NCBI RefSeq assembly: GCF_007750395.1
Contig: NZ_CP036281.1
Coordinates: 5,107,001 to 5,171,000 of the forward strand
Reading direction: 5' to 3'
DNA from: Polystyrenella longa
Lineage (GTDB): Bacteria; Planctomycetota; Planctomycetia; Planctomycetales; Planctomycetaceae
DNA: 64,000 nt
The notes under the pieces are model-generated. The model ran no database searches, was not told the DNA's origin, and was given only the letters and a program-made list of their open reading frames with translations. Positions 1 through 64,000 of the stretch are shown here, piece after piece. Both the position numbers and the translations under genes were made by a program. The first letter of the stretch is position 1. Each line of letters starts with the position of its first letter.

Positions 1-2365
1 CGCCATGTTCACCCAGACGAACACAAATAGCGCGGGAGATGGTTAAGTCCCCATGATGAAAAATTCCCGCCTGAACGGAACCAAGCTCTGTCTCATTCCA
101 GCGATCGTCGGCCCAGGTTTCTTCTGTTTGGTTTCCCCAGTGGCCGAACTCGCCCCCATCCAACCCCGGATGTCCGGGGATAAGGTGTGGGACTGTCTCC
201 TGTTGCCTGAAGTGCTCCGCCTCTTTGGCATAGAAGTCATATAACCGATCCCGGTTCATATGCTCCTCCCAGTTCGGCCAGTCCTCGGGGGAGAGCGGTC
301 CGCGATCGTATTCGAAACTGGCCGGTCCATGAACGTGCAACCGGGCCATTAATAATTCGACCGCATCGAGTGACGCAGCCTGATCTGTACCCAGAGTCGA
401 GACGAATTGAATCAAGTCGAGTTGTTGTTGGCGCGACATGGCGGAAGTCAGTCCTTCCGGCATGAGTGTACTCCCCGGAATGTGCTCATCGATTTCGTCT
501 GTCGAAATTGTCGTTGTTTCATCCGAGGCGGGATTCTTCAATACGAATTCGTCTTCAGTTTTAGTTGTTAGATACCCGGAGAGAATTTTCCCTTCATCCG
601 TGATGATGGAATGCGAAACGTATTCTGGTTTGACATCACGTTTCGGCCAGAAAATCGATTCCACGATTTCATTCGGTTTGCGATCGACACCAATCTTCGT
701 CAGATCGGGGCCAATGGTGCCGCCATGTTCTCCCAGTTTATGGCAGGAGATGCAGGCCGACTTCGCTGAAGTAAAAACCTCCAGCCCCCTGGCGGCGTCA
801 CCTTCTTTTCGCGCTGAGGCGATGTACTCAGACACCACTGCGGGGTCGTATAGTAACTCCACAGGTTTTGCTGCTTCCGGGGAAGCGGGGGATTTGACTG
901 TTCCTGATATACTGTTCCACACAAGCAATAGATTTTCGTCATCGGGCAATGCGTCTGCTGGTGCTGGTGCTTTATCGCTGGTCCCCTTGATGATTTGAAC
1001 CTGTTGAATTTCACCATTAGTGAAGACTCTTCCTTCGACCAAACGACCAATGCCAAACCCACCTGGGACCGGTGCCTGATTCATAGATTTGACGGGTTGA
1101 TCTACCACCTGCTTACCATCGATGTACAACCGGACCCGGTTGGGTTCAAATTGCATGGCGATTTCATGCGACTTGCTATCGCAGATCATGGTCTCACTAT
1201 GAACATGATCGGGAGCATAACCAGGTAGATAAACAGACAGTTTGCCACTTTCGGGTTGCGTGAACAATTCCCAGTGCGTACCCGATCGTTTCTCTTCGTT
1301 TGCAAGGAGAATCTGATATCCATTGCTCGGAGCAAGCTGAGCCTGACATGCTATCGTCAGTGGTAAAGTGCGATAAGCGACATTCCCCTTGAGGACATGA
1401 CCTGCGTTCGCAGGGGGAGCAGTTGATGTCGTTTTTGTGGCGGGCTTTTTCCAGGAACGGTATTTTGGCGGAACTCCGGCCGGGTTCCCCTTCAACTGAT
1501 TCATCAACCAGTCGAGACCCTCCAGATTATCTTGTAGTCGCAGACGCGTATCCACCGAAGTATCGTGATCGAGAATTCCAACGGGACCTTGCCACCCACT
1601 TTGGGCGATGGTGGTGAGCAATTGCAGGTCAAGTTCTCCTGCACCAAGTGGCACAATCTTTTGGCCCTGTTGATCACCACCAGGCACCATTCCATTCAGA
1701 TTGAGCGTCAATAAATAAGGTTTCATCTTCTGCAATAGCGATTCAAATCGGTCGACGTGCGCATGTCCATGATGCAGGTTGTACACAATACCGACGTTGT
1801 CGAGATTCAATTCCTCAATGATTTCGATTTGATTTTCAGGTTCACCAAACCAACCACCGTGGTTGTACAAAGCGACCTGACAGCCTGCTTCGGCGGCGGC
1901 CTCGGCAATGGGACGCAAACGTTCGGCTTCCGTTTGAACACGTTGCCTTTGCTCTGCTGCAGAATTCGTCGGTGCTCCACCACCGGTAATCCACAGTTGC
2001 GGGTGGACTTCATGCTTACGAAAGATCTCCAGCGTCATTTTAGCTTCTTCATTCAGCACGCCCGGAAACCACCACGCTGTCAGTTCAATCTTTCTGGATT
2101 GCAGCGCCTTGATTTCATCCTCGAATGTTGGCACATGCTCGGCTCGATAATCGTAAGCGAGTCGCTGGATGCCCAACTCGGCCAGCATCGCCGCGCGTGC
2201 TTCCGGCCCCCGTCTTTCACTATCAAAAGGGACCACACACCAGGCGACCAGGTTGTCTCGGTTAAAGAGATCGAGCTTAAACACCTCCTCCGACCGTGTA
2301 GATGAAAAAGAAAACAAGGCAATCAAAAAGGCGAAAACTAATCGTGTGCTGACGCGACCGGGCAT
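1..2365 (-). CDS. Large secreted multidomain protein: sugar isomerase-like TIM barrel, LamG-like domain, PVC-type cytochrome c (C-terminus off the window)
   Basis: The frame is open from the ATG at 2365 to the window edge (788 residues seen; no stop). An N-terminal hydrophobic stretch looks like a signal peptide. Residues about 30-300 resemble sugar phosphate isomerase/epimerase TIM barrels (conserved NHGGW and LHHGHAHVDRF). Residues about 360-480 look like a concanavalin/LamG-type domain of the sort seen in planctomycete DUF1080 proteins. Residues 538-542 are CISCH, a c-type heme site, followed by GPDLT and a LMPEGL segment, the pattern of the Planctomycetes/Verrucomicrobia heme-binding domain. 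The part nearest the edge (HPGLDGG, GHWG) begins a further module, possibly DUF6797. The likely role is periplasmic carbohydrate oxidation, which is inference. The start is chosen because the signal peptide follows it directly; there is no clear ribosome binding site. Confidence 0.82.
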   Translation of the reverse strand, partial: MPGRVSTRLVFAFLIALFSFSSTRSEEVFKLDLFNRDNLVAWCVVPFDSERRGPEARAAMLAELGIQRLAYDYRAEHVPTFEDEIKALQSRKIELTAWWFPGVLNEEAKMTLEIFRKHEVHPQLWITGGGAPTNSAAEQRQRVQTEAERLRPIAEAAAEAGCQVALYNHGGWFGEPENQIEIIEELNLDNVGIVYNLHHGHAHVDRFESLLQKMKPYLLTLNLNGMVPGGDQQGQKIVPLGAGELDLQLLTTIAQSGWQGPVGILDHDTSVDTRLRLQDNLEGLDWLMNQLKGNPAGVPPKYRSWKKPATKTTSTAPPANAGHVLKGNVAYRTLPLTIACQAQLAPSNGYQILLANEEKRSGTHWELFTQPESGKLSVYLPGYAPDHVHSETMICDSKSHEIAMQFEPNRVRLYIDGKQVVDQPVKSMNQAPVPGGFGIGRLVEGRVFTNGEIQQVQIIKGTSDKAPAPADALPDDENLLLVWNSISGTVKSPASPEAAKPVELLYDPAVVSEYIASARKEGDAARGLEVFTSAKSACISCHKLGEHGGTIGPDLTKIGVDRKPNEIVESIFWPKRDVKPEYVSHSIITDEGKILSGYLTTKTEDEFVLKNPASDETTTISTDEIDEHIPGSTLMPEGLTSAMSRQQQLDLIQFVSTLGTDQAASLDAVELLMARLHVHGPASFEYDRGPLSPEDWPNWEEHMNRDRLYDFYAKEAEHFRQQETVPHLIPGHPGLDGGEFGHWGNQTEETWADDRWNETELGSVQAGIFHHGDLTISRAICVRLGEHG

Positions 2366-2550
2366 AATTCCAATTCCATCAAATAAAGCTGCCGGGGAAC
2401 ACTATATTGCATCAATTTATGTGCAAAAGAACTGATTCAAAGAGTTAATATTCAAACTATTGTACGACGCGGCTAAATACCATTATCATGGTCGGAATTC
2501 ATGGACAGATTGTCAGAACATATTTAATAACTTAGATTCGCGATTTCGTC

Positions 2551-3375
2551 ATGGAAACCCATTCCTCTGATTCACCTTACTTATATTCTTTTGATCCATG
2601 GCCTGACATCGAAGTTCATACCGAATGGGGTGAGACTGGTACCGCACTTGCCAGTGAAAGAGGCGACTTGGTCGTAATCGTGGATGTACTTTCATTTTCG
2701 ACGACACTGGCAGTTGCTTGCGGTCATGGCGCGACTATTCTCGTCTATTCCACTGAAGAACTCGAAATAATGGGAGGTCGCGACCAAGCAACAAGAGACT
2801 TGAATGCCGAAATCATCTCTAGAACGAGAACCTCTGATCCAGCGTTTTTTTCTCTCTCACCAGCTAGTTTGTCACGGTGCCCGAACGGAACTCGTTTAAT
2901 TGTGACATCACTGAACGGAGCCCGTTGTGTGGCTCACGCAGGAGCCAGGCTTCCCAGCGTCATCGGTTCGCTGAGAAACAAAACAGCTACTGCCCGATAC
3001 ATAATTCACCTCTTGCAAACAAACCCGAACATCCAGCGAGTTACTCTCGTTTCCTGTGGAGAACATTGGTCATCTATTCTTCCCGAACAGAATGGATGGC
3101 GTCCGGCACTTGAGGACCAGATCGGCGCTGGTGCTATTGTGTCGGAGTTGGGCGAATGCGGCTTATCCCTCTCAGCGGAATCACAATCAGCCAATGCTAT
3201 ATGGCAATCTGTGAAATCGGAGATTTCGGAGGCATTGCTGTCGTCAGTAAGCGGACGGGAACTCGTAGAGAAAGGCTTCCAAGAAGACGTACTATTGGCT
3301 GCCGAAGTCGACAATGAAAAATTTGCCGTCGTCGAAACCAAGCCGGGAAGTCGCGAGTTTAAAGCGTTCCACTAA
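2551..3375 (+). CDS. comB: ComB-like 2-phosphosulfolactate phosphatase family protein
   Basis: The 274 residues carry the hallmarks of the ComB family: a VIVDVLSFSTT segment near residue 45, TSLNGA near 122 and SCGEHW near 168. ComB hydrolyses 2-phosphosulfolactate to sulfolactate in the coenzyme M pathway, but many bacteria without coenzyme M carry homologues whose substrate is not known, so the family call is firmer than the reaction. It is probably cytoplasmic, as no signal peptide is seen. It stands alone, divergent from the heme protein at 1-2365 and convergent with lptE, whose stop lies 16 bp beyond its own. Confidence 0.75.
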   Translation: METHSSDSPYLYSFDPWPDIEVHTEWGETGTALASERGDLVVIVDVLSFSTTLAVACGHGATILVYSTEELEIMGGRDQATRDLNAEIISRTRTSDPAFFSLSPASLSRCPNGTRLIVTSLNGARCVAHAGARLPSVIGSLRNKTATARYIIHLLQTNPNIQRVTLVSCGEHWSSILPEQNGWRPALEDQIGAGAIVSELGECGLSLSAESQSANAIWQSVKSEISEALLSSVSGRELVEKGFQEDVLLAAEVDNEKFAVVETKPGSREFKAFH

Positions 3376-3391
3376 GTTCGAGACATCCCTG

Positions 3392-3976
3392 TTACCAGGG
3401 GGCTTCCATGCCTTCGACGATCTGGCGGGCGAGGCCGTCGACGGCGTCTTTAGTGGCAGTGGCGAGGCTGTGGCCCACTTCCGGGGCGAACTCGGCGTTG
3501 GCGATCAGGTGCGTCGTCTGTCCATTCAGGGGGATCGTGTTCTGCGAAATGACCTGCCCTGTTCGGGCATCTTCCCATTTCATTTCGACGGCCACAGAGA
3601 GCTGCAGTTCCCGTGGATCGTCAAACGAGGTTTCACCCAGGACATCTTTGCGAACTTCGACAATCGTCCCGACCAGTCGTGTGTCGGCGTAGGGTTCTTT
3701 CGCCAGACGAAGATGCGACTGGGATTGAATCTCTTTTTGCACCGCTTCGGTCAATTGATACTCGAGACCACGCCGATAGCTGTTCGTTTTGAACATCGGG
3801 ACGGCGACCGTCCGGTACTGAGGAGGATGCGGTGAACCGACGCGATAACCGCAACCTGCCGCGCTTAATAAACCAATCAGGAACACCATCGCGCAACATT
3901 GCCGTACGCCGACCCGACGAAAGATATTTTCTTCCGGACAGAGGAACAGGACGATGTGTCGGAGACGGGTTAACAT
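3392..3976 (-). CDS. lptE: LptE-like LPS-assembly lipoprotein
   Basis: This 194-residue protein has a hydrophobic segment ending in a lipobox-like SAAGC followed by GYR, then PPQYRTVAVPMFKN-type sequence and an LVGTIVEV strand pattern typical of LptE (LPS-assembly lipoprotein, COG2980). LptE plugs the LptD outer-membrane barrel in LPS export. The ATG at 3976 gives an unusually long N-region of about 29 residues rich in Arg; an internal Met at 3889 would remove the positive charges needed for export, so the upstream start is kept. It lies 61 bp downstream of the BamD-like lipoprotein gene on the same strand, probably one envelope-biogenesis transcript. Confidence 0.78.
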   Translation of the reverse strand: MLTRLRHIVLFLCPEENIFRRVGVRQCCAMVFLIGLLSAAGCGYRVGSPHPPQYRTVAVPMFKTNSYRRGLEYQLTEAVQKEIQSQSHLRLAKEPYADTRLVGTIVEVRKDVLGETSFDDPRELQLSVAVEMKWEDARTGQVISQNTIPLNGQTTHLIANAEFAPEVGHSLATATKDAVDGLARQIVEGMEAPW

Positions 3977-4037
3977 TCGTGGCTGGGTACTTTATGGAGC
4001 AGATTTCTTATTCAGATTACTTTTAACAGTGCCCTGA

Positions 4038-5531
4038 CTACAGTAGTTGACGAATAAATTCCTCTTCTTCAGAATCCGGGGCGGATTCAAACTCAGGGAC
4101 GAGTCGTTCTGCACCTTCCGGTTTATCAGGAACGGCCTGAGGTTCTTCTCGTTTTTTCCAGGGGAACCAGCTTCCGCCCGATTTCTGAGGCTGTTCGGCT
4201 GTCTTGTTCGAAGCTTCCCACTGCCGCTGATCCCCTGCGGATGGAGAGCCTTCTTTCAGTGGTTTCGCGTCGTTCATCTGATCCTGACTGAACGGTCGTG
4301 GGATCGAAGGTAAGCGAAGTTCGCGTGAAGGTGATTCTACGTTTTCACCGAGCTGAGCCAGTTTCTGCCGCGCCAGGTCAGCCGATTCCGAACTGGGATA
4401 CCGACGAAGAAGTTCGCGACATTGAATCTGAACCGCTTTCGGGTTCTTTTTCTTTTCCCAGAAAAGCGCCTTTTGCCATTCCTTGCGAGCTTCTTCTTCG
4501 TAAATCATGCGGAGTTCTTCTTTGAGCATTTCCTTTTCAGGCAGGTCTTTGAAGATTCGCAGTGTGCTCTCTTTCAAGTCGCGAGCGGCCAGCAATTGTT
4601 GACCATCGTATTCTGGACCCTGGTAGGCGACCAGCTTGGCATGACTGCCGAAGACGAACGCATTCTGGAAATGAGGGCTGTCTGGATATTCGTTTCGTAT
4701 AATAGTAAAGAAGTTGTCCGCTTCGACGTAATCTCCTTTTCGTAGATAATAACTGGCCGTCATCATTAGGGCGTCATCTGCCAGGGGACCCGTTGGATCC
4801 TTCAGCCAGACGGAACGGAGTGCTTCAATCGCACGTCCGTCGGTGTCGAAGTAAGGTCGCGATCGATCTCGGAGGTTCGGAACGAGAGCATATCGCTGAC
4901 TGAGTGGTTTCTCGCGATTCTTGCGGGCAGAATCTTCCGCTGTCGCCAGCGCAGGTTGTTTACCCGGTTGTTCGAAATCGACCTGTTGAATTTCATTCGG
5001 GGTGACGATCTCTTCGAAGTTCAACCAGTATCGGCCAATCTGGAAGAGTCGCTGCGTTGTTTGTGTCGTGTGGCGTGTTGACGGATAGGCATTCAGCAGC
5101 TCGTCAAAACTGTCCTGTGCCTGCGGATACCGTTTCTGTTGAAACTGGCATTCGGCCATCATGAACATACTATCTTCCTGCAGCGCACCATCTTTCGTCG
5201 CTTTGGAAAGTTGTTTGAAGGCCTTTTCCGCTTCGGAGAACTTACCCTCATCGTGCAACTTCGAGGCACGTTTATATTCCGGATTTCGTTCGGAGAAGGC
5301 GTACCCTCCCGTGGAACCTGTCGAGGAACCCCGCGCGCCGATCGGCAGAATGCGTTCAAGAGGCCCTTTAATATCATCGGTCGAGGCCAATTCGTCCGCT
5401 GTAGCGCGGTTGCGAAAACCCATGCGGCTCATGTCGAGACCAGTACGGCAGCCACTCATACCACCAAGTAATGTCATCATTGACACCGCGGCAATGAGAG
5501 CGGATCGACTGATCGTCAGTAGATGCTTCAT
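4038..5531 (-). CDS. BamD-like TPR outer-membrane lipoprotein
   Basis: The 497-residue protein starts with a signal peptide ending in a lipobox (GGMSGC), then contains TPR-type helical repeats: one block at about residues 75-150 and another at about 245-365. The pattern resembles BamD/YbgF-type lipoproteins that scaffold outer-membrane protein insertion. It is about twice as long as a typical BamD because of an inserted central region and a charged, Pro-rich C-terminal tail (Glu-rich, ending EEEEFIRQLL). The frame stays open to 5609, but the ATG at 5531 puts a Lys-starting n-region immediately before the hydrophobic stretch. It precedes lptE on the minus strand. The BamD role is inferred from architecture; a different TPR lipoprotein is possible. 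Confidence 0.68.
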   Translation of the reverse strand: MKHLLTISRSALIAAVSMMTLLGGMSGCRTGLDMSRMGFRNRATADELASTDDIKGPLERILPIGARGSSTGSTGGYAFSERNPEYKRASKLHDEGKFSEAEKAFKQLSKATKDGALQEDSMFMMAECQFQQKRYPQAQDSFDELLNAYPSTRHTTQTTQRLFQIGRYWLNFEEIVTPNEIQQVDFEQPGKQPALATAEDSARKNREKPLSQRYALVPNLRDRSRPYFDTDGRAIEALRSVWLKDPTGPLADDALMMTASYYLRKGDYVEADNFFTIIRNEYPDSPHFQNAFVFGSHAKLVAYQGPEYDGQQLLAARDLKESTLRIFKDLPEKEMLKEELRMIYEEEARKEWQKALFWEKKKNPKAVQIQCRELLRRYPSSESADLARQKLAQLGENVESPSRELRLPSIPRPFSQDQMNDAKPLKEGSPSAGDQRQWEASNKTAEQPQKSGGSWFPWKKREEPQAVPDKPEGAERLVPEFESAPDSEEEEFIRQLL

Positions 5532-5770
5532 TATGTTATCCATTGTCATCCATAACACGGATCCAGTTACCGGCGGTGGGCTATCTAAGTGTTGACCTGC
5601 TGGCATCAATGCCAGACAGCACTCAGGGGGACATCAACATCCATGTTGATCATCCGGTAGATCTTTCACCTCCAGATTATCGGCTGTGAAAAACCAGATT
5701 ACAGGTTCATTTAAAAATTCAGGAGTCAGTATCTGTCTCTGGAGACAGTAGTCAGTAAATTCAATATCGG

Positions 5771-6523
5771 TCAAAGTCGAAGGTATCGGCTCATTTTGGA
5801 ATCGCGTCCCATAACATACCGAATCGAGGCTGTCACAACCCGCCGCATTTCGGCGTATTGTTTGTCTGATATCTGTAAATTCTTCATCGACCCTCCGTTT
5901 TCCTCGGAGAGACGCCTAAGAATCGCCAGCGTACCAGTTTGAATTTCAGGTTGAGATTGGTGTTCTCTTTTCTGACATTCTCTACAAATCAGTCCTCCTT
6001 GAGACACCCAGAATCCAAACCGGGCATCTCCTGCTTCCGCAGGTTTTCCGCATGCCATACAGGCATCGAATAAAGGAAGATGACCTGTCTCACGTAACAG
6101 GGCCAGCTCGAACTTTAACAAAGTTATCTTGTGATCCGGTTCATCCGACAGGCTGCTCAGGGTCCGTACAGCGATGTCGTACAATTCCGGATTCGGGTCG
6201 TATTCTTCTGTGAAACTGGAGAGCAATTCAGCGACGTAATAGCCACCATACAAGCCCAACAGGTTCCGTCCGTTTGGCTTAAACCGTTGCTGCAATTGAG
6301 CTTCGGTTAATATATCCAGTCCAGACGAGGATTTGCGGATGAAGACTATCCGACATACGGCCAACAGGTCAATAGCAGCCTCGAAGGGACCTTTTAGCCG
6401 TTTTGCCCCTTTTGCCACGGCGGAGATTTTACCGAAGTCGCGTGAAAAGAAGGTGACGACCTTGCTCGACTCGCTCCAGTCCGCCAGCCGGATGATCATG
6501 GCGTCCGTTTTTTCACTCGACAT
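5771..6523 (-). CDS. recO: DNA repair protein RecO
   Basis: RecO helps load RecA at gaps together with RecR in the RecF pathway. The 250 residues show the N-terminal OB fold (MIIRLADWSESSKVVTFFSRDFGKISAVAKGAKR) and the C-terminal helical part with a four-cysteine zinc site (CMAC and CREC) and an FG segment between them. The length matches the family. The frame continues upstream to 6601, but the ATG at 6523 gives the usual RecO N-terminus. It is followed after about 240 bp by the BamD-like gene on the same strand and is divergent from the DUF442 gene. Confidence 0.92.
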   Translation of the reverse strand: MSSEKTDAMIIRLADWSESSKVVTFFSRDFGKISAVAKGAKRLKGPFEAAIDLLAVCRIVFIRKSSSGLDILTEAQLQQRFKPNGRNLLGLYGGYYVAELLSSFTEEYDPNPELYDIAVRTLSSLSDEPDHKITLLKFELALLRETGHLPLFDACMACGKPAEAGDARFGFWVSQGGLICRECQKREHQSQPEIQTGTLAILRRLSEENGGSMKNLQISDKQYAEMRRVVTASIRYVMGRDSKMSRYLRL

Positions 6524-6688
6524 GGTGTTCGCTCGACTTGGAAAGTCATCTATTTCAAAGAGTAAGGAAGAATTCAATACGACTCTCGACAATTCAAGCA
6601 AGTGCGCCTTGCCTCTGCGGGTATCGGTCGTGAATTATAGAAGAGGCCCCTCAATTCACCTACCCAGACAACCTCCCCTGGAGACACT

Positions 6689-7306
6689 ATGTCGACTTTC
6701 AGAAAAACATTTTTAGTATGCCTGCCTGTGGCGCTGCTGGCTGGCAGCCTGTTCTTTTCTTCCGGTGCCGACGCAGAACCGAAACCAGCCGGGAATACTC
6801 CAGCAGATAAAATCGAACCAGGCTCCCAACTGAAACCAACCGAGCTGGACGGAATCCGCAAAGTTCATCAGTTCGGTCCGACCTTACTGTGTGGTCAACC
6901 TGACAAGGAAGCCCTGAAGAATGCGGCGGAAAATGGAATCGAAGTGGTTATCACACTCCGCAAAGAATCTGAGATCAATTGGGACGAAGCCGATTACGTC
7001 GAGAGCCTGAGCCTGAAATTTCACCAGTTGGGTTTCCAGCTTCCCGAATCGCTCTCCGACGACATTCTGGACAAGTCTCGGGAACTGCTTCGAAATACGG
7101 AGGAATCCCCAGTGATGCTGCATTGTGCCTCAGCGAATCGAGTCGGAGCTGTCTGGGCCGCGCATCGCGTTCTGGACCATGGTGTCGATTGGCAAACCGC
7201 AATGAAAGAGGCTAAGCAGGTCGGCTTGCGAAATCCCGGCTATGCAGAACAGGTACAGGATTACATCAAACGCAAACAGGTCGATTCAAACGCTGAGAGT
7301 AAGTGA
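6689..7306 (+). CDS. Exported DUF442 / protein tyrosine phosphatase-like protein
   Basis: The 205 residues start with a signal peptide (about residues 1-29, ending GADA). The mature part begins with a segment like the DUF442 (beta-lactamase hydrolase-like) phosphatase fold: QFGPTLLCGQP near residue 60, VVITLRKESE near 90, and a P-loop HCASANRVG near residue 145. The Cys and Arg are four residues apart, the spacing of DUF442 proteins rather than the CX5R of classical tyrosine phosphatases. The substrate is unknown. Export to the periplasm is unusual for a phosphatase of this fold. It starts about 165 bp from recO, on the opposite strand. Confidence 0.72.
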   Translation: MSTFRKTFLVCLPVALLAGSLFFSSGADAEPKPAGNTPADKIEPGSQLKPTELDGIRKVHQFGPTLLCGQPDKEALKNAAENGIEVVITLRKESEINWDEADYVESLSLKFHQLGFQLPESLSDDILDKSRELLRNTEESPVMLHCASANRVGAVWAAHRVLDHGVDWQTAMKEAKQVGLRNPGYAEQVQDYIKRKQVDSNAESK

Positions 7307-7441
7307 GTTCGTCCCCTGGGAGGAAAGTTACTGGGCGACTAGAGCGCATTCCAGATAACCATAGAGTGTTCTGGCGGCGTAGCCTGCTGTATTTAAGTGC
7401 TTTTCGGGAACGAGAGCCGCCACACTTATCCTGGACAGGAT

Positions 7442-7687
7442 CTAATTATCGCGTGACACGGCGTCTGACTGATTCTCTTCGGGGGACTCCTGCTCCGATT
7501 TTGTAAAGTCCACACGCTGAGCCGATTGCGGGACGAATTCGTCAATCAGCTTCATAATGGGTTGCTCTTCTTTACACGAGCAGCGGACCGTCGTCATGTC
7601 ACCGGGTCGGCGGGCTTCGCGTTTGCAGACAGGGCATTTCCACACTCGGCGGACGTCAATTTTGTTGCGAAAATCAGGACCTTTGAT
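7442..7687 (-). CDS. Small zinc-ribbon protein, possibly initiated at AUC
   Basis: This small ORF encodes a CPVC knuckle and an RCSCKEE segment (Cys pairs about 18 residues apart), so a zinc ribbon is likely; the C-terminus is acidic and Ser-rich. A GTG at 7645 gives 67 residues, but the frame continues upstream through a well-formed stretch (KGPDFRNKIDVRR) that looks like coding sequence. An AAGGAG Shine-Dalgarno at 7700-7695 lies 7 nt before an ATC at 7687, which would give 81 residues. No ATG, GTG or TTG fits that ribosome binding site. Function unknown; it lies between the DUF442 and DUF368 genes on the opposite strand. Confidence 0.6.
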   Translation of the reverse strand: MKGPDFRNKIDVRRVWKCPVCKREARRPGDMTTVRCSCKEEQPIMKLIDEFVPQSAQRVDFTKSEQESPEENQSDAVSRDN

Positions 7688-7806
7688 GGCCTCTCTCCTT
7701 GTCAGCCGCGAAGGGACTTGTCAGTCTAATTTCCAAAGCGTTACGATCGCAGCCCGGGTATCCCACAGCTATCAGAACGACATTGAAGAACAAATAAAGT
7801 AGGACT

Positions 7807-8751
7807 ATGAAAAACGACCTGTTGATGGTGGCCCGAGGTTTTTTAATGGGCGGAGCCGATATTATCCCGGGGGTTTCCGGCGGCACCATCGCCTTGATTG
7901 TCGGCATTTATGAACGGCTTGTAAAGGCGATCAGTCATTTTGACCTCACCTTGCTCGGCCATCTGAAACGGGGCGACTTCGCCGCGGCGGTCGAACATGT
8001 CGACTTGCGGTTTCTGGCGACGTTGTTCCTCGGAATTGGAACCGGCATCGTCAGCCTGGCGAGCCTGATGCACTACCTGCTTGAACATCAGCAGCAACAT
8101 ACGATGGCCGTGTTCTTCGGGTTGATTCTCGGCTCCAGTCTGATTGTGGCTCGGTTGATTCCGGAAAAAAAAGCGGTTCACGGCATTTGCCTGCTGATCG
8201 GAATCGTAGTGGCCTATGGCATCGTGGGACTGCCGATGTTTGACAATCCCCCTGAGCACGACTGGTACTTCTTCTTCTGTGGCGTGATTGCCATCTCCGC
8301 GATGATTTTACCCGGCATCAGCGGTTCCTTCATTCTGTTGATCCTGGGGACCTACCACACCATCACCGGCTACCTGCGTGCGATGCTGGGTGGGAGCATC
8401 GAATTAACGCAACTCGGTTCTCTGGGTTGGTTTGCTCTGGGGGCCCTCGTCGGTTTGATCGGCTTCAGCAAGATTCTCCGGTGGCTGCTCGAACGCTATG
8501 AAATGCTGGTGTTGGCGACGTTGTGCGGATTTATGCTGGGATCGCTTCGCCGTATCTGGCCTTTTCAAGTCGATCGCACGCCTGAAGAATCTGAGTTCAA
8601 ACTCAAAGTCTTCGAGAACACGTTTCCAGACTTATCCGCAGGCTCGACTTGGTTTTCGCTGCTGCTGATGTTGGTCGCCTTCGGTGCAGTGATCCTGCTG
8701 GACAGAACGCAGAGGAAATATAAGAAGCAAGAACAAATCGAAAATCTCTGA
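7807..8751 (+). CDS. popT: DUF368 membrane protein (PopT-type polyprenyl-phosphate translocase family)
   Basis: The 314 residues hold about eight membrane segments. Two similar motifs, IIPGVSGGTIALIVGIYERL near residue 20 and ILPGISGSFILLILGTYHTI near residue 170, form the internal duplication typical of DUF368. Members of this family (PopT) recycle undecaprenyl phosphate across the inner membrane for cell-wall and surface-polymer synthesis; that role is from the family, not from this sequence. The ATG at 7807 is preceded by AGTAGGACT. It appears to be a single gene, followed by a 340-bp gap. Confidence 0.85.
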   Translation: MKNDLLMVARGFLMGGADIIPGVSGGTIALIVGIYERLVKAISHFDLTLLGHLKRGDFAAAVEHVDLRFLATLFLGIGTGIVSLASLMHYLLEHQQQHTMAVFFGLILGSSLIVARLIPEKKAVHGICLLIGIVVAYGIVGLPMFDNPPEHDWYFFFCGVIAISAMILPGISGSFILLILGTYHTITGYLRAMLGGSIELTQLGSLGWFALGALVGLIGFSKILRWLLERYEMLVLATLCGFMLGSLRRIWPFQVDRTPEESEFKLKVFENTFPDLSAGSTWFSLLLMLVAFGAVILLDRTQRKYKKQEQIENL

Positions 8752-9093
8752 TTTCCTTAGCGCGCGAATACTTCGCGAACGGGGGTTCTGAATGTATCGA
8801 TTAAACCAATTCTGCTGAATTCTCCTGTTGTGTCGCGCCGGTATGTCCGATGAATAGGTTGACTCGTTTCTGTAACAGTAACCTGCCACAGTCATCTATC
8901 CTTTAGGGGAAGCTGGCACTCATCCTTACGGCAGGATCACTGACTTTTACCCTACACGTTACAGCACGAGAAACTGCTTCTGGAACCCGGTCAGGTATTA
9001 AGTTCCTCCCGGATAACGCATAAAACCAGGTCAAACGCCGGTTTCAGAGCAATCTAATTTCATTCGGGGACGATTGTTTAAGGAGTCTCAGTG
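8752..9093. other. Intergenic region, no gene recognised
   Basis: This 340-bp stretch between the DUF368 gene and the small exported protein has no convincing ORF, tRNA or strong hairpin. A TGGCAC at about 8914 has no TTGC at the right spacing, so it is not a sigma-54 promoter. A good Shine-Dalgarno (AAGGAG near 9079) just precedes the next gene. Confidence 0.5.
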
Positions 9094-9393
9094 ATGCACA
9101 GGCAGATCTGTCTTGCGGGAATGGTATTGTTAGCTGGATTGTCTACTGCCTGGTTCGGAGCCTCTAATGCGGAAGCTGCTAAACCGGGACAACCTACGGA
9201 CTGGCAACGGTTCTATCATTATCCGTACGTTTATTATCCCCATACGTTCCAGCAACCGATCGAGTACGACCACATGTACTACAAATATCCGATGGAACGT
9301 CGGATTCCGGTCTACAACAAAGGCTGGTACAACCCGATGATCGAAGGACGTCCTTATTATTCTGGTCATCACTTTATTCTCGACCAACTGTAG
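9094..9393 (+). CDS. Small exported Tyr/His/Pro-rich protein
   Basis: The 99-residue product has a signal peptide (LLAGLSTAW, cleavage probably after AEA) and a mature part very rich in Tyr, His and Pro, with clusters such as HYPYVYYPH and YYKYP. An AAGGAG precedes an adjacent GTG ATG pair; the ATG at 9094 has the better spacing (8 nt). A strong terminator follows at 9448, so this is a monocistronic transcript. No family is recognised. Tyr/His-rich short secreted proteins can be surface or metal-associated, but that is speculation. Confidence 0.7.
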   Translation: MHRQICLAGMVLLAGLSTAWFGASNAEAAKPGQPTDWQRFYHYPYVYYPHTFQQPIEYDHMYYKYPMERRIPVYNKGWYNPMIEGRPYYSGHHFILDQL

Positions 9394-9447
9394 GCTGCTG
9401 ACGGTCGGAGGTTTCAACTACGATCCAAAGATCAGCTAATTACAGAC

Positions 9448-9484
9448 AAAAGCACTGTTGAATCATTCAACAGTGCTTTTTTTA
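9448..9484 (+). terminator. Rho-independent terminator
   Basis: A perfect stem of about 15 bp (AAAAGCACTGTTGAA paired with TTCAACAGTGCTTTT) around a TCA loop, followed by a T tract. It ends the transcript of the small exported protein. Confidence 0.9.
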
Positions 9485-9543
9485 TTCGCTTGTGAAATAG
9501 CACTCGAATCGGTATCACAGTACGAAGACTTTTTCAGTACAGG

Positions 9544-10737
9544 ATGCCGTCTGACATGAACAGCCCCGAGATACCCGAATACGACGAACCGATCTTCCCA
9601 CCGGAGGCGACTGGGCGCACCGAAGTGGCTGGCCAGAGTATCGATGAGGGAAAAGGCCGCATCTTTCCTTGCGAAGGTTGCGGTGCCGACCTCAAGTTCA
9701 ACATTGGACAACAGGAACTCATCTGTCCCTTTTGTGGATACTCCAAGCAACTCGTCTGGGATGATGACGAAACCATTGCCGAGCAGGATTATGCCTCCAT
9801 GCTCGATCAGCTGGCCACCTGGAAACTTGAAGGTGAAGAGACCCCAGAGGACGAACATGCTGGCGAGCAAGAGATTCATTGCGAATCCTGTGGTGCGTAC
9901 GTCATTTTCGTTGGTAGTCTGACCAGTACCAGCTGCCCCTACTGCTCTTCTCCACTACAGCGGGAAGATGGTCACAAAGCACCTAAGCGAATACCCGTTG
10001 ACGGCATGCTCCCCTTTCTCGTCACTCGGCAAAAGACGGAACAAAATCTGAAGCAATGGGTGTCCAGCCTCTGGTTTGCACCGAATGATTTCCGGAAGCA
10101 AGGCATCAAAGGAAACTTCGAAGGCGTATATCTGCCGTATTGGACATTCGACTCGATGACCTTCACCCGTTACAGCGGGGAACGGGGAGACCATTACAAT
10201 GTCACTACCGGTTCCGGGAAAAACAGACAAACGGTTCGCCGTACTCGCTGGAGTCACGCGTCCGGTTCCTTCCAGCGATTTTTTGACGACACACTGATTC
10301 TCGCTGCTCGGGAAATGAACCTCAGTCTGGTGCAGCAACTCGAACCCTGGCCACTGCACCAATGTGTCCCGTTCCGTCAGGAATTGCTGGCGGGATTATT
10401 CTCGCGAACTTATGAAGTCGAACTGGATGAAGGATTTGTCGCCGCACAATCACTCGTAAGAGCACGATTGAAAGCAGACGTTGAAAACCGGATCGGAGGA
10501 GATACGCAGCGTGTTCACGATATGGATGTCGTGCATGATGCGATTACATTCAAACATCTCCTACTCCCCGTCTGGTTGATGCCGTATAAATACAAAGGCG
10601 AGCTGTACCAGCTGATGGTGAACGCCGCGACAGGTGAAGTGACTGGCGAACGACCCTACAGCTGGGTAAAAATTGCTTCCTCTATTCTGGCTGGGTTACT
10701 TGTGGTGGGGGCCGTTCTTTTGCTGTCCCAGCGTTGA
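9544..10737 (+). CDS. Membrane-anchored protein with two zinc ribbons
   Basis: The 397 residues begin with an acidic segment, then two four-Cys ribbons: CEGC with CPFC (about residues 43-66) and CESC with CPYC (about 112-135). A mixed middle domain follows, containing YLPYWTFDSMTFTRYSGERG, and the protein ends in a single transmembrane segment (about 372-393) after a VNAATGEVTGERPYSW segment. This is the arrangement of the TFIIB-type zinc-ribbon proteins that automated pipelines sometimes name as PriA-like helicases. No helicase motif is visible, so that name is not supported. The ribbons should face the cytoplasm. Function unknown. Confidence 0.72.
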   Translation: MPSDMNSPEIPEYDEPIFPPEATGRTEVAGQSIDEGKGRIFPCEGCGADLKFNIGQQELICPFCGYSKQLVWDDDETIAEQDYASMLDQLATWKLEGEETPEDEHAGEQEIHCESCGAYVIFVGSLTSTSCPYCSSPLQREDGHKAPKRIPVDGMLPFLVTRQKTEQNLKQWVSSLWFAPNDFRKQGIKGNFEGVYLPYWTFDSMTFTRYSGERGDHYNVTTGSGKNRQTVRRTRWSHASGSFQRFFDDTLILAAREMNLSLVQQLEPWPLHQCVPFRQELLAGLFSRTYEVELDEGFVAAQSLVRARLKADVENRIGGDTQRVHDMDVVHDAITFKHLLLPVWLMPYKYKGELYQLMVNAATGEVTGERPYSWVKIASSILAGLLVVGAVLLLSQR

Positions 10738-10828
10738 TTTGCGACATCAGGCGTGCCAAACGCAGCACTACGTTTTAGTCTGTGGGCAGAAAAACCATCT
10801 CACCCTTCTCTACAAATCGTCTCTACCC

Positions 10829-12184
10829 ATGAGTGCTGAACTTCAATTGAAGCGTCAATCGACCCTGCCCCGGCTTGTACTGCTGGAACGCTTGATGGCC
10901 CTGTTCACTCTCTTGCTCATCGGATTAACTTGGCCACTCTGGTGGGGAGGCAACGATTTCCCCATGATTCCACTTTTGCCAGGCTTTAGTTCTGCACCTC
11001 TAGGGATCGACAGAGGAGTTCTGGGTTTATTGTTGATCTCACTCTGTGGCTTCCTGGTTTTGCCAGGACATCTGCGAGTTCGAAATCAATTACATTACGT
11101 CATTCCTCTTCTTCTTTTTCTACTCGTGATTCTAGACCAGCATCGAATTCAGACATGGAGTTATCAGTTTGGTTTTATGTATCTACTGATGGGTTGCGGA
11201 AACCGGGCTACCGATGATCTTTCAACAGAGAGTGTCAAAAATAGTGGTCTGACCCCGGAGCGAACGTTCAAGCTGCTTCAAGTTTTTGTTGCCAGCATCT
11301 ACATTTATTCCGCACTGTCCAAACTGACGCGGCACTTCATCACTGGCGGAGGTTTCTTTCTATCTCGCGGGTTATTAGAACAACTGGGAATCGACACGAC
11401 CATCCTGTCCTTGGGACAACTGACCTTCATTACGACGCTGCTTCCTCTGTTTGAACTACTCGTCGGTTTCTGTCTCCTATTCCGCGGGCTACGGAGATTC
11501 GCATTGAGCGGTTCCATTCTGTTACATGCCGCACTGATTCTAACCTTAGGTCCCTGGGGATTGAATCACTCTGCCGGTGTGCTCATCTGGAATCTGTTTT
11601 TCATCGTGCAGAACTTGGTTCTATTTGGATTCCCAAGGCCAGAACCCGAAACGGCTTCTCTTCCGGAAGCTCCGAACCCGGAGAAACCTGCCCTCACATC
11701 ACGCGTCGTTGCCGACAGAAAAAAACAGCTCGGTTATGCGCTGTTTCTTCTGGTCATCCTTATGCCGGCCTGGGGTTCTCGAGGCTACTGGGACCACTGG
11801 CTCAGTTGGGAGGTTTACACTTCTGATCAGGAAAAGTTTTTAATTCTGATCGAAGACGCGGAGGAAAAAAACCTACCGGTAGAACTGGCTCCTTATCTTC
11901 TCCCGCCGAAACCACTGGAGACGATGCGGTTTCTGAATGTAAATTCGTGGTCGCTTGATACTAAACATGCCCCGGCCTATCCCCAGTCACGGTTTCAGTG
12001 GGGTATCTGGAGGGATATTCAGAATCGCTATCCGGATTTAAAGACACAGATCATTCTGGACGATGCGATTGATCGCTTCTCAGTCGATTCCTGGCGCGAT
12101 GCCTTCATGAATGAAGAGAGCATTGATCGCCTCAAGTCCCGGTTTCTGTTTAACAGTACCCCTCGACTATCGCCTCGCCCATAG
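10829..12184 (+). CDS. Polytopic membrane protein, HTTM/DoxX-like
   Basis: The 451 residues have about eight hydrophobic segments up to residue ~300, then a soluble C-terminal part of about 130 residues. The segment IYIYSALSKLTRHFITGGGF and following LSRGLLEQLG resemble HTTM (horizontally transferred transmembrane, vitamin K carboxylase-like) and DoxX-type proteins; HTTM is a weak family-level guess. The ATG at 10829 is preferred over the longer open frame starting at 10673, because the extension overlaps the zinc-ribbon gene and is not hydrophobic in a useful way. It is 91 bp from the zinc-ribbon gene and could be cotranscribed. Confidence 0.6.
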   Translation: MSAELQLKRQSTLPRLVLLERLMALFTLLLIGLTWPLWWGGNDFPMIPLLPGFSSAPLGIDRGVLGLLLISLCGFLVLPGHLRVRNQLHYVIPLLLFLLVILDQHRIQTWSYQFGFMYLLMGCGNRATDDLSTESVKNSGLTPERTFKLLQVFVASIYIYSALSKLTRHFITGGGFFLSRGLLEQLGIDTTILSLGQLTFITTLLPLFELLVGFCLLFRGLRRFALSGSILLHAALILTLGPWGLNHSAGVLIWNLFFIVQNLVLFGFPRPEPETASLPEAPNPEKPALTSRVVADRKKQLGYALFLLVILMPAWGSRGYWDHWLSWEVYTSDQEKFLILIEDAEEKNLPVELAPYLLPPKPLETMRFLNVNSWSLDTKHAPAYPQSRFQWGIWRDIQNRYPDLKTQIILDDAIDRFSVDSWRDAFMNEESIDRLKSRFLFNSTPRLSPRP

Positions 12185-12520
12185 AAATCTTTCTCTAGGG
12201 AGAACGCTTCTCCTCAGACCGATAATAACGCCTGTGTCTATTCTGCCTGTAATGCATGATATTGATTACAACGATTACTCCGGTTATCTAAAACAGGAGG
12301 ATCGAATCAGAATGCGTCCTGTAATAGGCACGTGGCGAATTTGATTCATCCTATCCGCAACCTAGATTTGAGATAACGGGATCTCGTCAGGATTGACGGA
12401 TTCCCCAAGTCAATATCCACAGCAACGTCGGGACGGAGTTACACCGCGCTGCTTGACCCATTGCGACATCTTACTAATGATGGCGCCGCACGCGATTTTA
12501 AAGCGTCGCAGGATGATTCC
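12185..12520. other. Intergenic region, no gene recognised
   Basis: A 336-bp stretch with no supported gene. There is an AGGAGG near 12297 followed by an ATG at 12312, but the reading frame is only 10 codons long. No terminator-like hairpin was found. Confidence 0.4.
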
Positions 12521-14794
12521 ATGACGACTGATACCACCAAAGTTGATTCCGAAACCGACAAAATGTTGGAACTGTCCGAGTCGGAACTCGAAGCCGCACT
12601 GGGTAGCCTGGGTCTACACGGCGAGCCTAAGGATCCGGCTGCAAAAGAAACTGTCGCCGCAGTAGCAAAACCAGCTTCTCCCGCCGCCGGGAAAAGCCTA
12701 ACGCCTGCTCCCTCCAGCGAGAAAACGGCTCCAGCAAAGACTGCTGTATCGACCCCAGAAGTATCGATCCCGGAAGTGACAGCCCCAGAAGAAAAATCGA
12801 CGGAAGTAACATCGGCGGAAGTCGCTGTCTCTACGGAGACTGATCCGGAAGAAACTGCTCCTGAAGTGGAGAAATCTCCTGTCACGGAAACTGAGGAAAA
12901 GGCAACTCCAACGGAATCAGAAACCGAGACTGTCTCTGCCAAGCCCGATAGTATTGTAGAACCCGATTCCGCTTCCGCTGCCACTGCAGATACCGATGCT
13001 ACCGCACCGTCGAGCTCACTTATCGAAGAGCCTGTCAGAATAGTTGGGGAGAGTAACTCGCACGTCACGGGAGAAATTTCAGAGAAGCTGGAACAGACGA
13101 TTAAAATGGCGCGCGGTGCGATCGAATCAGGCGAATTTGTCAGTGCTAGAAAACTACTGGATGAAGTCCCTGTAAACCGGCGTACCCCGGAAATCAACGA
13201 GTTGTACGAACAGTCCCAAGGAATGATGGAGTTCGACCAACTCTGGTTAAAAGCGAAGAAGTTCGTTCAGAAGGAAGAATACGTCGAAGCGGTCGAAACC
13301 CTGGAATCGATCCCTGAAGATTTACGCACCAAGCAGATGACGAACATGCTGAACGTCGCTCAGAATCAAGCGACTGTGACATTGGCGATTCGCGCGGCTA
13401 AAGAGAAACTCACCGAGTACCAATACAAATCTGCGATCGAAGTTCTCGAAGGAGTTCCTAAAGAACGGCGATCTGATGGTCTGATCGATATTCTACGAGA
13501 CACCTACCGCATCACGCGGCGATTGGATGATCTTCGTCTCGAAGGAGAGTCCCGATTTCAAAAATCGATCATGGCCGCCACCATGGAACATCTCGATAGG
13601 GAAGAAAATGATTCTTTCGAGAAGGTCTTGGAAATCTATGAAGAAATCCTCACGCTTTGTCCCATTGATGAGGAAGCTCGCGACCGCGCCGAAAAAGCGA
13701 CTAACTATCTGGAAATGGCAAAGCAGAGAGAGGAACTCGAAGAATACGCTCGACTGCATCTGGAAGAAAAACATTACCGCGATGCATTAGAATGTCTGCA
13801 GAAAATTCATCCGGACGTCCAGACTGGACCCATCCGGGAACAGGTAATGGAACTTGAAGGAATCATCGAAAGAATCGATGAACTGCGTATAGAGATCCTG
13901 CAGAATTTTGACGATTCAGAATTCTGTAACACGGCAGATTCTTTTGAAAAGCTCAAAGAGTTGCATGAAGGCGAATACGACCGTCTGCTGAAGGAAATCC
14001 TGGGGGGTGGACTGGAAGGAGCTTTGAATAAAGTCTTTCAGAAAGTCAAAGATTCGGATAAAGAGGACCCTTCGCTCGTTGCACTCCTCGACTACTTGAT
14101 GAAAGCCATCAAACAGGAAGATTTCGAAGATCTGCTGGTCGATAGTGACGACACTCTATTGGACCATTATCCCGCTAGTGGAAATGGTCTCTATCAGAAA
14201 CTGGTCAAGATTCTCTCCGCACTCACTGAAGAACCGGCCCGGTTTTCAATTCGATTTTCGTTATTAAAACGATATCGGCAACACCTGAAAGAAGCCGAAC
14301 CCAACTTGACTGCCTGGGAAGAGATTCTTGAAGCGCTCGAACAATTTGAGCAATTGCAAACGATGCCGTGGAACCTGAAAGACCGCTGGCTGGAAAACGA
14401 TCATACCAACATGATCGAAATGGCTGCGTTCCGCGTCGCTGACACAGCCAACTGTGCGTTACCCCAATGTGAAGATCGTTGGCAAAGACTAGTCAATGTA
14501 GCAGGTGCCCAACTCGGGTTTGACCATGCGGTCTCCCGCATCCTCTATAAGCAGATTGAAAATTACCTGAAACATGGATCCTGGAGCGGCAAAAAGATCT
14601 GCCTCATCACTCGACGCATGGCAATGGTTGCCGGACTCGGCGGTATCGGTTCCATTGTGATGCTGGAACTGGTGAAGATCAATTACGACATCTTTATCAA
14701 AGCGGGCGGGTTCTCCGCAGTACTGGCAGCATTTTTGCTCTTCCTGATCTGGGGAACCTTCTGCATTCTCGCTCACCGTTGGATTGAAGAGTAA
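12521..14794 (+). CDS. Long repetitive helical protein with C-terminal membrane anchor
   Basis: The 757 residues divide into a low-complexity N-terminal region (about 30-190) rich in Glu, Thr, Pro, Ser and Ala, then long helical sequence (about 190-680) with a recurring unit of about 70 residues that includes KARKLLDEVPVNRRTPEI, YVEAVETLESIPEDLRTKQM and YKSAIEVLEGVPKERRSDGL, a TPR-like repeat. Two transmembrane segments (about 700-755) end it: the first VAGLGGIGSIVML, the second AVLAAFLLFLIWGTF. The repeat suggests a scaffold at the inner membrane. The ATG at 12521 is preceded by AGGAT; an in-frame TTG at 12461 is less likely. No characterised family recognised. Confidence 0.68.
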   Translation: MTTDTTKVDSETDKMLELSESELEAALGSLGLHGEPKDPAAKETVAAVAKPASPAAGKSLTPAPSSEKTAPAKTAVSTPEVSIPEVTAPEEKSTEVTSAEVAVSTETDPEETAPEVEKSPVTETEEKATPTESETETVSAKPDSIVEPDSASAATADTDATAPSSSLIEEPVRIVGESNSHVTGEISEKLEQTIKMARGAIESGEFVSARKLLDEVPVNRRTPEINELYEQSQGMMEFDQLWLKAKKFVQKEEYVEAVETLESIPEDLRTKQMTNMLNVAQNQATVTLAIRAAKEKLTEYQYKSAIEVLEGVPKERRSDGLIDILRDTYRITRRLDDLRLEGESRFQKSIMAATMEHLDREENDSFEKVLEIYEEILTLCPIDEEARDRAEKATNYLEMAKQREELEEYARLHLEEKHYRDALECLQKIHPDVQTGPIREQVMELEGIIERIDELRIEILQNFDDSEFCNTADSFEKLKELHEGEYDRLLKEILGGGLEGALNKVFQKVKDSDKEDPSLVALLDYLMKAIKQEDFEDLLVDSDDTLLDHYPASGNGLYQKLVKILSALTEEPARFSIRFSLLKRYRQHLKEAEPNLTAWEEILEALEQFEQLQTMPWNLKDRWLENDHTNMIEMAAFRVADTANCALPQCEDRWQRLVNVAGAQLGFDHAVSRILYKQIENYLKHGSWSGKKICLITRRMAMVAGLGGIGSIVMLELVKINYDIFIKAGGFSAVLAAFLLFLIWGTFCILAHRWIEE

Positions 14795-14813
14795 TACCGA
14801 AACTCTGCTTTGA

Positions 14814-15962
14814 TTAACGATAACGAGCGGTGAGCAGTTCTCTCGCTTGAAGAACCCGTTCTGCAGCCACGGAGCCCGTCTCGGCCAGACAGGTCAGGTG
14901 GCCCATTTTGCGACCGGGCCTCGGCTCTTCTTTGCCATACAGATGAATTTTAACATCGGGGAATTGACGAGTAAATTCCACCCAGTCCGGTTCCCCCTGT
15001 TCCCATTCATCTCCGAGCAGGTTGACCATGGCGGCCGGTTGATGATGATTGAATTGCCCCAGAGGCAGCCCGGCAATCGCTCTCACCTGTTGTTCAAACT
15101 GGCACGTTTCACAAGCATCAATCGTCAGGTGACCAGAGTTGTGAGGACGAGGGGCCAATTCATTCACGAGCAATCGACCATCGCTGGTCACGAAAAACTC
15201 GATACAAAGAACACCGACAACATCGATTTCCGACATGACTGTCCGGGTAACCTCGATGGCCTGTTTGGCAATCGCATCGGATACCATCGCCGGCAGTACT
15301 GAGACATCGAGAATATGGTTTCGATGATCGTTTTGTATGGGCCCGCAGGCAGCAAAGTCGCCTTCTCTCCCCCGTGCCCCCACCACGGAGATTTCCATCT
15401 CGAAATCGACGAACTGTTCCAGTATGGATTCCTGCCCTTCGTATTCCGGCCAGAGAGTTTCAAGGTCGGTATCAGGCTGGATCAGCGTTTGGCCTTTGCC
15501 GTCGTAGCCCATCGTCGCCGTTTTCAGAACTGACGGTCGTCCCAGTTTCTGCACAGCCTGTTTTAAATCATCGAGTGAATGAACAGGCTCAAACTTAGGA
15601 ACGGGGATTCCCATCGCCGCCAGCGAACTTTTTTCTCGATTTCGATTTTGAGAAAGATGCAGAATCTCCACACAGGGATCCACCCGCGTAAATTTCTGAG
15701 CGACATCCGTACTGGCGGCGGGAACGTTTTCGAATTCAAACGTGATCACGGAAACGGATTGGGCGAACTCTTCAATTGCGTTCAGATCGTCGTATTCAGC
15801 GACGAACTCACGATCTGCTACCTGAGCTGTGGGAGAGTTCTCGTCAGGGGAAAAGACATGGACGCCATATCCCAATCGCCGTGCCGCTATGGCAAACATG
15901 CGTCCCAATTGCCCACTGCCTAAGACACCTAATTTCGAACCTGGAGGAAAGTATTGTGTCAT
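14814..15962 (-). CDS. purK: 5-(carboxyamino)imidazole ribonucleotide synthase PurK
   Basis: PurK converts aminoimidazole ribonucleotide, ATP and bicarbonate to N5-CAIR in purine synthesis. The 382 residues begin with the family's nucleotide-binding segment (LGVLGSGQLGRMFAIAARRLGYG), have the ATP-grasp part with VLKTATMGYDGKGQ, and the ILEQFVDFEMEISVVGARG segment with the NELAPRPHNSGH active-site region. Length fits the family. It follows purE on the same strand with a gap of about 125 bp, so the two probably share a transcript. Bicarbonate is its substrate, which links it loosely to the carbon uptake region. Confidence 0.95.
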   Translation of the reverse strand: MTQYFPPGSKLGVLGSGQLGRMFAIAARRLGYGVHVFSPDENSPTAQVADREFVAEYDDLNAIEEFAQSVSVITFEFENVPAASTDVAQKFTRVDPCVEILHLSQNRNREKSSLAAMGIPVPKFEPVHSLDDLKQAVQKLGRPSVLKTATMGYDGKGQTLIQPDTDLETLWPEYEGQESILEQFVDFEMEISVVGARGREGDFAACGPIQNDHRNHILDVSVLPAMVSDAIAKQAIEVTRTVMSEIDVVGVLCIEFFVTSDGRLLVNELAPRPHNSGHLTIDACETCQFEQQVRAIAGLPLGQFNHHQPAAMVNLLGDEWEQGEPDWVEFTRQFPDVKIHLYGKEEPRPGRKMGHLTCLAETGSVAAERVLQARELLTARYR

Positions 15963-16087
15963 ATGCTCGGTGGATGTGATCGATTAAAGGAATACGAGAA
16001 GGACAAACGCGGAAGACGATGCCAGCGGATAAATAACTTAGTACATAAACAACTCAATAAAGAGTTAAAACCTGGAGATCATCGCGA

Positions 16088-16585
16088 CTATTTCAAAACA
16101 GAATTCTCCATGACTGTTTCCGTTTGCACCTGTTGGAACTCATGAAGTTTCTCACGTAGCTCAGGACGGCTGTTGGCTAGAATCCGAATGGCGAGTAGCG
16201 CACCGTTGATGGCTCCGGCGTCGCCGATGGCGAGTGTCCCGACTGGAACTCCACCCGGCATTTGCACGATCGATAGAAGCGAATCAAGTCCGTTCAACGC
16301 ACGGCTTTTGACCGGAACTCCTAGAACGGGCAAGATTGTCTGAGAGGAGACCATTCCAGGCAGGTGAGCCGCACCGCCCGCGCCGGCGATGATCACTTCC
16401 AATCCACGCGGTTCAGCCTGTTCCGCGTATTCCGCCATCCATTGAGGAGTGCGGTGTGCGGAGACGACTCGGCATTCATGGGGAATCTCGAATTGGTCCA
16501 GAATTTCACTGGCCGGTTTCATCGTTTCCCAGTCAGACTTGCTTCCCATAATGATACCCACCAGTGGGGCACTCTTGTCAGTCAT
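16088..16585 (-). CDS. purE: N5-carboxyaminoimidazole ribonucleotide mutase PurE
   Basis: PurE moves the carboxyl group of N5-CAIR to give CAIR, the step after PurK. The 165 residues show the family motifs: [15 protein letters not shown] at the start, VVSAHRTPQ near residue 42, [28 protein letters not shown] near 65-92, and [10 protein letters not shown] near 108. The class I PurE pattern (SAHR and GGAAHLPG) is complete. The ATG at 16585 gives the usual N-terminus. It lies upstream of purK. Confidence 0.96.
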
Positions 16586-16780
16586 TGTTTACGATACCTT
16601 GTGTTAAGCTGGTGGAGTCTGCCTACCCGTCAGCCGTTTGGAACGGACTGTTTCAGAGGATTTATCTGCTCCCATCAGCTTGCCAACGGAAGTCGCATTG
16701 CCTGTCGAGATCGTCGTCAAAACGGCCCGGTAAGGCAAGCGTCAGCCTGAAAATTGCCCCTGGGAAGGTCCGATTCCAAC

Positions 16781-16812
16781 AAAAAAACAGGGACGGTTGA
16801 ACCGTCCCTGTT
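16781..16812 (-). terminator. Rho-independent terminator for the DUF1573 gene
   Basis: On the minus strand a 12-bp GC-rich stem (AACAGGGACGGT with ACCGTCCCTGTT) around a 3-nt loop is followed by a run of seven T. It lies about 40 bp past the stop of the DUF1573 gene at 16853. Confidence 0.9.
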
Positions 16813-16852
16813 GAATCTCGATCGACTGGGTTCTGATCAAATTGCCCAGCGA

Positions 16853-17866
16853 TTATTGTTTAGCCACAATTCGTCCGTAAGCGGTGAATTTGAGTGGCTC
16901 TTCGCGACCGGTGATTTTGATGGTGAACTCTTCTGAGAAGTTCCCATCTTCTTCCGATGGCGTAATCATGATTGGAACGATCTGCACTTTTTTGGCAGTC
17001 TCAGGCCGTTTTACTTTGAACATATCGCCCCGGCTTTCGCATTCGATACTTTCGATTTCGAAAGGGACTTTCCCTTTGATGATCAGGCTGGAGTTTTTGA
17101 CTTGTCCAGGGAACAGGTTCCCGAGAGCAAGAGGAGCATTCGCCACCATCAAGTCAGACTCGATACTTGCTTCCACGAGGACAGGAACTTTAGGATTGTT
17201 ACTGTCATCGGTGACAAGAATAACTTGATCGCGAAGAACTCCCAGAGGGGCATCTTCTTTGACGGTGACTTTCAAGTTGTAACGAATGTTGTATGCACTT
17301 CGAGACGTTTCAGTAGCTTCAGCTACGATGTACTTGTTATTGCTGATAATGTCTGTCACATGCCAGTCAGCGCGACCTGAGTATTGAATACTCAAATCCA
17401 TCACCTTGGTTTCACCGTGGTCGACGGAACCAAAGTTAGCCCAACCCGGAGTCACCACCACGTCCGTACGAATGTACGCCCGGATCGGCAGGCGAACTTC
17501 TTTGTAGAATGGTTTATCAAACACGATGATCGCGTTGGAGTTTTTCTCGTGGGAGAACTTGTTCGTGTCCATCGCCACTTCAATGTAAGCAGATTCTCCA
17601 CTTGGAATGGTGTCTTTCGACGGAGTAGCGCCGGTGCAACCACAAGTCGTTTTCACATGCGAGATGTGTACGGTTTCTTCGTAGTTGTTGGTGAATTTGA
17701 AACGGTAACGAGCTTCTGCACCGCGAGCGACGGTTCCAAAATCATGTTTGTGCTCGTCAAACATTTTCTCTGCCCAGCTTAATTCCTGTGCCGAAGCAAC
17801 CCCGGAAAGGCAGACAAACAAGGCAATCGCCGGCACAAATCTAAGAATCATATTTTTCGTTGGCAT
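16853..17866 (-). CDS. Exported DUF1573 protein
   Basis: The 337 residues have a signal peptide (to about residue 24, ending ASAQ) and then the DUF1573 signature near residue 30-75: FDFGTV-like HDFGTVARGAEARYRFKFTN followed by VKTTCGCTGATPS. DUF1573 is an immunoglobulin-like (ASH/MSP-type) domain; the rest contains at least two further beta-rich repeats. The family is common in planctomycetes and Bacteroidetes and its function is not known. The CGCT cysteines may form a disulfide or bind metal, which is inference. The ATG at 17866 is preferred; the frame is open to 17890. A terminator follows at 16781. Confidence 0.85.
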   Translation of the reverse strand: MPTKNMILRFVPAIALFVCLSGVASAQELSWAEKMFDEHKHDFGTVARGAEARYRFKFTNNYEETVHISHVKTTCGCTGATPSKDTIPSGESAYIEVAMDTNKFSHEKNSNAIIVFDKPFYKEVRLPIRAYIRTDVVVTPGWANFGSVDHGETKVMDLSIQYSGRADWHVTDIISNNKYIVAEATETSRSAYNIRYNLKVTVKEDAPLGVLRDQVILVTDDSNNPKVPVLVEASIESDLMVANAPLALGNLFPGQVKNSSLIIKGKVPFEIESIECESRGDMFKVKRPETAKKVQIVPIMITPSEEDGNFSEEFTIKITGREEPLKFTAYGRIVAKQ

Positions 17867-18675
17867 AGTTCTATTTCTTCTGACGCACACTCAGTAGCGA
17901 GTTCTGAACGTGCAAGGCACTAAAGTGACCCAGTACGAGGTAAGTAAATTCAAACGGAAGAGACATGAAGATGATTCATGCCCGGGTAATCTGCACTTCA
18001 GCCATTACTGTTAAACCGAGGCGACGCAGTGTCTATTGAGAACTTTTCACATAGAATAACTGCAACCTGTATCCGGCCATTAATGTAAGCCCGAAGAAAA
18101 ACGAACGCTCGACAGATATCCGTTCGAAGTTGATCTTTCTGGTTTTTTCCCTCGCTTGCGTCATGCAGGAATTAACCTAAAACCCCGGCGTCAGGACCCA
18201 TTTTGATTTTTCAAATTTTCGTAGAGGTTGAATTCACTCCTCACAAAGCAGCCCACGCTTTGATTGCGAATTCCAGATACCACCCTCCTCCTCATATTAT
18301 AGGAAGAAACGTACTTCTACGAAAACGAAATTCATTCGCTAATTTAAAAAAGTCAATGTTGATAACTTAGGATGAGTTTTATAATCGGTCAGGCTTTGGG
18401 TCGCCAGGGGTTGATCCCGGATCGCTCCATCATAGTATCCATCATCGAATTCTGAGTTTCCTACATTTGATTTACTCTGGCTCTCACGGCTGTTATAAAC
18501 GAAATTAGATTCGTCCCACCGCTCTACGCGATACAATCCTTCCTAATACCCATCCTGCCTGCGCGCAATTGGAGACTATAGCATGCGTTACATCAAGTCT
18601 GCACGTTCGCGAAACTTTCCCGGTTATCGCAAGTGCGCTTCCTCGGGGGAGTCTGCATCCTCCTTGAGCCTCCCA
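17867..18675. other. Long intergenic region between divergent genes
   Basis: About 800 bp between the DUF1573 gene (minus) and the thioredoxin-NHL gene (plus). Both promoters must lie here. I found no tRNA or convincing hairpin. A minus-strand frame at 18339-18536 has Ser/Asn/Asp-rich composition and no ribosome binding site, so it is not called. Confidence 0.4.
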
Positions 18676-20793
18676 ATGTTGAATCCCAAAATGCACAAGC
18701 TCATGACCTGTTCTCTGATGACTGCCTTTTTCCTGCTTTGTTGCACCACCCTCAGCTGCGCTGCTCCCGAAACGGAATCGAAAGATAGCGAGCCTGACAC
18801 CACTGCAGAGGCAGATGCGGAAAATCTCCCCGAGTATCCCCGTCCGGCAAAACTTCCTCTGTCGCCCAATCTTCTTGACATTCCCGACGGAGAATGGCTG
18901 AACACCTCCGGCCCTATCTCCATGGAGGATCTCCGCGGCAAGATAGTCATTTTCGACTTCTGGACTTATTGCTGTATCAACTGCATCCATGTGCTCCCGG
19001 ATCTCGAGTATCTCGAAGAGAAATACCCGAACGAACTCGTCGTTATTGGTGTTCACTCGGCAAAATTTGATAACGAGAAGATTTCCGACAACATCCGCGA
19101 AGCGATCATGCGGTATGAAATCAAACACCCCGTATTAAACGACCGCGAGATGTCCATCTGGAGAAAGATCGGCGTACGTGCATGGCCCACGCTGGTCTTG
19201 ATCGATGCCGAGGGCAATGCCTGCCTGCTCGCTTCGGGTGAGGGAAATCGAGAATTGATGGATAAATTCGTGGGCGAATTGATCGAATACCACGATGCCC
19301 GCGATCAACTGGACCGCACGCCGATCGACTTCGATCTTGAGCGGGAAAAGCAACCGGTCACTCCGCTGAAATACCCCGGAAAACTGCTGGTTGACGAGCA
19401 AAACGACCGCCTGTTCATTTCAGACAGCAACCATAACCGAATCGTCATCTCTTCTCTGGACGGTAAATTGATCGATGTCATCGGTTCCGGAGGATTGGGA
19501 ACGAAAGACGGTGGGTATGCCGAAGCGACGTTTGATCATGCCCAGGGTATGGCCCTGCACGAGGACATTCTTTATATCGCAGACACAGAAAACCACTTGA
19601 TTCGAGCAGTCGATCTCAAACAAAAACAAGTGAAGACTTTAATCGGTACCGGCGAGCAAGCTCGCTCTCGACAGCCTTCAGGAGAGATCAGCACCTTCGC
19701 CATCAACAGTCCATGGGCCTTGGAGGTCCATAACGGCACCCTGTTTATCGCCATGGCCGGTCCTCATCAGATCTGGCAACACGAAATTGGTTCCGACACG
19801 GTCTCTGTTTATGCCGGATCCGGTCGCGAAGATATTGTCGACGGATCCTTGAGTGAATCGGCACTTGCCCAGCCCTCTTCTTTAAAACTCCATAATGGCT
19901 TCCTGTATGTGGCCGATTCGGAGGGCTCTTCAATTCGGGAAGTCCCCACAGATCCGGGTGGGAAAGTACGCACGATCCTGGGAACTCACGACCTTGAGTT
20001 CGGACAGTCGCTCTTTGCCTTCGGAGACAAGGATGGCAAAGGAACCGAAGCCCGATTGCAACATCCTCTGGGACTGGCGTTCGCGGGAGACACTCTCTAC
20101 GTCGCGGACAGTTACAACCATAAAATCAAGCAGGTCGAATTCGAAAAGGATAAGTCCGGTAATAATGTGGGAGTCGCCACCACCATTCTGGGTAGCGGTG
20201 ACACCGGAACTTCTTTAGACCCGCTCGAACTGTCCGAACCCGCCGGTCTGGCCGTCATCGGGAACAACCTGTTGATCGCAGACACGAATAATCACCGTAT
20301 CGTGAAATACGACCTCACCACCAAAGCTGCGAGTGAATTCGTCGTTGCAGGATTAACCTCTCCAAAATTACCCAAATCAGGTGATTCAGACGAAATTGCG
20401 GATTCGGACATCCAAACTCTCAAAGCGGTAACCATTCAGGTGGGTACCGAAGCTGAGATCCTGGTTCAGATCGCAATGCCTGAAGGGTATAAGTTAAACA
20501 AGCTTTACCCAGCGAACATTCAACTGGAATCGTCCAATACGCAGCTGTTCCAAGCTGACCAGCTGGGCAAACGGTTGAAACCTGAATTCGCTTCGGACAC
20601 GGAACTGCGATTGGCTCTTCCTGTGGCTGCAGAGGCCGGAAAAGGGGATTTAACCCTGAAAATTCGCTTCGGATATTGTCGCGACGGAAAAGGAGGGCTC
20701 TGCAAAGTGAGCTCAATGGTCCTCAAACTCCCAGTCACGACAGAAGCTGGAAGTGATCAGAGGTCCATATCCATTCCGGTATCAGTTGAGTAA
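18676..20793 (+). CDS. NHLRC2-like exported thioredoxin-NHL repeat protein
   Basis: The 705 residues (counted from the ATG at 18676) have a signal sequence, a thioredoxin domain (about 85-215) and then NHL repeats forming a beta-propeller (about 235-590) with repeated DSNHNRI, ADTENHLIR, ADSYNHKIKQ and ADTNNHRIVKYD. The redox motif is CCINC in WTYCCINCIHVLPDLEYLE, which is the same as in the animal protein NHLRC2. A C-terminal beta-rich domain ends the protein (about 610-705), with paired cysteines in FGYCRDGKGGLCK. The signal peptide and CxxC argue for a periplasmic redox role, but substrate is unknown. The start is uncertain: the frame opens at 18583 and other Met codons at 18691 are possible. 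It precedes rpsB but has its own 3' hairpins. Confidence 0.8.
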   Translation: MLNPKMHKLMTCSLMTAFFLLCCTTLSCAAPETESKDSEPDTTAEADAENLPEYPRPAKLPLSPNLLDIPDGEWLNTSGPISMEDLRGKIVIFDFWTYCCINCIHVLPDLEYLEEKYPNELVVIGVHSAKFDNEKISDNIREAIMRYEIKHPVLNDREMSIWRKIGVRAWPTLVLIDAEGNACLLASGEGNRELMDKFVGELIEYHDARDQLDRTPIDFDLEREKQPVTPLKYPGKLLVDEQNDRLFISDSNHNRIVISSLDGKLIDVIGSGGLGTKDGGYAEATFDHAQGMALHEDILYIADTENHLIRAVDLKQKQVKTLIGTGEQARSRQPSGEISTFAINSPWALEVHNGTLFIAMAGPHQIWQHEIGSDTVSVYAGSGREDIVDGSLSESALAQPSSLKLHNGFLYVADSEGSSIREVPTDPGGKVRTILGTHDLEFGQSLFAFGDKDGKGTEARLQHPLGLAFAGDTLYVADSYNHKIKQVEFEKDKSGNNVGVATTILGSGDTGTSLDPLELSEPAGLAVIGNNLLIADTNNHRIVKYDLTTKAASEFVVAGLTSPKLPKSGDSDEIADSDIQTLKAVTIQVGTEAEILVQIAMPEGYKLNKLYPANIQLESSNTQLFQADQLGKRLKPEFASDTELRLALPVAAEAGKGDLTLKIRFGYCRDGKGGLCKVSSMVLKLPVTTEAGSDQRSISIPVSVE

Positions 20794-21130
20794 TCTTGTC
20801 GGACAGCTGGGGAGTTGGCGGTTTCATATCCCTCCAATCCCCTGTGAATAAGGCTTTTTACAAATAAGCTTCACGGGGTCGTTTGACGGTTTCAGGCCGT
20901 TCCACTACCATGCCTTTCTCGCCCGATGACGGGCGAAATGCGCTGTAGATCTGCCTTTGGAGGCAGTTCTCATCTTTTTTTACCAGTTTCGTGATGGCAT
21001 CAGTCAGAACGATCTCCAACAGACAGTGAGATTGTGCTGCCCCTATCGTCCACTTTTGAATCATTTTTTGACTCAATGAAGTGTTTGAAATAATCGGGGC
21101 GGGAGACAGCCAGAGCAGGAGAATTCCATT
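20794..21130. promoter_or_regulatory. rpsB leader with two hairpins
   Basis: A 337-bp gap upstream of rpsB. It contains a hairpin TCGCCCG-ATGA-CGGGCGA (20919-20936) and a second CTGCCT-TTGG-AGGCAG (20951-20966) followed by a T tract at 20974-20981. The second could terminate the thioredoxin-NHL transcript. One or both could instead form a ribosomal-protein S2 leader that regulates rpsB. The second reading is inference. The ribosome binding site before rpsB is AGGAGA. Confidence 0.45.
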
Positions 21131-21871
21131 ATGTCTGAGATTGTTGTTAAAGATATTCTTGAAGCGGGCGTCCACTACGGCCACAAAACCAGCCGCTGGA
21201 ACCCCAAAATGCGTCCTTATATCTACGGACGCCGTAACCTGATTCATATCATCGACATTCGCGAAACGATCCGCGGAATTCTGCGGGCTCAAAAATACCT
21301 GCAGCGAGTCACGTCCCAGGGAAGCCTGGTCCTCTTCGTCGGAACAAAACGACAAGCATCCGATGCAGTCGCTCAGTGTGCTCAGGCTTGCGGAATGCCT
21401 TACGTTACCGAACGTTGGTTGGGTGGAACCCTGACGAACTTCCGGACGATTCGTGACCGCCTGAAACGGCTGGACGAGCTGGAAAGCATGCAGGAGTCTG
21501 GTGAAATTCACACTTACTCCAAAAAAATGCAGTCCACACTGATGCGGGAATACCGCAAAATCTACCGGAACCTGAACGGTATCCGCGACATGAACCGGTT
21601 GCCTGAAGCACTGGTCATCATCGATCCGAAAAAAGAGAAAAACGCCGTTCACGAAGCACACCTCATTGGTGCTAAAGTGGTTGGCCTGATTGATACCGAC
21701 AGCGATCCGGACGAAGTCGATCTTCCGATTCCCGGCAACGACGACAGTATCCGCTCGATTAAACTGATCATGGACCATGTCACCAGCGTGATCAACAACA
21801 ACAAAGAAGCGGCTTCGAAAGACGATCAGGCGGGTGCAGACAACGAACCCAAAGCTGTTCCGTCTCTCTAA
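21131..21871 (+). CDS. rpsB: 30S ribosomal protein S2
   Basis: The 246 residues show the full S2 pattern: [18 protein letters not shown] at the start, [14 protein letters not shown] near 30, [10 protein letters not shown] near 72, [14 protein letters not shown] near 92 and [31 protein letters not shown] near 180. It is a structural protein of the small ribosomal subunit. An AGGAGA ribosome binding site precedes the ATG. It heads the conserved gene order rpsB-tsf-pyrH-frr. The tail after residue ~225 is acidic. Confidence 0.98.
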
Positions 21872-21931
21872 TGAAGTATGCCGTACAGCCCCTGTTAGAA
21901 GTCCCGATTTTAATTCGGAGCTTGCACACGA

Positions 21932-21954
21932 CTCGACCCGCTCTGCGGGTCGAG
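21932..21954 (+). terminator. Hairpin in the rpsB-tsf gap
   Basis: A perfect 10-bp GC-rich stem (CTCGACCCGC with GCGGGTCGAG) around a TCT loop, followed by GTTCTTATGG, which has too few T for a strong terminator. In other bacteria the rpsB-tsf gap often holds an attenuating hairpin, so partial termination is a reasonable reading. The remaining about 400 bp of the gap shows no gene. Confidence 0.55.
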
Positions 21955-22272
21955 GTTCTTATGGGCAGGCCACGCATCCGGACCATTGATCGGCGTGACT
22001 GAACGAGGCCCCTTTTCTCAAGGTGTCCTCGTCCCGGGCTATGGGGCTATGCATATCCGCTGGACTAGTGAGTGAACTCGATCGTTCCTTTCGCCGGTGG
22101 ATTCGTCTGACTAACTGGAATTCTGGCAAAACAATAAAAAATCGAAGAGTTGAAAAAACCTTGCATCGGTTTCCCTGCTCTTCATCAATTTCAAATATTC
22201 AAAACAGAAAGTACTGATCGAGACAATCGACTCGAAAACAGTACGTCCCACCCCAAGAGGAGAAACTAGGCA

Positions 22273-23106
22273 ATGGCCGATATTACCGCTGCCGCCGTAA
22301 AGGCGCTCCGTGAGATCACCGACCTCCCCATGATGACTTGCAAAAAGGCACTTGTGCAGGCAGAGGGCGACCAAGATAAAGCGATCGCAATCCTGAAAGA
22401 AGAAGTGGGCAAGGTCCGCGAAAAACGCGCTGACAACGCCACTGAAGAAGGATTCATCTTCAGTAAAGTCAACGACGATGGCAGTGCTGCTGTCATGGTG
22501 GAAGTTCTGTGCGAATCTGCTCCTGTTGCTACCGGCAAAGACCTGGCAGATTTCGGTGCTCAACTGACCGAACAGCTGATGAACGGCCCTGGAGCCGCCA
22601 CTGCTGAAGAACTGCTGGCACAACCAGCACCGGGAACCGACCAGACCTTACAGGAAATCTTCGATTCGATCGTAAACAAGATTCGCGAAAAAATTATCGT
22701 CGGGCGTATTACCAAACAGGAAGGCCCTGTCGCTTCCTACGTCCATCACAATGGGAAGATCGCCGTGCTGTTCAAAGCATCGGGCGAAAAACTGAACATG
22801 GACGTAATGCGTGACGTCGCGATGCACATTGCGGCAATGAACCCGACTGTCTGCTCCGAATCCGATGTCGATCCAGCCGCAGTCAAAGAGTACCGTGCCC
22901 AGCTGACGGAAGAAGCAAAAGCATCAGGTAAACCGGAAAACATCATCGAAAAAATGGTTGATGGCCGGATGAAAAACTTTTATGTCGAACAGGGTGTCCT
23001 TGTGGCTCAGGCCTTTGCCAAGGACGATTCAAAAACGGTCAGCCAGGCGCTTGCCGAAGGCGGCTTGACCGCAGACTCCTTCACCCTCTGGGTGCTGGGG
23101 AACTGA
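22273..23106 (+). CDS. tsf: Translation elongation factor EF-Ts
   Basis: EF-Ts exchanges GDP for GTP on EF-Tu. The 277 residues hold the N-terminal UBA-like part (ITAAAVKALREITDLPMMTCKKAL) and the core with ENIIEKMVDGRMKNFYVEQGVLVAQAF near 225-250, the family's C-terminal signature. The motif TDLPMM differs a little from the common TGAGMMDCKKAL. It follows rpsB after a 400-bp gap and is preceded by GAGGAGAA. A strong terminator at 23125 ends it. Confidence 0.97.
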   Translation: MADITAAAVKALREITDLPMMTCKKALVQAEGDQDKAIAILKEEVGKVREKRADNATEEGFIFSKVNDDGSAAVMVEVLCESAPVATGKDLADFGAQLTEQLMNGPGAATAEELLAQPAPGTDQTLQEIFDSIVNKIREKIIVGRITKQEGPVASYVHHNGKIAVLFKASGEKLNMDVMRDVAMHIAAMNPTVCSESDVDPAAVKEYRAQLTEEAKASGKPENIIEKMVDGRMKNFYVEQGVLVAQAFAKDDSKTVSQALAEGGLTADSFTLWVLGN

Positions 23107-23124
23107 TAAAATCCCACATGATCT

Positions 23125-23154
23125 GGCCGGTTGACTTCAGCCGGCCTTTTTTTT
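23125..23154 (+). terminator. Rho-independent terminator after tsf
   Basis: A 10-bp stem (GGCCGGTTGA with TCAGCCGGCC, one G-U pair) around a short loop, then eight T. It lies 18 bp past the tsf stop, so pyrH likely needs its own promoter. Confidence 0.9.
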
Positions 23155-23185
23155 GCTGGTTGCTTTTTAAGAGAAGAGCCCTTTT

Positions 23186-23947
23186 ATGTCTGAAACTCCA
23201 GAAAAAACGTCCGTATTCAATCGTGCGCTGCTCAAGTTGAGCGGTGAAAGTTTTTGCCGCAGCGGCGAAAGCGGAATCAGCATGACGGCGGTTGCAGCAC
23301 TGTCACAACAACTGAAACGGGCATATGAGACCGGCGTGCAGTTGGCGATCGTGACAGGTGGAGGCAACATCCTTCGCGGTAAAGAGTTCTCTGCCTTCAG
23401 CAAATCGATCAACGCTCCCACCGCTCATTACATGGGTATGCTGGCGACCGTCATCAACGGGCTGGCTCTTCAGGACGCACTCGAAAACATCGGTGTGCCG
23501 ACTCGCCTTCAGACTGCGATTCGTATGGAAGGTGTTGCCGAACCCTTCATTCGACGTCGCTGTGTTCGCCACTTGGAAAAAGGTCGAGTCGTCATTCTGG
23601 CAGCGGGAACAGGGAGTCCCTTCGTCACCACCGACACAGCTGCGGCACTGCGAGCGCGTGAAATTGAAGCGGATATCGTGCTCAAAGCAACGAAAGTCGA
23701 TGGCATCTACTCTGAAGATCCAATGAAGAATCCTCACGCGGTTCGGTATCCGTCAATTAAGTTTCAGGATGTGCTTTCGCAGAACCTGCAGGTCATGGAT
23801 GCCCAGGCATTCCATCACTGTATGGAACACAAGATTCCAATTATCGTGTTTAACTATCAGAAAGACGGCAACCTCGACAGGGTGCTGGCCGGCGAGAAAA
23901 TTGGAACACGCGTTGTTCCTAATGACGAACCCGCTTCCGCCAGTTAA
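23186..23947 (+). CDS. pyrH: UMP kinase
   Basis: PyrH phosphorylates UMP to UDP in pyrimidine synthesis. The 253 residues have KLSGESF near residue 17, [11 protein letters not shown] near 54, [19 protein letters not shown] near 82, [19 protein letters not shown] near 138 and [14 protein letters not shown] near 170. These make up the amino acid kinase fold of the bacterial UMP kinase family. The ATG at 23186 fits an N-terminus somewhat longer than the usual one. Its place between tsf and frr matches the order conserved in bacteria. Confidence 0.97.
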
Positions 23948-24112
23948 TTGATCTCACTGTGATCGGTTCTCTCCCCTGCTGATTGGAGTTCGGACGCTTC
24001 CTTTTGGTATGGGCAGAGAATAAACTGAACGACAGATAGGGGACTCACATCGGTGAGTTCACAACCTGATTGATAAATATCTGCTTACCAGCATCCCCGG
24101 AGGATTCATAAC

Positions 24113-24673
24113 ATGGAACGCGCTGAAATTATTTCCGATGCTGAGGACCGTATGAAAAAAGCATCGACGCATCTCCACGATCAATTGCAGGGCTTACGGA
24201 CGGGGCGTGCCACGCCGGGCCTGATCGATTCGATCCGCGTCAATGTTTATGGTTCTCCCACGCCATTGAAACAGTGTGCGAACATTTCCGTTCCGGAACC
24301 CCAACAGATCGTCATCAAACCCTACGATCCGTCAGTAATCAGCGCAATCGTCAAAGCGATTCAGGCCAGTGACACGGGGCTCAGCCCCAACCCGGAAAGT
24401 CGCTTGATCCGCCTGAATGTTCCCCCTCTTTCAACGGAACGCCGCAAACAGCTGGTTGGCCGAGTGAAAGAACTGGCTGAAGAAGCCCGAATTTCGATTC
24501 GTAACATTCGTCGCGATGCTAACAAGCATGCGGATAACTCCCAGAAAGACAAAGTGCTTTCCGAGGACGAGTGCAACGACGTCAAAGACGAAATTCAGGA
24601 ACTGACCAAAAAGTTTGAAGGTCAGGTCAATGAGACTGCCAGCGCTAAAGAGACTGAGGTAATGGAAGAGTAA
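24113..24673 (+). CDS. frr: Ribosome recycling factor
   Basis: RRF with EF-G separates ribosomal subunits after termination. The 186 residues match its typical length. They show the family's signatures: GLRTGRATPGLIDSIRVNVYG near 30, ISVPEPQQIVIKPYDPS near 66, LSPNPESRLIRLNVPPLSTERRKQLV near 96-120 and ISIRNIRRDANK near 132, the conserved loop. The ribosome binding site is GGAGGA before the ATG. A terminator at 24701 follows. The gene is about 165 bp downstream of pyrH. Confidence 0.98.
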   Translation: MERAEIISDAEDRMKKASTHLHDQLQGLRTGRATPGLIDSIRVNVYGSPTPLKQCANISVPEPQQIVIKPYDPSVISAIVKAIQASDTGLSPNPESRLIRLNVPPLSTERRKQLVGRVKELAEEARISIRNIRRDANKHADNSQKDKVLSEDECNDVKDEIQELTKKFEGQVNETASAKETEVMEE

Positions 24674-24700
24674 TCATTAACTCTCCGAATAGACCAAATA

Positions 24701-24731
24701 AAAACGACCGGTAGATACCGGTCGTTTTTTA
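24701..24731 (+). terminator. Rho-independent terminator after frr
   Basis: A perfect 13-bp stem (AAAACGACCGGTA with TACCGGTCGTTTT) around a GA loop, with a run of T. It ends the frr transcript. Confidence 0.92.
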
Positions 24732-24811
24732 TGCGCTGCATCTAAGCATTTATAGCAATAGAAAACGTCTTAAAGCCGAAGACGTCATTCGTTCCCTGTC
24801 ATTTTCACTTC

Positions 24812-25342
24812 TTAAACATGTCGATCAAGTTCAGCCAGAAAATCGTAAACCTCTTTGGCTGTCGTCGTGTGCATCAGTTGAAAGTTGGTCAAGCGGTTCT
24901 GTGAGAGGTTCATCAGGCGACCCAGAAACTCGGTATGCATCTCTCGTGCATCCCAGGGAGAGAGCGTCAAAATCACGAGACGCGTCGGGGTTTCTGTTCG
25001 ACCGAATTGAAAACCTTCTGGAAAGATGCCTATGGCACCCGTGAAGTGATTCACATACGGTGTTCGCAAATGCGGGAAAGCAATTCCATGCCCGATGGCG
25101 GTCGAACCATGATTCTCCCGAACCAGTAGCCCTCTCACCATCTCTTCTGCATACTGGCGCCCGATCCGTTCCTCTCGGGAAAGGCGTTCCATCAGCAAAC
25201 TGAGCACAGTTGACTTGCCACAGGCCTGCGGAAGGATTTCGATGCAGCTTGGTTTAAACACCGAAGTGAAGGGAAGCCAGGAAGATTCCTGGGTGTCAGA
25301 ACGGTATTCGTCCTGAGTCAATTTGCGATTGGAATCCACCAT
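24812..25342 (-). CDS. EIIA-Ntr-like PTS phosphotransferase protein
   Basis: The 176 residues match the PTS EIIA type 2 (fructose/PtsN) family: GHGIAFPHLRTPYVNHFTGAIG has the phospho-acceptor His (residue 91) in the GIAxPH context. Other conserved features are LLERLSREERIG-like sequence near 58-70 and MNLSQNRL near 140. A stand-alone EIIA of this kind usually regulates rather than transports, as PtsN does with potassium and sigma-54-linked functions. It is the last minus-strand gene of the group and has its own predicted sigma-54 promoter 140 nt upstream and tandem dyads above that. The start at 25342 is chosen over a TTG at 25372 because AAGAGA lies 7 nt before it. The regulon link to the dab genes is inference. 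Confidence 0.82.
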   Translation of the reverse strand: MVDSNRKLTQDEYRSDTQESSWLPFTSVFKPSCIEILPQACGKSTVLSLLMERLSREERIGRQYAEEMVRGLLVRENHGSTAIGHGIAFPHLRTPYVNHFTGAIGIFPEGFQFGRTETPTRLVILTLSPWDAREMHTEFLGRLMNLSQNRLTNFQLMHTTTAKEVYDFLAELDRHV

Positions 25343-25496
25343 GAGAGTTTCTCTTGATCGAAGTAAGGTCAAAGTGAAAAATCCTGTTTGAAGAACGAAC
25401 GGATACAGGCTTCAACCAAACAATCTCATTTCCCTCAGCGGAAGTTTGGTAGCTTGATTGAGAACCCGTAGTCCGTTCAGGAGATTCCCTGTCAAA

Positions 25497-25511
25497 GCAA
25501 TCGGCGTTCCA
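25497..25511 (-). promoter_or_regulatory. Predicted sigma-54 promoter of the EIIA-Ntr-like gene
   Basis: On the minus strand the sequence is TGGAACGCCGATTGC, which matches TGGCACG-N4-TTGC with one change (C to A) and the correct GG-to-GC spacing. The expected transcription start is near 25485, giving a leader of about 143 nt before the ATG at 25342. The matched arrangement of upstream dyads supports it. Confidence 0.7.
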
Positions 25512-25679
25512 TACGGTCCAAAGAGGATGTGACTTTGAGGCTTTTCATCACTTCTCCGTCAGGAATCCACAACGAAACAACAATAGAAGTCTGTTTTCGT
25601 CCTTCAGGGAATCTGGAAAAAAGATATCGAACCCTTTTCCTGAAAACACCGGAAACGTTGCCCCTGAGCTCTATACTGG

Positions 25680-25716
25680 ATGCAATACCCTGCGGAATGT
25701 CTGCAACTCTCTGCAG
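25680..25716. promoter_or_regulatory. Tandem enhancer-like dyads upstream of the EIIA-Ntr-like gene
   Basis: CTGCAACTCTCTGCAG at 25701-25716 is a perfect CTGCA-N6-TGCAG dyad. A degenerate version (ATGCAATACCCTGCGG) lies at 25680-25695, starting exactly 21 bp earlier. The pair sits about 213 bp upstream of the predicted start of transcription, just past the regulator gene's stop. The same motif, with the same 21-bp repeat spacing, is upstream of dabA. Confidence 0.7.
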
Positions 25717-25739
25717 AGAACCTCTGAGATCAGGATTGA

Positions 25740-27098
25740 TTAATGCAGGCCATATCGGCTCATTTTGTAGTGGAGTGTCCGTACGCTGACCCCCAGCTTT
25801 TTCGCCGTTTGCTCTCGGTGGTAATCAGAGGCAACCAGCGCGGCGTTGATCGCCTGCTGTTCGGCCTCTTCAACGACTTCGGCCAGCGAGCGGATTGGAT
25901 TTTTCCCAGCGGAAGAAGATTCGTTGAACTCACGCGGAAGATGTTCCACATAGATCAGTTCATGGGTGACCGTAACGACCAAGCGTTCCATGACGTTACG
26001 CAACTGCCGGACATTGCCTGGCCAACGGTGCGACGTTAATACGTACATCGCTTCCTCGCTGACTCGCTTGAGCTGTCGCCCGTGTCGCTCACAGAAATGC
26101 TGGAGGAAGTGCTCCACCAAAAGAGGAATGTCTTCCCGACGTTGCCGAAGAGCGGGGATTTGAATGGGAATAATATTCAGTCGGTAGTAGAGATCTTCGC
26201 GAACGGTCCCCTCTTCGATCAGTACTTGAATATCTTTGTTTGTCGCGGAAACGATGCGAGCATCCGACGTGAGCAGTTCCTCTCCGCCAACCCGGGAAAA
26301 CTGTCCCGTTTCCAATACGCGCAACAGGTCGACCTGGCTTTTGGGGGGTATTTCTGTCACTTCATCCAGAAACAATGTTCCTCCGCGACTCTGTTCAAAG
26401 CAGCCCGGCTTCTTGCGGGATGCCCCCGTAAACGAGCCTTTTTCATGCCCAAACAGTTCGCTTTCCAGCAGCGATTCCGGCAAGGCTCCCAGATTTACGG
26501 CCACGAACGGACGAGCCGAACGGCTACTGAGATCGTGGAGTGCCCGAGCGATCAATTCCTTACCCGTTCCGCTTTCTCCCTGAATCAGAACAGTGGCATC
26601 GGTATCGGCAACCTGCCGCACCTGCTGGAAGACTTCCTGCATCGAAGCACAGTTTCCGATGATTCCCGATATCTCACCCGCACCCGCAAGCCGATCCTTC
26701 AACTCCTGGTTTTCCGTCTGGAGCCGATGATGATTAAATGCTTTGCGAACCTGCTGCCGAATCAGATTCAGGTCGACCGGTTTGATCACAAAGTCGAAGG
26801 CACCGCGGCGCATCGCTTCCACAGCCGTTTCAACAGTGCCATGAGCTGTTATCACGATCACTGTCGTTTCCGGTTTCAGTTCCAGAATCATCGAGAGCAG
26901 ATCAAGGCCATCATGATTACCTGGCAACCGAACGTCTGCGATGACGATCTGGTAATGACGTTCTTTGAATTTCTGCAGCGCATCCTCGACGTCTTCCGCC
27001 GTCTGGATATGCCCGGCCTCCGCCTGCAATCCTTTTTCCAGGCCCGCGCGGATATTGGGTTCGTCGTCTACAATTAACAGGTTCAATCCGTCAGTCAT
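25740..27098 (-). CDS. NtrC-type sigma-54 response regulator
   Basis: The 452 residues have a receiver domain (phospho-acceptor D55 in IADVRLPG, acidic pair D11/D12, Lys in VIKPVD), a sigma-54 AAA+ domain (Walker A GESGTGKE near 175, the loop GSFTGA at 221-226, Walker [10 protein letters not shown]), and a C-terminal Fis-type helix-turn-helix. The GAFTGA loop carries Ser in place of the first Ala; the Phe-Thr-Gly contact residues are intact, so sigma-54 activation should work. It overlaps the kinase gene by 8 bp (ATGACTGA), so the two are translationally coupled. The dyads at 25680 and 28720 are the probable DNA targets; this is inference. Confidence 0.93.
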   Translation of the reverse strand: MTDGLNLLIVDDEPNIRAGLEKGLQAEAGHIQTAEDVEDALQKFKERHYQIVIADVRLPGNHDGLDLLSMILELKPETTVIVITAHGTVETAVEAMRRGAFDFVIKPVDLNLIRQQVRKAFNHHRLQTENQELKDRLAGAGEISGIIGNCASMQEVFQQVRQVADTDATVLIQGESGTGKELIARALHDLSSRSARPFVAVNLGALPESLLESELFGHEKGSFTGASRKKPGCFEQSRGGTLFLDEVTEIPPKSQVDLLRVLETGQFSRVGGEELLTSDARIVSATNKDIQVLIEEGTVREDLYYRLNIIPIQIPALRQRREDIPLLVEHFLQHFCERHGRQLKRVSEEAMYVLTSHRWPGNVRQLRNVMERLVVTVTHELIYVEHLPREFNESSSAGKNPIRSLAEVVEEAEQQAINAALVASDYHREQTAKKLGVSVRTLHYKMSRYGLH

Positions 27099-28479
27099 AT
27101 TCAGTCCGGGTCGTTTCTAAGTGGTTCATTTTCAGTGGTAAGCTGATTCGAAATGTTGTCCCACGTGGAGAACTTCGAAAATCGAGGGCACCATTGTGTT
27201 GGCGAATGATTTTCTCACATAAAGCCAATCCCATGCCAGTTCCCTGACTTTTCGTCGTAAAATAGGGATCGAAGATACGATCCTGCAAATCAACAGGGAT
27301 TCCTGACCCGGTATCGCTGATTTCGATCCGCACGGAATCGGGCTCTGTCATGCGTGTCACCTCGACGGAAATGGTTCCCCCTTCCGGCATGGCTTCGATC
27401 GCATTCAGCAAGAGATTTAAGAGCACCTGCTCCAGACGAATACGATCCATCTCGACGGTCGGTATTGGCTCCGTGGAAAATTCGGTTTTCAAAGTGACCC
27501 CCTGCTGTTCCGCCTGAGGTCGAATCAGTTTGAGTTGCCGATCGAGTAACTCCTGCACTTCGACGTCATCGTAATGCAAATGGCCAACGGACGCAAAATC
27601 TCGGAAGTTTTCCAGCACGCCCCCCACGCGCATGACTTCTGTTTTTATCACGCCCAGCATTTCCTGAATGTCGTCGGAAGCATCGGATTGATCGAGTTGC
27701 TCTTCCAGAAGTTGTACATGGAGTGACAACGCCGCGAGTGGATTTTTAATTTCATGATGTAAGCCGGCAGCCAGATTTCCTAGACCCATGTATCGTTCCA
27801 TGCGTCGCAACCGTTCATCGATCAGAACACGTTCGGTAACGTCCCTCAATTGAATGATATGACCGATGACTTGAAACTCTCGATTCTTCATCGGCTGACA
27901 GAACCCCCGCAAGGTACGAAGGGTTCCTTCCAACATTAAAGTAAAGTCGCGGGTCTCCTCAATGCTCTCTGGAAGCTGCATTTCCTGCCGATATTCTTCC
28001 AGCGCGATCTGCGAGGAAGCCTCATTCAACCGATGTCCAATGCCATCATCTTCCAGCTGCAAGAACTGTCGGCCACGCTCATTGATACTGGTGATTTCAC
28101 CTTGCATGTCGGTCGTGATCACCGCCTGATCCATGCTACTGAGAATATCTGATGCCTGGGCCTTGATGTCTCGAAGTGATTCCAGAGAAGAGCGATATGC
28201 GCGCCAGAGAATCACTACAGCCAGGGCAGTCAGAATGACGTTGATCACGATGAGAATCGTCAAGCGAAACTGCCAACGCAGCTCCCCCATCAGTTCTTCG
28301 GCCGAGGCTGTCATATTGGGTGGCAGGTTTTTAATCAGCTCCTGGACTATGATTTGTTCTCGCTGAAAATCAACCATAATCCAGGCCGAGACGCCCAGCG
28401 CAGAAAGACTGAGAACCAGCAAACCAATGATGGCCAGCGCAGGAGTTTTACGTGTGGGATCCTGACGAATACGAAACAT
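27091..28479 (-). CDS. Membrane histidine kinase of NtrB-type architecture
   Basis: The 462 residues have a first membrane segment (about 14-35), a short exported loop of about 35 residues, and a second membrane segment (about 71-92). A PAS domain (about 105-205) follows. Then comes HisKA with H242 in LHHEIKNPLAALSLHVQLLEEQL, and an ATPase domain with LEQVLLNLLLNAIEAMPEGG (N box), DTGSGIP and GTGMGLALCEKII. The phospho-relay partner is the adjacent response regulator. The exported loop is too short for a large ligand, so the signal may be sensed by the PAS domain or the membrane. The gene is divergent from dabA, separated by 660 bp that holds the enhancer dyads and sigma-54 promoter. Confidence 0.92.
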   Translation of the reverse strand: MFRIRQDPTRKTPALAIIGLLVLSLSALGVSAWIMVDFQREQIIVQELIKNLPPNMTASAEELMGELRWQFRLTILIVINVILTALAVVILWRAYRSSLESLRDIKAQASDILSSMDQAVITTDMQGEITSINERGRQFLQLEDDGIGHRLNEASSQIALEEYRQEMQLPESIEETRDFTLMLEGTLRTLRGFCQPMKNREFQVIGHIIQLRDVTERVLIDERLRRMERYMGLGNLAAGLHHEIKNPLAALSLHVQLLEEQLDQSDASDDIQEMLGVIKTEVMRVGGVLENFRDFASVGHLHYDDVEVQELLDRQLKLIRPQAEQQGVTLKTEFSTEPIPTVEMDRIRLEQVLLNLLLNAIEAMPEGGTISVEVTRMTEPDSVRIEISDTGSGIPVDLQDRIFDPYFTTKSQGTGMGLALCEKIIRQHNGALDFRSSPRGTTFRISLPLKMNHLETTRTEYD

Positions 28480-28719
28480 AACGAGGCTTTAGTTAAACTC
28501 CGAAAGCGATGTAGAAGAGACGATTTCGCTAATAAGTTTCCACTTGGAAAAATCGCGGTACCTGCCTTATACCCTTCAAACCAGCTTGGCGTAAACTAGC
28601 ATCGGCCAAATTTAGAAGAGACCATCAGGACGATTTATCCGAGCTCTTTTTCTACCCTTCGAGACTCCCCTCACAAATCCTACGATTTTCAAACGCAATC
28701 AGCCATCATCACTTAATGA

Positions 28720-28756
28720 CTGCATCTCATTGCAGGGTCACTGCAAAACTCTGCAG
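28720..28756. promoter_or_regulatory. Tandem enhancer dyads upstream of dabA
   Basis: Two perfect copies of CTGCA-N6-TGCAG: CTGCATCTCATTGCAG (28720-28735) and CTGCAAAACTCTGCAG (28741-28756). Their starts are 21 bp apart, two helical turns, so both face the same side of DNA. They sit about 241 bp upstream of the expected start, a typical distance for enhancers bound by NtrC-type proteins. The identical motif precedes the EIIA-Ntr-like gene. Confidence 0.8.
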
Positions 28757-28952
28757 AACCTTCGAAGCTCGCGAAGCCAGCGAGAGTGTACCGGGCCAAC
28801 GAGTCTTTATTTTTTGAAAAAACTGCAGGAACGCCTATCTGATAAATCTCTCACGATCGACGTTCAGAATAAGGCTTTTTGAGACTGTACTACTTACTCT
28901 GATGGGTCTCCCTACCTATTGCTGCTTGACCACTCGGTAGCGAGGTCAACTT

Positions 28953-28967
28953 TGGCATGAGTCTTGC
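28953..28967 (+). promoter_or_regulatory. Sigma-54 promoter of the dab operon
   Basis: The sequence TGGCATGAGTCTTGC has both invariant elements, TGGCA and TTGC, with the correct spacing. It matches the consensus with T in place of C at the sixth base. The expected start is near 28979. It is the only strong promoter match in the gap before dabA. Confidence 0.85.
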
Positions 28968-29141
28968 CTTTGTCGGTAAGGTTCGGGAAGGATTCCGCTC
29001 CGTATCTATCCCGATTATCGATAAGCCCGCCACGGACACCCCTGTCCTCTAACCTGATTTAGTTGAGTTCCTCTTTTCACCTGCCGTTCTCCTTTCCACG
29101 CTGAAGCCAAACTCGCCGGTTACTGATCCCCAGCACTCTCG

Positions 29142-32100
29142 ATGAAAGATTCGTTGAACGTGACATCCACTACTCAGGACAATCATTTCACGACCGAGTC
29201 CGATGTTCGACCTCATCGACTGGCCGATCTTCAACATCAAATTGAACATGCAGCACACCTGCTTCCGTCGCAAGGACCCATCACCGCTTTCGTTCACCAC
29301 AATACTCTTCACGCTTTTGAACAGCGTCCCTTCGAAGAAGGAATCCGTAAAGGGGGCGAACTCTGGAACTGCCACGCGTACTTATCCGAAGAAAAGTATC
29401 GGGAAGAATTCGAGAGAGATCGAATTCGCACGAGTGATCTCGAAGCCGTCCTAAGGGAGGAACTGAAGGAAGAAGCAGACCAACCCTTAATTGCTTCCGT
29501 GATGCGGTTTGAGCTTCGACTGGCGATGTTACGGAACCGTCTCTACGACGGAGACCCAGCCGAGCTGAACTGGGTGATCGCGGAAACCGATGCATTACGA
29601 CAGTTCCGATCAGACGTACCGAACGCCACACGGACGCATCTGATTGAATCAACCCGTCATTGGATCATGCGGGATCGTAAAGAAGTCTTCAGTGTGGGCA
29701 ATAAGGCGAACTTGCTCTCGGAAAATATGGGTCGGTTCACGCAACGTAGCATGGAACATTGGACGGACAAGAACTGGGAATCTTTTCTGTTGAACTCGTT
29801 GTGGAATATCTGTTACTCCGGTGTAAAAAATGTAGAAAAACAACTGGCGCACGCACCTCTACCAGAGATCCATCTGCCTCGTCATCGCAATTTACTGCTG
29901 GAGGCCACCGGAGAAGACACTGATCTTCGAGTACATGATCTGTTAATTCGATTCTGCTCAGCATTTCTTGACCAGGGATTTGCTGACTGGCATCTTCCCC
30001 ATCGTGAGCGGGGTATCTACAAATCATTTTTACAGCTGTACGGTAAACCCTTTGCACCTCCAGTCGACTGGTATCAGAATCTACAGCGGGAATCTTCGAG
30101 ATTACTCGAAGAGAATCTGGATCCCCTCGAATCAATCGAAGAATCGCTCCAACTGCTGGGCGTTAGAGAGGAGGAACGAGAAGAGTTCCTTACTCAATCT
30201 GTCGTCGCTTTGCGGGGTTGGTTCGGGATGGTGTGGCAGATGGAAACAGAAGCTGAATGGATGCCGCACCCGGCCCCCAAAGGCAGTCTGGTGGAACTGC
30301 TGGCGATCCGCTTGATGCTCGATCGACTTGCCATTGAAGAGGTTTCCAGAGAACAGCTGCACTTTGAGGGTCCTTTGAATGAAGTCCGAACCGACGCTCT
30401 AAAACGAATTTCTCGACTTGACCCCGACCAGGTGATACAGAAAGCATTCGTGGTTTTCCAACTCGCTCAGGTCTGTGGCTGGAAACCGGAAGACCTGTAC
30501 CAGTTCAACGATTCGCAATGGTTGATTCTCTTAAGAGAGATCGATGCTTTTTCAAGTTTTGAACGACGCCGCCTGTTTCATCAAGCCTACGAGCGTCGTT
30601 ACCGCAACGATACATTAGACGCGTTGATCAATCACCGGCGTAAACGGAAAGAATCAGAAACAACAAAAGAAGACCAGAAAGCGTCCTTCCAGATTTTGTG
30701 TTGTATTGACGACCGTGAAGAATCATTCCGACGACATCTTGAAGAAGTCGAACCAGCCTGTGAGACATTCGGACTCGCGGGATTTTATGGCGTCGCCATG
30801 TATTACCGTGGTTCATCCGATGCCCATTACAAGCCACTTTGTCCAAACACCATCAAGCCCAAACATTATGTGGAAGAGACTCCGCTGTACTCGTTACAGC
30901 AGGAAGATCGTCGTCGTGCGGAAACTCGCCGCCGGATTGGCCTGCTGACTCACCAGACCCACCGGGGCTCACGTTCACTTCTTGGTGGCTTGCTTACTGG
31001 CCTGATGGGATCTCTCGCCGCGTTTCCACTCGTCGCTCGTATCCTGTTCCCCAGAAGCACTGCTCAGTTCCGCAAGCTGTATGGAAAAATGGTCGAAACG
31101 AGGTTCACGGAACTACGATTAGAACGGGCCCCTCAAGACTCGACAGATGATGGCCATACTCATGGTTACACGATTGAGGAGATGGCAAATATCGTTGAAG
31201 GCGGCATGAGGGCCATCGGCTTAACCAGTTCAATGCGATATTCCGACCTGATCATCATCTGCGGTCACGGCTCCGGTAGCATCAACAACCCTCATGAATC
31301 GGCCTATAACTGCGGAGCTTGCAGCGGTAGCCGGGGCGGTCCGAATGCCCGCGCCTTCGCCAAGATGGCCAACGACAACAGGGTCCGAGAAATTCTGAAA
31401 CAACGTGACTTCCTGATCCCTGCTGGCACACTGTACGTCGGCTGTTACCACAACACGTGTGACGATTCCATTACCTGGTTCGATCTGGACGCCATTCCCG
31501 TGGGTCATCGAAAAAATTTCGAACATGCTCGCGATCAGATCAACGTGGCTCGCAAACGGAATGCACACGAACGTTGTCGCCGCTTTGAATCGGCCGAACT
31601 CGATAGCTCCTTTGAAGAAGCATTAAAGCATGTCGAAACCCGGGCACAGGACCTGTCTCAGGTTCGTCCTGAATATAACCATGCGACGAACGCCCTGACC
31701 TTCGTTGGAAGAAGAGAGTGGAGTCGCGGTCTGTTTGTCGACCGCCGGGCATTCCTCTCTTCCTATGACCCATCCACCGACGATGCCGAAGGACACATTC
31801 TGGAGCGGAGTTTGCAGGCCGTGATTCCTGTTTGTGCCGGTATCAGCCTGGAATATTACTTCTCCACAGTGGACGTCGAAGGTTATGGCTGTGGTTCCAA
31901 ACTACCGCATAATGTCGCCTCACTCCTCGGGGTGATGTCGGGAGCTTCCAGCGATTTACGTCCCGGGCTGTCGGCCCAGATGGTTGAAATCCACGAACCG
32001 ATGCGAAATCTCTTCGTCATTGAATCGACCGTAGAAGTCATGTCACGGATTATCGAGGAGAACGCAGGAATCAAACAACTCGTCAACGGAGGTTGGGTAC

Positions 32101-32288
32101 AGCTGGCAATATTCGAACCAGAGACCGGTCGAATTCAGCACTACCGCGATCATCAATTTACTGACTACCAACCGGAGTCGACCGACCTTCCGACGGTCGA
32201 TTCTTCCTGCAAGTGGTATCGAGGCTGGCGAGATCATCTCGGCTTCGCGTCGATTTCCGCTCCACCATCGCAGACAACCGTTTCCTGA
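29142..32288 (+). CDS. dabA: DabA-like inorganic carbon transporter subunit (DUF2309)
   Basis: DabA is the cytoplasmic carbonic anhydrase-like subunit of the DAB (DABs accumulate bicarbonate) system, which traps CO2 as bicarbonate using a proton gradient. The 1048 residues match DUF2309. Expected zinc-site residues are present: C521 and D523 in ILCCIDDREE, then H709 in CGHGSGS and C724 in AYNCGACSG. The H-to-C distance of 15 residues matches the site characterised in Halothiobacillus. The N-terminus has the ITAFVHHNTLHAFE motif. No ribosome binding site is clear before the ATG. The first antiporter-like subunit gene starts 61 bp downstream, making a probable operon. Confidence 0.92.
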   Translation: MKDSLNVTSTTQDNHFTTESDVRPHRLADLQHQIEHAAHLLPSQGPITAFVHHNTLHAFEQRPFEEGIRKGGELWNCHAYLSEEKYREEFERDRIRTSDLEAVLREELKEEADQPLIASVMRFELRLAMLRNRLYDGDPAELNWVIAETDALRQFRSDVPNATRTHLIESTRHWIMRDRKEVFSVGNKANLLSENMGRFTQRSMEHWTDKNWESFLLNSLWNICYSGVKNVEKQLAHAPLPEIHLPRHRNLLLEATGEDTDLRVHDLLIRFCSAFLDQGFADWHLPHRERGIYKSFLQLYGKPFAPPVDWYQNLQRESSRLLEENLDPLESIEESLQLLGVREEEREEFLTQSVVALRGWFGMVWQMETEAEWMPHPAPKGSLVELLAIRLMLDRLAIEEVSREQLHFEGPLNEVRTDALKRISRLDPDQVIQKAFVVFQLAQVCGWKPEDLYQFNDSQWLILLREIDAFSSFERRRLFHQAYERRYRNDTLDALINHRRKRKESETTKEDQKASFQILCCIDDREESFRRHLEEVEPACETFGLAGFYGVAMYYRGSSDAHYKPLCPNTIKPKHYVEETPLYSLQQEDRRRAETRRRIGLLTHQTHRGSRSLLGGLLTGLMGSLAAFPLVARILFPRSTAQFRKLYGKMVETRFTELRLERAPQDSTDDGHTHGYTIEEMANIVEGGMRAIGLTSSMRYSDLIIICGHGSGSINNPHESAYNCGACSGSRGGPNARAFAKMANDNRVREILKQRDFLIPAGTLYVGCYHNTCDDSITWFDLDAIPVGHRKNFEHARDQINVARKRNAHERCRRFESAELDSSFEEALKHVETRAQDLSQVRPEYNHATNALTFVGRREWSRGLFVDRRAFLSSYDPSTDDAEGHILERSLQAVIPVCAGISLEYYFSTVDVEGYGCGSKLPHNVASLLGVMSGASSDLRPGLSAQMVEIHEPMRNLFVIESTVEVMSRIIEENAGIKQLVNGGWVQLAIFEPETGRIQHYRDHQFTDYQPESTDLPTVDSSCKWYRGWRDHLGFASISAPPSQTTVS

Positions 32289-32349
32289 AATTGGATTTGT
32301 CGCCGCCCACCGGACATATTTAGTTTCCCCTTCTATTGATCGATAACCG

Positions 32350-33741
32350 ATGACCCTCGATTTACTGTTACAAATATTCGGAACCTGCGTTATCGCCTGT
32401 CCTGCGATACTGCTGTTCGTGTTTGGTCTGTCGACATTGCTCGGTTTTCCACTCAGCGAAAGAGTACTGTCACGTCTGACTGAAGTCTGTGTTTTATTCG
32501 GGCTATTTTCGGCCGTCTCTGTCTTAGCTTTAATGTTGCTGTACGACTTGCGGCATGTTCCGATCGAAATTGGAAACTGGGTCCTGATTGATGAGGAACA
32601 TTTCCATTTCAATCTGAAATTCGTCTTCGACCGACTCTCCGTTCCCTTTGTGATTCTGACCTACGTGCTCTGCGGTACGATTGGGGCATTCACTTCTCGT
32701 TACTTACATCGTGAGCCCGGTTTCAATCGTTTCTTCAACTTCTACGCCCTGTTCATGCTGGGCATGGTTGTCTCCTCGTTGGCTGGGACGATTGAATCGT
32801 TATTTCTGGGTTGGGAACTGGTCGGTCTGTCCTCTGCACTCCTGGTCGCCTTCTTTCATGAACGAGTCAACCCGATACGGAATGGATTGCGGGTCTGGTC
32901 CGTTTATCGAATCGCCGATGCCGCCTTCCTGGTCGCCGCGATTACCTTACATCACCTTACGGGAGCAGGCGACTTCGAGAGCCTGATGGGAACGGGCCCC
33001 TGGCCGGAAGGGACGGCAAACATCTCCGAGTCGCACGCCCTCATCGTGGGCCTGTTGTTACTGGTCGCCGCTGCTGGAAAATCGGCTCTCGTTCCCTTTT
33101 CCGAATGGCTACCGCGAGCGATGGAAGGCCCGACACCTTCGAGTGCCGTCTTCTACGGTTCCCTATCCGTTCATTTGGGAGCGTTTCTACTGTTGCGTGT
33201 CAGCCCCTTGCTGGAAGTCTCTCCGATTCTGAGTGGAGCGGTCATTTTGATTGGACTGCTTTCCGCAATTTATGGAGCCATCACAGCCCGGGTTCAATCC
33301 GATGTCAAAAGTGCCCTCGCATTTGCTTCGTTAACTCAGGTCGGCATTATTGTTGTCGAAATCGGACTCGGCTTCCGTTATCTGGCGTTGATCCACATCA
33401 TTGGCCATGCCTGTTTACGAACGTTGCAATTACTGCGAGCTCCTTCTTTGCTTCAGGATTATCACGAAATGGAAAACGCGATTGGATCGCATCTTCCCCG
33501 TGAACAGTCGTTCTGGCATCGCTTTACAACGGAAAAGACCCGTTACTGGTTTTATCGATACTCTTTAGAGCGAGGTTTTCTCGACACGCTGTTGTTCGCG
33601 TATCTGGTCCGTCCTTTCACTCTTTTTTTCCAGTGGTGTGATTCGCTCGAACGTCGATGGACAGATTTCCTTTCTGGTGGAGACTCGCGGGAATCCGAGG
33701 AGTTAAGACCGCAGCCCTTTTCACCGGAGGACTACCTATGA
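32350..33741 (+). CDS. dabB: DabB-like antiporter/NuoL-type membrane subunit
   Basis: The 463 residues contain about twelve membrane segments of the proton-conducting transporter family (NuoL, MrpA, DabB). The key elements are there: WELVGLSS near residue 155 (its Glu is the conserved TM5 residue) and [29 protein letters not shown] near 240-270 with the conserved Lys. Next to DabA, this subunit would couple proton flow to bicarbonate accumulation. The stop overlaps the start of the next gene by the ATGA arrangement, so translation is coupled. The C-terminal 60 residues are soluble and charged. Confidence 0.87.
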
Positions 33742-35243
33742 TGCCCGAACTCCATCTACCCTGGCTCGAACTATCAATCCTGCTGCCACTCCTGGGTGCC
33801 TGCTGGCTCTGCACGATTCGTAATCCGGAACGTGCACGACGTTTCAGTATTGCTATCACCGCAATTACGTTTGTTTTTTCTTGCGGAGAATGGATCGATT
33901 TTATCAGTCTGAAAACGTACGAAGCCCACGATCACTGGGATTTGATTTCGACCTTGTTTGGCCGCAACATCTTTGTCGTCGACGAGTTGAGTGCTCCCCT
34001 GTTACCGCTGGGGGCGTTGCTGTACTTCATGACGGTCCTGTCGACCTTACGTACTAAAGTAAACCGGTTCTCGTTTTCCTGGACACTCTTTTCTGAATGT
34101 ATTCTTCTCGCGACATTAAGCTGCCGCGAACCTTGGGGCGTGATTGCACTCCTCTCCGTCGCCACGATTCCTCCGTGGGTTGAAATGAAATCTCGTTCAC
34201 GATCCACCCGTGCTTATACATTGCATATGAGTCTGTTTGTCGTCCTGATGATCGTTGGTCAACTCACGCTCGATCTATCGACGAGCGTCTTCATGACAAC
34301 AGTTGCCGGAGCCATTCTGACTGCCGCAGCCTTGGTACGAACTGGCGTATTGCCGCTGCATTGCTGGATCACCGACCTGTTTGAAAAAGTGACCTTCGGA
34401 ACCGCTCTGCTCTACGTCACTCCCATGACGGGGGCTTACCTGGTGATGCGTCTTATTCTGCCAATCGCCCCTGACTGGGCGTTACAGAGTATCGCCGTAG
34501 TCTCGCTGGTAACTGCGGTCTACGCCGGAGGAATGGCGTTGATCCAACAGGAAGCCCGCCGGTTCTTCTGTTATTTGTTTCTCAGCCACTCCTCGCTGGT
34601 CCTTGTCGGATTGGAACTGGCGACATCTGTAGGATTAACGGGGGCACTGTGTGTCTGGTTGTCAGTCGGATTATCCTTGGCTGGCTTTGGACTGACCTTA
34701 CGCTGCGTCGAAGCCCGACGTGGTCGAATTTCACTTGCTGAATACCAGGGGTTATACGAACACACGCCCATCCTGGCCGCCTTCTTCATGATCACAGGTC
34801 TCGCCTCCATCGGCTTTCCCGGAACCATCGGCTTCATCGGTACCGAACTTCTGATCGAAGGAGCCGTCGACGTTTACCCTCTCGTAGGTACGTTCGTCGT
34901 GATCGCCGCCGCATTGAATGGCATCGCGATTCTCTCTGCCTACTTCCGCATATTCACAGGTAACACGATTACGACAACTCTAACATTGAAAGCAAGACCG
35001 GCTGAGCGAATTGCGGTGCTTGTATTAGCGGCGCTCATTCTGGGAGGCGGCCTGTACCCGCAGCCGGGTGTCGAATCCCGGTATCACGCGGCGAAATCGT
35101 TAATGACTCGGCGCCAGGAAAATCTGAATCGACAAACACAAATCACTAACGACTGGGAACAGGCTCCCACTCAACAGGACTATCAAAACAGACTCACCCA
35201 CGAAAACCGTCCCGCAATCTCCACCATGTTAATTACTCCTTGA
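33738..35243 (+). CDS. Second antiporter-like (NuoM/NuoN-type) membrane subunit
   Basis: The 501 residues have about fourteen hydrophobic segments and look like another proton-conducting transporter subunit. The segment [19 protein letters not shown] near 220-240 aligns with the KxxxxPFHxWLPDA region, but the Lys is Arg. The usual TM5 Glu is not evident in the corresponding [10 protein letters not shown] segment. It may be a structural or modified partner of DabB rather than a full proton channel. A start at 33738 (ATGATGCCC) overlaps the previous stop. Some DAB-type operons have only one such subunit. The role here is inference. Confidence 0.75.
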
Positions 35244-35336
35244 TATTCAGTTGAAGATCTCTCCGAGAGTTTGATTTCAATTCACTCAAATACTGTTCCT
35301 TTCTTTCTGAATAGAATCCTTTACCGGAACCCGCCC

Positions 35337-37346
35337 ATGCCCACGACGTCAAACAATGGTCAACCGAAACCTAAGGGAAATGCTGCCGGTTTTTCTCAGT
35401 ACTTCATGAAAGATCTCATTTCCGGTTTTCTGGTTTTCCTGATCGCTCTCCCGTTATGCCTGGGGATCGCTTCCGCAAGTGGGTTTCCTCCCATTGCCGG
35501 TATCTTTACGGCGATCATTGGGGCTTTAGTCACCACCTTCATCAGTAACAGCGAACTCACCATCAAAGGGCCTGCGGCTGGTTTGATTGTGATCGTCATC
35601 GGTTGCATCGAGGAGTTCGGTGGCAATGGTATGACGGGCGGTTGGACGGAAGCGGATGCAATGGCTTACAAAGCCGCCTTGGCTGTCGGTGTGGTCGCGG
35701 CCATATTCCAGATTCTGTTTGGCATCTTTCGGGCAGGAATTCTTGGCGAATTCTTCCCCGCCTCCGCCGTGCACGGCATGCTGGCCGCCATTGGCGTCAT
35801 CATCATTGTCAAACAGATTCCAGTCGCACTGGGTGTAGCCGCTTCGGGTTCGCCCTTGCATATGATGCAAGAAATACCGACGTACTTTACTCAGATGAAT
35901 CCGGCCATTGCCGCGATCGGTCTCACGAGTATTGCCATCATGTTTCTCTGGCCGTTAGCCGGTAAACAAGTTAGCGGTTTAAAAAAGGTCCCCAGCCCGA
36001 TCATCGTATTGGCTGTCGCAATCCCCATGGGAATGTATTTCAACCTGACCAGCGAACATGACTACGTCTTGGGAAGCAATACCTATCACCTGGACGATCA
36101 TTTCCTCGTTGACATGCCGGGTGAGATGTTCGGCATGATGAAGGACATTACCTTTCCAGACTTCACTGCGTTAAAGCAGCCCTTCGCCTGGAAATGGGTC
36201 TTCATGTTTTTCATCATCGGTAGTCTTGAATCTCTCCTGAGTGCCAAGGCTGTCGATTTACTCGACCCCTGGAAACGAAAAACAAACCTGGACCGAGACA
36301 TGCTCGCGGTGGGCGTGGGTAACTGCTGTGCCGCGTTCGTCGGTGGTCTTCCCATGATCTCCGAGATTGTTCGATCCCGGGCCAATATCGACAACGGTGC
36401 CCGCACCCGCTTCGCCGATATGTGGCACGGGCTCTTCCTGCTGCTCTGTGTGGCCTTTATCCCCATGTTCTTACACCTGATTCCCAACGCCGCCCTCGCT
36501 GCGATGCTGGTCTACACAGGAACTCGACTTGCCCATCCGACCGAGTTCATGAACGTCTATCGAATCGGAAAAGAACAGCTGTTGATTTTCGTCACTACAC
36601 TGGTGGCGGTACTGGCGACCGACCTGCTTATCGGGATCATTATCGGAATTTTACTCAAAATGACCATTCATGTTCTCAATGGAGTCGCTTTGAACTCACT
36701 CTTCAAACCGTTTCTTGAAGTGCAGAATGTGGATGAAAACACGAGCCTGATTGTCGCCCATCAGTCGGCTGTCTTCAGCAACTGGATTCCCTTCCGCCGT
36801 CAGATTGAACAGATTGGCCTGGTACAACGGCGAAACCTGATCATCGATGTCTCCAATGCTAAACTGGTTGATCATAGCGTCATGGAAAAACTGGAGGAAA
36901 TGGAACAAACATTCGAGCAGGAAGGTCTTCACTTCGAAGTCCGAGGTCTCGACACACTCCAACCTTTCACTGAAAACGCGCACGCCGCTCGCAAGCGAGG
37001 CTTGGCAACCGTTAAACGGATTACCGTAGTAGCGGATGAGTCACTACGGGAAATGCTGGAGAACGAGTTCGTCCGTTGCGGAGCGACCGGTTACACCACG
37101 TTCCCCTGCACCGGAAAAGGGCTGACGCAACTCGTTAACGATGACGACTCTAATCCGAACCAGTATCGAATCGAAGTGATTGTGCCTTTCGCCGTTTGCG
37201 AAACAATTCTCGGATATCTGCGAACGGAAGTTTTGCCGAAATACCACGTTACCACTTGTGTCGAGACGGTAGAGGTCGTGAAGGCGAACCAGTTCGCACC
37301 CGTCACACAAGAGATTCAAGTGGAGTTAATTACTCCACACAGCTAA
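35337..37346 (+). CDS. SulP anion transporter with STAS and C-terminal SbtB/PII-like domain
   Basis: The 669 residues begin with a SulP core: [41 protein letters not shown] and the IKGPAAG-type segment, with about eleven membrane spans up to residue ~450. A STAS-like domain follows (about 460-545: [22 protein letters not shown]). The last 110 residues (about 560-669: [68 protein letters not shown]) look like the SbtB/PII-like fold. SulP proteins include the bicarbonate transporter BicA; context with dabA supports bicarbonate as substrate. The start is the ATG at 35337; the frame also continues upstream to 35271. A terminator at 37394 closes the operon. Confidence 0.85.
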
Positions 37347-37393
37347 GCACGATTCACTATCGTACTTCAAACGTGTTCTTCCGTTTGAATGTA

Positions 37394-37437
37394 GGTCACC
37401 CCTGGTAATTGCCGTACTCTGGGGGTGGCCTTTTTTT
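37394..37437 (+). terminator. Rho-independent terminator of the dab operon
   Basis: A 9-bp stem (GGTCACCCC with GGGGTGGCC, one G-U pair) around a loop of about 19 nt, then seven T. It lies about 50 bp past the SulP stop. Confidence 0.8.
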
Positions 37438-37560
37438 ATAGCTTCCTCTTTTTAACTGACAGCGGCTGAAATTTGCATGACAGGGATTGAGCGTGATCAA
37501 GGACTGTCTGATACAATAGAACGGAACTTCTTTTCCTCTTCCGTGGGAACACCGTCCATT

Positions 37561-38430
37561 ATGTCCTCTTCCTCAGCTATCGTTCTGGACCGCGAAGAAT
37601 ATGTCGAACAGGCGTATTTCTTCAAAAGTTACAGCGAACGCCTGACCAATAATCTGCCTGCACAGGAAATTCTGGCAAGCATCAGCGAAGAGCTACTGAC
37701 GACGACCAATCTCCCCAAGGCGATCGAGTTCCTGACTGGGGAAATCCTGCTGAAGGGGAAAATCAGCGATGGCATGAAGCGGCTTCCTCACTACTTCACC
37801 CCTTTTCAAACCTATGTGATGGACCGAGCCGAAGACGATATCTCCCGGTTCGACATCTCAATCGCATTGCACATCCTGCACAAACTGGCGGAATACATGT
37901 CGGAAAGTCCGACGCGGCCTGGCCTGTTTATATATCAGTTCGAATGTCTGGCCCGTAACCGAATGGGTTATGACGCCGGAATGCTGGCGATCTCGCAAGA
38001 TCCCTCTTTCGACGAAGACTGGAAACTCTGGCTGAGCCGAATTCGGTTTCAGTTGGGAGAACATGACTTCAGCGATTTGATCTACTTTCGGTCGGAACAT
38101 TACGTCGATGAGCGACGGCACCGCAGCCGGGAACCTGACTTTAAACCAAGCTACACCATCTTCTTCAGTAAACAGGAAGGCCGGATCGCTAAAGCGAATC
38201 AAGGGAAAGATCCGCTGTATATGTTCTCGGCCCTGCAGAGGCAGTTGAATTATCCCAAGGTCCCGCGTCTCCAAACGAAGACAACTGAATCGCCTATTCA
38301 CCCCGCCCTGGAACAACGGTTACTCCGTTTAGAACAGCGAATGCAGCTCCTCGAATCGGAAGCCAAAGACGATTTCGATTTGAGCCAGTTTTACGTGCAG
38401 GGCAATACACCACCACCCACTGAAGATTAA
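37561..38430 (+). CDS. Conserved hypothetical protein with C-terminal coiled coil
   Basis: The 289 residues form a soluble alpha-helical protein without signal peptide. Sequences such as EEYVEQAYFFKSYSERL, EFLTGEILLKGKI, LPHYFTPFQTYVMDRAEDDISRFDISIALHIL and QFECLARNRMGYDAGMLAIS are well conserved-looking but match no family I know. The tail (EQRLLRLEQRMQLLESEA) is a short coiled coil. The frame opens at 37477, but the ATG at 37561 has the more coding-like N-terminus. It is separated from the dab operon by a terminator. Function unknown. Confidence 0.6.
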   Translation: MSSSSAIVLDREEYVEQAYFFKSYSERLTNNLPAQEILASISEELLTTTNLPKAIEFLTGEILLKGKISDGMKRLPHYFTPFQTYVMDRAEDDISRFDISIALHILHKLAEYMSESPTRPGLFIYQFECLARNRMGYDAGMLAISQDPSFDEDWKLWLSRIRFQLGEHDFSDLIYFRSEHYVDERRHRSREPDFKPSYTIFFSKQEGRIAKANQGKDPLYMFSALQRQLNYPKVPRLQTKTTESPIHPALEQRLLRLEQRMQLLESEAKDDFDLSQFYVQGNTPPPTED

Positions 38431-38484
38431 ACCAGCTAGCATTAAACCCGCCCTGGGGAGGCAGCACTACAACAGGCCAAGCGA

Positions 38485-39342
38485 TTACGCCTCGAAGACG
38501 TCTTCCAACGCTTTCCGCATGACGCTGGTGTCCGGATCTACTCCCGTCCAGAGCTTGAATCCGATGACACCCTGATTGACCAGCATGCCAAGACCATCAA
38601 GCGTGGTGCAGCCGATCTTTTCGGCTTCTTTCATCAGCCAGGTTCGCGGAGGATTGGGAATGACATCGGCAACGACCATCTCTGGAGTGAGCGTCGAAAG
38701 ATCCACAGCAACTTTGGCATCGACATCAGGATAGAGGCCGATCGAAGTCGAGTTAATCACGATATCCGTCCCAGCGGGAACCTGATAGTCCCCGTCCCAC
38801 TTGACGAATTCCGCTGCACAGTCGGTTTTATCGTTGATCAGTTTGGCGAGTGCTTCGCCTCGTTCTACAGAGCGATTCACGATGGTGATTTTCGTGACCC
38901 CTGCGAACGCGGTTTCCACCGCCATCGCGCGGGCCGCTCCGCCCGCACCGAACATTACGATTGATTTGCCCTTCGGATTCGTCACCGACTTCAGCGATTC
39001 GACGAACCCTTTCCCATCAGTATTGTCGCCGACAAGTTCATCCCCATCTCGAATGATGCAGTTCACCGCTCCCATCACAGAAACGGCTTCACTGACCCGG
39101 TCCAGGTACTGAATCACTTCGACCTTATGTGGAATAGTCAAATTCCCCCCCCGAAAGTTCATCGCCCTCATCCCGGCCACGGCGGCTTCGAGATCTTGAG
39201 GGTAAACTTCGATCGTCAGGTATCGCCATTCCAGGTTGTGATGCTGGAATGCGGCTTCAATCATCGCTTGCGTGGGGTTTTCCGCGACAGGATGACCGAA
39301 GACGCAGGTTATTTCCTGTTTGAAATTAAGGGGTTCCGACAT
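38485..39342 (-). CDS. aroE: Shikimate dehydrogenase-like protein with altered substrate motif
   Basis: The 285 residues match AroE overall: catalytic K73 in GGNLTIPHK, D109 in DNTDGKGF, the GAGGAARA NADP loop near 132, NRSVERGEALAKL near 150 and a C-terminal DGLGMLVNQG. The shikimate-binding segment is unusual. Where the family has H-S-x-S-P, this protein has E21-N22-P23-T24-Q25, so both serines are replaced. That could mean weakened shikimate use or another substrate. The start at 39342 is preceded by GGAAAG; the frame is open further. It lies 67 bp after ilvD on the same strand. Confidence 0.83.
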   Translation of the reverse strand: MSEPLNFKQEITCVFGHPVAENPTQAMIEAAFQHHNLEWRYLTIEVYPQDLEAAVAGMRAMNFRGGNLTIPHKVEVIQYLDRVSEAVSVMGAVNCIIRDGDELVGDNTDGKGFVESLKSVTNPKGKSIVMFGAGGAARAMAVETAFAGVTKITIVNRSVERGEALAKLINDKTDCAAEFVKWDGDYQVPAGTDIVINSTSIGLYPDVDAKVAVDLSTLTPEMVVADVIPNPPRTWLMKEAEKIGCTTLDGLGMLVNQGVIGFKLWTGVDPDTSVMRKALEDVFEA

Positions 39343-39409
39343 GACAACAACTTTCCGATCCGAGGCGCAATTGAAGAATACGTAATGTCCGTTGGAAGAC
39401 GAATCCGTA

Positions 39410-41092
39410 TTACTCGTCCGTAACACAACCTTCGGAAGCGGTTTTCACGTTCTTGATATATTTGTAAAGCGTACCGCGAGTGTATTTGTACGGAGGAGCC
39501 GTCCATTTGTCTCGACGTTTCTGAAGCTCTTCATCAGTAACATCAATGTTGATCTCATTCTTTTCAGCATCAACAGTAATCTTGTCTCCATCTTCAACCA
39601 AAGCAATTGGTCCACCGACCTGTGCTTCTGGAGTGACGTGCCCCACAATAAATCCGTGGGAACCACCAGAGAAACGACCATCCGTCAACAGAGCCACATC
39701 GTTGCCGAGTCCGGCTCCCATAATGACCGAGGTGGGAGTCAACATTTCCGGCATGCCCGGTCCCCCTTTGGGCCCTTCGTAGCGAATGATGATCACATCC
39801 CCTTTCTGCACGACTTTGTCTTCCACCGCTTTTAACATCAGTTCTTCGGAGTCGAAACAGCGAGCCGTTCCATTGAAGACAAGACCTTCCTTGCCAGTAA
39901 TTTTGGCGACCGATCCTTCCGGAGCCATGTTGCCTCGCAAAATTTGTAGGTGACCTGTTTTCTTGATTGGTTTGTCGAGCGGCTGGATCAGGTCCTGATC
40001 TTCCGGCAGACCGGGCAGATCAGCAATGTTCTCGGCTAATGTCCGACCGGTAACTGTTTTGCAATCACCGTTAATCAAACCATTTTCCAACAGGAATTTC
40101 AGCACGGCAGGGGTTCCCCCAATATCGTGCAGGTCTTCCATTACATAACGACCACTCGGTTTCAGGTCGGCGATGAAGGGAATGCGATCGGAGACTTTCT
40201 GGAAGTCATCGATCGTCAGATCGACTTCGACCGAGCGAGCAATGGCGATCAGGTGCAATACGGCGTTGGTCGATCCCCCCAGGGCCATCGTCAAGACCAT
40301 GGCATTTTCAAACGCTTCGCGGGTCATGATGTCGCGTGGTTTCAAATCGAGTTCCAGCAGCGTGCGAATGGCGGCACCCGCGTTTAAACATTCCTGAATC
40401 TTACGAGGATCGACAGCCGGAATAGAGGAACTGTAGGGTAAGGTCATTCCCATCGCTTCAATGGCGGAGGCCATCGTGTTCGCCGTGTACATTCCACCGC
40501 AGGCACCTGCACCAGGACAACTTTTCTTCACAATCTCTTTACGTTCTTCGTCAGAGATCGACCCCGAAAGGTATTCGCCATAGGCCTGGAAGGCAGACAC
40601 GATGTCGAGTTTTTTCTGATTGAAGCAACCTGGTTTGATAGTCCCCCCATAAACCATCAGCGAAGGACGATTCAATCGGCCCATGGCGATCAGACAACCG
40701 GGCATGTTTTTGTCGCAACCCGGGAGAGAGATGTTAGCATCGTACCATTGGGCTCCCATGACCGTTTCGATGGAATCAGCGATCAAATCGCGAGACTGCA
40801 GCGAGTAGGACATACCGCTGGTTCCCATTGAGATTCCGTCACTGACGCCGATCGTGTTGAAGCGCAGGCCGACCAACCCGGCAGCCGTCACACCTTCTTT
40901 GACCTTAGCAGCGAGGTCATTCAGGTGCATGTTACAGGTGTTGCCCTCGTACCAGACCGAGGAAATCCCGACCTGGGCTTTGTTCATGTCCTCTTCTGTC
41001 ATGCCGGTGCCGTATAGCATGGCCTGAGACGCACCCTGAGAGCGAGGTTGAGTGATTTGAGCGCTAAATTTATTCAACTGTGGGTCGGTCAT
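39410..41092 (-). CDS. ilvD: Dihydroxy-acid dehydratase
   Basis: IlvD dehydrates 2,3-dihydroxy acids in branched-chain amino acid synthesis. The 560 residues have the Fe-S cluster cysteines in [19 protein letters not shown] and [22 protein letters not shown]. The motif [10 protein letters not shown] near 275 and the [24 protein letters not shown] segment near 490 confirm the family. Length fits. It precedes the aroE-like gene on the same strand, probably as one transcript. The upstream gap to the GAF activator gene is 470 bp. Confidence 0.97.
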
Positions 41093-41563
41093 CTTGTCTA
41101 CTTTCGATCAATGCTGGGTGGAGGAGTCTCTGCTGGATGTTTTGATGGATATTTTACGCCTCCATGCCGTGGTCGTTGGCACGAATGATTCTCATAAACG
41201 AGGCTATTTTTACTCTTCCGGAAACGAGTCATCATCCCCTCACAGGCCGAACCCGTCAACCGTTCCAAGGGCCAGAGACGATGAATTCGCTGTCCGAATT
41301 CCCGACAGGACACCTATCTGGAACCCTAAGTTCGCAACTTAAGAGGCAGAATTGGAAATGAAGCCTTCATCAGAGCACAATATCAGCGCACAACTGTTAT
41401 CGATCCGATTCGTTCAGCCCGAACATTGGAACCAAGTCGACGCTGGGGAGTCTACGCATAATAAAAACCTATAGTAGGATACAGCAACCAGACTTCTGAT
41501 TCACAGGCCGCGTCGGATTTCTCACGGGTTTGACTTCTCAACAACCAGAAGGATGATATCATT
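41093..41563. other. Divergent intergenic region, no gene recognised
   Basis: About 470 bp between ilvD (minus) and the GAF activator (plus). It has several short frames without ribosome binding sites; I call none. No sigma-54 promoter or dyad of the CTGCA type was found. A good ribosome binding site (GAAGGA) lies 10 nt before the GTG at 41564. Confidence 0.4.
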
Positions 41564-43639
41564 GTGATACACACTAAGATGAAACCGAATCTTAGCGAGT
41601 CGTTTAGTTATCCAGTTGGTAACCACTCGCGATCTTCAGACGTCAGGATTGGCCCCTTCATGTCACAATCTGGTTCCCCCCGTTGGATGAGCTGGCGAAG
41701 TTTAAGATGGAACAGCGAGATGGAGCAATTGGGCTCGATCGTCCAGTTCTGCGACCGCATGCTGCAATTCCTTTGCGATTCTTCCACTTCCGATGAGTTC
41801 CTCAAACAACTTCTCCCGGAGATGGCCACTGAATTTTCCGCTCAGCGAATCTGCCTCTGGCAACGCACTCCCAAATGGAAATTACTGACTGAATTAGGCC
41901 GGGCCGGAAGCGACGAGCCCGATTTGCGTCAGTTTGAGGAAATCCTCGATCGGGGCGAATCCAGCTTCAACGCTCAGGGAACAGTTCCCTCCCTGATGGT
42001 TCCTCTGGAAATGGGCGCCGGAAATTCGCTTGTCCTCGTCATGGAGGGTAATCGGGTCGACTCCAGCATGCTCGAGAGTTCCGTCGCCTGTGGCCGTTTT
42101 CTCTCACACTGTCTCCAATTGATCAACAGTGGTGACAGCCTGGGTGATGAAATTTTCCAGCTACAGAAAATGCTGGAAGTTGTCTCCCGGTTGCCCATGA
42201 TTCATGAAACACAAAAGCTGCTCGAATACCTGGCCGAAAGTGCCACTGAGCTGGTCGACTGCGACCGGGCGAGTATTTTTGTCTGGAGCAAAGAGAGCAG
42301 CGAAATCACTGCCTGCCCTGCATTGGGAGTGGAAGGAAACACCCTGCGTCTGCCTGACAACGTCGGTATCGTGGGTGAAGTCATTCATTCAGGTCGGACC
42401 ATCCGCGTCGATGACGTCTCTCACGACGAACGCTTCCACGGAAAAGTCGATAAAACCAGTGGCTACCAGACGCGCAACCTGCTTTGCGTGCCGCTGCGGG
42501 GAAGTGACAACGAAATCATTGGGGCTTTTGAAGTTATCAACAAGAACGAAGGACTCTTCACTGCTGCCGATGAGCAATTTCTGTTGCGCATCGCCCCCCA
42601 TGCGGCTGCCGCAATTGTGAACACGAAAGAGCATGAAACACTCACCCGTAGCCGGGCTAACCTGGAAGAACAGGTCACCAGAGGGGTTCGTCTCATTGGA
42701 GAGAGCCCGGCGATTGAAGCCTTACGGAATACCGTCGATCGTCTAGCCGCCACTGACCTGCCCGTATTGATTCTGGGTGAAAGTGGAACGGGTAAGGAAG
42801 TCGTTTCGACCTCTCTCCATTACCTCGGTCCACGGGCCAAACATCCTTTCGTCGCCGTGAACTGTGCCGCGATTGCCGAAACATTATTGGAGAGCGAACT
42901 CTTCGGCCACATCAAGGGAGCCTTCACCGATGCCAGCGAAAATCGGAAGGGCAAATTTGAACTCGCAGAAGGAGGAACGATCTTCCTCGATGAAATCGGC
43001 GACATGAGTCTGGGTGGCCAGGCCAAGCTGTTGCGGGTACTGGAACAGAAAGTAGTCACGCCCGTAGGTGGCTCGCAGAATATTCCAATTAACGTGCGAA
43101 TCGTCGCCGCCACGAACGCCAATCTGCTGGAGTCTGTTCGGGAAAAGAAATTCCGGGAAGACCTCTACTATCGCCTGAGTGTTGTCACCCAGCACCTGCC
43201 CCCGTTACGGGATCGGCCGGAAGACATCCTCCCACTGGCCCAGTTCTTTCTGAAACAGTTCTCGGTACAGGCCCGTCGTCCAGAACTCCGTCTTTCGAGT
43301 GAAGCGCGTCTGCGGATGCAGTCTCACAGTTGGCCCGGTAACATTCGCGAATTACGCAACCTGATGGAACGGGTCGCGTTCCTCGCCAATGGTGACCAAG
43401 TCGAAGCGGAAGACCTGGCATTCATTCTCAGCCCGGATGAATCGCTTCAGAACGAGCCCTTCCTCGAGCTGGGTCTGAACGATGCAACTTCTTCCTTTCA
43501 GCGCGAATTCATCCGTAAATCGGTGAAACGAGTCAACGGCAACATGAGCGAAGCAGCCCGCCTGATGGGACTGCATCGCTCCAACCTGTACCGCAAAATG
43601 CGTCATCTCGACATGAATGAAGTTGGCGGCGAACAGTAG
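41564..43639 (+). CDS. GAF-domain sigma-54 activator with GAFTDA loop
   Basis: The 691 residues have an N-terminal region with a possible first GAF domain (about 60-190), a clear GAF domain (about 215-370: DCDRASIFVWSKESSE), then a sigma-54 AAA+ domain with Walker A GESGTGKE (residue 405), and a Fis-type helix-turn-helix (MSEAARLMGLHRSNLYRKM). The GAFTGA loop reads GAFTDA at 452-457, with Asp instead of Gly. GTG at 41564 is the start, since GAAGGA precedes it at 10 nt; a later Met at 41579 is less well placed. It resembles FhlA/NifA-type activators that sense small molecules via GAF. Targets unknown. Confidence 0.88.
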   Translation: MIHTKMKPNLSESFSYPVGNHSRSSDVRIGPFMSQSGSPRWMSWRSLRWNSEMEQLGSIVQFCDRMLQFLCDSSTSDEFLKQLLPEMATEFSAQRICLWQRTPKWKLLTELGRAGSDEPDLRQFEEILDRGESSFNAQGTVPSLMVPLEMGAGNSLVLVMEGNRVDSSMLESSVACGRFLSHCLQLINSGDSLGDEIFQLQKMLEVVSRLPMIHETQKLLEYLAESATELVDCDRASIFVWSKESSEITACPALGVEGNTLRLPDNVGIVGEVIHSGRTIRVDDVSHDERFHGKVDKTSGYQTRNLLCVPLRGSDNEIIGAFEVINKNEGLFTAADEQFLLRIAPHAAAAIVNTKEHETLTRSRANLEEQVTRGVRLIGESPAIEALRNTVDRLAATDLPVLILGESGTGKEVVSTSLHYLGPRAKHPFVAVNCAAIAETLLESELFGHIKGAFTDASENRKGKFELAEGGTIFLDEIGDMSLGGQAKLLRVLEQKVVTPVGGSQNIPINVRIVAATNANLLESVREKKFREDLYYRLSVVTQHLPPLRDRPEDILPLAQFFLKQFSVQARRPELRLSSEARLRMQSHSWPGNIRELRNLMERVAFLANGDQVEAEDLAFILSPDESLQNEPFLELGLNDATSSFQREFIRKSVKRVNGNMSEAARLMGLHRSNLYRKMRHLDMNEVGGEQ

Positions 43640-43676
43640 CCTCCGCTCTCTTCCCAATCAGTCAACAGTCCGGACT

Positions 43677-45104
43677 TTACTTGAGGATCACCTCGCCGGA
43701 ATAGCGAGTTCCGGGTTCGATTTTTCCATCCAAGTCTGCTGGTTCAACGGCGAACAAGGGACTGATTTCAATCGTCGTATCTGACGCAATCTCAGCCCCC
43801 GCAGTCGTTAACCAATCCATAGCGATGATCGTCAGCGCTGCTTTGCAGGTTTGGGGCGAGTCATTTCCATCAGCATTTTTGACAGGATTGAATTCCTTCA
43901 TCCGATCCGCTTCTAATACGAGGGCGTTTTTTGCCATGGGAAGGGCGTCGAAAATGAAGCGTTCAAATTTATACGCGTTTGGCTCAGAGGGAGAGACGAG
44001 TTCACCATTCTCTCCCAGGTAAGCGACCTTCTTGTGAGCGACATGGAAGGGCAAACCGTCGGCGGACTCGGCGATCCGTTTGAGGAACGCGACATCAAAG
44101 GCGTGAATCGCAGTATTCCCGGCCCAGTGCGTTAGACTTCCATCGTCGTTCAGCTTCTCCGACACTTCTGTCGGCATATCGCTGTATTCAATGATTTGTG
44201 TTTCGCCGTCGACATCAACAACCACACCGGTTTTTTCAGCCGCGTCGACCTTGGCAATGACTTTGGTCGACAGTTCCGATTCCCGAAGGGCATGCAGCCC
44301 CAGGAAAAGAGGATCCGCAATCGTCGCCGTCGGGTTATCTACCTGATGGTAGTACAGATATTCGATTCCCCGTTTTTCCAGTTCTTCGAAGAGTTCTGCT
44401 TTCAATAAGGCTCCCAGCATCCCTCCATGACCATCGGGAGTGACACTTAGGGCTCCCTTTTCAGCGAGCAACAGTTTTCCTGTCTGGTCGTCAACCGCGG
44501 GCATCGTTCCCTGTTTGAAAAAAAGGACATCCTTTTCATCGAGCCCGAAATAGTCTTGAGAATGCAGATAACTCCGAGTCTCGGCGTCGGTCGCGTCACT
44601 CGTCATGATGAGGTAAGGAATTGGTTTTCCGGCTTGACGAGAACGCGCCTGGACTTGTTCAAACATGATTTGAAAGAGAGTTCGATCCGTAACCGGACCT
44701 ATTGGATACATCCCCTTGGGCTGATCAAACCCAAGCCGGGTCCCCTGCCCTCCCGCGACGAGCACGACACCGACCTTACCAGCGGCGAGCAATTCGCGAC
44801 CTTTTTTATCTGCTTCGACTGCCAGATCAAAGTTGTTTTCAAGGTCGGCTAACCGGACCAGGTTCCGTGGCGGAGTGGCTCGTTGGGCTTTCTCAGACAG
44901 AGGCTCTTCATCCTCGCCTGCTCCCTTATCAAGGAGTCGACTGATCAGCTCGAAGTCAATCGATTCGAGCTGATTCTGGAACGTCGCCTGTTGTTCCTCG
45001 GTTAGTTCACCCCACCATTTCAGCAGGTGTTGTTGATTCGCAGATGCAAGACGTTGTTCGATATCAGCAGCAGGCATAAGGTCTGTTTTCTTTCCCAAGA
45101 TCAT
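43677..45104 (-). CDS. UDP-sugar pyrophosphorylase of the eukaryotic UAP/UGP type
   Basis: The 475 residues match the UDPGP family: VVLVAGGQGTRLGFDQPKGMYPIGPV near 110-135, LIMTSDATDAETRSYL near 165, KGALSVTPDGHGGML near 210-225 and YHQVDNPTATIADPLFLG near 245-262. This is the UDP-N-acetylhexosamine pyrophosphorylase type (UAP1-like), most familiar in eukaryotes. It makes a UDP-sugar from UTP and the sugar 1-phosphate. Which sugar it uses cannot be read. It is convergent with the GAF activator gene. The start is ambiguous between 45104 and 45077; the longer frame is given. Confidence 0.83.
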   Translation of the reverse strand: MILGKKTDLMPAADIEQRLASANQQHLLKWWGELTEEQQATFQNQLESIDFELISRLLDKGAGEDEEPLSEKAQRATPPRNLVRLADLENNFDLAVEADKKGRELLAAGKVGVVLVAGGQGTRLGFDQPKGMYPIGPVTDRTLFQIMFEQVQARSRQAGKPIPYLIMTSDATDAETRSYLHSQDYFGLDEKDVLFFKQGTMPAVDDQTGKLLLAEKGALSVTPDGHGGMLGALLKAELFEELEKRGIEYLYYHQVDNPTATIADPLFLGLHALRESELSTKVIAKVDAAEKTGVVVDVDGETQIIEYSDMPTEVSEKLNDDGSLTHWAGNTAIHAFDVAFLKRIAESADGLPFHVAHKKVAYLGENGELVSPSEPNAYKFERFIFDALPMAKNALVLEADRMKEFNPVKNADGNDSPQTCKAALTIIAMDWLTTAGAEIASDTTIEISPLFAVEPADLDGKIEPGTRYSGEVILK

Positions 45105-45296
45105 TCTTCAAGGTCCGTTACACCAGTGTGAGCCGCAAGTTCTTACATTAGCGACGGTGAAGACGAAACCAGTTTAATGGAAATGGAGGGACGACCTGCT
45201 TATCTTAACGGATTGACTGTGCTGAAAAAACTAGCGAATGCTTGCCCTTTAAAGATTCTTCACAGGAAGAAACTGATCACTTCCGCTGGTGTACAG

Positions 45297-46091
45297 TTAG
45301 CGAGCGACGCGAGTGTAATGATACAGGAAAATCCCCGCGGAAAGGGCCACATTCAGGGAATCGGTTCCTTCATCCATTGGGATCGTCACTTGCCGATCCG
45401 CGATTTCCAGCCAGCGTGGATCGAGACCAGTCGCTTCATTTCCAAATATCAGAATCAATCGTTCTGCACGAGATTCCTCCATCAGAGGCTCAGCGCGATC
45501 ATCCAAAACGGTTGCGGCGACTTCATATTCCCACTCGGTTTTCAACCCTTTTAACGTCTCCTGAAGATCGGCAGGTTGGATGATGGGCAGGGAAAAGATA
45601 TTTCCCATCGAGACGCGAATGGAACGTCTGGAAAAAGGATCCGTACACTGGTCCCCCACCAGCAAGGCATCCGCACCAAAAGCGCGAGCTAAACGAATCA
45701 TCGTCCCCAGGTTATCCGGGTCTGCAATATGAGGACATGCGAGAAGCAAACTGCGGCGTCCTGGTTCAGGCTCTGCTAGTTTCTGTTCCTGTTTACGAAG
45801 TCCGCAAGCCAGAAAACCATGATGAAAGTCGAACCCCACCAACGATTGCATCAATTCGTGAGGGAGCACCATCAGTGAAACGCGATCAAGATATTCTTCC
45901 GGGAAGAGATGCCGTTTTTTCTCGCTGACGAGCACCGACTCGATTGGGAAGTCGGACTGCAGCAAACGCTCCACGACAAACCGGCCTTCGGCGACGAATA
46001 TTTCCTGGCGGCGAGACTGGTTGGTCAGTTTCAGATCTCGATACGGCTCCAAGCGTGGATCATCGAGATCATTTAGAAAAGACTCAGTCAT
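45297..46091 (-). CDS. SpoU/TrmH-family RNA 2'-O-methyltransferase
   Basis: The 264 residues have an N-terminal substrate-binding part (EIFVAEGRFVVERLLQSDFPIESVLVSEKKR) and the SPOUT catalytic part with the three TrmH motifs: DPDNLGTMIRLARAFGAD near 140, LILIFGNEATGLDP near 212 and IPMDEGTDSLNVALSAGIFLY near 240. It likely methylates tRNA or rRNA ribose. The specific target is not readable. The frame opens at 46118, where an alternative start sits next to a run of nine G on the plus strand (46107-46115); the ATG at 46091 avoids it. Confidence 0.87.
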   Translation of the reverse strand: MTESFLNDLDDPRLEPYRDLKLTNQSRRQEIFVAEGRFVVERLLQSDFPIESVLVSEKKRHLFPEEYLDRVSLMVLPHELMQSLVGFDFHHGFLACGLRKQEQKLAEPEPGRRSLLLACPHIADPDNLGTMIRLARAFGADALLVGDQCTDPFSRRSIRVSMGNIFSLPIIQPADLQETLKGLKTEWEYEVAATVLDDRAEPLMEESRAERLILIFGNEATGLDPRWLEIADRQVTIPMDEGTDSLNVALSAGIFLYHYTRVAR

Positions 46092-46157
46092 GGGAAGGTT
46101 ATAAGCGGGGGGGGGCATCAGTGGAGCGATAAAAAGATACGATAACCATCATAGCTT

Positions 46158-48068
46158 CTAAGCCAGATGTTTGTCGCCCCACATGGAGAGATTCAACATC
46201 GGCCATAACCACATTCCGACTTGTTGAGGTTGCGCGCTGATTTCCGCAAGGGCAGAAGGTTGAAACAGTTCATTAGCAAAGGGGCTCTGCAGCAGTTTCT
46301 GTCCAGCCCACTTCGCCCAAGGCCCTCCCAACCAACTTTGTACCGACGTGGGAAATGACGCTTTCCTCCGTTCGGCTAGTTCCGCTGGCATCATGCGGCC
46401 GGCGACCGTTCTCAGAATTCGTTTGGATTGCAGATAGTTTTGCTGATCGAGTTCAGCCGAAGCGAGATGCGGAATTTTCTTTCCATGAGCGACATCAATT
46501 TTATATCGCTGCGGAACCCGGAACCCCTGCTCCAGCAGTCGGACATCTGTAAAGGGAACCCTGGCCTCGAGGCTGGCCTGCATGGTAGCCGAGTCCAACC
46601 GATAGAGAAGTGATTCCAGATTAACACGATGGAGCAACATGGCGTACTTGCGACGCGTGGGCAAGTCACCCCACTGTTCTAACTGACCATGATAATGATC
46701 GACCATCACCTGATCCTGTGCCGCTGCCTGCCAGATGTCGGGTTGCAATAAAGCGGGCTTCACCTGCATGGGAATCAAGCTGTTGAGTGCGAGGTAATGA
46801 TCGGTCTCGGACTGAAACTCTACACGTCCGTATTGCCGCTGCATACTTTGCAGGAAGTTAGACGAGTTGGGTGCATGAATGTCGTTCGTATTCTGCTGTA
46901 ACCGGTTGGCACGGACGAAGTCGTTAGCAGACCAATGCTGTGTGGCGTATCCACAAAACAGCTCATCAGCCCCTTCGCCCCCCAATGCGACTCCCACTGA
47001 TTTTTTCAACTCGCGGGCGAGTCGGTAGATAATCACGTCTGTGGGTGTAGAAAGAGGCAGGCCCTGTTCGCCAATCAGGTATTCCCAATCACGCAAGTAA
47101 TCGTCTGCCGACACTTTCACTTCACCATGTTCAAACCCGACGAAGTCAGCACATTGACGCGCGTATTGAAAGTCTTCCGTTTGAGGGTCGAGCGAACCAC
47201 CACATTCGCTTCGCATCGATTTACCCCCCTGCCGATGAAGCATACAGGCAAGCGTACTGGAATCGACACCGCCACTGAGAAACAGCCCAACCGGAACATC
47301 GCTCACCAGTCGGTCACTGATGGCCAGATCGAGCAGTTCTTCCAGTTCATCAACGGCATCGAGGTATCGCATCGACGATTGTTCTTGCAGGGGATAATCC
47401 CAGTACGATTCAATTCGCACTCGTTCCCCATCGAATTGCAGATACTCACCTGGCATTAACTGCCAGATCCCTTTGTACATAGTCTCCCTGCCGAGAGTCA
47501 GTCGGAAGGTCGTCAGATAATGACTGAGTGCAACCGGATTCGGTTCAGCACTGAAACGGGGATGAGCGACGATTGCGGCAATCGAACTGGCAAAGAGCAG
47601 AGAACCTTCGATCTGCGTGAAGAACAACGGTTTCACACCACATCGGTCGCGGGCGAGCAACAGTTCGTCTTTAGTGAAGTCATACAAACCAAACGCAAAA
47701 TCACCGTTCAGTTTCGCCAGCGTCTCAACACCCCACTCCTGATAAGCATGAGCCAGAACTTCGGTATCGCAGCGAGTATAGAATTGATGCCCGACCGCTT
47801 CGAGTTCTTTACGAAGGTCGCCGTCGTTGTAGATCTCGCCATTGTAAACAAGGACTTGTTGTTCCTGGTCGTCTACCCAAGGTTGTGTGCCGCCGTCACG
47901 ATCACGTATCGCCAGACGCCGGTGGCCGAATGCGATATTTCGTTTGAAATAGCTTCCGGCATCGTCCGGACCGCGAACAGTCATACTGTCTCGCATGCGA
48001 TTTAATGTTGTCAGATCAATCGCCACCGTTTTACCCGGTGCCGCGACCAACCCCAGTATGCCACACAT
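46158..48068 (-). CDS. asnB: Asparagine synthase (glutamine-hydrolysing)
   Basis: AsnB makes asparagine from aspartate with ATP and glutamine. The 636 residues start with the class II glutaminase (MCGILGLV with Cys2 as nucleophile, RGPDDAG, GHRRLAIRD, YNGEIYN), followed by the synthetase domain with the PP-loop LSGGVDSSTLA near 262 and GGEGADELFCGY near 375. A homologue could instead be an amidotransferase for other substrates, as the family is diverse. It lies 66 bp upstream of the TrmH-type gene start on the same strand. The first methionine directly precedes the nucleophile Cys, as required. Confidence 0.9.
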   Translation of the reverse strand: MCGILGLVAAPGKTVAIDLTTLNRMRDSMTVRGPDDAGSYFKRNIAFGHRRLAIRDRDGGTQPWVDDQEQQVLVYNGEIYNDGDLRKELEAVGHQFYTRCDTEVLAHAYQEWGVETLAKLNGDFAFGLYDFTKDELLLARDRCGVKPLFFTQIEGSLLFASSIAAIVAHPRFSAEPNPVALSHYLTTFRLTLGRETMYKGIWQLMPGEYLQFDGERVRIESYWDYPLQEQSSMRYLDAVDELEELLDLAISDRLVSDVPVGLFLSGGVDSSTLACMLHRQGGKSMRSECGGSLDPQTEDFQYARQCADFVGFEHGEVKVSADDYLRDWEYLIGEQGLPLSTPTDVIIYRLARELKKSVGVALGGEGADELFCGYATQHWSANDFVRANRLQQNTNDIHAPNSSNFLQSMQRQYGRVEFQSETDHYLALNSLIPMQVKPALLQPDIWQAAAQDQVMVDHYHGQLEQWGDLPTRRKYAMLLHRVNLESLLYRLDSATMQASLEARVPFTDVRLLEQGFRVPQRYKIDVAHGKKIPHLASAELDQQNYLQSKRILRTVAGRMMPAELAERRKASFPTSVQSWLGGPWAKWAGQKLLQSPFANELFQPSALAEISAQPQQVGMWLWPMLNLSMWGDKHLA

Positions 48069-48334
48069 TTGTCGCGTCGTCCCTGACAGCGGAGACCGGA
48101 AACCGCATGATCGCTGGGCTTAGAGAGGATCTCTAGTCGAATTCACCAACGTGCGTTCCTCAGGTATCGACGCGAAATCAGTGGTGGTGCAGGCATCCTG
48201 CGACACGTACGCTTGTACCGAACTGGCAGACTGGGAAGTTAGCAGCAAGCTTTCCCCGTCGAAACCAGCGGGCAACTGGTATAACCGTTACAGCTTCTCA
48301 GGTCAGGGTAACCTTGAAGAGTTTGACGTCAGCA

Positions 48335-48925
48335 TCAGGGAAGAATTTTTTCTGTATTTTGCAGGATAATTGCTCGCTCTTCTGCAGTTAGGTCACTCGC
48401 CAACTGATAGGCATGGTTCGCTTTAACGCGTGCTTTCACCCACATCAGCACGTTTACTTCCGCTCCTTCTTTGATCTCATAATTCGCCGGTCCCGCTTCA
48501 CCATCGTAAACCGTCAACGGAAGATTGTCCCAGTTGCGATCTGCAGCAACCTGCTCCAGTTCCGCCTGTGCTGCTTCTGGATCGTCCGTAAGATAGATTC
48601 CAAAGGCACGCAGCTTCTTGTTTTCAAAACTATGGGCCGTTTCGTTTACGCCTTCCAATAATTCCAATACCGGTTCATCCAATGATTTAAAGAATACGGC
48701 GATGACCGGCTTGCCACCAAACTGACAGGCATAACATAGCGTACGCCCTTTGGACTTCCCGGTAACAGCAAGCACGTTAAAGGTATCGATGGGTTCATCG
48801 ACTGGTATTCCGGAGATGAACTCTGATTTATCAACGACCTTTTCTTCGGCATGGACTTCAAATACTGATAGGGAACCGATCAGCAAGAGGGAGAGCATTA
48901 GAAATGGAGAGATAAGGTTTCGCAT
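48335..48925 (-). CDS. Exported thioredoxin-fold-like protein
   Basis: The 196 residues have a signal peptide ending HAEE (about residue 25). The mature part resembles a redoxin: DTFNVLAVTGKSKGRTLCYACQFGGKPVIAVFFK, with two Cys (CYAC), a thioredoxin-type pair, and an AFGIYLTDDPEAAQAELEQVA segment. Family assignment is weak and function unknown. An ATG at 48925 is preferred; a TTG at 48943 opens the frame. It sits between asnB and the following secreted protein on the minus strand. Confidence 0.58.
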   Translation of the reverse strand: MRNLISPFLMLSLLLIGSLSVFEVHAEEKVVDKSEFISGIPVDEPIDTFNVLAVTGKSKGRTLCYACQFGGKPVIAVFFKSLDEPVLELLEGVNETAHSFENKKLRAFGIYLTDDPEAAQAELEQVAADRNWDNLPLTVYDGEAGPANYEIKEGAEVNVLMWVKARVKANHAYQLASDLTAEERAIILQNTEKILP

Positions 48926-49158
48926 CAATAAGGTCCTGTTCAATATCTGTTAAAAGCCCGAGATTTCATCTTGTCCGGGAAATTGAAATTTCTCAATCCC
49001 CTCTATTTTAGACGAAAGGGAATATCTCTGTCGGTGATCTATTTTACAAATCGGTCGGTTTTCAATGATTACCGGATGTGCCACAATAAAACTCAGGTTA
49101 TCACGCTCGAAACGATCTTTGAACTCATCCTTGCGATTTCTTCTGGAGCTTTACCACT

Positions 49159-50463
49159 GTGACGAACTCCTTACGCTTTTCGGCGAATTTTCTGCTCTGT
49201 CTCTGTATTGCAGGTCTATCAAACACATTACCAGAATGCTTAGCAGAAGAAACGAATGCTCCTGCAACAAAACAGGAAACAAGCCAAGCTTATCCCCGGA
49301 TCGCAGCGATCGTCACGGAGTACCGACAGAATTCGCATGCCGATGTCATCGTCAGTCGGTTAATGCAGACGAATACGCTGGACGGAAAAGGAACGAAACC
49401 AAAACTGGATCTGGTGTCGCTTTGGACCGACCAGATTCCTGAAAACGACCTTAGCCGGAAACTGGCCAAAGAACATCATGTTCCAGTCTACGATACAATC
49501 GAAGAAGCCCTGACAATGGGCACGGATAAACTGGCCGTCGATGGAATTCTGCTGGTGGCCGAACATGGCCAATACGAGATGTCCGCAACCGGGCAGATAA
49601 TGTACCCCAAACTGCGTCTTTTTAAAGAGATCGAAGCTGTCTTTCGCAAGACAGGCCACGTCGTCCCAGTTTTTCACGACAAACATATTTCGGATAACTG
49701 GGAAGATGCTCAGAAAATCATGACCGGTATCCGTGAGTTGAACATTCCCTACATGGCTGGATCGTCCTTACCAGTGCTTTGGCGAATTCCAGAAGCGAAT
49801 ACTAAACGAGGAGAGCAGATCAAAGAAGTCGTGGCCACATCGTACAGCTCTCTGGACGCATATGGTTTTCATGCAGTCGAAATGGTGCACTGTCTCATCG
49901 ATCGTAGAGCTGGGGGTGAAACGGGAGTCAAATCTGTGCAGTGCCTTGAAGGAGATGCTGTCTGGGAAGCGATGGAGCAAGGTGTCTTCGACCGAAAACT
50001 TCTGGAAGAATGTCTGGGACGTCTCACCAAACGTCCGCCACCCACGATCGATGATGTTAAAGCACAAACAGAAACACCGGTTTTGTTTATCATCAATTAT
50101 AATGATGGATTAAAAGCAAGTATTCTGACTTTGGATGGTTCCGTAAGTGAGTGGACGGTTGCCTGGCGAAACGCCGAAACCGATGAATCAACATCGACTG
50201 CCTTCTGGACACAGGAAGCCCGACCGTTCATGCATTTCACTTACTTGTTGAAAGGAGCCGAGAAAATGTTCCACACCGGCAAACCGACCTGGAATGTCGA
50301 ACGTACACTACTTGTCAGTGGCACACTCGACGCCCTACTGCAATCGAAAGTTGCCGGCGGAAAAGTGATTGAAACACCTTATCTGGATGTCACCTACACC
50401 CCCGAATGGGAATGGCAACAACCACCTCCTGCCCCAGTAGGTCGTCCCATCATGAACCAGTAG
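49159..50463 (+). CDS. Exported protein of unknown function, Rossmann-like
   Basis: The 434 residues begin with a signal peptide (cleaved near residue 30) and continue with RIAAIVTEYRQNSHADVIVSRLMQTNTLDGK and KLDLVSLWTDQIPENDLS, a pattern like the nucleotide-binding half of Gfo/Idh-type proteins. The later part has LFIINYNDGLKASILTLDGS and KMFHTGKPTWNVERTLLVSG. It is typical of planctomycete secreted oxidoreductase-like proteins, but I do not recognise a substrate. A GTG start is likely (GGAG 10 nt upstream). It converges with the next gene with a gap of 7 bp. Confidence 0.65.
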   Translation: MTNSLRFSANFLLCLCIAGLSNTLPECLAEETNAPATKQETSQAYPRIAAIVTEYRQNSHADVIVSRLMQTNTLDGKGTKPKLDLVSLWTDQIPENDLSRKLAKEHHVPVYDTIEEALTMGTDKLAVDGILLVAEHGQYEMSATGQIMYPKLRLFKEIEAVFRKTGHVVPVFHDKHISDNWEDAQKIMTGIRELNIPYMAGSSLPVLWRIPEANTKRGEQIKEVVATSYSSLDAYGFHAVEMVHCLIDRRAGGETGVKSVQCLEGDAVWEAMEQGVFDRKLLEECLGRLTKRPPPTIDDVKAQTETPVLFIINYNDGLKASILTLDGSVSEWTVAWRNAETDESTSTAFWTQEARPFMHFTYLLKGAEKMFHTGKPTWNVERTLLVSGTLDALLQSKVAGGKVIETPYLDVTYTPEWEWQQPPPAPVGRPIMNQ

Positions 50464-50470
50464 TGGACCG

Positions 50471-51460
50471 TCAAAGCGATTGTTTCAGTAGTAACAACAT
50501 TTCCACGTATTGAATTTGACGAGCCAGTTGCGCAGCGTTGCTCTCTACATTGCCGGCATTTTCTGCGCAGAAATCGACAAAGCCGAAGGCATCCCAATGT
50601 TGCCCAGCGTACTGACCGGATCCAATGTCTTCCCGAGTGGCCTTGGTAGCCATCTCCTGTTGCAGACGGACGGCGTAATCGTTCAATTCTGGAAAGATAT
50701 CTGACTGCCCCACACGGCGGCACCAGTATTTCGCATTTCCATAGTCAGGTTCACGGCGATGCATGATTGCATGCCAGTGATCGGCAATGGCTTCTCCTTC
50801 CCATGACTGCGATGCTTCATGGCTGGCGTTCAGAAATCCGTGTAGTTGAAAGAGAGCCGCACTTAGTTCTATACGCTGCTGCGTGTCTCCCAACTTCTTG
50901 TCAGCGGTAAGCTCTTGTATGGCGTCCCGCAACCAGTGAAACCGACGGCCGGGCTCTGCCGGCGCGAGCTTGGGTAAATCCAAGTCATTGATCTTGCAAG
51001 GTGCTCCTTCAGAGAGACTGGTCAGCTTTTGATTTTTCGCCAATTGCGACAGAATGGCCCAGAGGGGATCCTTAACCTCTTCGCTTTGCAGTTCCTCAAG
51101 CAGACGCGACAAAGCATCATGGGAAATAGCGACAGCTCCCATTTGGGTCGGGGCAATAGCCAGGCAGGCAACTTGAATGGGAGCAGACTGCCAGATTTCA
51201 GACAGCAAGCCTTCCGCTGGGTAGAGGACCACCGCCTCGCATTCACCTCTTTGAACTGTCGCTGTCGCTGTTTCCCACGCCGCAATAGTGGGACAACGAT
51301 TCCCATCGGCAAATCCCAGGACTGGCGACGATGCCTGTGCTATCGCCTCCCGCACATCGTCCAGGCTCCACGAATGGAGAGGTCGATCGCTTATCTTCTT
51401 CAAGTTAAAGCCAGCGGTGTCTGCTGAGGAATCGAGCATCCCCGCGTAATACAATTCCAT
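50471..51460 (-). CDS. Protein of unknown function
   Basis: The 329 residues are soluble, mostly helical, without signal peptide or recognisable catalytic motif. Features are a SPVLGFADGNRCPTIAAWETA segment near the start and a C-terminal half with QRIELSAALFQLHGFLNASHEASQSWEGEAIADHWHAIMHRREPDYGNAKYWCRRVG. The His/Trp-rich segment HWHAIMHRREPDYGNAKYW is notable. The frame opens to 51577, but that extension overlaps a terminator hairpin, so the ATG at 51460 is chosen. Confidence 0.55.
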   Translation of the reverse strand: MELYYAGMLDSSADTAGFNLKKISDRPLHSWSLDDVREAIAQASSPVLGFADGNRCPTIAAWETATATVQRGECEAVVLYPAEGLLSEIWQSAPIQVACLAIAPTQMGAVAISHDALSRLLEELQSEEVKDPLWAILSQLAKNQKLTSLSEGAPCKINDLDLPKLAPAEPGRRFHWLRDAIQELTADKKLGDTQQRIELSAALFQLHGFLNASHEASQSWEGEAIADHWHAIMHRREPDYGNAKYWCRRVGQSDIFPELNDYAVRLQQEMATKATREDIGSGQYAGQHWDAFGFVDFCAENAGNVESNAAQLARQIQYVEMLLLLKQSL

Positions 51461-51561
51461 ATCCTGTGCATTCCTGTTTGGAGAGTTTTCCAGTCGTGGT
51501 GGATGACTGTCATCAATACTGGATTCTATTTTATTAGGTTGTCTCCCAGAACGCAAAATAA

Positions 51562-51600
51562 CAAACGCCTTCCTCATCCAGGTGACGAGGAAGACGTTTG
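51562..51600 (-). terminator. Terminator hairpin downstream of amtB
   Basis: A long inverted repeat (CAAACG-C-CTTCCTC with GAGGAAG-A-CGTTTG, one mismatch) around an 11-nt loop. On the minus strand it is followed by TTATTTTG. It lies about 175 bp past the amtB stop and probably ends that transcript. The T tract is imperfect. Confidence 0.6.
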
Positions 51601-51775
51601 CTACTTCAGTGGTTTTCAGTCTTCAAAAGGTCCTATCAAAAAAATAGATCTTTTCACACTCTTTAGTTTTGATTGGGCTTTAGTTTTTGATTGGCTGATT
51701 TTCCAACCTGATTTCTGAGAACCCGACCGGGACAGTGGGTGCCTCGGTCGAGTCACAGAAAATTGACTTCAGCAT

Positions 51776-53140
51776 TTAGTGGGTGTAGGCAGACATTCCG
51801 TGTTCGGAAATGTCCAGACCTTTTTCTTCTTCTTCCGGTGAGACGCGGAGCATTCCGATCGCTTTCAGGATGAGGAAGAGCACCAACATGCTGAGAAAAG
51901 CGTAGACCGGGATAACGACAGATCCCAGGACTTGAACTCCCAGATCGTAGTCGCCGAAGATTCCAGTGGCGATACCACCCCAGACACCACAGGCCCCGTG
52001 GACAGGGAAGGCACCGACGGGATCGTCGATGCGTAACTTATCGAGTGCCACAATGGCGAGGACTACGATGACACCGGCGACAGCACCGATAATCATTCCT
52101 TCTACGTTCGTGACGCTGTCACAGTTAGCGGTAATTCCGACGAGTCCGGCAAGAATACCGTTGAGAGCCATCGACAGGTCTGGTTTGCTGAACATGATCC
52201 AGGAAAGGATTGTCGCAGCAAGACCACCTGCGGCAGCAGCCAGAGTTGTATTTGTCGCAATCAACATGGTCGCATCAATGTTCGCTTTGTCAGAGAACGC
52301 GAGCTGACTACCAGGATTAAAACCGTACCAGCCGAACCACAGGATGAAGACACCCAGCGCGGCCAATGGCAAACTGTGACCGGGCATGGGTTGCGGTTTT
52401 CCGTCCGCTCCATATTTACCCAAGCGTGGTCCGAGGACAATTGCTGCAGCCAGACCGGCGAATCCACCGACGGCGTGAACCACAATGGAACCAGCGAAGT
52501 CATAGAATCCCATCGCGTCTAACCATCCACCACCCCATTTCCAGCTACCGCTGAGAGGGTAGATGAAAGCGGTCAGAAGTGCACTGTAGACAATGTATCC
52601 ATTGAATTTCATACGACCAGCAACAGCACCAGAAACGATGGTAGCGGCTGTAGCGGCGAAGACGGCTTGGAAGAAGAAGTCAACCTGTGGGTTGAGGTTT
52701 CCCGCTCCGGCATCGGTAGTTGTTTCAGCAACGCCAACTCCAGCGAAACCGAAGTAACCGTTGAAGTCACCAGGATACATAATGCCGTAGCCAACGAACC
52801 AGTACAACAGCACGCCGACGCATACGTCCATTGAGTTTTTAAACAGAATGTTGACACTGTTTTTGGAAGAGTTGAAACCTGATTCGACCATGGCGAATCC
52901 TGCTTGCATCAGGAAAACCATCACCGCACATAGGAACAACACGAAGTTGTCGAAGGCGTACTGAATCTCGGTACTGGGAGTAGGTAATGCTTCTTCTTCG
53001 GCTTCTTCCGTGGGAGTTTCTGCCGGAGCTTCCGTCTCGGCTGTTTCGTCTTGTGCGTACGCAATTGACGTGCTCGTCATTGCGGGCAAAACCAGGAGCG
53101 TTCCAAGTAGGAGCGCAATGAAAGCGCAGTTTTTAATCAT
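51776..53140 (-). CDS. amtB: Ammonium transporter AmtB with exported N-terminus
   Basis: The 454 residues start with a signal peptide (to about residue 28, ending AYAQ) and an acidic Glu/Thr/Pro linker of about 30 residues. The Amt core follows with eleven membrane spans: LMQAGFAMVESGFNSSKN, the twin pore histidines in VVHAVGGFAG and FPVHGACGVWGG, and the GVFILWFGWYGFNPGS segment. It moves ammonium into the cell. No PII gene (glnK) follows, unlike the usual glnK-amtB pair. GGGAAA precedes the ATG at 53140. A sigma-54 promoter match lies 345 bp upstream. Confidence 0.94.
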   Translation of the reverse strand: MIKNCAFIALLLGTLLVLPAMTSTSIAYAQDETAETEAPAETPTEEAEEEALPTPSTEIQYAFDNFVLFLCAVMVFLMQAGFAMVESGFNSSKNSVNILFKNSMDVCVGVLLYWFVGYGIMYPGDFNGYFGFAGVGVAETTTDAGAGNLNPQVDFFFQAVFAATAATIVSGAVAGRMKFNGYIVYSALLTAFIYPLSGSWKWGGGWLDAMGFYDFAGSIVVHAVGGFAGLAAAIVLGPRLGKYGADGKPQPMPGHSLPLAALGVFILWFGWYGFNPGSQLAFSDKANIDATMLIATNTTLAAAAGGLAATILSWIMFSKPDLSMALNGILAGLVGITANCDSVTNVEGMIIGAVAGVIVVLAIVALDKLRIDDPVGAFPVHGACGVWGGIATGIFGDYDLGVQVLGSVVIPVYAFLSMLVLFLILKAIGMLRVSPEEEEKGLDISEHGMSAYTH

Positions 53141-53928
53141 TGTTTTCCCTCTGCATTGCAATCAACCCACATGGACATCTTCGAAACAGCTACCATCAAA
53201 ATGGAAATCGACGGGGTTTGTTCGAGTATGAAAGAGGTCGAAAGTTAACAAGTGCGACTATTGATGAATAAGTACGATGAGCTCAGGAAGCGGCAGGTTG
53301 TGCGGCGAACGTTCCAGTCTGAAAAGTTACCGACGCGGCAGGTAACTTCAGAATCTTCGAGCGCGCCTTCGTAGGGAAAATTGCGACGCCAGTTCCTTGA
53401 AATCAATTGCCTGAATCGTCTCGACGTTCAGGAAATTGGTTCCAGGGAAAATCACCCAGCTAAATAGAGCTGCTTATGCAAAAAGCAAGAACCGTGCCCG
53501 AAGACTCAATTTGTTCCTCGTTTTTGTGTTCCGAACCACAGGACAAGGGGTTTTCTGCCTGATTCTTTCTAATAATGAAGGATCCATGTTTAATTGGTTA
53601 ATCATCGATTGCTTAGAAACTATGCAGCGCCGTCAACGGAATGCGCAGATGTTGTGCGTGAGTTGCCTACCTAACGGGCGAAGAGCCCAATGAGTCGCTA
53701 AAAAGAATTAAATTCCCTTCGTAAGAGAAAGAAAAACACCTCGTATTTAGCCTCATCATCAGGCATCCTATACATAATATTCACCAGCCTTGTTCACTTT
53801 GTTCTCTACATGAGATCAAGCAACGTCGTTCCGATGTCTAAACAAGCAGCGGATTTTCGCGACGTTTCGGATCTGTTCCATGAGTTTGAGACAAGCTGAA
53901 TGAGCCTTCCCCCAACTTATGGGAAAAC
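53141..53928. promoter_or_regulatory. amtB control region with structured leader
   Basis: The 788-bp gap contains the predicted sigma-54 promoter at 53485-53499 (minus) and two strong hairpins in the leader between it and amtB: 53404-53438 (CCTGAA and TTCAGG plus CGTC/GACG) and 53319-53351 (AAGTTACC with GGTAACTT, extended by CTG/CAG). They would form in a leader of about 333 nt. No known riboswitch was recognised. The rest, up to the M20 gene, shows no gene. Confidence 0.55.
53485..53499 (-). promoter_or_regulatory. Sigma-54 promoter of amtB
   Basis: On the minus strand the sequence is GGGCACGGTTCTTGC. It matches TGGCACG-N4-TTGC with only the first base changed. The predicted start is near 53473, leaving a leader of about 333 nt before the amtB ATG. 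Nitrogen-regulated sigma-54 promoters before amtB are well known in other bacteria. Confidence 0.78.
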
Positions 53929-55500
53929 ATGTTTAATCCCGTTAAATACATCCTGTTCGATTGCCCACGCCAGCGGTCTGCTCCCACAGGCGTCTTAAGG
54001 GTGTGTTGTACCCTGTCGATATTGGGAATCTTGGGTGTAGGCAGTCTGCCCTTGTTATTGGCGGACGATCTGGACAGCGTTTCAGATAAGAAAAAAACTA
54101 CGAACACATCCGTGGAAGAGATTGTTGCTCCTCCTCCAGAACACCAGCTGTTCGCGACTATCGAAGCGCAAGAAGCAGAGCTGTGGCAGACCGCGCTCGA
54201 CATCTGGAAATGGGCAGAACCGGGTTATCAGGAAACGAAATCAACTGCGAGACTTCAAGAACTACTCACCACTGCAGAGTTTCAAGTCACGCCTCAACTG
54301 GCAGAAATCCCTACTGCCTTCCTGGCCGAATATGGTTCAGGGAAACCCATCATCGCCATTCTGGGTGAATTTGATGCGTTACCGGGTCTGGCACAAGATC
54401 CTGTTCCTTATCGCTCTGCTGAAAACATTCAGAGCTACGGACATGGTTGTGGACATCATCTATTCGGAACGGCTTCAGCAGGTGCGGCTATCGCGATTGC
54501 TAATGAGATGAAGCAGGGAAATTTGCAAGGCACAATTCGTTTCTATGGATGCCCTGCCGAAGAAGGAGGTGCAGCAAAAGCATTTCTGGTTCAGGCAGGA
54601 TTGTTCCAGGATTGTGATGCTGTCCTGCACTGGCACCCGAGCAATCGGAACGCGGCTGGTGCCCGTTCCTCACTGGCGCGGATTGCCGTCCGATTTCAAT
54701 TTAATGGTGCTGCCGCCCACGCCGCAGGCGCCCCTGAAGAAGGCCGATCTGCACTCGACGCCGTTGCTTTGACAAATCATGCGGCAGAATTACTACGGGA
54801 ACACATTCCCGATTCTGCCCGCATCCATTATGTCATCACCAATGGAGGCCAAGCCCCAAATGTCGTTCCGGAGGTCGCCGAGGTCTATTACTACGTTCGG
54901 CACGCCGACGCGGAAGTCGTTCAGAAACTGTATGAACGATTATTGTTATGTGCCGAAGCGGGGGCGCTAGCGACGGAAACCAAACTGACAGTATTACATG
55001 AGGGAGGCATTCTCAATCTCTTACCCAACTTGACGCTCTCTGAAGTCATTGAGAAAAATCTGACGAAACTGAACGACCTGAAATACAACGACGAAGAACA
55101 GCTGTTCGCCGCGAAACTGCAAGAGACACTTCTTAATAAACAGCCCATCACTGATATTCGGGAAGTTTATAATCTCGACGGAATCACTGGAAATGGGTCC
55201 ACCGACGTAGGAGATGTTTCGTGGATCGTTCCTACAGCAGGGTTTAACACCGCCTGCTGGGTTCCTGGTACACCTGCTCATTCCTGGCAGGCAACGGCAT
55301 GCGGCGGCACAAGCATCGCCCGTAAAGGAATGACTTTAGCGATGAAGACTTTAGCGGCCTCTGCATGGGAGATATACAAGAATCCGGAACTCATCGCGAC
55401 GGCTCAACAGGAGTTCAAAGAGCGAACCGCCCGCCAAGGTTACAAAACGCTGATGCAACCTGGCCAGAAACCGCCGCTCGACTATCGCAAACAGAAGTAA
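53929..55500 (+). CDS. Exported M20-family amidohydrolase (AbgB-like)
   Basis: The 523 residues have an N-terminal signal-anchor (about 22-46), then an M20 metallopeptidase. Metal-binding elements are IAILGEFDALPGLAQ near 140 and GHGCGHHLFGTASAGAA near 170; a PAEEGGAAKAFLVQAG segment holds the likely catalytic Glu. The pattern resembles AbgB-type aminobenzoyl-glutamate hydrolases and amidohydrolases. The C-terminal TDVGDVSWIVPTAGF near 425 is typical of this branch. It would act on an amide substrate in the periplasm, not identified. GGGAAAA precedes the ATG. Confidence 0.85.
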   Translation: MFNPVKYILFDCPRQRSAPTGVLRVCCTLSILGILGVGSLPLLLADDLDSVSDKKKTTNTSVEEIVAPPPEHQLFATIEAQEAELWQTALDIWKWAEPGYQETKSTARLQELLTTAEFQVTPQLAEIPTAFLAEYGSGKPIIAILGEFDALPGLAQDPVPYRSAENIQSYGHGCGHHLFGTASAGAAIAIANEMKQGNLQGTIRFYGCPAEEGGAAKAFLVQAGLFQDCDAVLHWHPSNRNAAGARSSLARIAVRFQFNGAAAHAAGAPEEGRSALDAVALTNHAAELLREHIPDSARIHYVITNGGQAPNVVPEVAEVYYYVRHADAEVVQKLYERLLLCAEAGALATETKLTVLHEGGILNLLPNLTLSEVIEKNLTKLNDLKYNDEEQLFAAKLQETLLNKQPITDIREVYNLDGITGNGSTDVGDVSWIVPTAGFNTACWVPGTPAHSWQATACGGTSIARKGMTLAMKTLAASAWEIYKNPELIATAQQEFKERTARQGYKTLMQPGQKPPLDYRKQK

Positions 55501-55544
55501 GTCCGCAAAGAGAAATGGGACGAACAGCGATAGGGAAGATGGAA

Positions 55545-56861
55545 TCAGCTATTCTGATTCGTGGGTGCCGGAGCTTTGCCATCCCGTACGGAATCCCACC
55601 AGCTACGCCACTGAACTTCGTTGTACTGAAAATTCTGATCGGTCAACGTTTTGAGCGCCGCGAGTACTTCCGGGTTCTGCTTATCCCGTTTGACATCGAC
55701 AAGCTTCGTCTGCGGTGGAGGCTGAATGCTGTTATTGTTGGAATTATCGACAATCACCCCGTAAGGTAATTGACCCGTTCTCAGTTGATACTCGATCTCG
55801 GGTGGCAACAGTGGACTGGTTCTTCCCGTCGAATAGGTTTGTCGGGGAATCGGTACAGAAACCTGATAGGTATGCGTCGTGATTAACGCGTCGATCAAAT
55901 AAGGAACGACGCGTATATCACCAATCTCTCCCAGAAAATCGCCAGATCGACGAACGACCTGATTCTCTGGATGATTCAACTGTCGAACATATTGAGCCGT
56001 GACGAATTCCAGCTTTTCGGGAGGTAAACTGTTAAACGCGTTTTTGCGTACCTGCAAACTGGAATCAAGTAATGAAAGCTCAATTAATTTCAAAACGGCC
56101 CGGTCATCATCGATTTTGGGCAGGACTTCAACCAAGAGTAACCTGAAGTCTTCTCCGTTTTCCTGTTGCAGATATTTTTCCAACGCGGGCAAAGCATCGA
56201 CAGAATTAATTGAACGAAAAGCGGCGATCCCCTTCTGTTGATAAGTCGGAGATCGATGGTTTAGCCAACCGTGCCACAGTTTCGCTTTCTTCCACCAGAC
56301 TTCACGTCGTTCGCGTTCTTCGGCCAGTTCATCAATCAATTCTTTTTCGCGTTCCGTAATGAATTTTCCCCGGTACTTCACCATACCGCGAGATTTCATC
56401 AATTCTTCCCGCTCCTGTTTTCGTGCAGAAATATCGGCCTTCGTCAGCATTTGCTGAGCACCGATATGGCTTGAATCAAGTTTGAGGACCTCTTCCAGCT
56501 GAGTTTTCCATTGAGGGTATAACTCCTGCTTCCGGCACCACTCTGCTAATTGCCAGAGATCCTCAACGGTCTGGGGGGTATTCGCCACTTTGACTTCGTA
56601 CTCTTCAACAACGACGGGCTGATATATCGTGTCCTCAATATCAACAGAGGAGAACGAGACCAGGTTGCCTGACAGGGTCCGTATCTGAAAGAGCTCGGGA
56701 TCTTCGACGCTCGTTTCCGTCTCCTGTTCTTCTAACAGACCGCGTACCACTCCCCCGTTACTCAGGACCAGGTGATCGGCATAACCGGACTGGACAATTG
56801 CCAGACTGATCCCCAGACCCAGAATGATGGATTTCGCAGGTAAACGGCAATAACTATTCAT
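55545..56861 (-). CDS. Exported protein with HEAT-like repeats
   Basis: The 438 residues have a signal peptide (to about residue 28), a beta-rich start (DHLVLSNGGVVRGLLEEQETE), and then helical repeats of HEAT type from about 200, with LPALEKYLQQENGEDFRLLLVEVLPKI and VVPYLIDALITTHTYQV. The middle is rich in charged helices (KQEREELMKSRG, GKFITEREKELIDEL). Such proteins usually bind other proteins. No enzyme motif is visible. The ATG at 56861 is chosen because the signal peptide follows; the frame is open to 56903 from a TTG. It is convergent with the M20 gene. Confidence 0.62.
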   Translation of the reverse strand: MNSYCRLPAKSIILGLGISLAIVQSGYADHLVLSNGGVVRGLLEEQETETSVEDPELFQIRTLSGNLVSFSSVDIEDTIYQPVVVEEYEVKVANTPQTVEDLWQLAEWCRKQELYPQWKTQLEEVLKLDSSHIGAQQMLTKADISARKQEREELMKSRGMVKYRGKFITEREKELIDELAEERERREVWWKKAKLWHGWLNHRSPTYQQKGIAAFRSINSVDALPALEKYLQQENGEDFRLLLVEVLPKIDDDRAVLKLIELSLLDSSLQVRKNAFNSLPPEKLEFVTAQYVRQLNHPENQVVRRSGDFLGEIGDIRVVPYLIDALITTHTYQVSVPIPRQTYSTGRTSPLLPPEIEYQLRTGQLPYGVIVDNSNNNSIQPPPQTKLVDVKRDKQNPEVLAALKTLTDQNFQYNEVQWRSWWDSVRDGKAPAPTNQNS

Positions 56862-57268
56862 TAGTACATTCAGTTTGAAAGTTAATAGATAACGACTCTT
56901 CAAATTTTAGGGCATGGGCTCGGTCGAATTCAATAACTGTCTGTAATCGGTGCATTTTTCAGCTGTTTTTCGTTGGAAAAACGGTCATGATTGATCTAGG
57001 GAGCCGAAAAACAGGATTTCCCCCTCTGGCCTCGACTTATTTGATGCCTGTAAGATAGAAAACAAAACAGGCAACATGAGCAGAACTGGTAGCATACGCA
57101 AGTGAATTGCTTCACTGCCTCACACCAGTGAGAGGCTCTATTTTATTGCACACCACCCCATGCGACTGTACAGAAAGGAGTTCTGTTCAGAATCCATAAG
57201 ATCAAATTCGAGACGACTTGCTGTTAGTAACATCGTCTTCGACCCAATCGAAATCCCAGAGGTTTCTT
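56862..57268. other. Divergent intergenic region with two hairpins
   Basis: A 407-bp gap between the HEAT protein (minus) and the propeller protein (plus). A palindrome AGTGAA-TTGC-TTCACT (57101-57116) and an adjacent inverted repeat GCCTCAC-ACCA-GTGAGAGGC (57117-57136) lie near the centre. They could be operator sites or part of a transcribed leader. Neither is followed by a T tract. Confidence 0.4.
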
Positions 57269-58693
57269 ATGCTGACACGAACGTTCCTGACTATCTGTTG
57301 CCTGAGCTCGTTATTTTTTGTCGATACGGCATCTGCCCAGATGACGAATCATAACAAATCGGCGATTTTGCCCAATAAAGCACTACTCTCCCGGTACGCA
57401 CTCGAAAGAGGCGGTTGGGGCCAGGCAGTCGTCGATCCCCTCGGTGATGAAGTCCTCCACATCGCGATTGACGATGCATTGATGTATGTGCAGACCAAAA
57501 TGGGGAATATCACCGCTCTCGATCTTCAGACCGGCAAACGTCTCTGGTATTACAAATTTGGTGACCAGATCCAGTTCATGAGCCCCATGGTTAGTGACAG
57601 CGAAACTGCCTACTTCATTAGTGGCGTTCACTTGGTCGCTTTGGAAAAGTTCAGTGGCAACGAAAAATGGATGCTCCGGTTACCCGGGGCTGTCACTTCT
57701 CAAATCCTCGTCGACGAGAAGCAAATTTACTTCGGCGACGTTACGGGAATGTTCTACGCAGTCGATCTGGAGCGCACGGAAGACTTTGCTAAACGTGGTG
57801 AGCTTCCGCGATCTTCATTCGATACCATCAACTGGCGTTACCGATCGGCGGACGAGGTTCTCTTTGCTCCGGTGCGAATTGAAGAAGAAATTCTATTCGT
57901 CAGTGACGATGGTACGATGTATGCGCTTGCCCGGAGCGACAAAAAACAGTACCTGCATTTCGAAGGGGACTCCCCCGTCGTCGCGCCGCTCAGTACCCGT
58001 GGCCGACAAATCTATATGTCTGTCGCAGATCCCAGCTTGCGTCGCGACAAGCGAATCTTCTGTCTGAATGAGCGAAACGGCGAAACTCTCTGGCAACGAG
58101 TACTTACCCAACCCGTCCTGCAGCGAATGATTGTTGTGAAAGATAACCTGTTCGCAGTCCCTGTTCGCAAAGGACTGATGATGCTGCACGCCGATACGGG
58201 CCAGCGTTTCTGGCAGAACCGGGAAGCGGTTCGTTTCCTCACGTTAACCGAGTCCTTCGTTATTGCCGAAGATGCCTTGGATAATATTTTATTGATTGAC
58301 AGAAATACCGGCGAAACCCTGGGCCGTTTACCTTTAAGAGATTTTTCACTGCGATATCAGAATGAAATGACAGACCGCCTCTACGTCGCTACCAAGTCAG
58401 GACTGGTCGTCTCCATTCACGAAGAAGGTTCAGATTTCCCCGTCTTCTATCGCAATCAGGAAGAGCAGCCAATCGATCCCAAAATGGCACCCAACGCTTC
58501 CGAGCAAAAAGAAGGCGGACTGCTTGAACCCGACTCGCAAAGCGAGAAACCGGCTGAAAAGCCTGTGCCTGAGGGGAACGATCCCCCTTCAACGAACAGC
58601 TCAGCCAAACCTATTGCACCACCTGCAGACAGCGCGGCACCGGCGAATACGAACAATAACGATGATGGTTTCTTCAACTTCGACAGTAAATAA
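57269..58693 (+). CDS. Exported PQQ-type beta-propeller protein
   Basis: The 474 residues start with a signal peptide (cleaved after ASAQ) and contain repeated blades with ITALDLQTGKRLWYYKFGDQI, LVALEKFSGNEKWMLRL, MMLHADTGQRFWQN and ILLIDRNTGETLGRLPL, the pattern of PQQ/BamB-like repeats. No PQQ dehydrogenase catalytic residues were identified, so a structural or binding role is more likely. A Pro/Ser/Asn-rich tail (about 395-474) ends it. The ATG at 57269 is preceded by AGAGG; the frame opens at 57218. It ends in a bidirectional terminator. Confidence 0.72.
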   Translation: MLTRTFLTICCLSSLFFVDTASAQMTNHNKSAILPNKALLSRYALERGGWGQAVVDPLGDEVLHIAIDDALMYVQTKMGNITALDLQTGKRLWYYKFGDQIQFMSPMVSDSETAYFISGVHLVALEKFSGNEKWMLRLPGAVTSQILVDEKQIYFGDVTGMFYAVDLERTEDFAKRGELPRSSFDTINWRYRSADEVLFAPVRIEEEILFVSDDGTMYALARSDKKQYLHFEGDSPVVAPLSTRGRQIYMSVADPSLRRDKRIFCLNERNGETLWQRVLTQPVLQRMIVVKDNLFAVPVRKGLMMLHADTGQRFWQNREAVRFLTLTESFVIAEDALDNILLIDRNTGETLGRLPLRDFSLRYQNEMTDRLYVATKSGLVVSIHEEGSDFPVFYRNQEEQPIDPKMAPNASEQKEGGLLEPDSQSEKPAEKPVPEGNDPPSTNSSAKPIAPPADSAAPANTNNNDDGFFNFDSK

Positions 58694-58757
58694 AAAAATG
58701 GCCGTCTTTTTCTAACGTCGATTTAATCAGCGACGAAAAAAGCCGGCCATTTTTTAT
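58694..58757. terminator. Bidirectional terminator
   Basis: A long hairpin with outer arms AAAAAATGGCCG and CGGCCATTTTTT, and inner arms CTTTTT/AAAAAAG and CGTCG/CGACG. A- and T-tracts flank it on both sides, so it can end both the plus-strand propeller gene and the convergent minus-strand lipoprotein gene. Confidence 0.85.
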
Positions 58758-58771
58758 TATCCTTCGGCTCG

Positions 58772-59821
58772 TTACTTAAAAAGCCAACTGTCGATGCGAC
58801 CGGAGGACGCGGAGTTACCGCCCTGCTCAGCTCCCCAGCTTAATGGACGACCTTGAACGGGAATGTTCTGCCCTGCGGATGAACCGTGCCCAAACGAGGG
58901 GCTGGTTCCCGAAAGAGGCTGGATCCCAGCGAGCTTTCCTCCCTGCTCGACTTCATAGCCGAGTTGTTGGTGTGGAGCAAATCTTTGTGCGGCAGGTCCA
59001 TTTGGACGTTCTGCCGGTACTGGCTGCGGTGATGCCGGAGGAGCGGCAGGAGGAATGGTAGTCGGTTTCGTGCTTGTGCCGGGAGCAGGAGCAGGAACTG
59101 ACAGTGGGCTCGGTGCTGTCCTCGGAGAATTTTCCGCTGGTTGGGCTAAACTGGTCCCGGGCAGAGTACTGCAGTTGGGGGCAATTAAATCACAGCCCGG
59201 CTGTCGGCAGCAGTTGGATTGGATGTTGCAAATCTCATGTTCAACAGGGAGTTGACATCGTTGGCATTGATCGCCGACGAAAGTGACACCTGCTCCACTG
59301 GCACAGACATTGTCACATCCGCAATCGAGTGTGCTACGGATGAAGTCCTGTCGGCTGCGTACATAGTTGCAATGTTGAACACCACGCATGTAAGCATGCT
59401 GAACGCCCGCATGATATCCTGAATACCACTCTTCGACTTTCGCGGCCCCTTCCGGACAACGGTATTTCTCGGCCCAGTATTTAGAGGGAGGTGCGGGAGG
59501 AAGTACCCCTTTGCCACCTTCTGCGATGTCATCAAAAGCTTGTTCAAATCCGTCTTCATAATGACCGGAGAACTCACATTGGGTCGCCCGACCAAGTTCA
59601 TCAAGCGTTTTTCCCGCCAGGCGTCTGGCCGCTCCATCCATCCCGGGCAGACAACAGCTGTCAAAGGTGGCACACTGTTGCTCTTCGGTACAGGAATCAC
59701 AGCCCTGCATCGTCACGCCCGTAGTTGAATAGGTATGTGCCGTTGTTTGGCAACCAGATTGGCTGAAACAAAGTCCGGACAGAATTCCAGCAACCAATAG
59801 AGGGAATGAGGAACGTTTCAT
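58772..59821 (-). CDS. Cys- and Pro-rich putative lipoprotein
   Basis: The 349 residues have a signal peptide with a lipobox-like SQSGC, then many Cys (CDSCTEEQQC, CCLPG, CGCDNVCAS, CQRCQLPVEHEIC, CCRQPGC) and a Pro/Ala/Ser-rich C-terminal half of about 130 residues ending in a Gly-rich stretch. The N-terminal half also has HYEDGFEQAFDDIAEGG and YWAEKYRCPEG. No family recognised. A surface-exposed, disulfide-rich lipoprotein is a plausible guess. The ATG at 59821 is followed directly by Lys-Arg, as a lipoprotein signal needs; the frame continues to 59872. Confidence 0.6.
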   Translation of the reverse strand: MKRSSFPLLVAGILSGLCFSQSGCQTTAHTYSTTGVTMQGCDSCTEEQQCATFDSCCLPGMDGAARRLAGKTLDELGRATQCEFSGHYEDGFEQAFDDIAEGGKGVLPPAPPSKYWAEKYRCPEGAAKVEEWYSGYHAGVQHAYMRGVQHCNYVRSRQDFIRSTLDCGCDNVCASGAGVTFVGDQCQRCQLPVEHEICNIQSNCCRQPGCDLIAPNCSTLPGTSLAQPAENSPRTAPSPLSVPAPAPGTSTKPTTIPPAAPPASPQPVPAERPNGPAAQRFAPHQQLGYEVEQGGKLAGIQPLSGTSPSFGHGSSAGQNIPVQGRPLSWGAEQGGNSASSGRIDSWLFK

Positions 59822-60170
59822 AGTGACCGTTTCGTCCTTGAAAGCGGATTGATAACTTGTGTTTCCAAACAAGCATAGCCACGGCTAAACACACATTGTT
59901 TCGAAACTCGCTGATCCAGTCTGCGAATTCGCTTAGTGGATATGAGGACAACGGCAAACTGTCGATCCTCGAAATCCTAATTCGCGGGAACCTCTGCCGA
60001 CAATTCCTCCGTGAAGGCAACAGAAGTCTCTGTTCTCGTTATCGACCCCCTACAGAATGAAGTCGATTCTTTTCAGTCAGGTACGGTTCAGACCTATCAG
60101 GCAACTCAGGTACATCAACACGACTTGGCAAACCTTAACGGTTAGCGAGAGTTTCCCAGCGATCGTGAGC
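59822..60170. other. Intergenic region, no gene recognised
   Basis: About 350 bp between the lipoprotein gene and the GGDEF gene. Both are on the minus strand; no hairpin or small gene was recognised. Confidence 0.4.
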
Positions 60171-62384
60171 TTAGATACTTCCCAGATAGGCACGCAGGCT
60201 ACGGATGATCTGTCTGGCACGGATTTGGAATTTTTCTGCAGAGGGAGGCTTCACCGCTGGGGTGACTGTTACTTGAATCTCGGAGACTTTATGCCCTCCT
60301 TGCTTGCGACTCTGGCTGTCGAACTCGAGTCGCATCTGAACTGGTTGACGCTCGGGAGATTTCCCCCATCCACTCAACATCCCGGAGCGACCGACTTTCA
60401 TTAATACCTGTTCCGAATCGACTTCTTTCAGTACAGCGTGATTCTCTTCCAAAAATGCTTTCAATTTATAAACGATCATATCCGCGCTGGTGCAGGCGGT
60501 AATCGTTTGAATATGCTCCATGGCATTCACAGAGATTTTTTCGGCCGGCTTACCTTCGACCACTTCCTCGCTCTGCTCCAGCCGAGTCAATGAGCAAACT
60601 CGATTCCGGCCGGTTTCCTTGGCTTGATACAGAGCCTTGTCGGCTCGTCGAACGACATCATGAACAACGTCGCCAGTCTCAATTTGCGCTACACCGAAAG
60701 AGGATGTCACTGTGGCACGGGGTAACCCACCAACCGAAGCATGCTCGATGGCAAGTCGAAAACGGTTCGCTTTTTGAATGGCCATTTCAAAATCTGTATT
60801 CGGACACAGCACGACAAACTCTTCTCCACCATATCGGCCCACAACTTCACCAGAATAAGTTTCTGCCTCAAGTAACCTGGCAAGATCAATCAACACGCGG
60901 TCCCCAACGGCATGCCCATGAGAATCGTTGATCGACTTGAAGTAGTCGACGTCGAGAAAAATGGCGCTGAATATTTCTTTTTTGCCCTTCTTATCGAAAA
61001 GCTGAAACATCGACTGCAGCTGACGTTCCAGTTCGCCTCGGTTGGCGATTTTGGTCAGAGCATCCCGGCTGGCGGCAAGCTTGAGTTGCTGCATCTCATC
61101 GCCACCACTTTTTTCGACGGTCTTCTGGTTAAAGAGAATTTCCAGCACTCCAAGGATCTGATTTTTTTCGCCCACGATCGGTATCGATTGAACTTCAAAT
61201 TCATCCAATAGTTCACTCTCATTCATCAAGTAATAAGTGCTTAATACCGACTTCTTGCTTGAATGGGCTAGTAATAATGCCTGATCCTCAAGACCGATCT
61301 TTTTTCGTTTCTCGCTGTAATAGGTCAGCAACTCTGGATTCCAATCGATATGGATCATTTCATTCGCTGATCTCCCGGTAAGCTGCTGCATCCCCTGGCT
61401 CCACATGACGATGTCCATCTTGCGGTCGACCAGATAGAAGCCGCTGTAATGCTCATCCAGCGAGGCCAGATACTGCATGATCTGGTGAATATTACGTTCG
61501 GCCAGAATTGATTCGCGTGTTTCCTTCAACTGGCCCGCTGGAATTTCATTTGTCGCCCCTTCCTTATAAATCATCTGGGCAGCCGCATCTTTATCCACCC
61601 AACTTTGCAGTGCGGAAACGACAGCGCCATCAAACCTGGCAGGTGATTGCTCGAATAGGATCTGAATTGCATCGGCGTGAGACTTACCGGAACGGTAAAC
61701 CTGGCTGCTGCGTAAAGAATCGTAGGCGTCGGCGACGGTCAGAATGCGAGCACCGAGGCTGGTGTTCGACAGAGAGTTGTTCTGCAACAGCTTTTTAATA
61801 ATCTGGGCCCGTTCCGCTTCAACTAGAATCGTGATAATTGAAAGTGGAATTTTGAATGCCTGGAGAAGACAACTGGCGTTGAATAAATGCCGACTCATCA
61901 ATTCCCGCTCAATGGGATTCAGACGACCTGGCTTGTTGAGTATATGTTGAGGTACTGAGATTTTGCCGAAATCATGTAACAGAGCCGCCACTTCCATTTC
62001 TCGTTGCTGGGCTTCATTCCATCCCAACTTGCTCGCAATTTTCGTGGAGATCAGGGCAACTCGTTGTGAGTGCAAGTAGATGTAAGGATCGTAAGAGCGA
62101 AGTGCCGATAAGAGGACACTAAGCAAAGATTTCGATACCTGATTTTCCTGATTACCCTCAGAAGGCTTATTATCATCCCCGATCCCTAATCTACGTCTTT
62201 CTTTCTGCTCACTATTTTCGCCGCTAAGTGAGGCGAGGTGAAACAGAGTCACCAGTTCAGAAGAAGTCCCCGATCGACGGACCGCCACATTCGCGTTTGT
62301 GCGGTCGATCGCAATTTCCGGCGAGACCATTTGATTAGAATCGGCGGAAGCAACAGATGACGTTTGAGTTTCTTGACTGGTCAT
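60171..62384 (-). CDS. GGDEF protein with degenerate HD-GYP domain
   Basis: The 737 residues have an HD domain (about 95-280; metal motif HD at 137-138 in LLHDFGKISVPQHILNKPG), a PAS-like region (about 300-430), and a GGDEF domain with an intact active site GGEEF (519-523) and typical DALTKIANRGELE and FLDVDYFKSINDSHGHAVGD. The HD part keeps ARILTVADAYDSLR, but the HHExxDGxGYP loop is replaced by VEAERAQIIKK. It should make cyclic di-GMP but probably cannot degrade it through this domain. A C-terminal 130 residues of unknown fold follow. The ATG at 62384 is the start. Confidence 0.86.
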   Translation of the reverse strand: MTSQETQTSSVASADSNQMVSPEIAIDRTNANVAVRRSGTSSELVTLFHLASLSGENSEQKERRRLGIGDDNKPSEGNQENQVSKSLLSVLLSALRSYDPYIYLHSQRVALISTKIASKLGWNEAQQREMEVAALLHDFGKISVPQHILNKPGRLNPIERELMSRHLFNASCLLQAFKIPLSIITILVEAERAQIIKKLLQNNSLSNTSLGARILTVADAYDSLRSSQVYRSGKSHADAIQILFEQSPARFDGAVVSALQSWVDKDAAAQMIYKEGATNEIPAGQLKETRESILAERNIHQIMQYLASLDEHYSGFYLVDRKMDIVMWSQGMQQLTGRSANEMIHIDWNPELLTYYSEKRKKIGLEDQALLLAHSSKKSVLSTYYLMNESELLDEFEVQSIPIVGEKNQILGVLEILFNQKTVEKSGGDEMQQLKLAASRDALTKIANRGELERQLQSMFQLFDKKGKKEIFSAIFLDVDYFKSINDSHGHAVGDRVLIDLARLLEAETYSGEVVGRYGGEEFVVLCPNTDFEMAIQKANRFRLAIEHASVGGLPRATVTSSFGVAQIETGDVVHDVVRRADKALYQAKETGRNRVCSLTRLEQSEEVVEGKPAEKISVNAMEHIQTITACTSADMIVYKLKAFLEENHAVLKEVDSEQVLMKVGRSGMLSGWGKSPERQPVQMRLEFDSQSRKQGGHKVSEIQVTVTPAVKPPSAEKFQIRARQIIRSLRAYLGSI

Positions 62385-62711
62385 TGAGGGGAATGTCCTG
62401 GCAGCAAGTGAAAACTTGCAGCACTTTCCTGGGAGAGATTAATTAACCGAATTGATTCCCCTGACCCAGAGGTCAACTGAGGTTTCAGTGGAATCGCTGC
62501 GAGCATTAGCTATGGAAAGCTAGCTCGCCGCTCGAGTGAGTCAATGTCTCCCACTTCGGTCGGAACAATCTCCCGAGTAAGCATAGATCGGTCACAACGA
62601 TTATGACGATCAGATAGCATCCCGGCTACTGCGCATGACTTCTGACCATTGAGCAGAAAGGCCGGAAACGAGTCATTCCCCTCTTTTCTGTGGCCAACCG
62701 CCCCACATCGA
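62385..62711. other. Intergenic region, no gene recognised
   Basis: A 327-bp gap. A small palindrome GCAAGT-GAAA-ACTTGC near 62405-62417 is the only structure seen. No gene. Confidence 0.4.
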
Positions 62712-64000
62712 TCAGGATTCGTATTTCTTCAACCGACTGTAGAAAGTGCTGCGAGGCATACCGAGTAGGCGAGCCGCCTGCGCTTTATTTCCACCCGTTT
62801 GAGCGAGGGCATTCTGAAGCATTTCACGTTCATTCTCATCAGCCATTTCTCGGGCCTGAGGCCACGAGGACCCGCTGGACTGATCCGCAGAGTCGTTTAC
62901 AGAAGAGTATTCCAGCTTTCTTGGTGTCGTCCGCATCACATCAATCACATCTCGTGGAGTCTGCACCTGAAGCATACGAGGCAGATCCTTCAGCTGGATT
63001 TTATCGGAATCCGCCATGACCACCGCCCGTTCGACCACGTTCTCCAGTTCACGAATGTTGCCCGGCCACGGATAATTGACCAATTGACCTAACGCCGCTT
63101 CGTCAAAGCCGGTCACTTCCTTGCCTGTTTTGGATCGAGATTTTTCCAGGAAGTGCAGAGCCAACTCGTAAATATCTTCCATCCGTTCCCGCAACGGAGG
63201 AAGCGCAATGCTGATGACATTCAGACGGTAATAGAGGTCCTCGCGGAATTTACCTTCTTCGATCAGTTTTTCAAGGTTTTGATGCGTTGCCGTTACCAGA
63301 CGGACATCAACCTCCACGGTACGTGCTCCGCCAACAGGCTCGAATTTTCGCTCCTGAAGAACACGTAACAATTTAATTTGCACCTCGAGTGAAATATCAC
63401 CTATCTCGTCGAGGAACAATGTCCCCCCATGGGCCGCTTCAAATCGACCAATCTTGTCTTTATGAGCCCCAGTGAAGGCCCCTTTAACATGCCCAAAGAG
63501 TTCGCTCTCCAATAGACCGGCAGACAAGGCGGCACAATGCACACTCACCATCGGTTTTTCGCGACGAGAACTGTTGTCATGAATGACGCGGGCCAGTAGT
63601 TCTTTACCAGTTCCACTTTCCCCCAGGACCAGTACCGACGAATTACTGTCGGCCACTTTCTTAACGGTTTGAAGTACCTGTATCGTAGCAGGGCTATTCC
63701 CGATAATGGAATCTCGCTGTAACGAACTCTCTACCGGTTGCGCTTCCAATGCGGCGATTTTGTGGTCTTCTCGATTAATCGCCAGTTCCGCCTGCATCAT
63801 TGCGATTTGGCGTTCCTGGGAAGAGATCTTCTCTACCTTTAACTTCAGGTCGTCATTCAATCGGCTCAGGTCCTGATGCAGTTTAGCTCCATGGAGTGCG
63901 ATGTTTGAAATCTGCGCCAGGGCTTCAATAAATGTCAGGTCTTCGGCGGTAAACGCACCCGTGTTTTTCTTGTTTCCTAACGCGACAATCGCCTTACCGT
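62712..64000 (-). CDS. GAF-domain sigma-54 activator (N-terminus off the window)
   Basis: The coding frame is open through the window edge. The part seen (429 residues plus) begins with the end of a GAF domain ([26 protein letters not shown]) and a coiled linker, then a sigma-54 AAA+ domain with GESGTGKE, a canonical GAFTGA loop, [12 protein letters not shown] and a Fis-type C-terminal helix-turn-helix ([23 protein letters not shown]). It is thus an FhlA-like activator. It lies 327 bp upstream of the GGDEF gene on the same strand. No start codon is in the window; a TTG at 63860 is internal. Confidence 0.88.

Follow-up and report, generated by a model that had tools for sequence, protein, structure and literature searches.

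A probable sigma-54 and two-component regulon for inorganic carbon uptake centred on the dabA locus of Polystyrenella longa

Introduction

The DAB/DAC pumps, represented by DabAB2 of Halothiobacillus neapolitanus, Tcr_0853/0854 and MpsAB of Staphylococcus, share with the locus described here a DabA protein of the PF10070 family, zinc residues aligning with those of DabA2, and a NuoL-like DabB. DAB homologues are reported from heterotrophs too (PMC13144422; PMC8552792). Their role and control in heterotrophs are poorly understood. On the regulatory side, the closest systems are NtrB/NtrC, AtoS/AtoC and ZraS/ZraR, with which the locus shares domain order, a GAFTGA-type loop, a Fis HTH and a pair of dyads lying 124-219 bp ahead of a -24/-12 promoter. 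With the CO2-concentrating mechanisms of cyanobacteria and chemoautotrophs it has in common a bicarbonate-accumulating pump and SulP, joined in some relatives by genes for carbonic anhydrase.

The locus nevertheless departs from each of these. Unlike the known DAB/DAC pumps, its cluster adds a NuoM-like second subunit and a SulP-PII protein to the NuoL-like subunit, and is under predicted sigma-54 and two-component control. Unlike the three named two-component systems, its kinase and regulator fall below the NCBIfam cut-offs for NtrC, AtoC, ZraR, AtoS, ZraS and NR(II), its dyad reads TGCA-R-N4-Y-TGCA, and its predicted targets are carbon-uptake genes. In contrast to both these pumps and the CO2-concentrating mechanisms, it resides in a genome with no match to the Rubisco large subunit (PF00016, E <= 0.001), in agreement with the preliminary description, which had found no Rubisco gene nearby and had proposed that the bicarbonate may feed carboxylases such as those of purine synthesis, and it is outer-membrane porin and EIIA genes that bear the further copies of the array. 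We consider it very probable that this locus is the centre of a sigma-54/two-component regulon for inorganic carbon uptake.

The locus and its control region

In the window (the whole 64-kb stretch of P. longa DNA that was analysed), dabA, dabB1, dabB2 and sulP form a cluster divergent from genes for a sensor kinase and an NtrC-family regulator (Table 1). The dabA product matches PF10070 over the full length of the profile (positions 1-747; 767 bits, cut-off 25), and its C521, D523, R525, H709 and C724 align with C351, D353, R355, H524 and C539 of DabA2, so that both the Cys/His/Cys zinc site and the Asp-Arg dyad are present by this alignment. As in the known pumps, an antiporter-like DabB gene adjoins dabA. 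The starts of dabB2 and sulP were corrected by eye, most likely to 33738 (overlapping the dabB1 stop in an ATGA) and 35337. The PII-like tail of SulP had gone without mention in the preliminary description.

Table 1. Features of the locus, in coordinates of the window
Feature	Position	Strand	Description
ptsN-like EIIA gene	24812-25342	-	PF00359, conserved GxAFPH motif; predicted second target
sigma-54-like site before ptsN	25496-25512	-	ATGGAACGCCGATTGCT, score 13.8
second TGCA array	25681-25715	.	one mismatch; between regulator gene and ptsN
response regulator	25740-27098	-	Pfam: receiver, sigma-54-interacting AAA+ with GSFTGA loop, Fis-type HTH
sensor histidine kinase	27091-28479	-	PAS, HisKA, HATPase
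predicted upstream activating array	28721-28755	.	four TGCA boxes: 28721, 28731, 28742, 28752
predicted sigma-54 promoter of dabA, -24/-12	28952-28967	+	TTGGCATGAGTCTTGC, exact TTGGCAYGN4TTGC
dabA	29142-32288	+	beta-CA-like zinc subunit; PF10070, E 2e-230
dabB1	32350-33741	+	NuoL-like antiporter subunit; also matches DabB2 (9rd0_B), E 1.7e-23
dabB2	33738-35243	+	NuoM-like second antiporter subunit; corrected start
sulP	35337-37346	+	SulP anion transporter, C-terminal PII-like domain; corrected start

The regulator has the receiver Asp, Walker A, GAFTGA-type loop and Fis HTH of NtrC-type bacterial enhancer-binding proteins; the receiver Asp and Walker A are conserved in all 12 readable regulator proteins, and G[AS]F[TS]GA and SVRTLHYKM in 13 of 13 aligned ones. 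The kinase begins with two hydrophobic segments separated by about 40 residues. The assignment of this pair to the NtrB/NtrC type, made in the preliminary description, thus holds at the level of domains, but the regulator is ruled out as an orthologue of NtrC or AtoC, since it misses the curated cut-offs of both (440 bits versus 558.6 for TIGR01818, and 462 versus 714 for the AtoC model). The genome encodes RpoN in one place (PF04552, 203 bits).

Upstream of dabA, the promoter-like sequence TTGGCATGAGTCTTGC presents GG-N10-GC elements in consensus surroundings, and is the sole match to its pattern in the 64 kb, even with one mismatch permitted. By a weight matrix entered by hand, it also has the highest score (16.6 of 19.96) among all sites of the window, either strand included; Markov-1 shuffles of the window gave three sites of that score in 30 windows of 64 kb, both strands counted. 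A stricter sigma-54 pattern gave six hits in the whole genome (five distinct places), versus three in a reversed control. Counting 12 nt on from the GC in the -12 element, transcription of dabA is predicted to start at about 28979, the same position as proposed before. An array of two TGCA-N6-TGCA dyads with 7 nt between them, predicted to be the binding site of the response regulator, lies some 214 bp ahead of the -24 element. The 6.1-Mb genome holds a single instance of four mismatch-free boxes so spaced, and strict dyad pairs precede only dabA and the gene for an OprP-type porin. The canonical promoter and tandem dyads of the earlier account are therefore both there.

Co-inheritance of the regulator, the array and the promoter

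Upstream DNA was readable for 62 DAB loci. Of these, 16 have a kinase or regulator gene close by or at another place in the genome, and 46 do not. In the 600 nt before dabA, all 16 of the former have a TGCA dyad pair versus one of the latter, and a sigma-54-like score of at least 11 is reached in 16 of 16 versus 4 of 46. These counts are to be read with the cut-off and the motif having been picked on these same loci, and with the loci being kin (on the DabA tree the regulator label needs four changes, no fewer than two of them forced by well-supported branches). Markov resamples contained the dyad pair in 3 of 2480 cases. The sigma-54 scores are uneven: judged by random windows of 760 nt, eight regulator-positive loci exceed the 99% point (14.3), three do not pass it (L117, L024 and L139, 12.8-14.3), and five (L011, L012, L013, L016 and L114) score only 11.2-12.3, close to the 95% point (11.9). 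The DNA site itself is near-constant across loci, TGCA-R-N4-Y-TGCA, and lies 124-219 bp from the sigma-54-like site in 15 of the 16 loci, the exception being L013, for which the script chose a dyad pair further upstream. One locus (L019) has array and promoter with no regulator visible, its contig starting 1.3 kb upstream.

The strict four-box motif was searched for in 59 genomes, and it is present in 9 of 10 that bear the regulator versus 2 of 49 others (Fisher 4e-8). All nine DAB-bearing regulator genomes have the array before dabA, with one mismatch in G057. In two of them the regulator is unlinked, 3.7 Mb from dabA on a single contig (G006) or on another contig (G017), and the array still precedes dabA, which argues that it is not merely a by-product of divergent genes. 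The tenth genome (G009) has regulator and motif but no DabA match, and its array and a sigma-54-like site precede an RND pump (HlyD/AcrB-type) operon; the regulator tree, its outgroups on very long branches, left this genome as either a case of DAB loss or the first branch. Four-box matches at G009 C1:2203004, in G030 (C128), in G028 and in G033 were treated as background, and one in G017 (C299) lies upstream of a NuoL/NuoH-like cluster. Taken together, this comparative evidence supports well the earlier proposal of sigma-54-mediated control of the DAB operon by the divergent two-component system.

Further candidate targets

The array and sigma-54-like site before ptsN were absent from the preliminary description. 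A strict copy of this array occupies the same place in G001, where the sigma-54-like score is only 9.7; in L126 the site scores 16.6 and stands without an array, and at the G002 locus ptsN was not seen within the 6.2 kb fetched beyond the regulator. A universal place of ptsN in the regulon is thus not upheld. The OprP-type porin gene, unlinked to dabA, has orthologues likewise preceded by the dyad pair in G001 and G002; no facing sigma-54 box of score 8 or more was found in these three genomes of the genus, suggesting that the box is a poor one or that control works in another way. Control that is "dedicated" to DAB, as first described, is consequently borne out only in part, as the motif also occurs at ptsN and the porin gene within the genus and at the RND pump in the DabA-less genome.

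A beta-carbonic anhydrase-like gene is found near dabA in 6 of the 16 loci with the system versus 1 of the 46 without it, in some relatives divergent from and back to back with dabA, a co-occurrence that points to inorganic carbon; it is absent from the DNA fetched for the other 10. Two loci (L024 and L126) have, beside dabA, a gene for a 543-residue protein. No Pfam match was obtained at 0.001 for the L024 protein, and the sole match for that of L126 is MTA_R1 (E 0.2); TIGR02701 (carboxysome shell carbonic anhydrase) matches the former at no better than E 0.018 and the latter not at all, the best PDB matches are unrelated (E 0.6 and 0.29), there is no plasmid match, and a single-sequence model has a mean pLDDT of 36, too low to be of use.

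Alternative explanations

Could the sigma-54 site and the dyads be due to chance, with dabA using an ordinary promoter? Shuffling the window 100 times yields one-mismatch promoter matches in 44 cases, and most planctomycete dabA genes have neither feature (the array is missing in 45 of the 46 regulator-free loci), so DAB generally does not need them. Where the regulator or kinase is present, however, both features recur in the same order and at similar spacing, although the DabA proteins encoded downstream share only about 50% identity, and on this conservation we reject chance, which we hold to be extremely improbable. We also give little credence to the idea that the array serves autoregulation of the kinase and regulator only, with dabA under independent sigma-54 input. 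It is true that the array lies between two divergent units in the window and several relatives, that a sigma-54 site of score 19.4 faces the regulator in L022, and that in G017 the unlinked kinase and a porin have a one-mismatch array between them as well. Yet dabA keeps an array in both genomes with an unlinked regulator, a scan of 400 nt about the start of the G006 kinase gene, itself unlinked, revealed no dyad, and the distance from array to dabA sigma-54-like site falls within 124-219 bp in 15 of 16 loci; pure autoregulation is therefore disfavoured.

A more serious contender, if still an unlikely one, is a system of the AtoSC/ZraSR kind responding to envelope, pH or membrane-energy stress, with DAB among its targets for pH or proton-motive-force homeostasis and not for carbon supply. 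Among named models the kinase indeed scores best with AtoS and ZraS and the regulator with AtoC (none of them reaching the cut-off), HlyD/AcrB-type operons follow the array in G009 and the regulator gene in G002, and porin and ptsN are among the predicted targets. Against this, the other nine regulator-bearing whole genomes all possess DAB with the array before dabA, the beta-carbonic anhydrase-like gene co-occurs with the system, and the 400 nt scanned before the G002 operon contain no dyad.

Conclusions

In the model of carbon uptake that we favour, the membrane kinase would phosphorylate the regulator, which would then bind the TGCA array and loop to sigma-54 RNA polymerase at the -24/-12 site, and transcription of dabA-dabB1-dabB2-sulP as one operon would begin at the predicted start. 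Activation, not repression, is the presumed outcome because the regulator belongs to an activator family. DabA/DabB would hydrate CO2 to bicarbonate, driven by proton-motive force, and SulP-PII would probably transport bicarbonate. The regulator probably controls ptsN and the unlinked porin gene too and, in some relatives, the carbonic anhydrase gene divergent from dabA. The signal is most likely low CO2 or bicarbonate, or a linked pH or membrane-energy cue.

More tentatively, and with considerable doubt, the kinase may be a dedicated sensor of CO2/bicarbonate limitation governing a complete envelope-to-cytoplasm import regulon for inorganic carbon in non-autotrophic planctomycetes. In it, the OprP-type porin would provide passage through the outer membrane, DAB and SulP-PII would act at the inner membrane, carbonic anhydrases (among them, in some relatives, the undescribed 543-residue CxDxR protein) would take part, and EIIA would form the link to central metabolism, with one TGCA dyad-pair code for all.

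A literature search of incomplete coverage found no sigma-54/two-component control of DAB, leaving the earlier claim of novelty uncontradicted. A planctomycete without detectable Rubisco thus seems to turn on a CO2-to-bicarbonate pump through a kinase, an activator and sigma-54, and the common DNA signal at dabA, a porin gene and a phosphotransfer gene suggests a coordinated inorganic carbon response in a bacterium for which growth on CO2 is not expected. If true, this would be a planctomycete sigma-54 regulon with a readable DNA motif, and a porin family named phosphate-selective would be tied to carbon-uptake genes. Given a candidate regulator, a binding code and a list of targets, the question of what DAB is for in Rubisco-free bacteria can be tested directly, and finding the signal would open the way to an answer.

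Gene cluster and predicted control elements of dabA

In the genome of Polystyrenella longa, a single contig of 6.13 Mb, the genes for a sensor kinase and an NtrC-family response regulator are divergent from the cluster of dabA, dabB1, dabB2 and sulP (see the table). PF10070 matches DabA over its full length, and residues C521, C724, H709, D523 and R525 align with C351, C539, H524, D353 and R355 of the solved DabA2, in which zinc and zinc-bound water are held by C351, C539 and H524, along with D353 and R355 (PMC13144422). The closest named DabA records belong to metagenome-assembled genomes with the labels Planctomycetaceae (at 82% identity) and Planctomyces sp. (at 78%). DabB1 is NuoL-like and is matched by the solved DabB2 as well, and the dabB2 product is NuoM-like. 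The PII-like tail of the SulP transporter is also present in SulP of two other loci (L114 and L016), and is not reported for L126.

Upstream of dabA, TTGGCATGAGTCTTGC is the sole sigma-54 consensus match within the 64 kb window and its top-scoring site by a hand-entered weight matrix; 30 Markov-1 shuffled windows of the same 64 kb length contained, over both strands, 3 sites with that score. Genome-wide, YTGGCAYGN4TTGC(N)W returns 6 rows (5 distinct places), versus 3 rows for the reversed control, and rpoN is found at one place. Elsewhere in the genome (near 1240880; L184:1080), a perfect-consensus site scoring 20.0 precedes what by eye is a GroEL-like reading frame. The tandem dyads noted upstream of dabA in the preliminary description are indeed recognized, as four TGCA boxes spaced about one DNA turn apart, and relatives carry the same array upstream of dabA. 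Symmetrising 16 arrays (L019 included, L013 excluded) gives the dyad TGCA-R-N4-Y-TGCA, and neighbouring dyads are separated by 6 or 7 nt. The array lies 124-219 bp from the promoter in 15 of the 16 loci bearing the two-component system; for L013 the script picked a more distant dyad pair, and the array aligned with those of its neighbours is also present.

As to the regulator, all 12 proteins that extend over the relevant regions have the phosphoacceptor Asp and the Walker A motif, and each of the 13 aligned proteins, a set without the regulator of L132, has the G[AS]F[TS]GA loop and the sequence SVRTLHYKM. The kinase possesses two hydrophobic segments separated by a short loop, and a PAS domain, with no further input domain by Pfam; both proteins fall under the NCBIfam cut-offs compared. 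A second sigma-54 activator-like gene (by eye) is located at 41564-43639, and its product may not touch sigma-54, because GAFTDA replaces GAFTGA.

Features of the dabA region and of further predicted targets (window positions unless stated)
Feature	Position	Strand
Sigma-54-like site before ptsN, score 13.8	25496-25512	
Second TGCA array (one mismatch), before ptsN	25681-25715	
Response regulator and sensor kinase	within 25740-37346	-
dabA, dabB1, dabB2, sulP	within 25740-37346	+
TGCA boxes before dabA	28721, 28731, 28742, 28752	
Sigma-54 site before dabA	28952-28967	
SulP fused to PII-like C-terminal domain, adjoining DAB genes	35337-37346	+
Porin dyad pair (porin frame from 5195507)	5195307-5195343 (genome)	
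543/546-residue protein	L024:6472-8103, L126:6612-8252	-

Co-inheritance with the regulatory system

For the locus comparison, 62 DAB loci were retained, 80 of 152 relatives being kept at one search step; loci with DabA identity below 42%, duplicates, and seven with less than 420 nt upstream (L124, L006, L020, L034, L035, L044, L047) were removed, and some fragmentary or second DabA matches lie outside the set (G007, G008, G016, G019 and G055, for example). With at least 43% identity required of the kinase or the regulator, the system is present in 16 of the 62, 14 within the fetched locus and two elsewhere in the genome (G006, G017); adjoining dabA, the kinase alone is seen in L011, L012 and L013, and the regulator alone in L022. 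A dyad pair, one mismatch being allowed, is found in 16/16 system-bearing loci versus 1/46 others, named-contig loci being judged on the fetched DNA rather than the whole genome, and rows could shift from "without" to "with". The sole exception, L019, on a contig beginning 1.3 kb upstream, may be one locus with a regulator elsewhere in its genome. Sigma-54-like scores of at least 11, a cut-off chosen after first inspection of the scores, occur in 16/16 versus 4/46 loci (L019, L115, L123, L135). Taken together, the promoter evidence is strong, and taken singly it is so for about half of the loci: eight surpass the 99% point (14.3) of 2400 random 760-nt windows, three lie at 12.8-14.3, and the remaining five, at 11.2-12.3, are close to the random 95% point (11.9). 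Among the loci dropped, L034 (Wallbacteria) has a 15.1 site, and its short upstream stretch shows no regulator.

Across whole genomes, the regulator (E <= 1e-120) is present in 10 of 59, including that of P. longa, and the strict four-box pattern in 11: 9/10 with the regulator and 2/49 without (G028, G033; Fisher 4e-8). Read backwards, the pattern occurs in none of the 59. The 9/10 is partly circular, since the motif was derived from these same genomes; the 2/49 background is free of that circularity. The tenth regulator genome, G057, has an array with one mismatch before dabA. On the DabA tree (61 rows, near-copy L029 out; quick search, simple model) the array label needs four changes, at least two forced by well-supported branches. 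The array is thus maintained in several DabA lineages that share about 50% identity with the P. longa protein.

Further predicted targets

One apparent second target of the regulator is the ptsN-like EIIA gene, with its own array and sigma-54-like site (24812-25715). In a congeneric genome (G001) a strict array is found at the same place, with a sigma-54-like site of just 9.7, and at the ptsN start of L126 there is a 16.6 site and no array. Another example is an OprP-family porin: it and dabA carry the only two strict dyad pairs (5-10 nt between dyads) in the genome, and the orthologous porins of both congeners (G001, G002) likewise carry one. This porin group is 51-58% identical to the porin of L022 (29% for another long porin of the genome), and in L022, L024, L117 and L183 it is located next to the kinase or the regulator; a clear sigma-54 box facing the porin is lacking from all three genomes of the genus. 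A small conserved gene (92-110 aa; L208:2920-3252) is divergent from the porin in all three.

A third example is a beta-carbonic anhydrase (beta-CA)-like gene, present in 6/16 system-bearing loci versus 1/46 others (L119), divergent from dabA in L011, L013, L114, L117 and L139 and downstream in L132; it was Pfam-checked in L114, L117, L132 and L139, and called at about 26% identity to the query in L011 and L013, where a 13.6 sigma-54-like site faces it. In its place, L024 and L126 have, beside dabA, proteins of 543 and 546 residues that share 77% identity and contain CxDxR and HxxxxxxxC motifs, for which there is no family assignment and a weak hint of carboxysome shell carbonic anhydrase (E 0.018, L024); in L024 a 16.7 sigma-54 site lies on the gene's strand about 1.2 kb before it.

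A strict array is also located directly before a NuoL/NuoH-like membrane cluster in G017 (C299; L188:276-309), possibly another energy- or carbon-related target. One counter-case is G009, whose genome has no DabA match and which possesses the regulator along with a strict array and a sigma-54-like site of 12.7, with an HlyD/AcrB-type efflux operon downstream (L181:10628-15951), suggesting that the regulator can be wired to targets other than DAB, and that a general envelope or energy cue is a possible signal.

Role of the DAB system

No Rubisco match is found in the genome of P. longa, and two beta-CA matches are, one fused to SulP. MpsAB of staphylococci is described as a bicarbonate supplier for carboxylation reactions (PMC8552792), and DAB homologues are said to exist in heterotrophs (PMC13144422). 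Literature searching of incomplete coverage returned no recognisable description of sigma-54 or two-component control of DAB, and the novelty of such control is provisional. By analogy, the likeliest use of DAB in this bacterium would be bicarbonate supply for carboxylation reactions.
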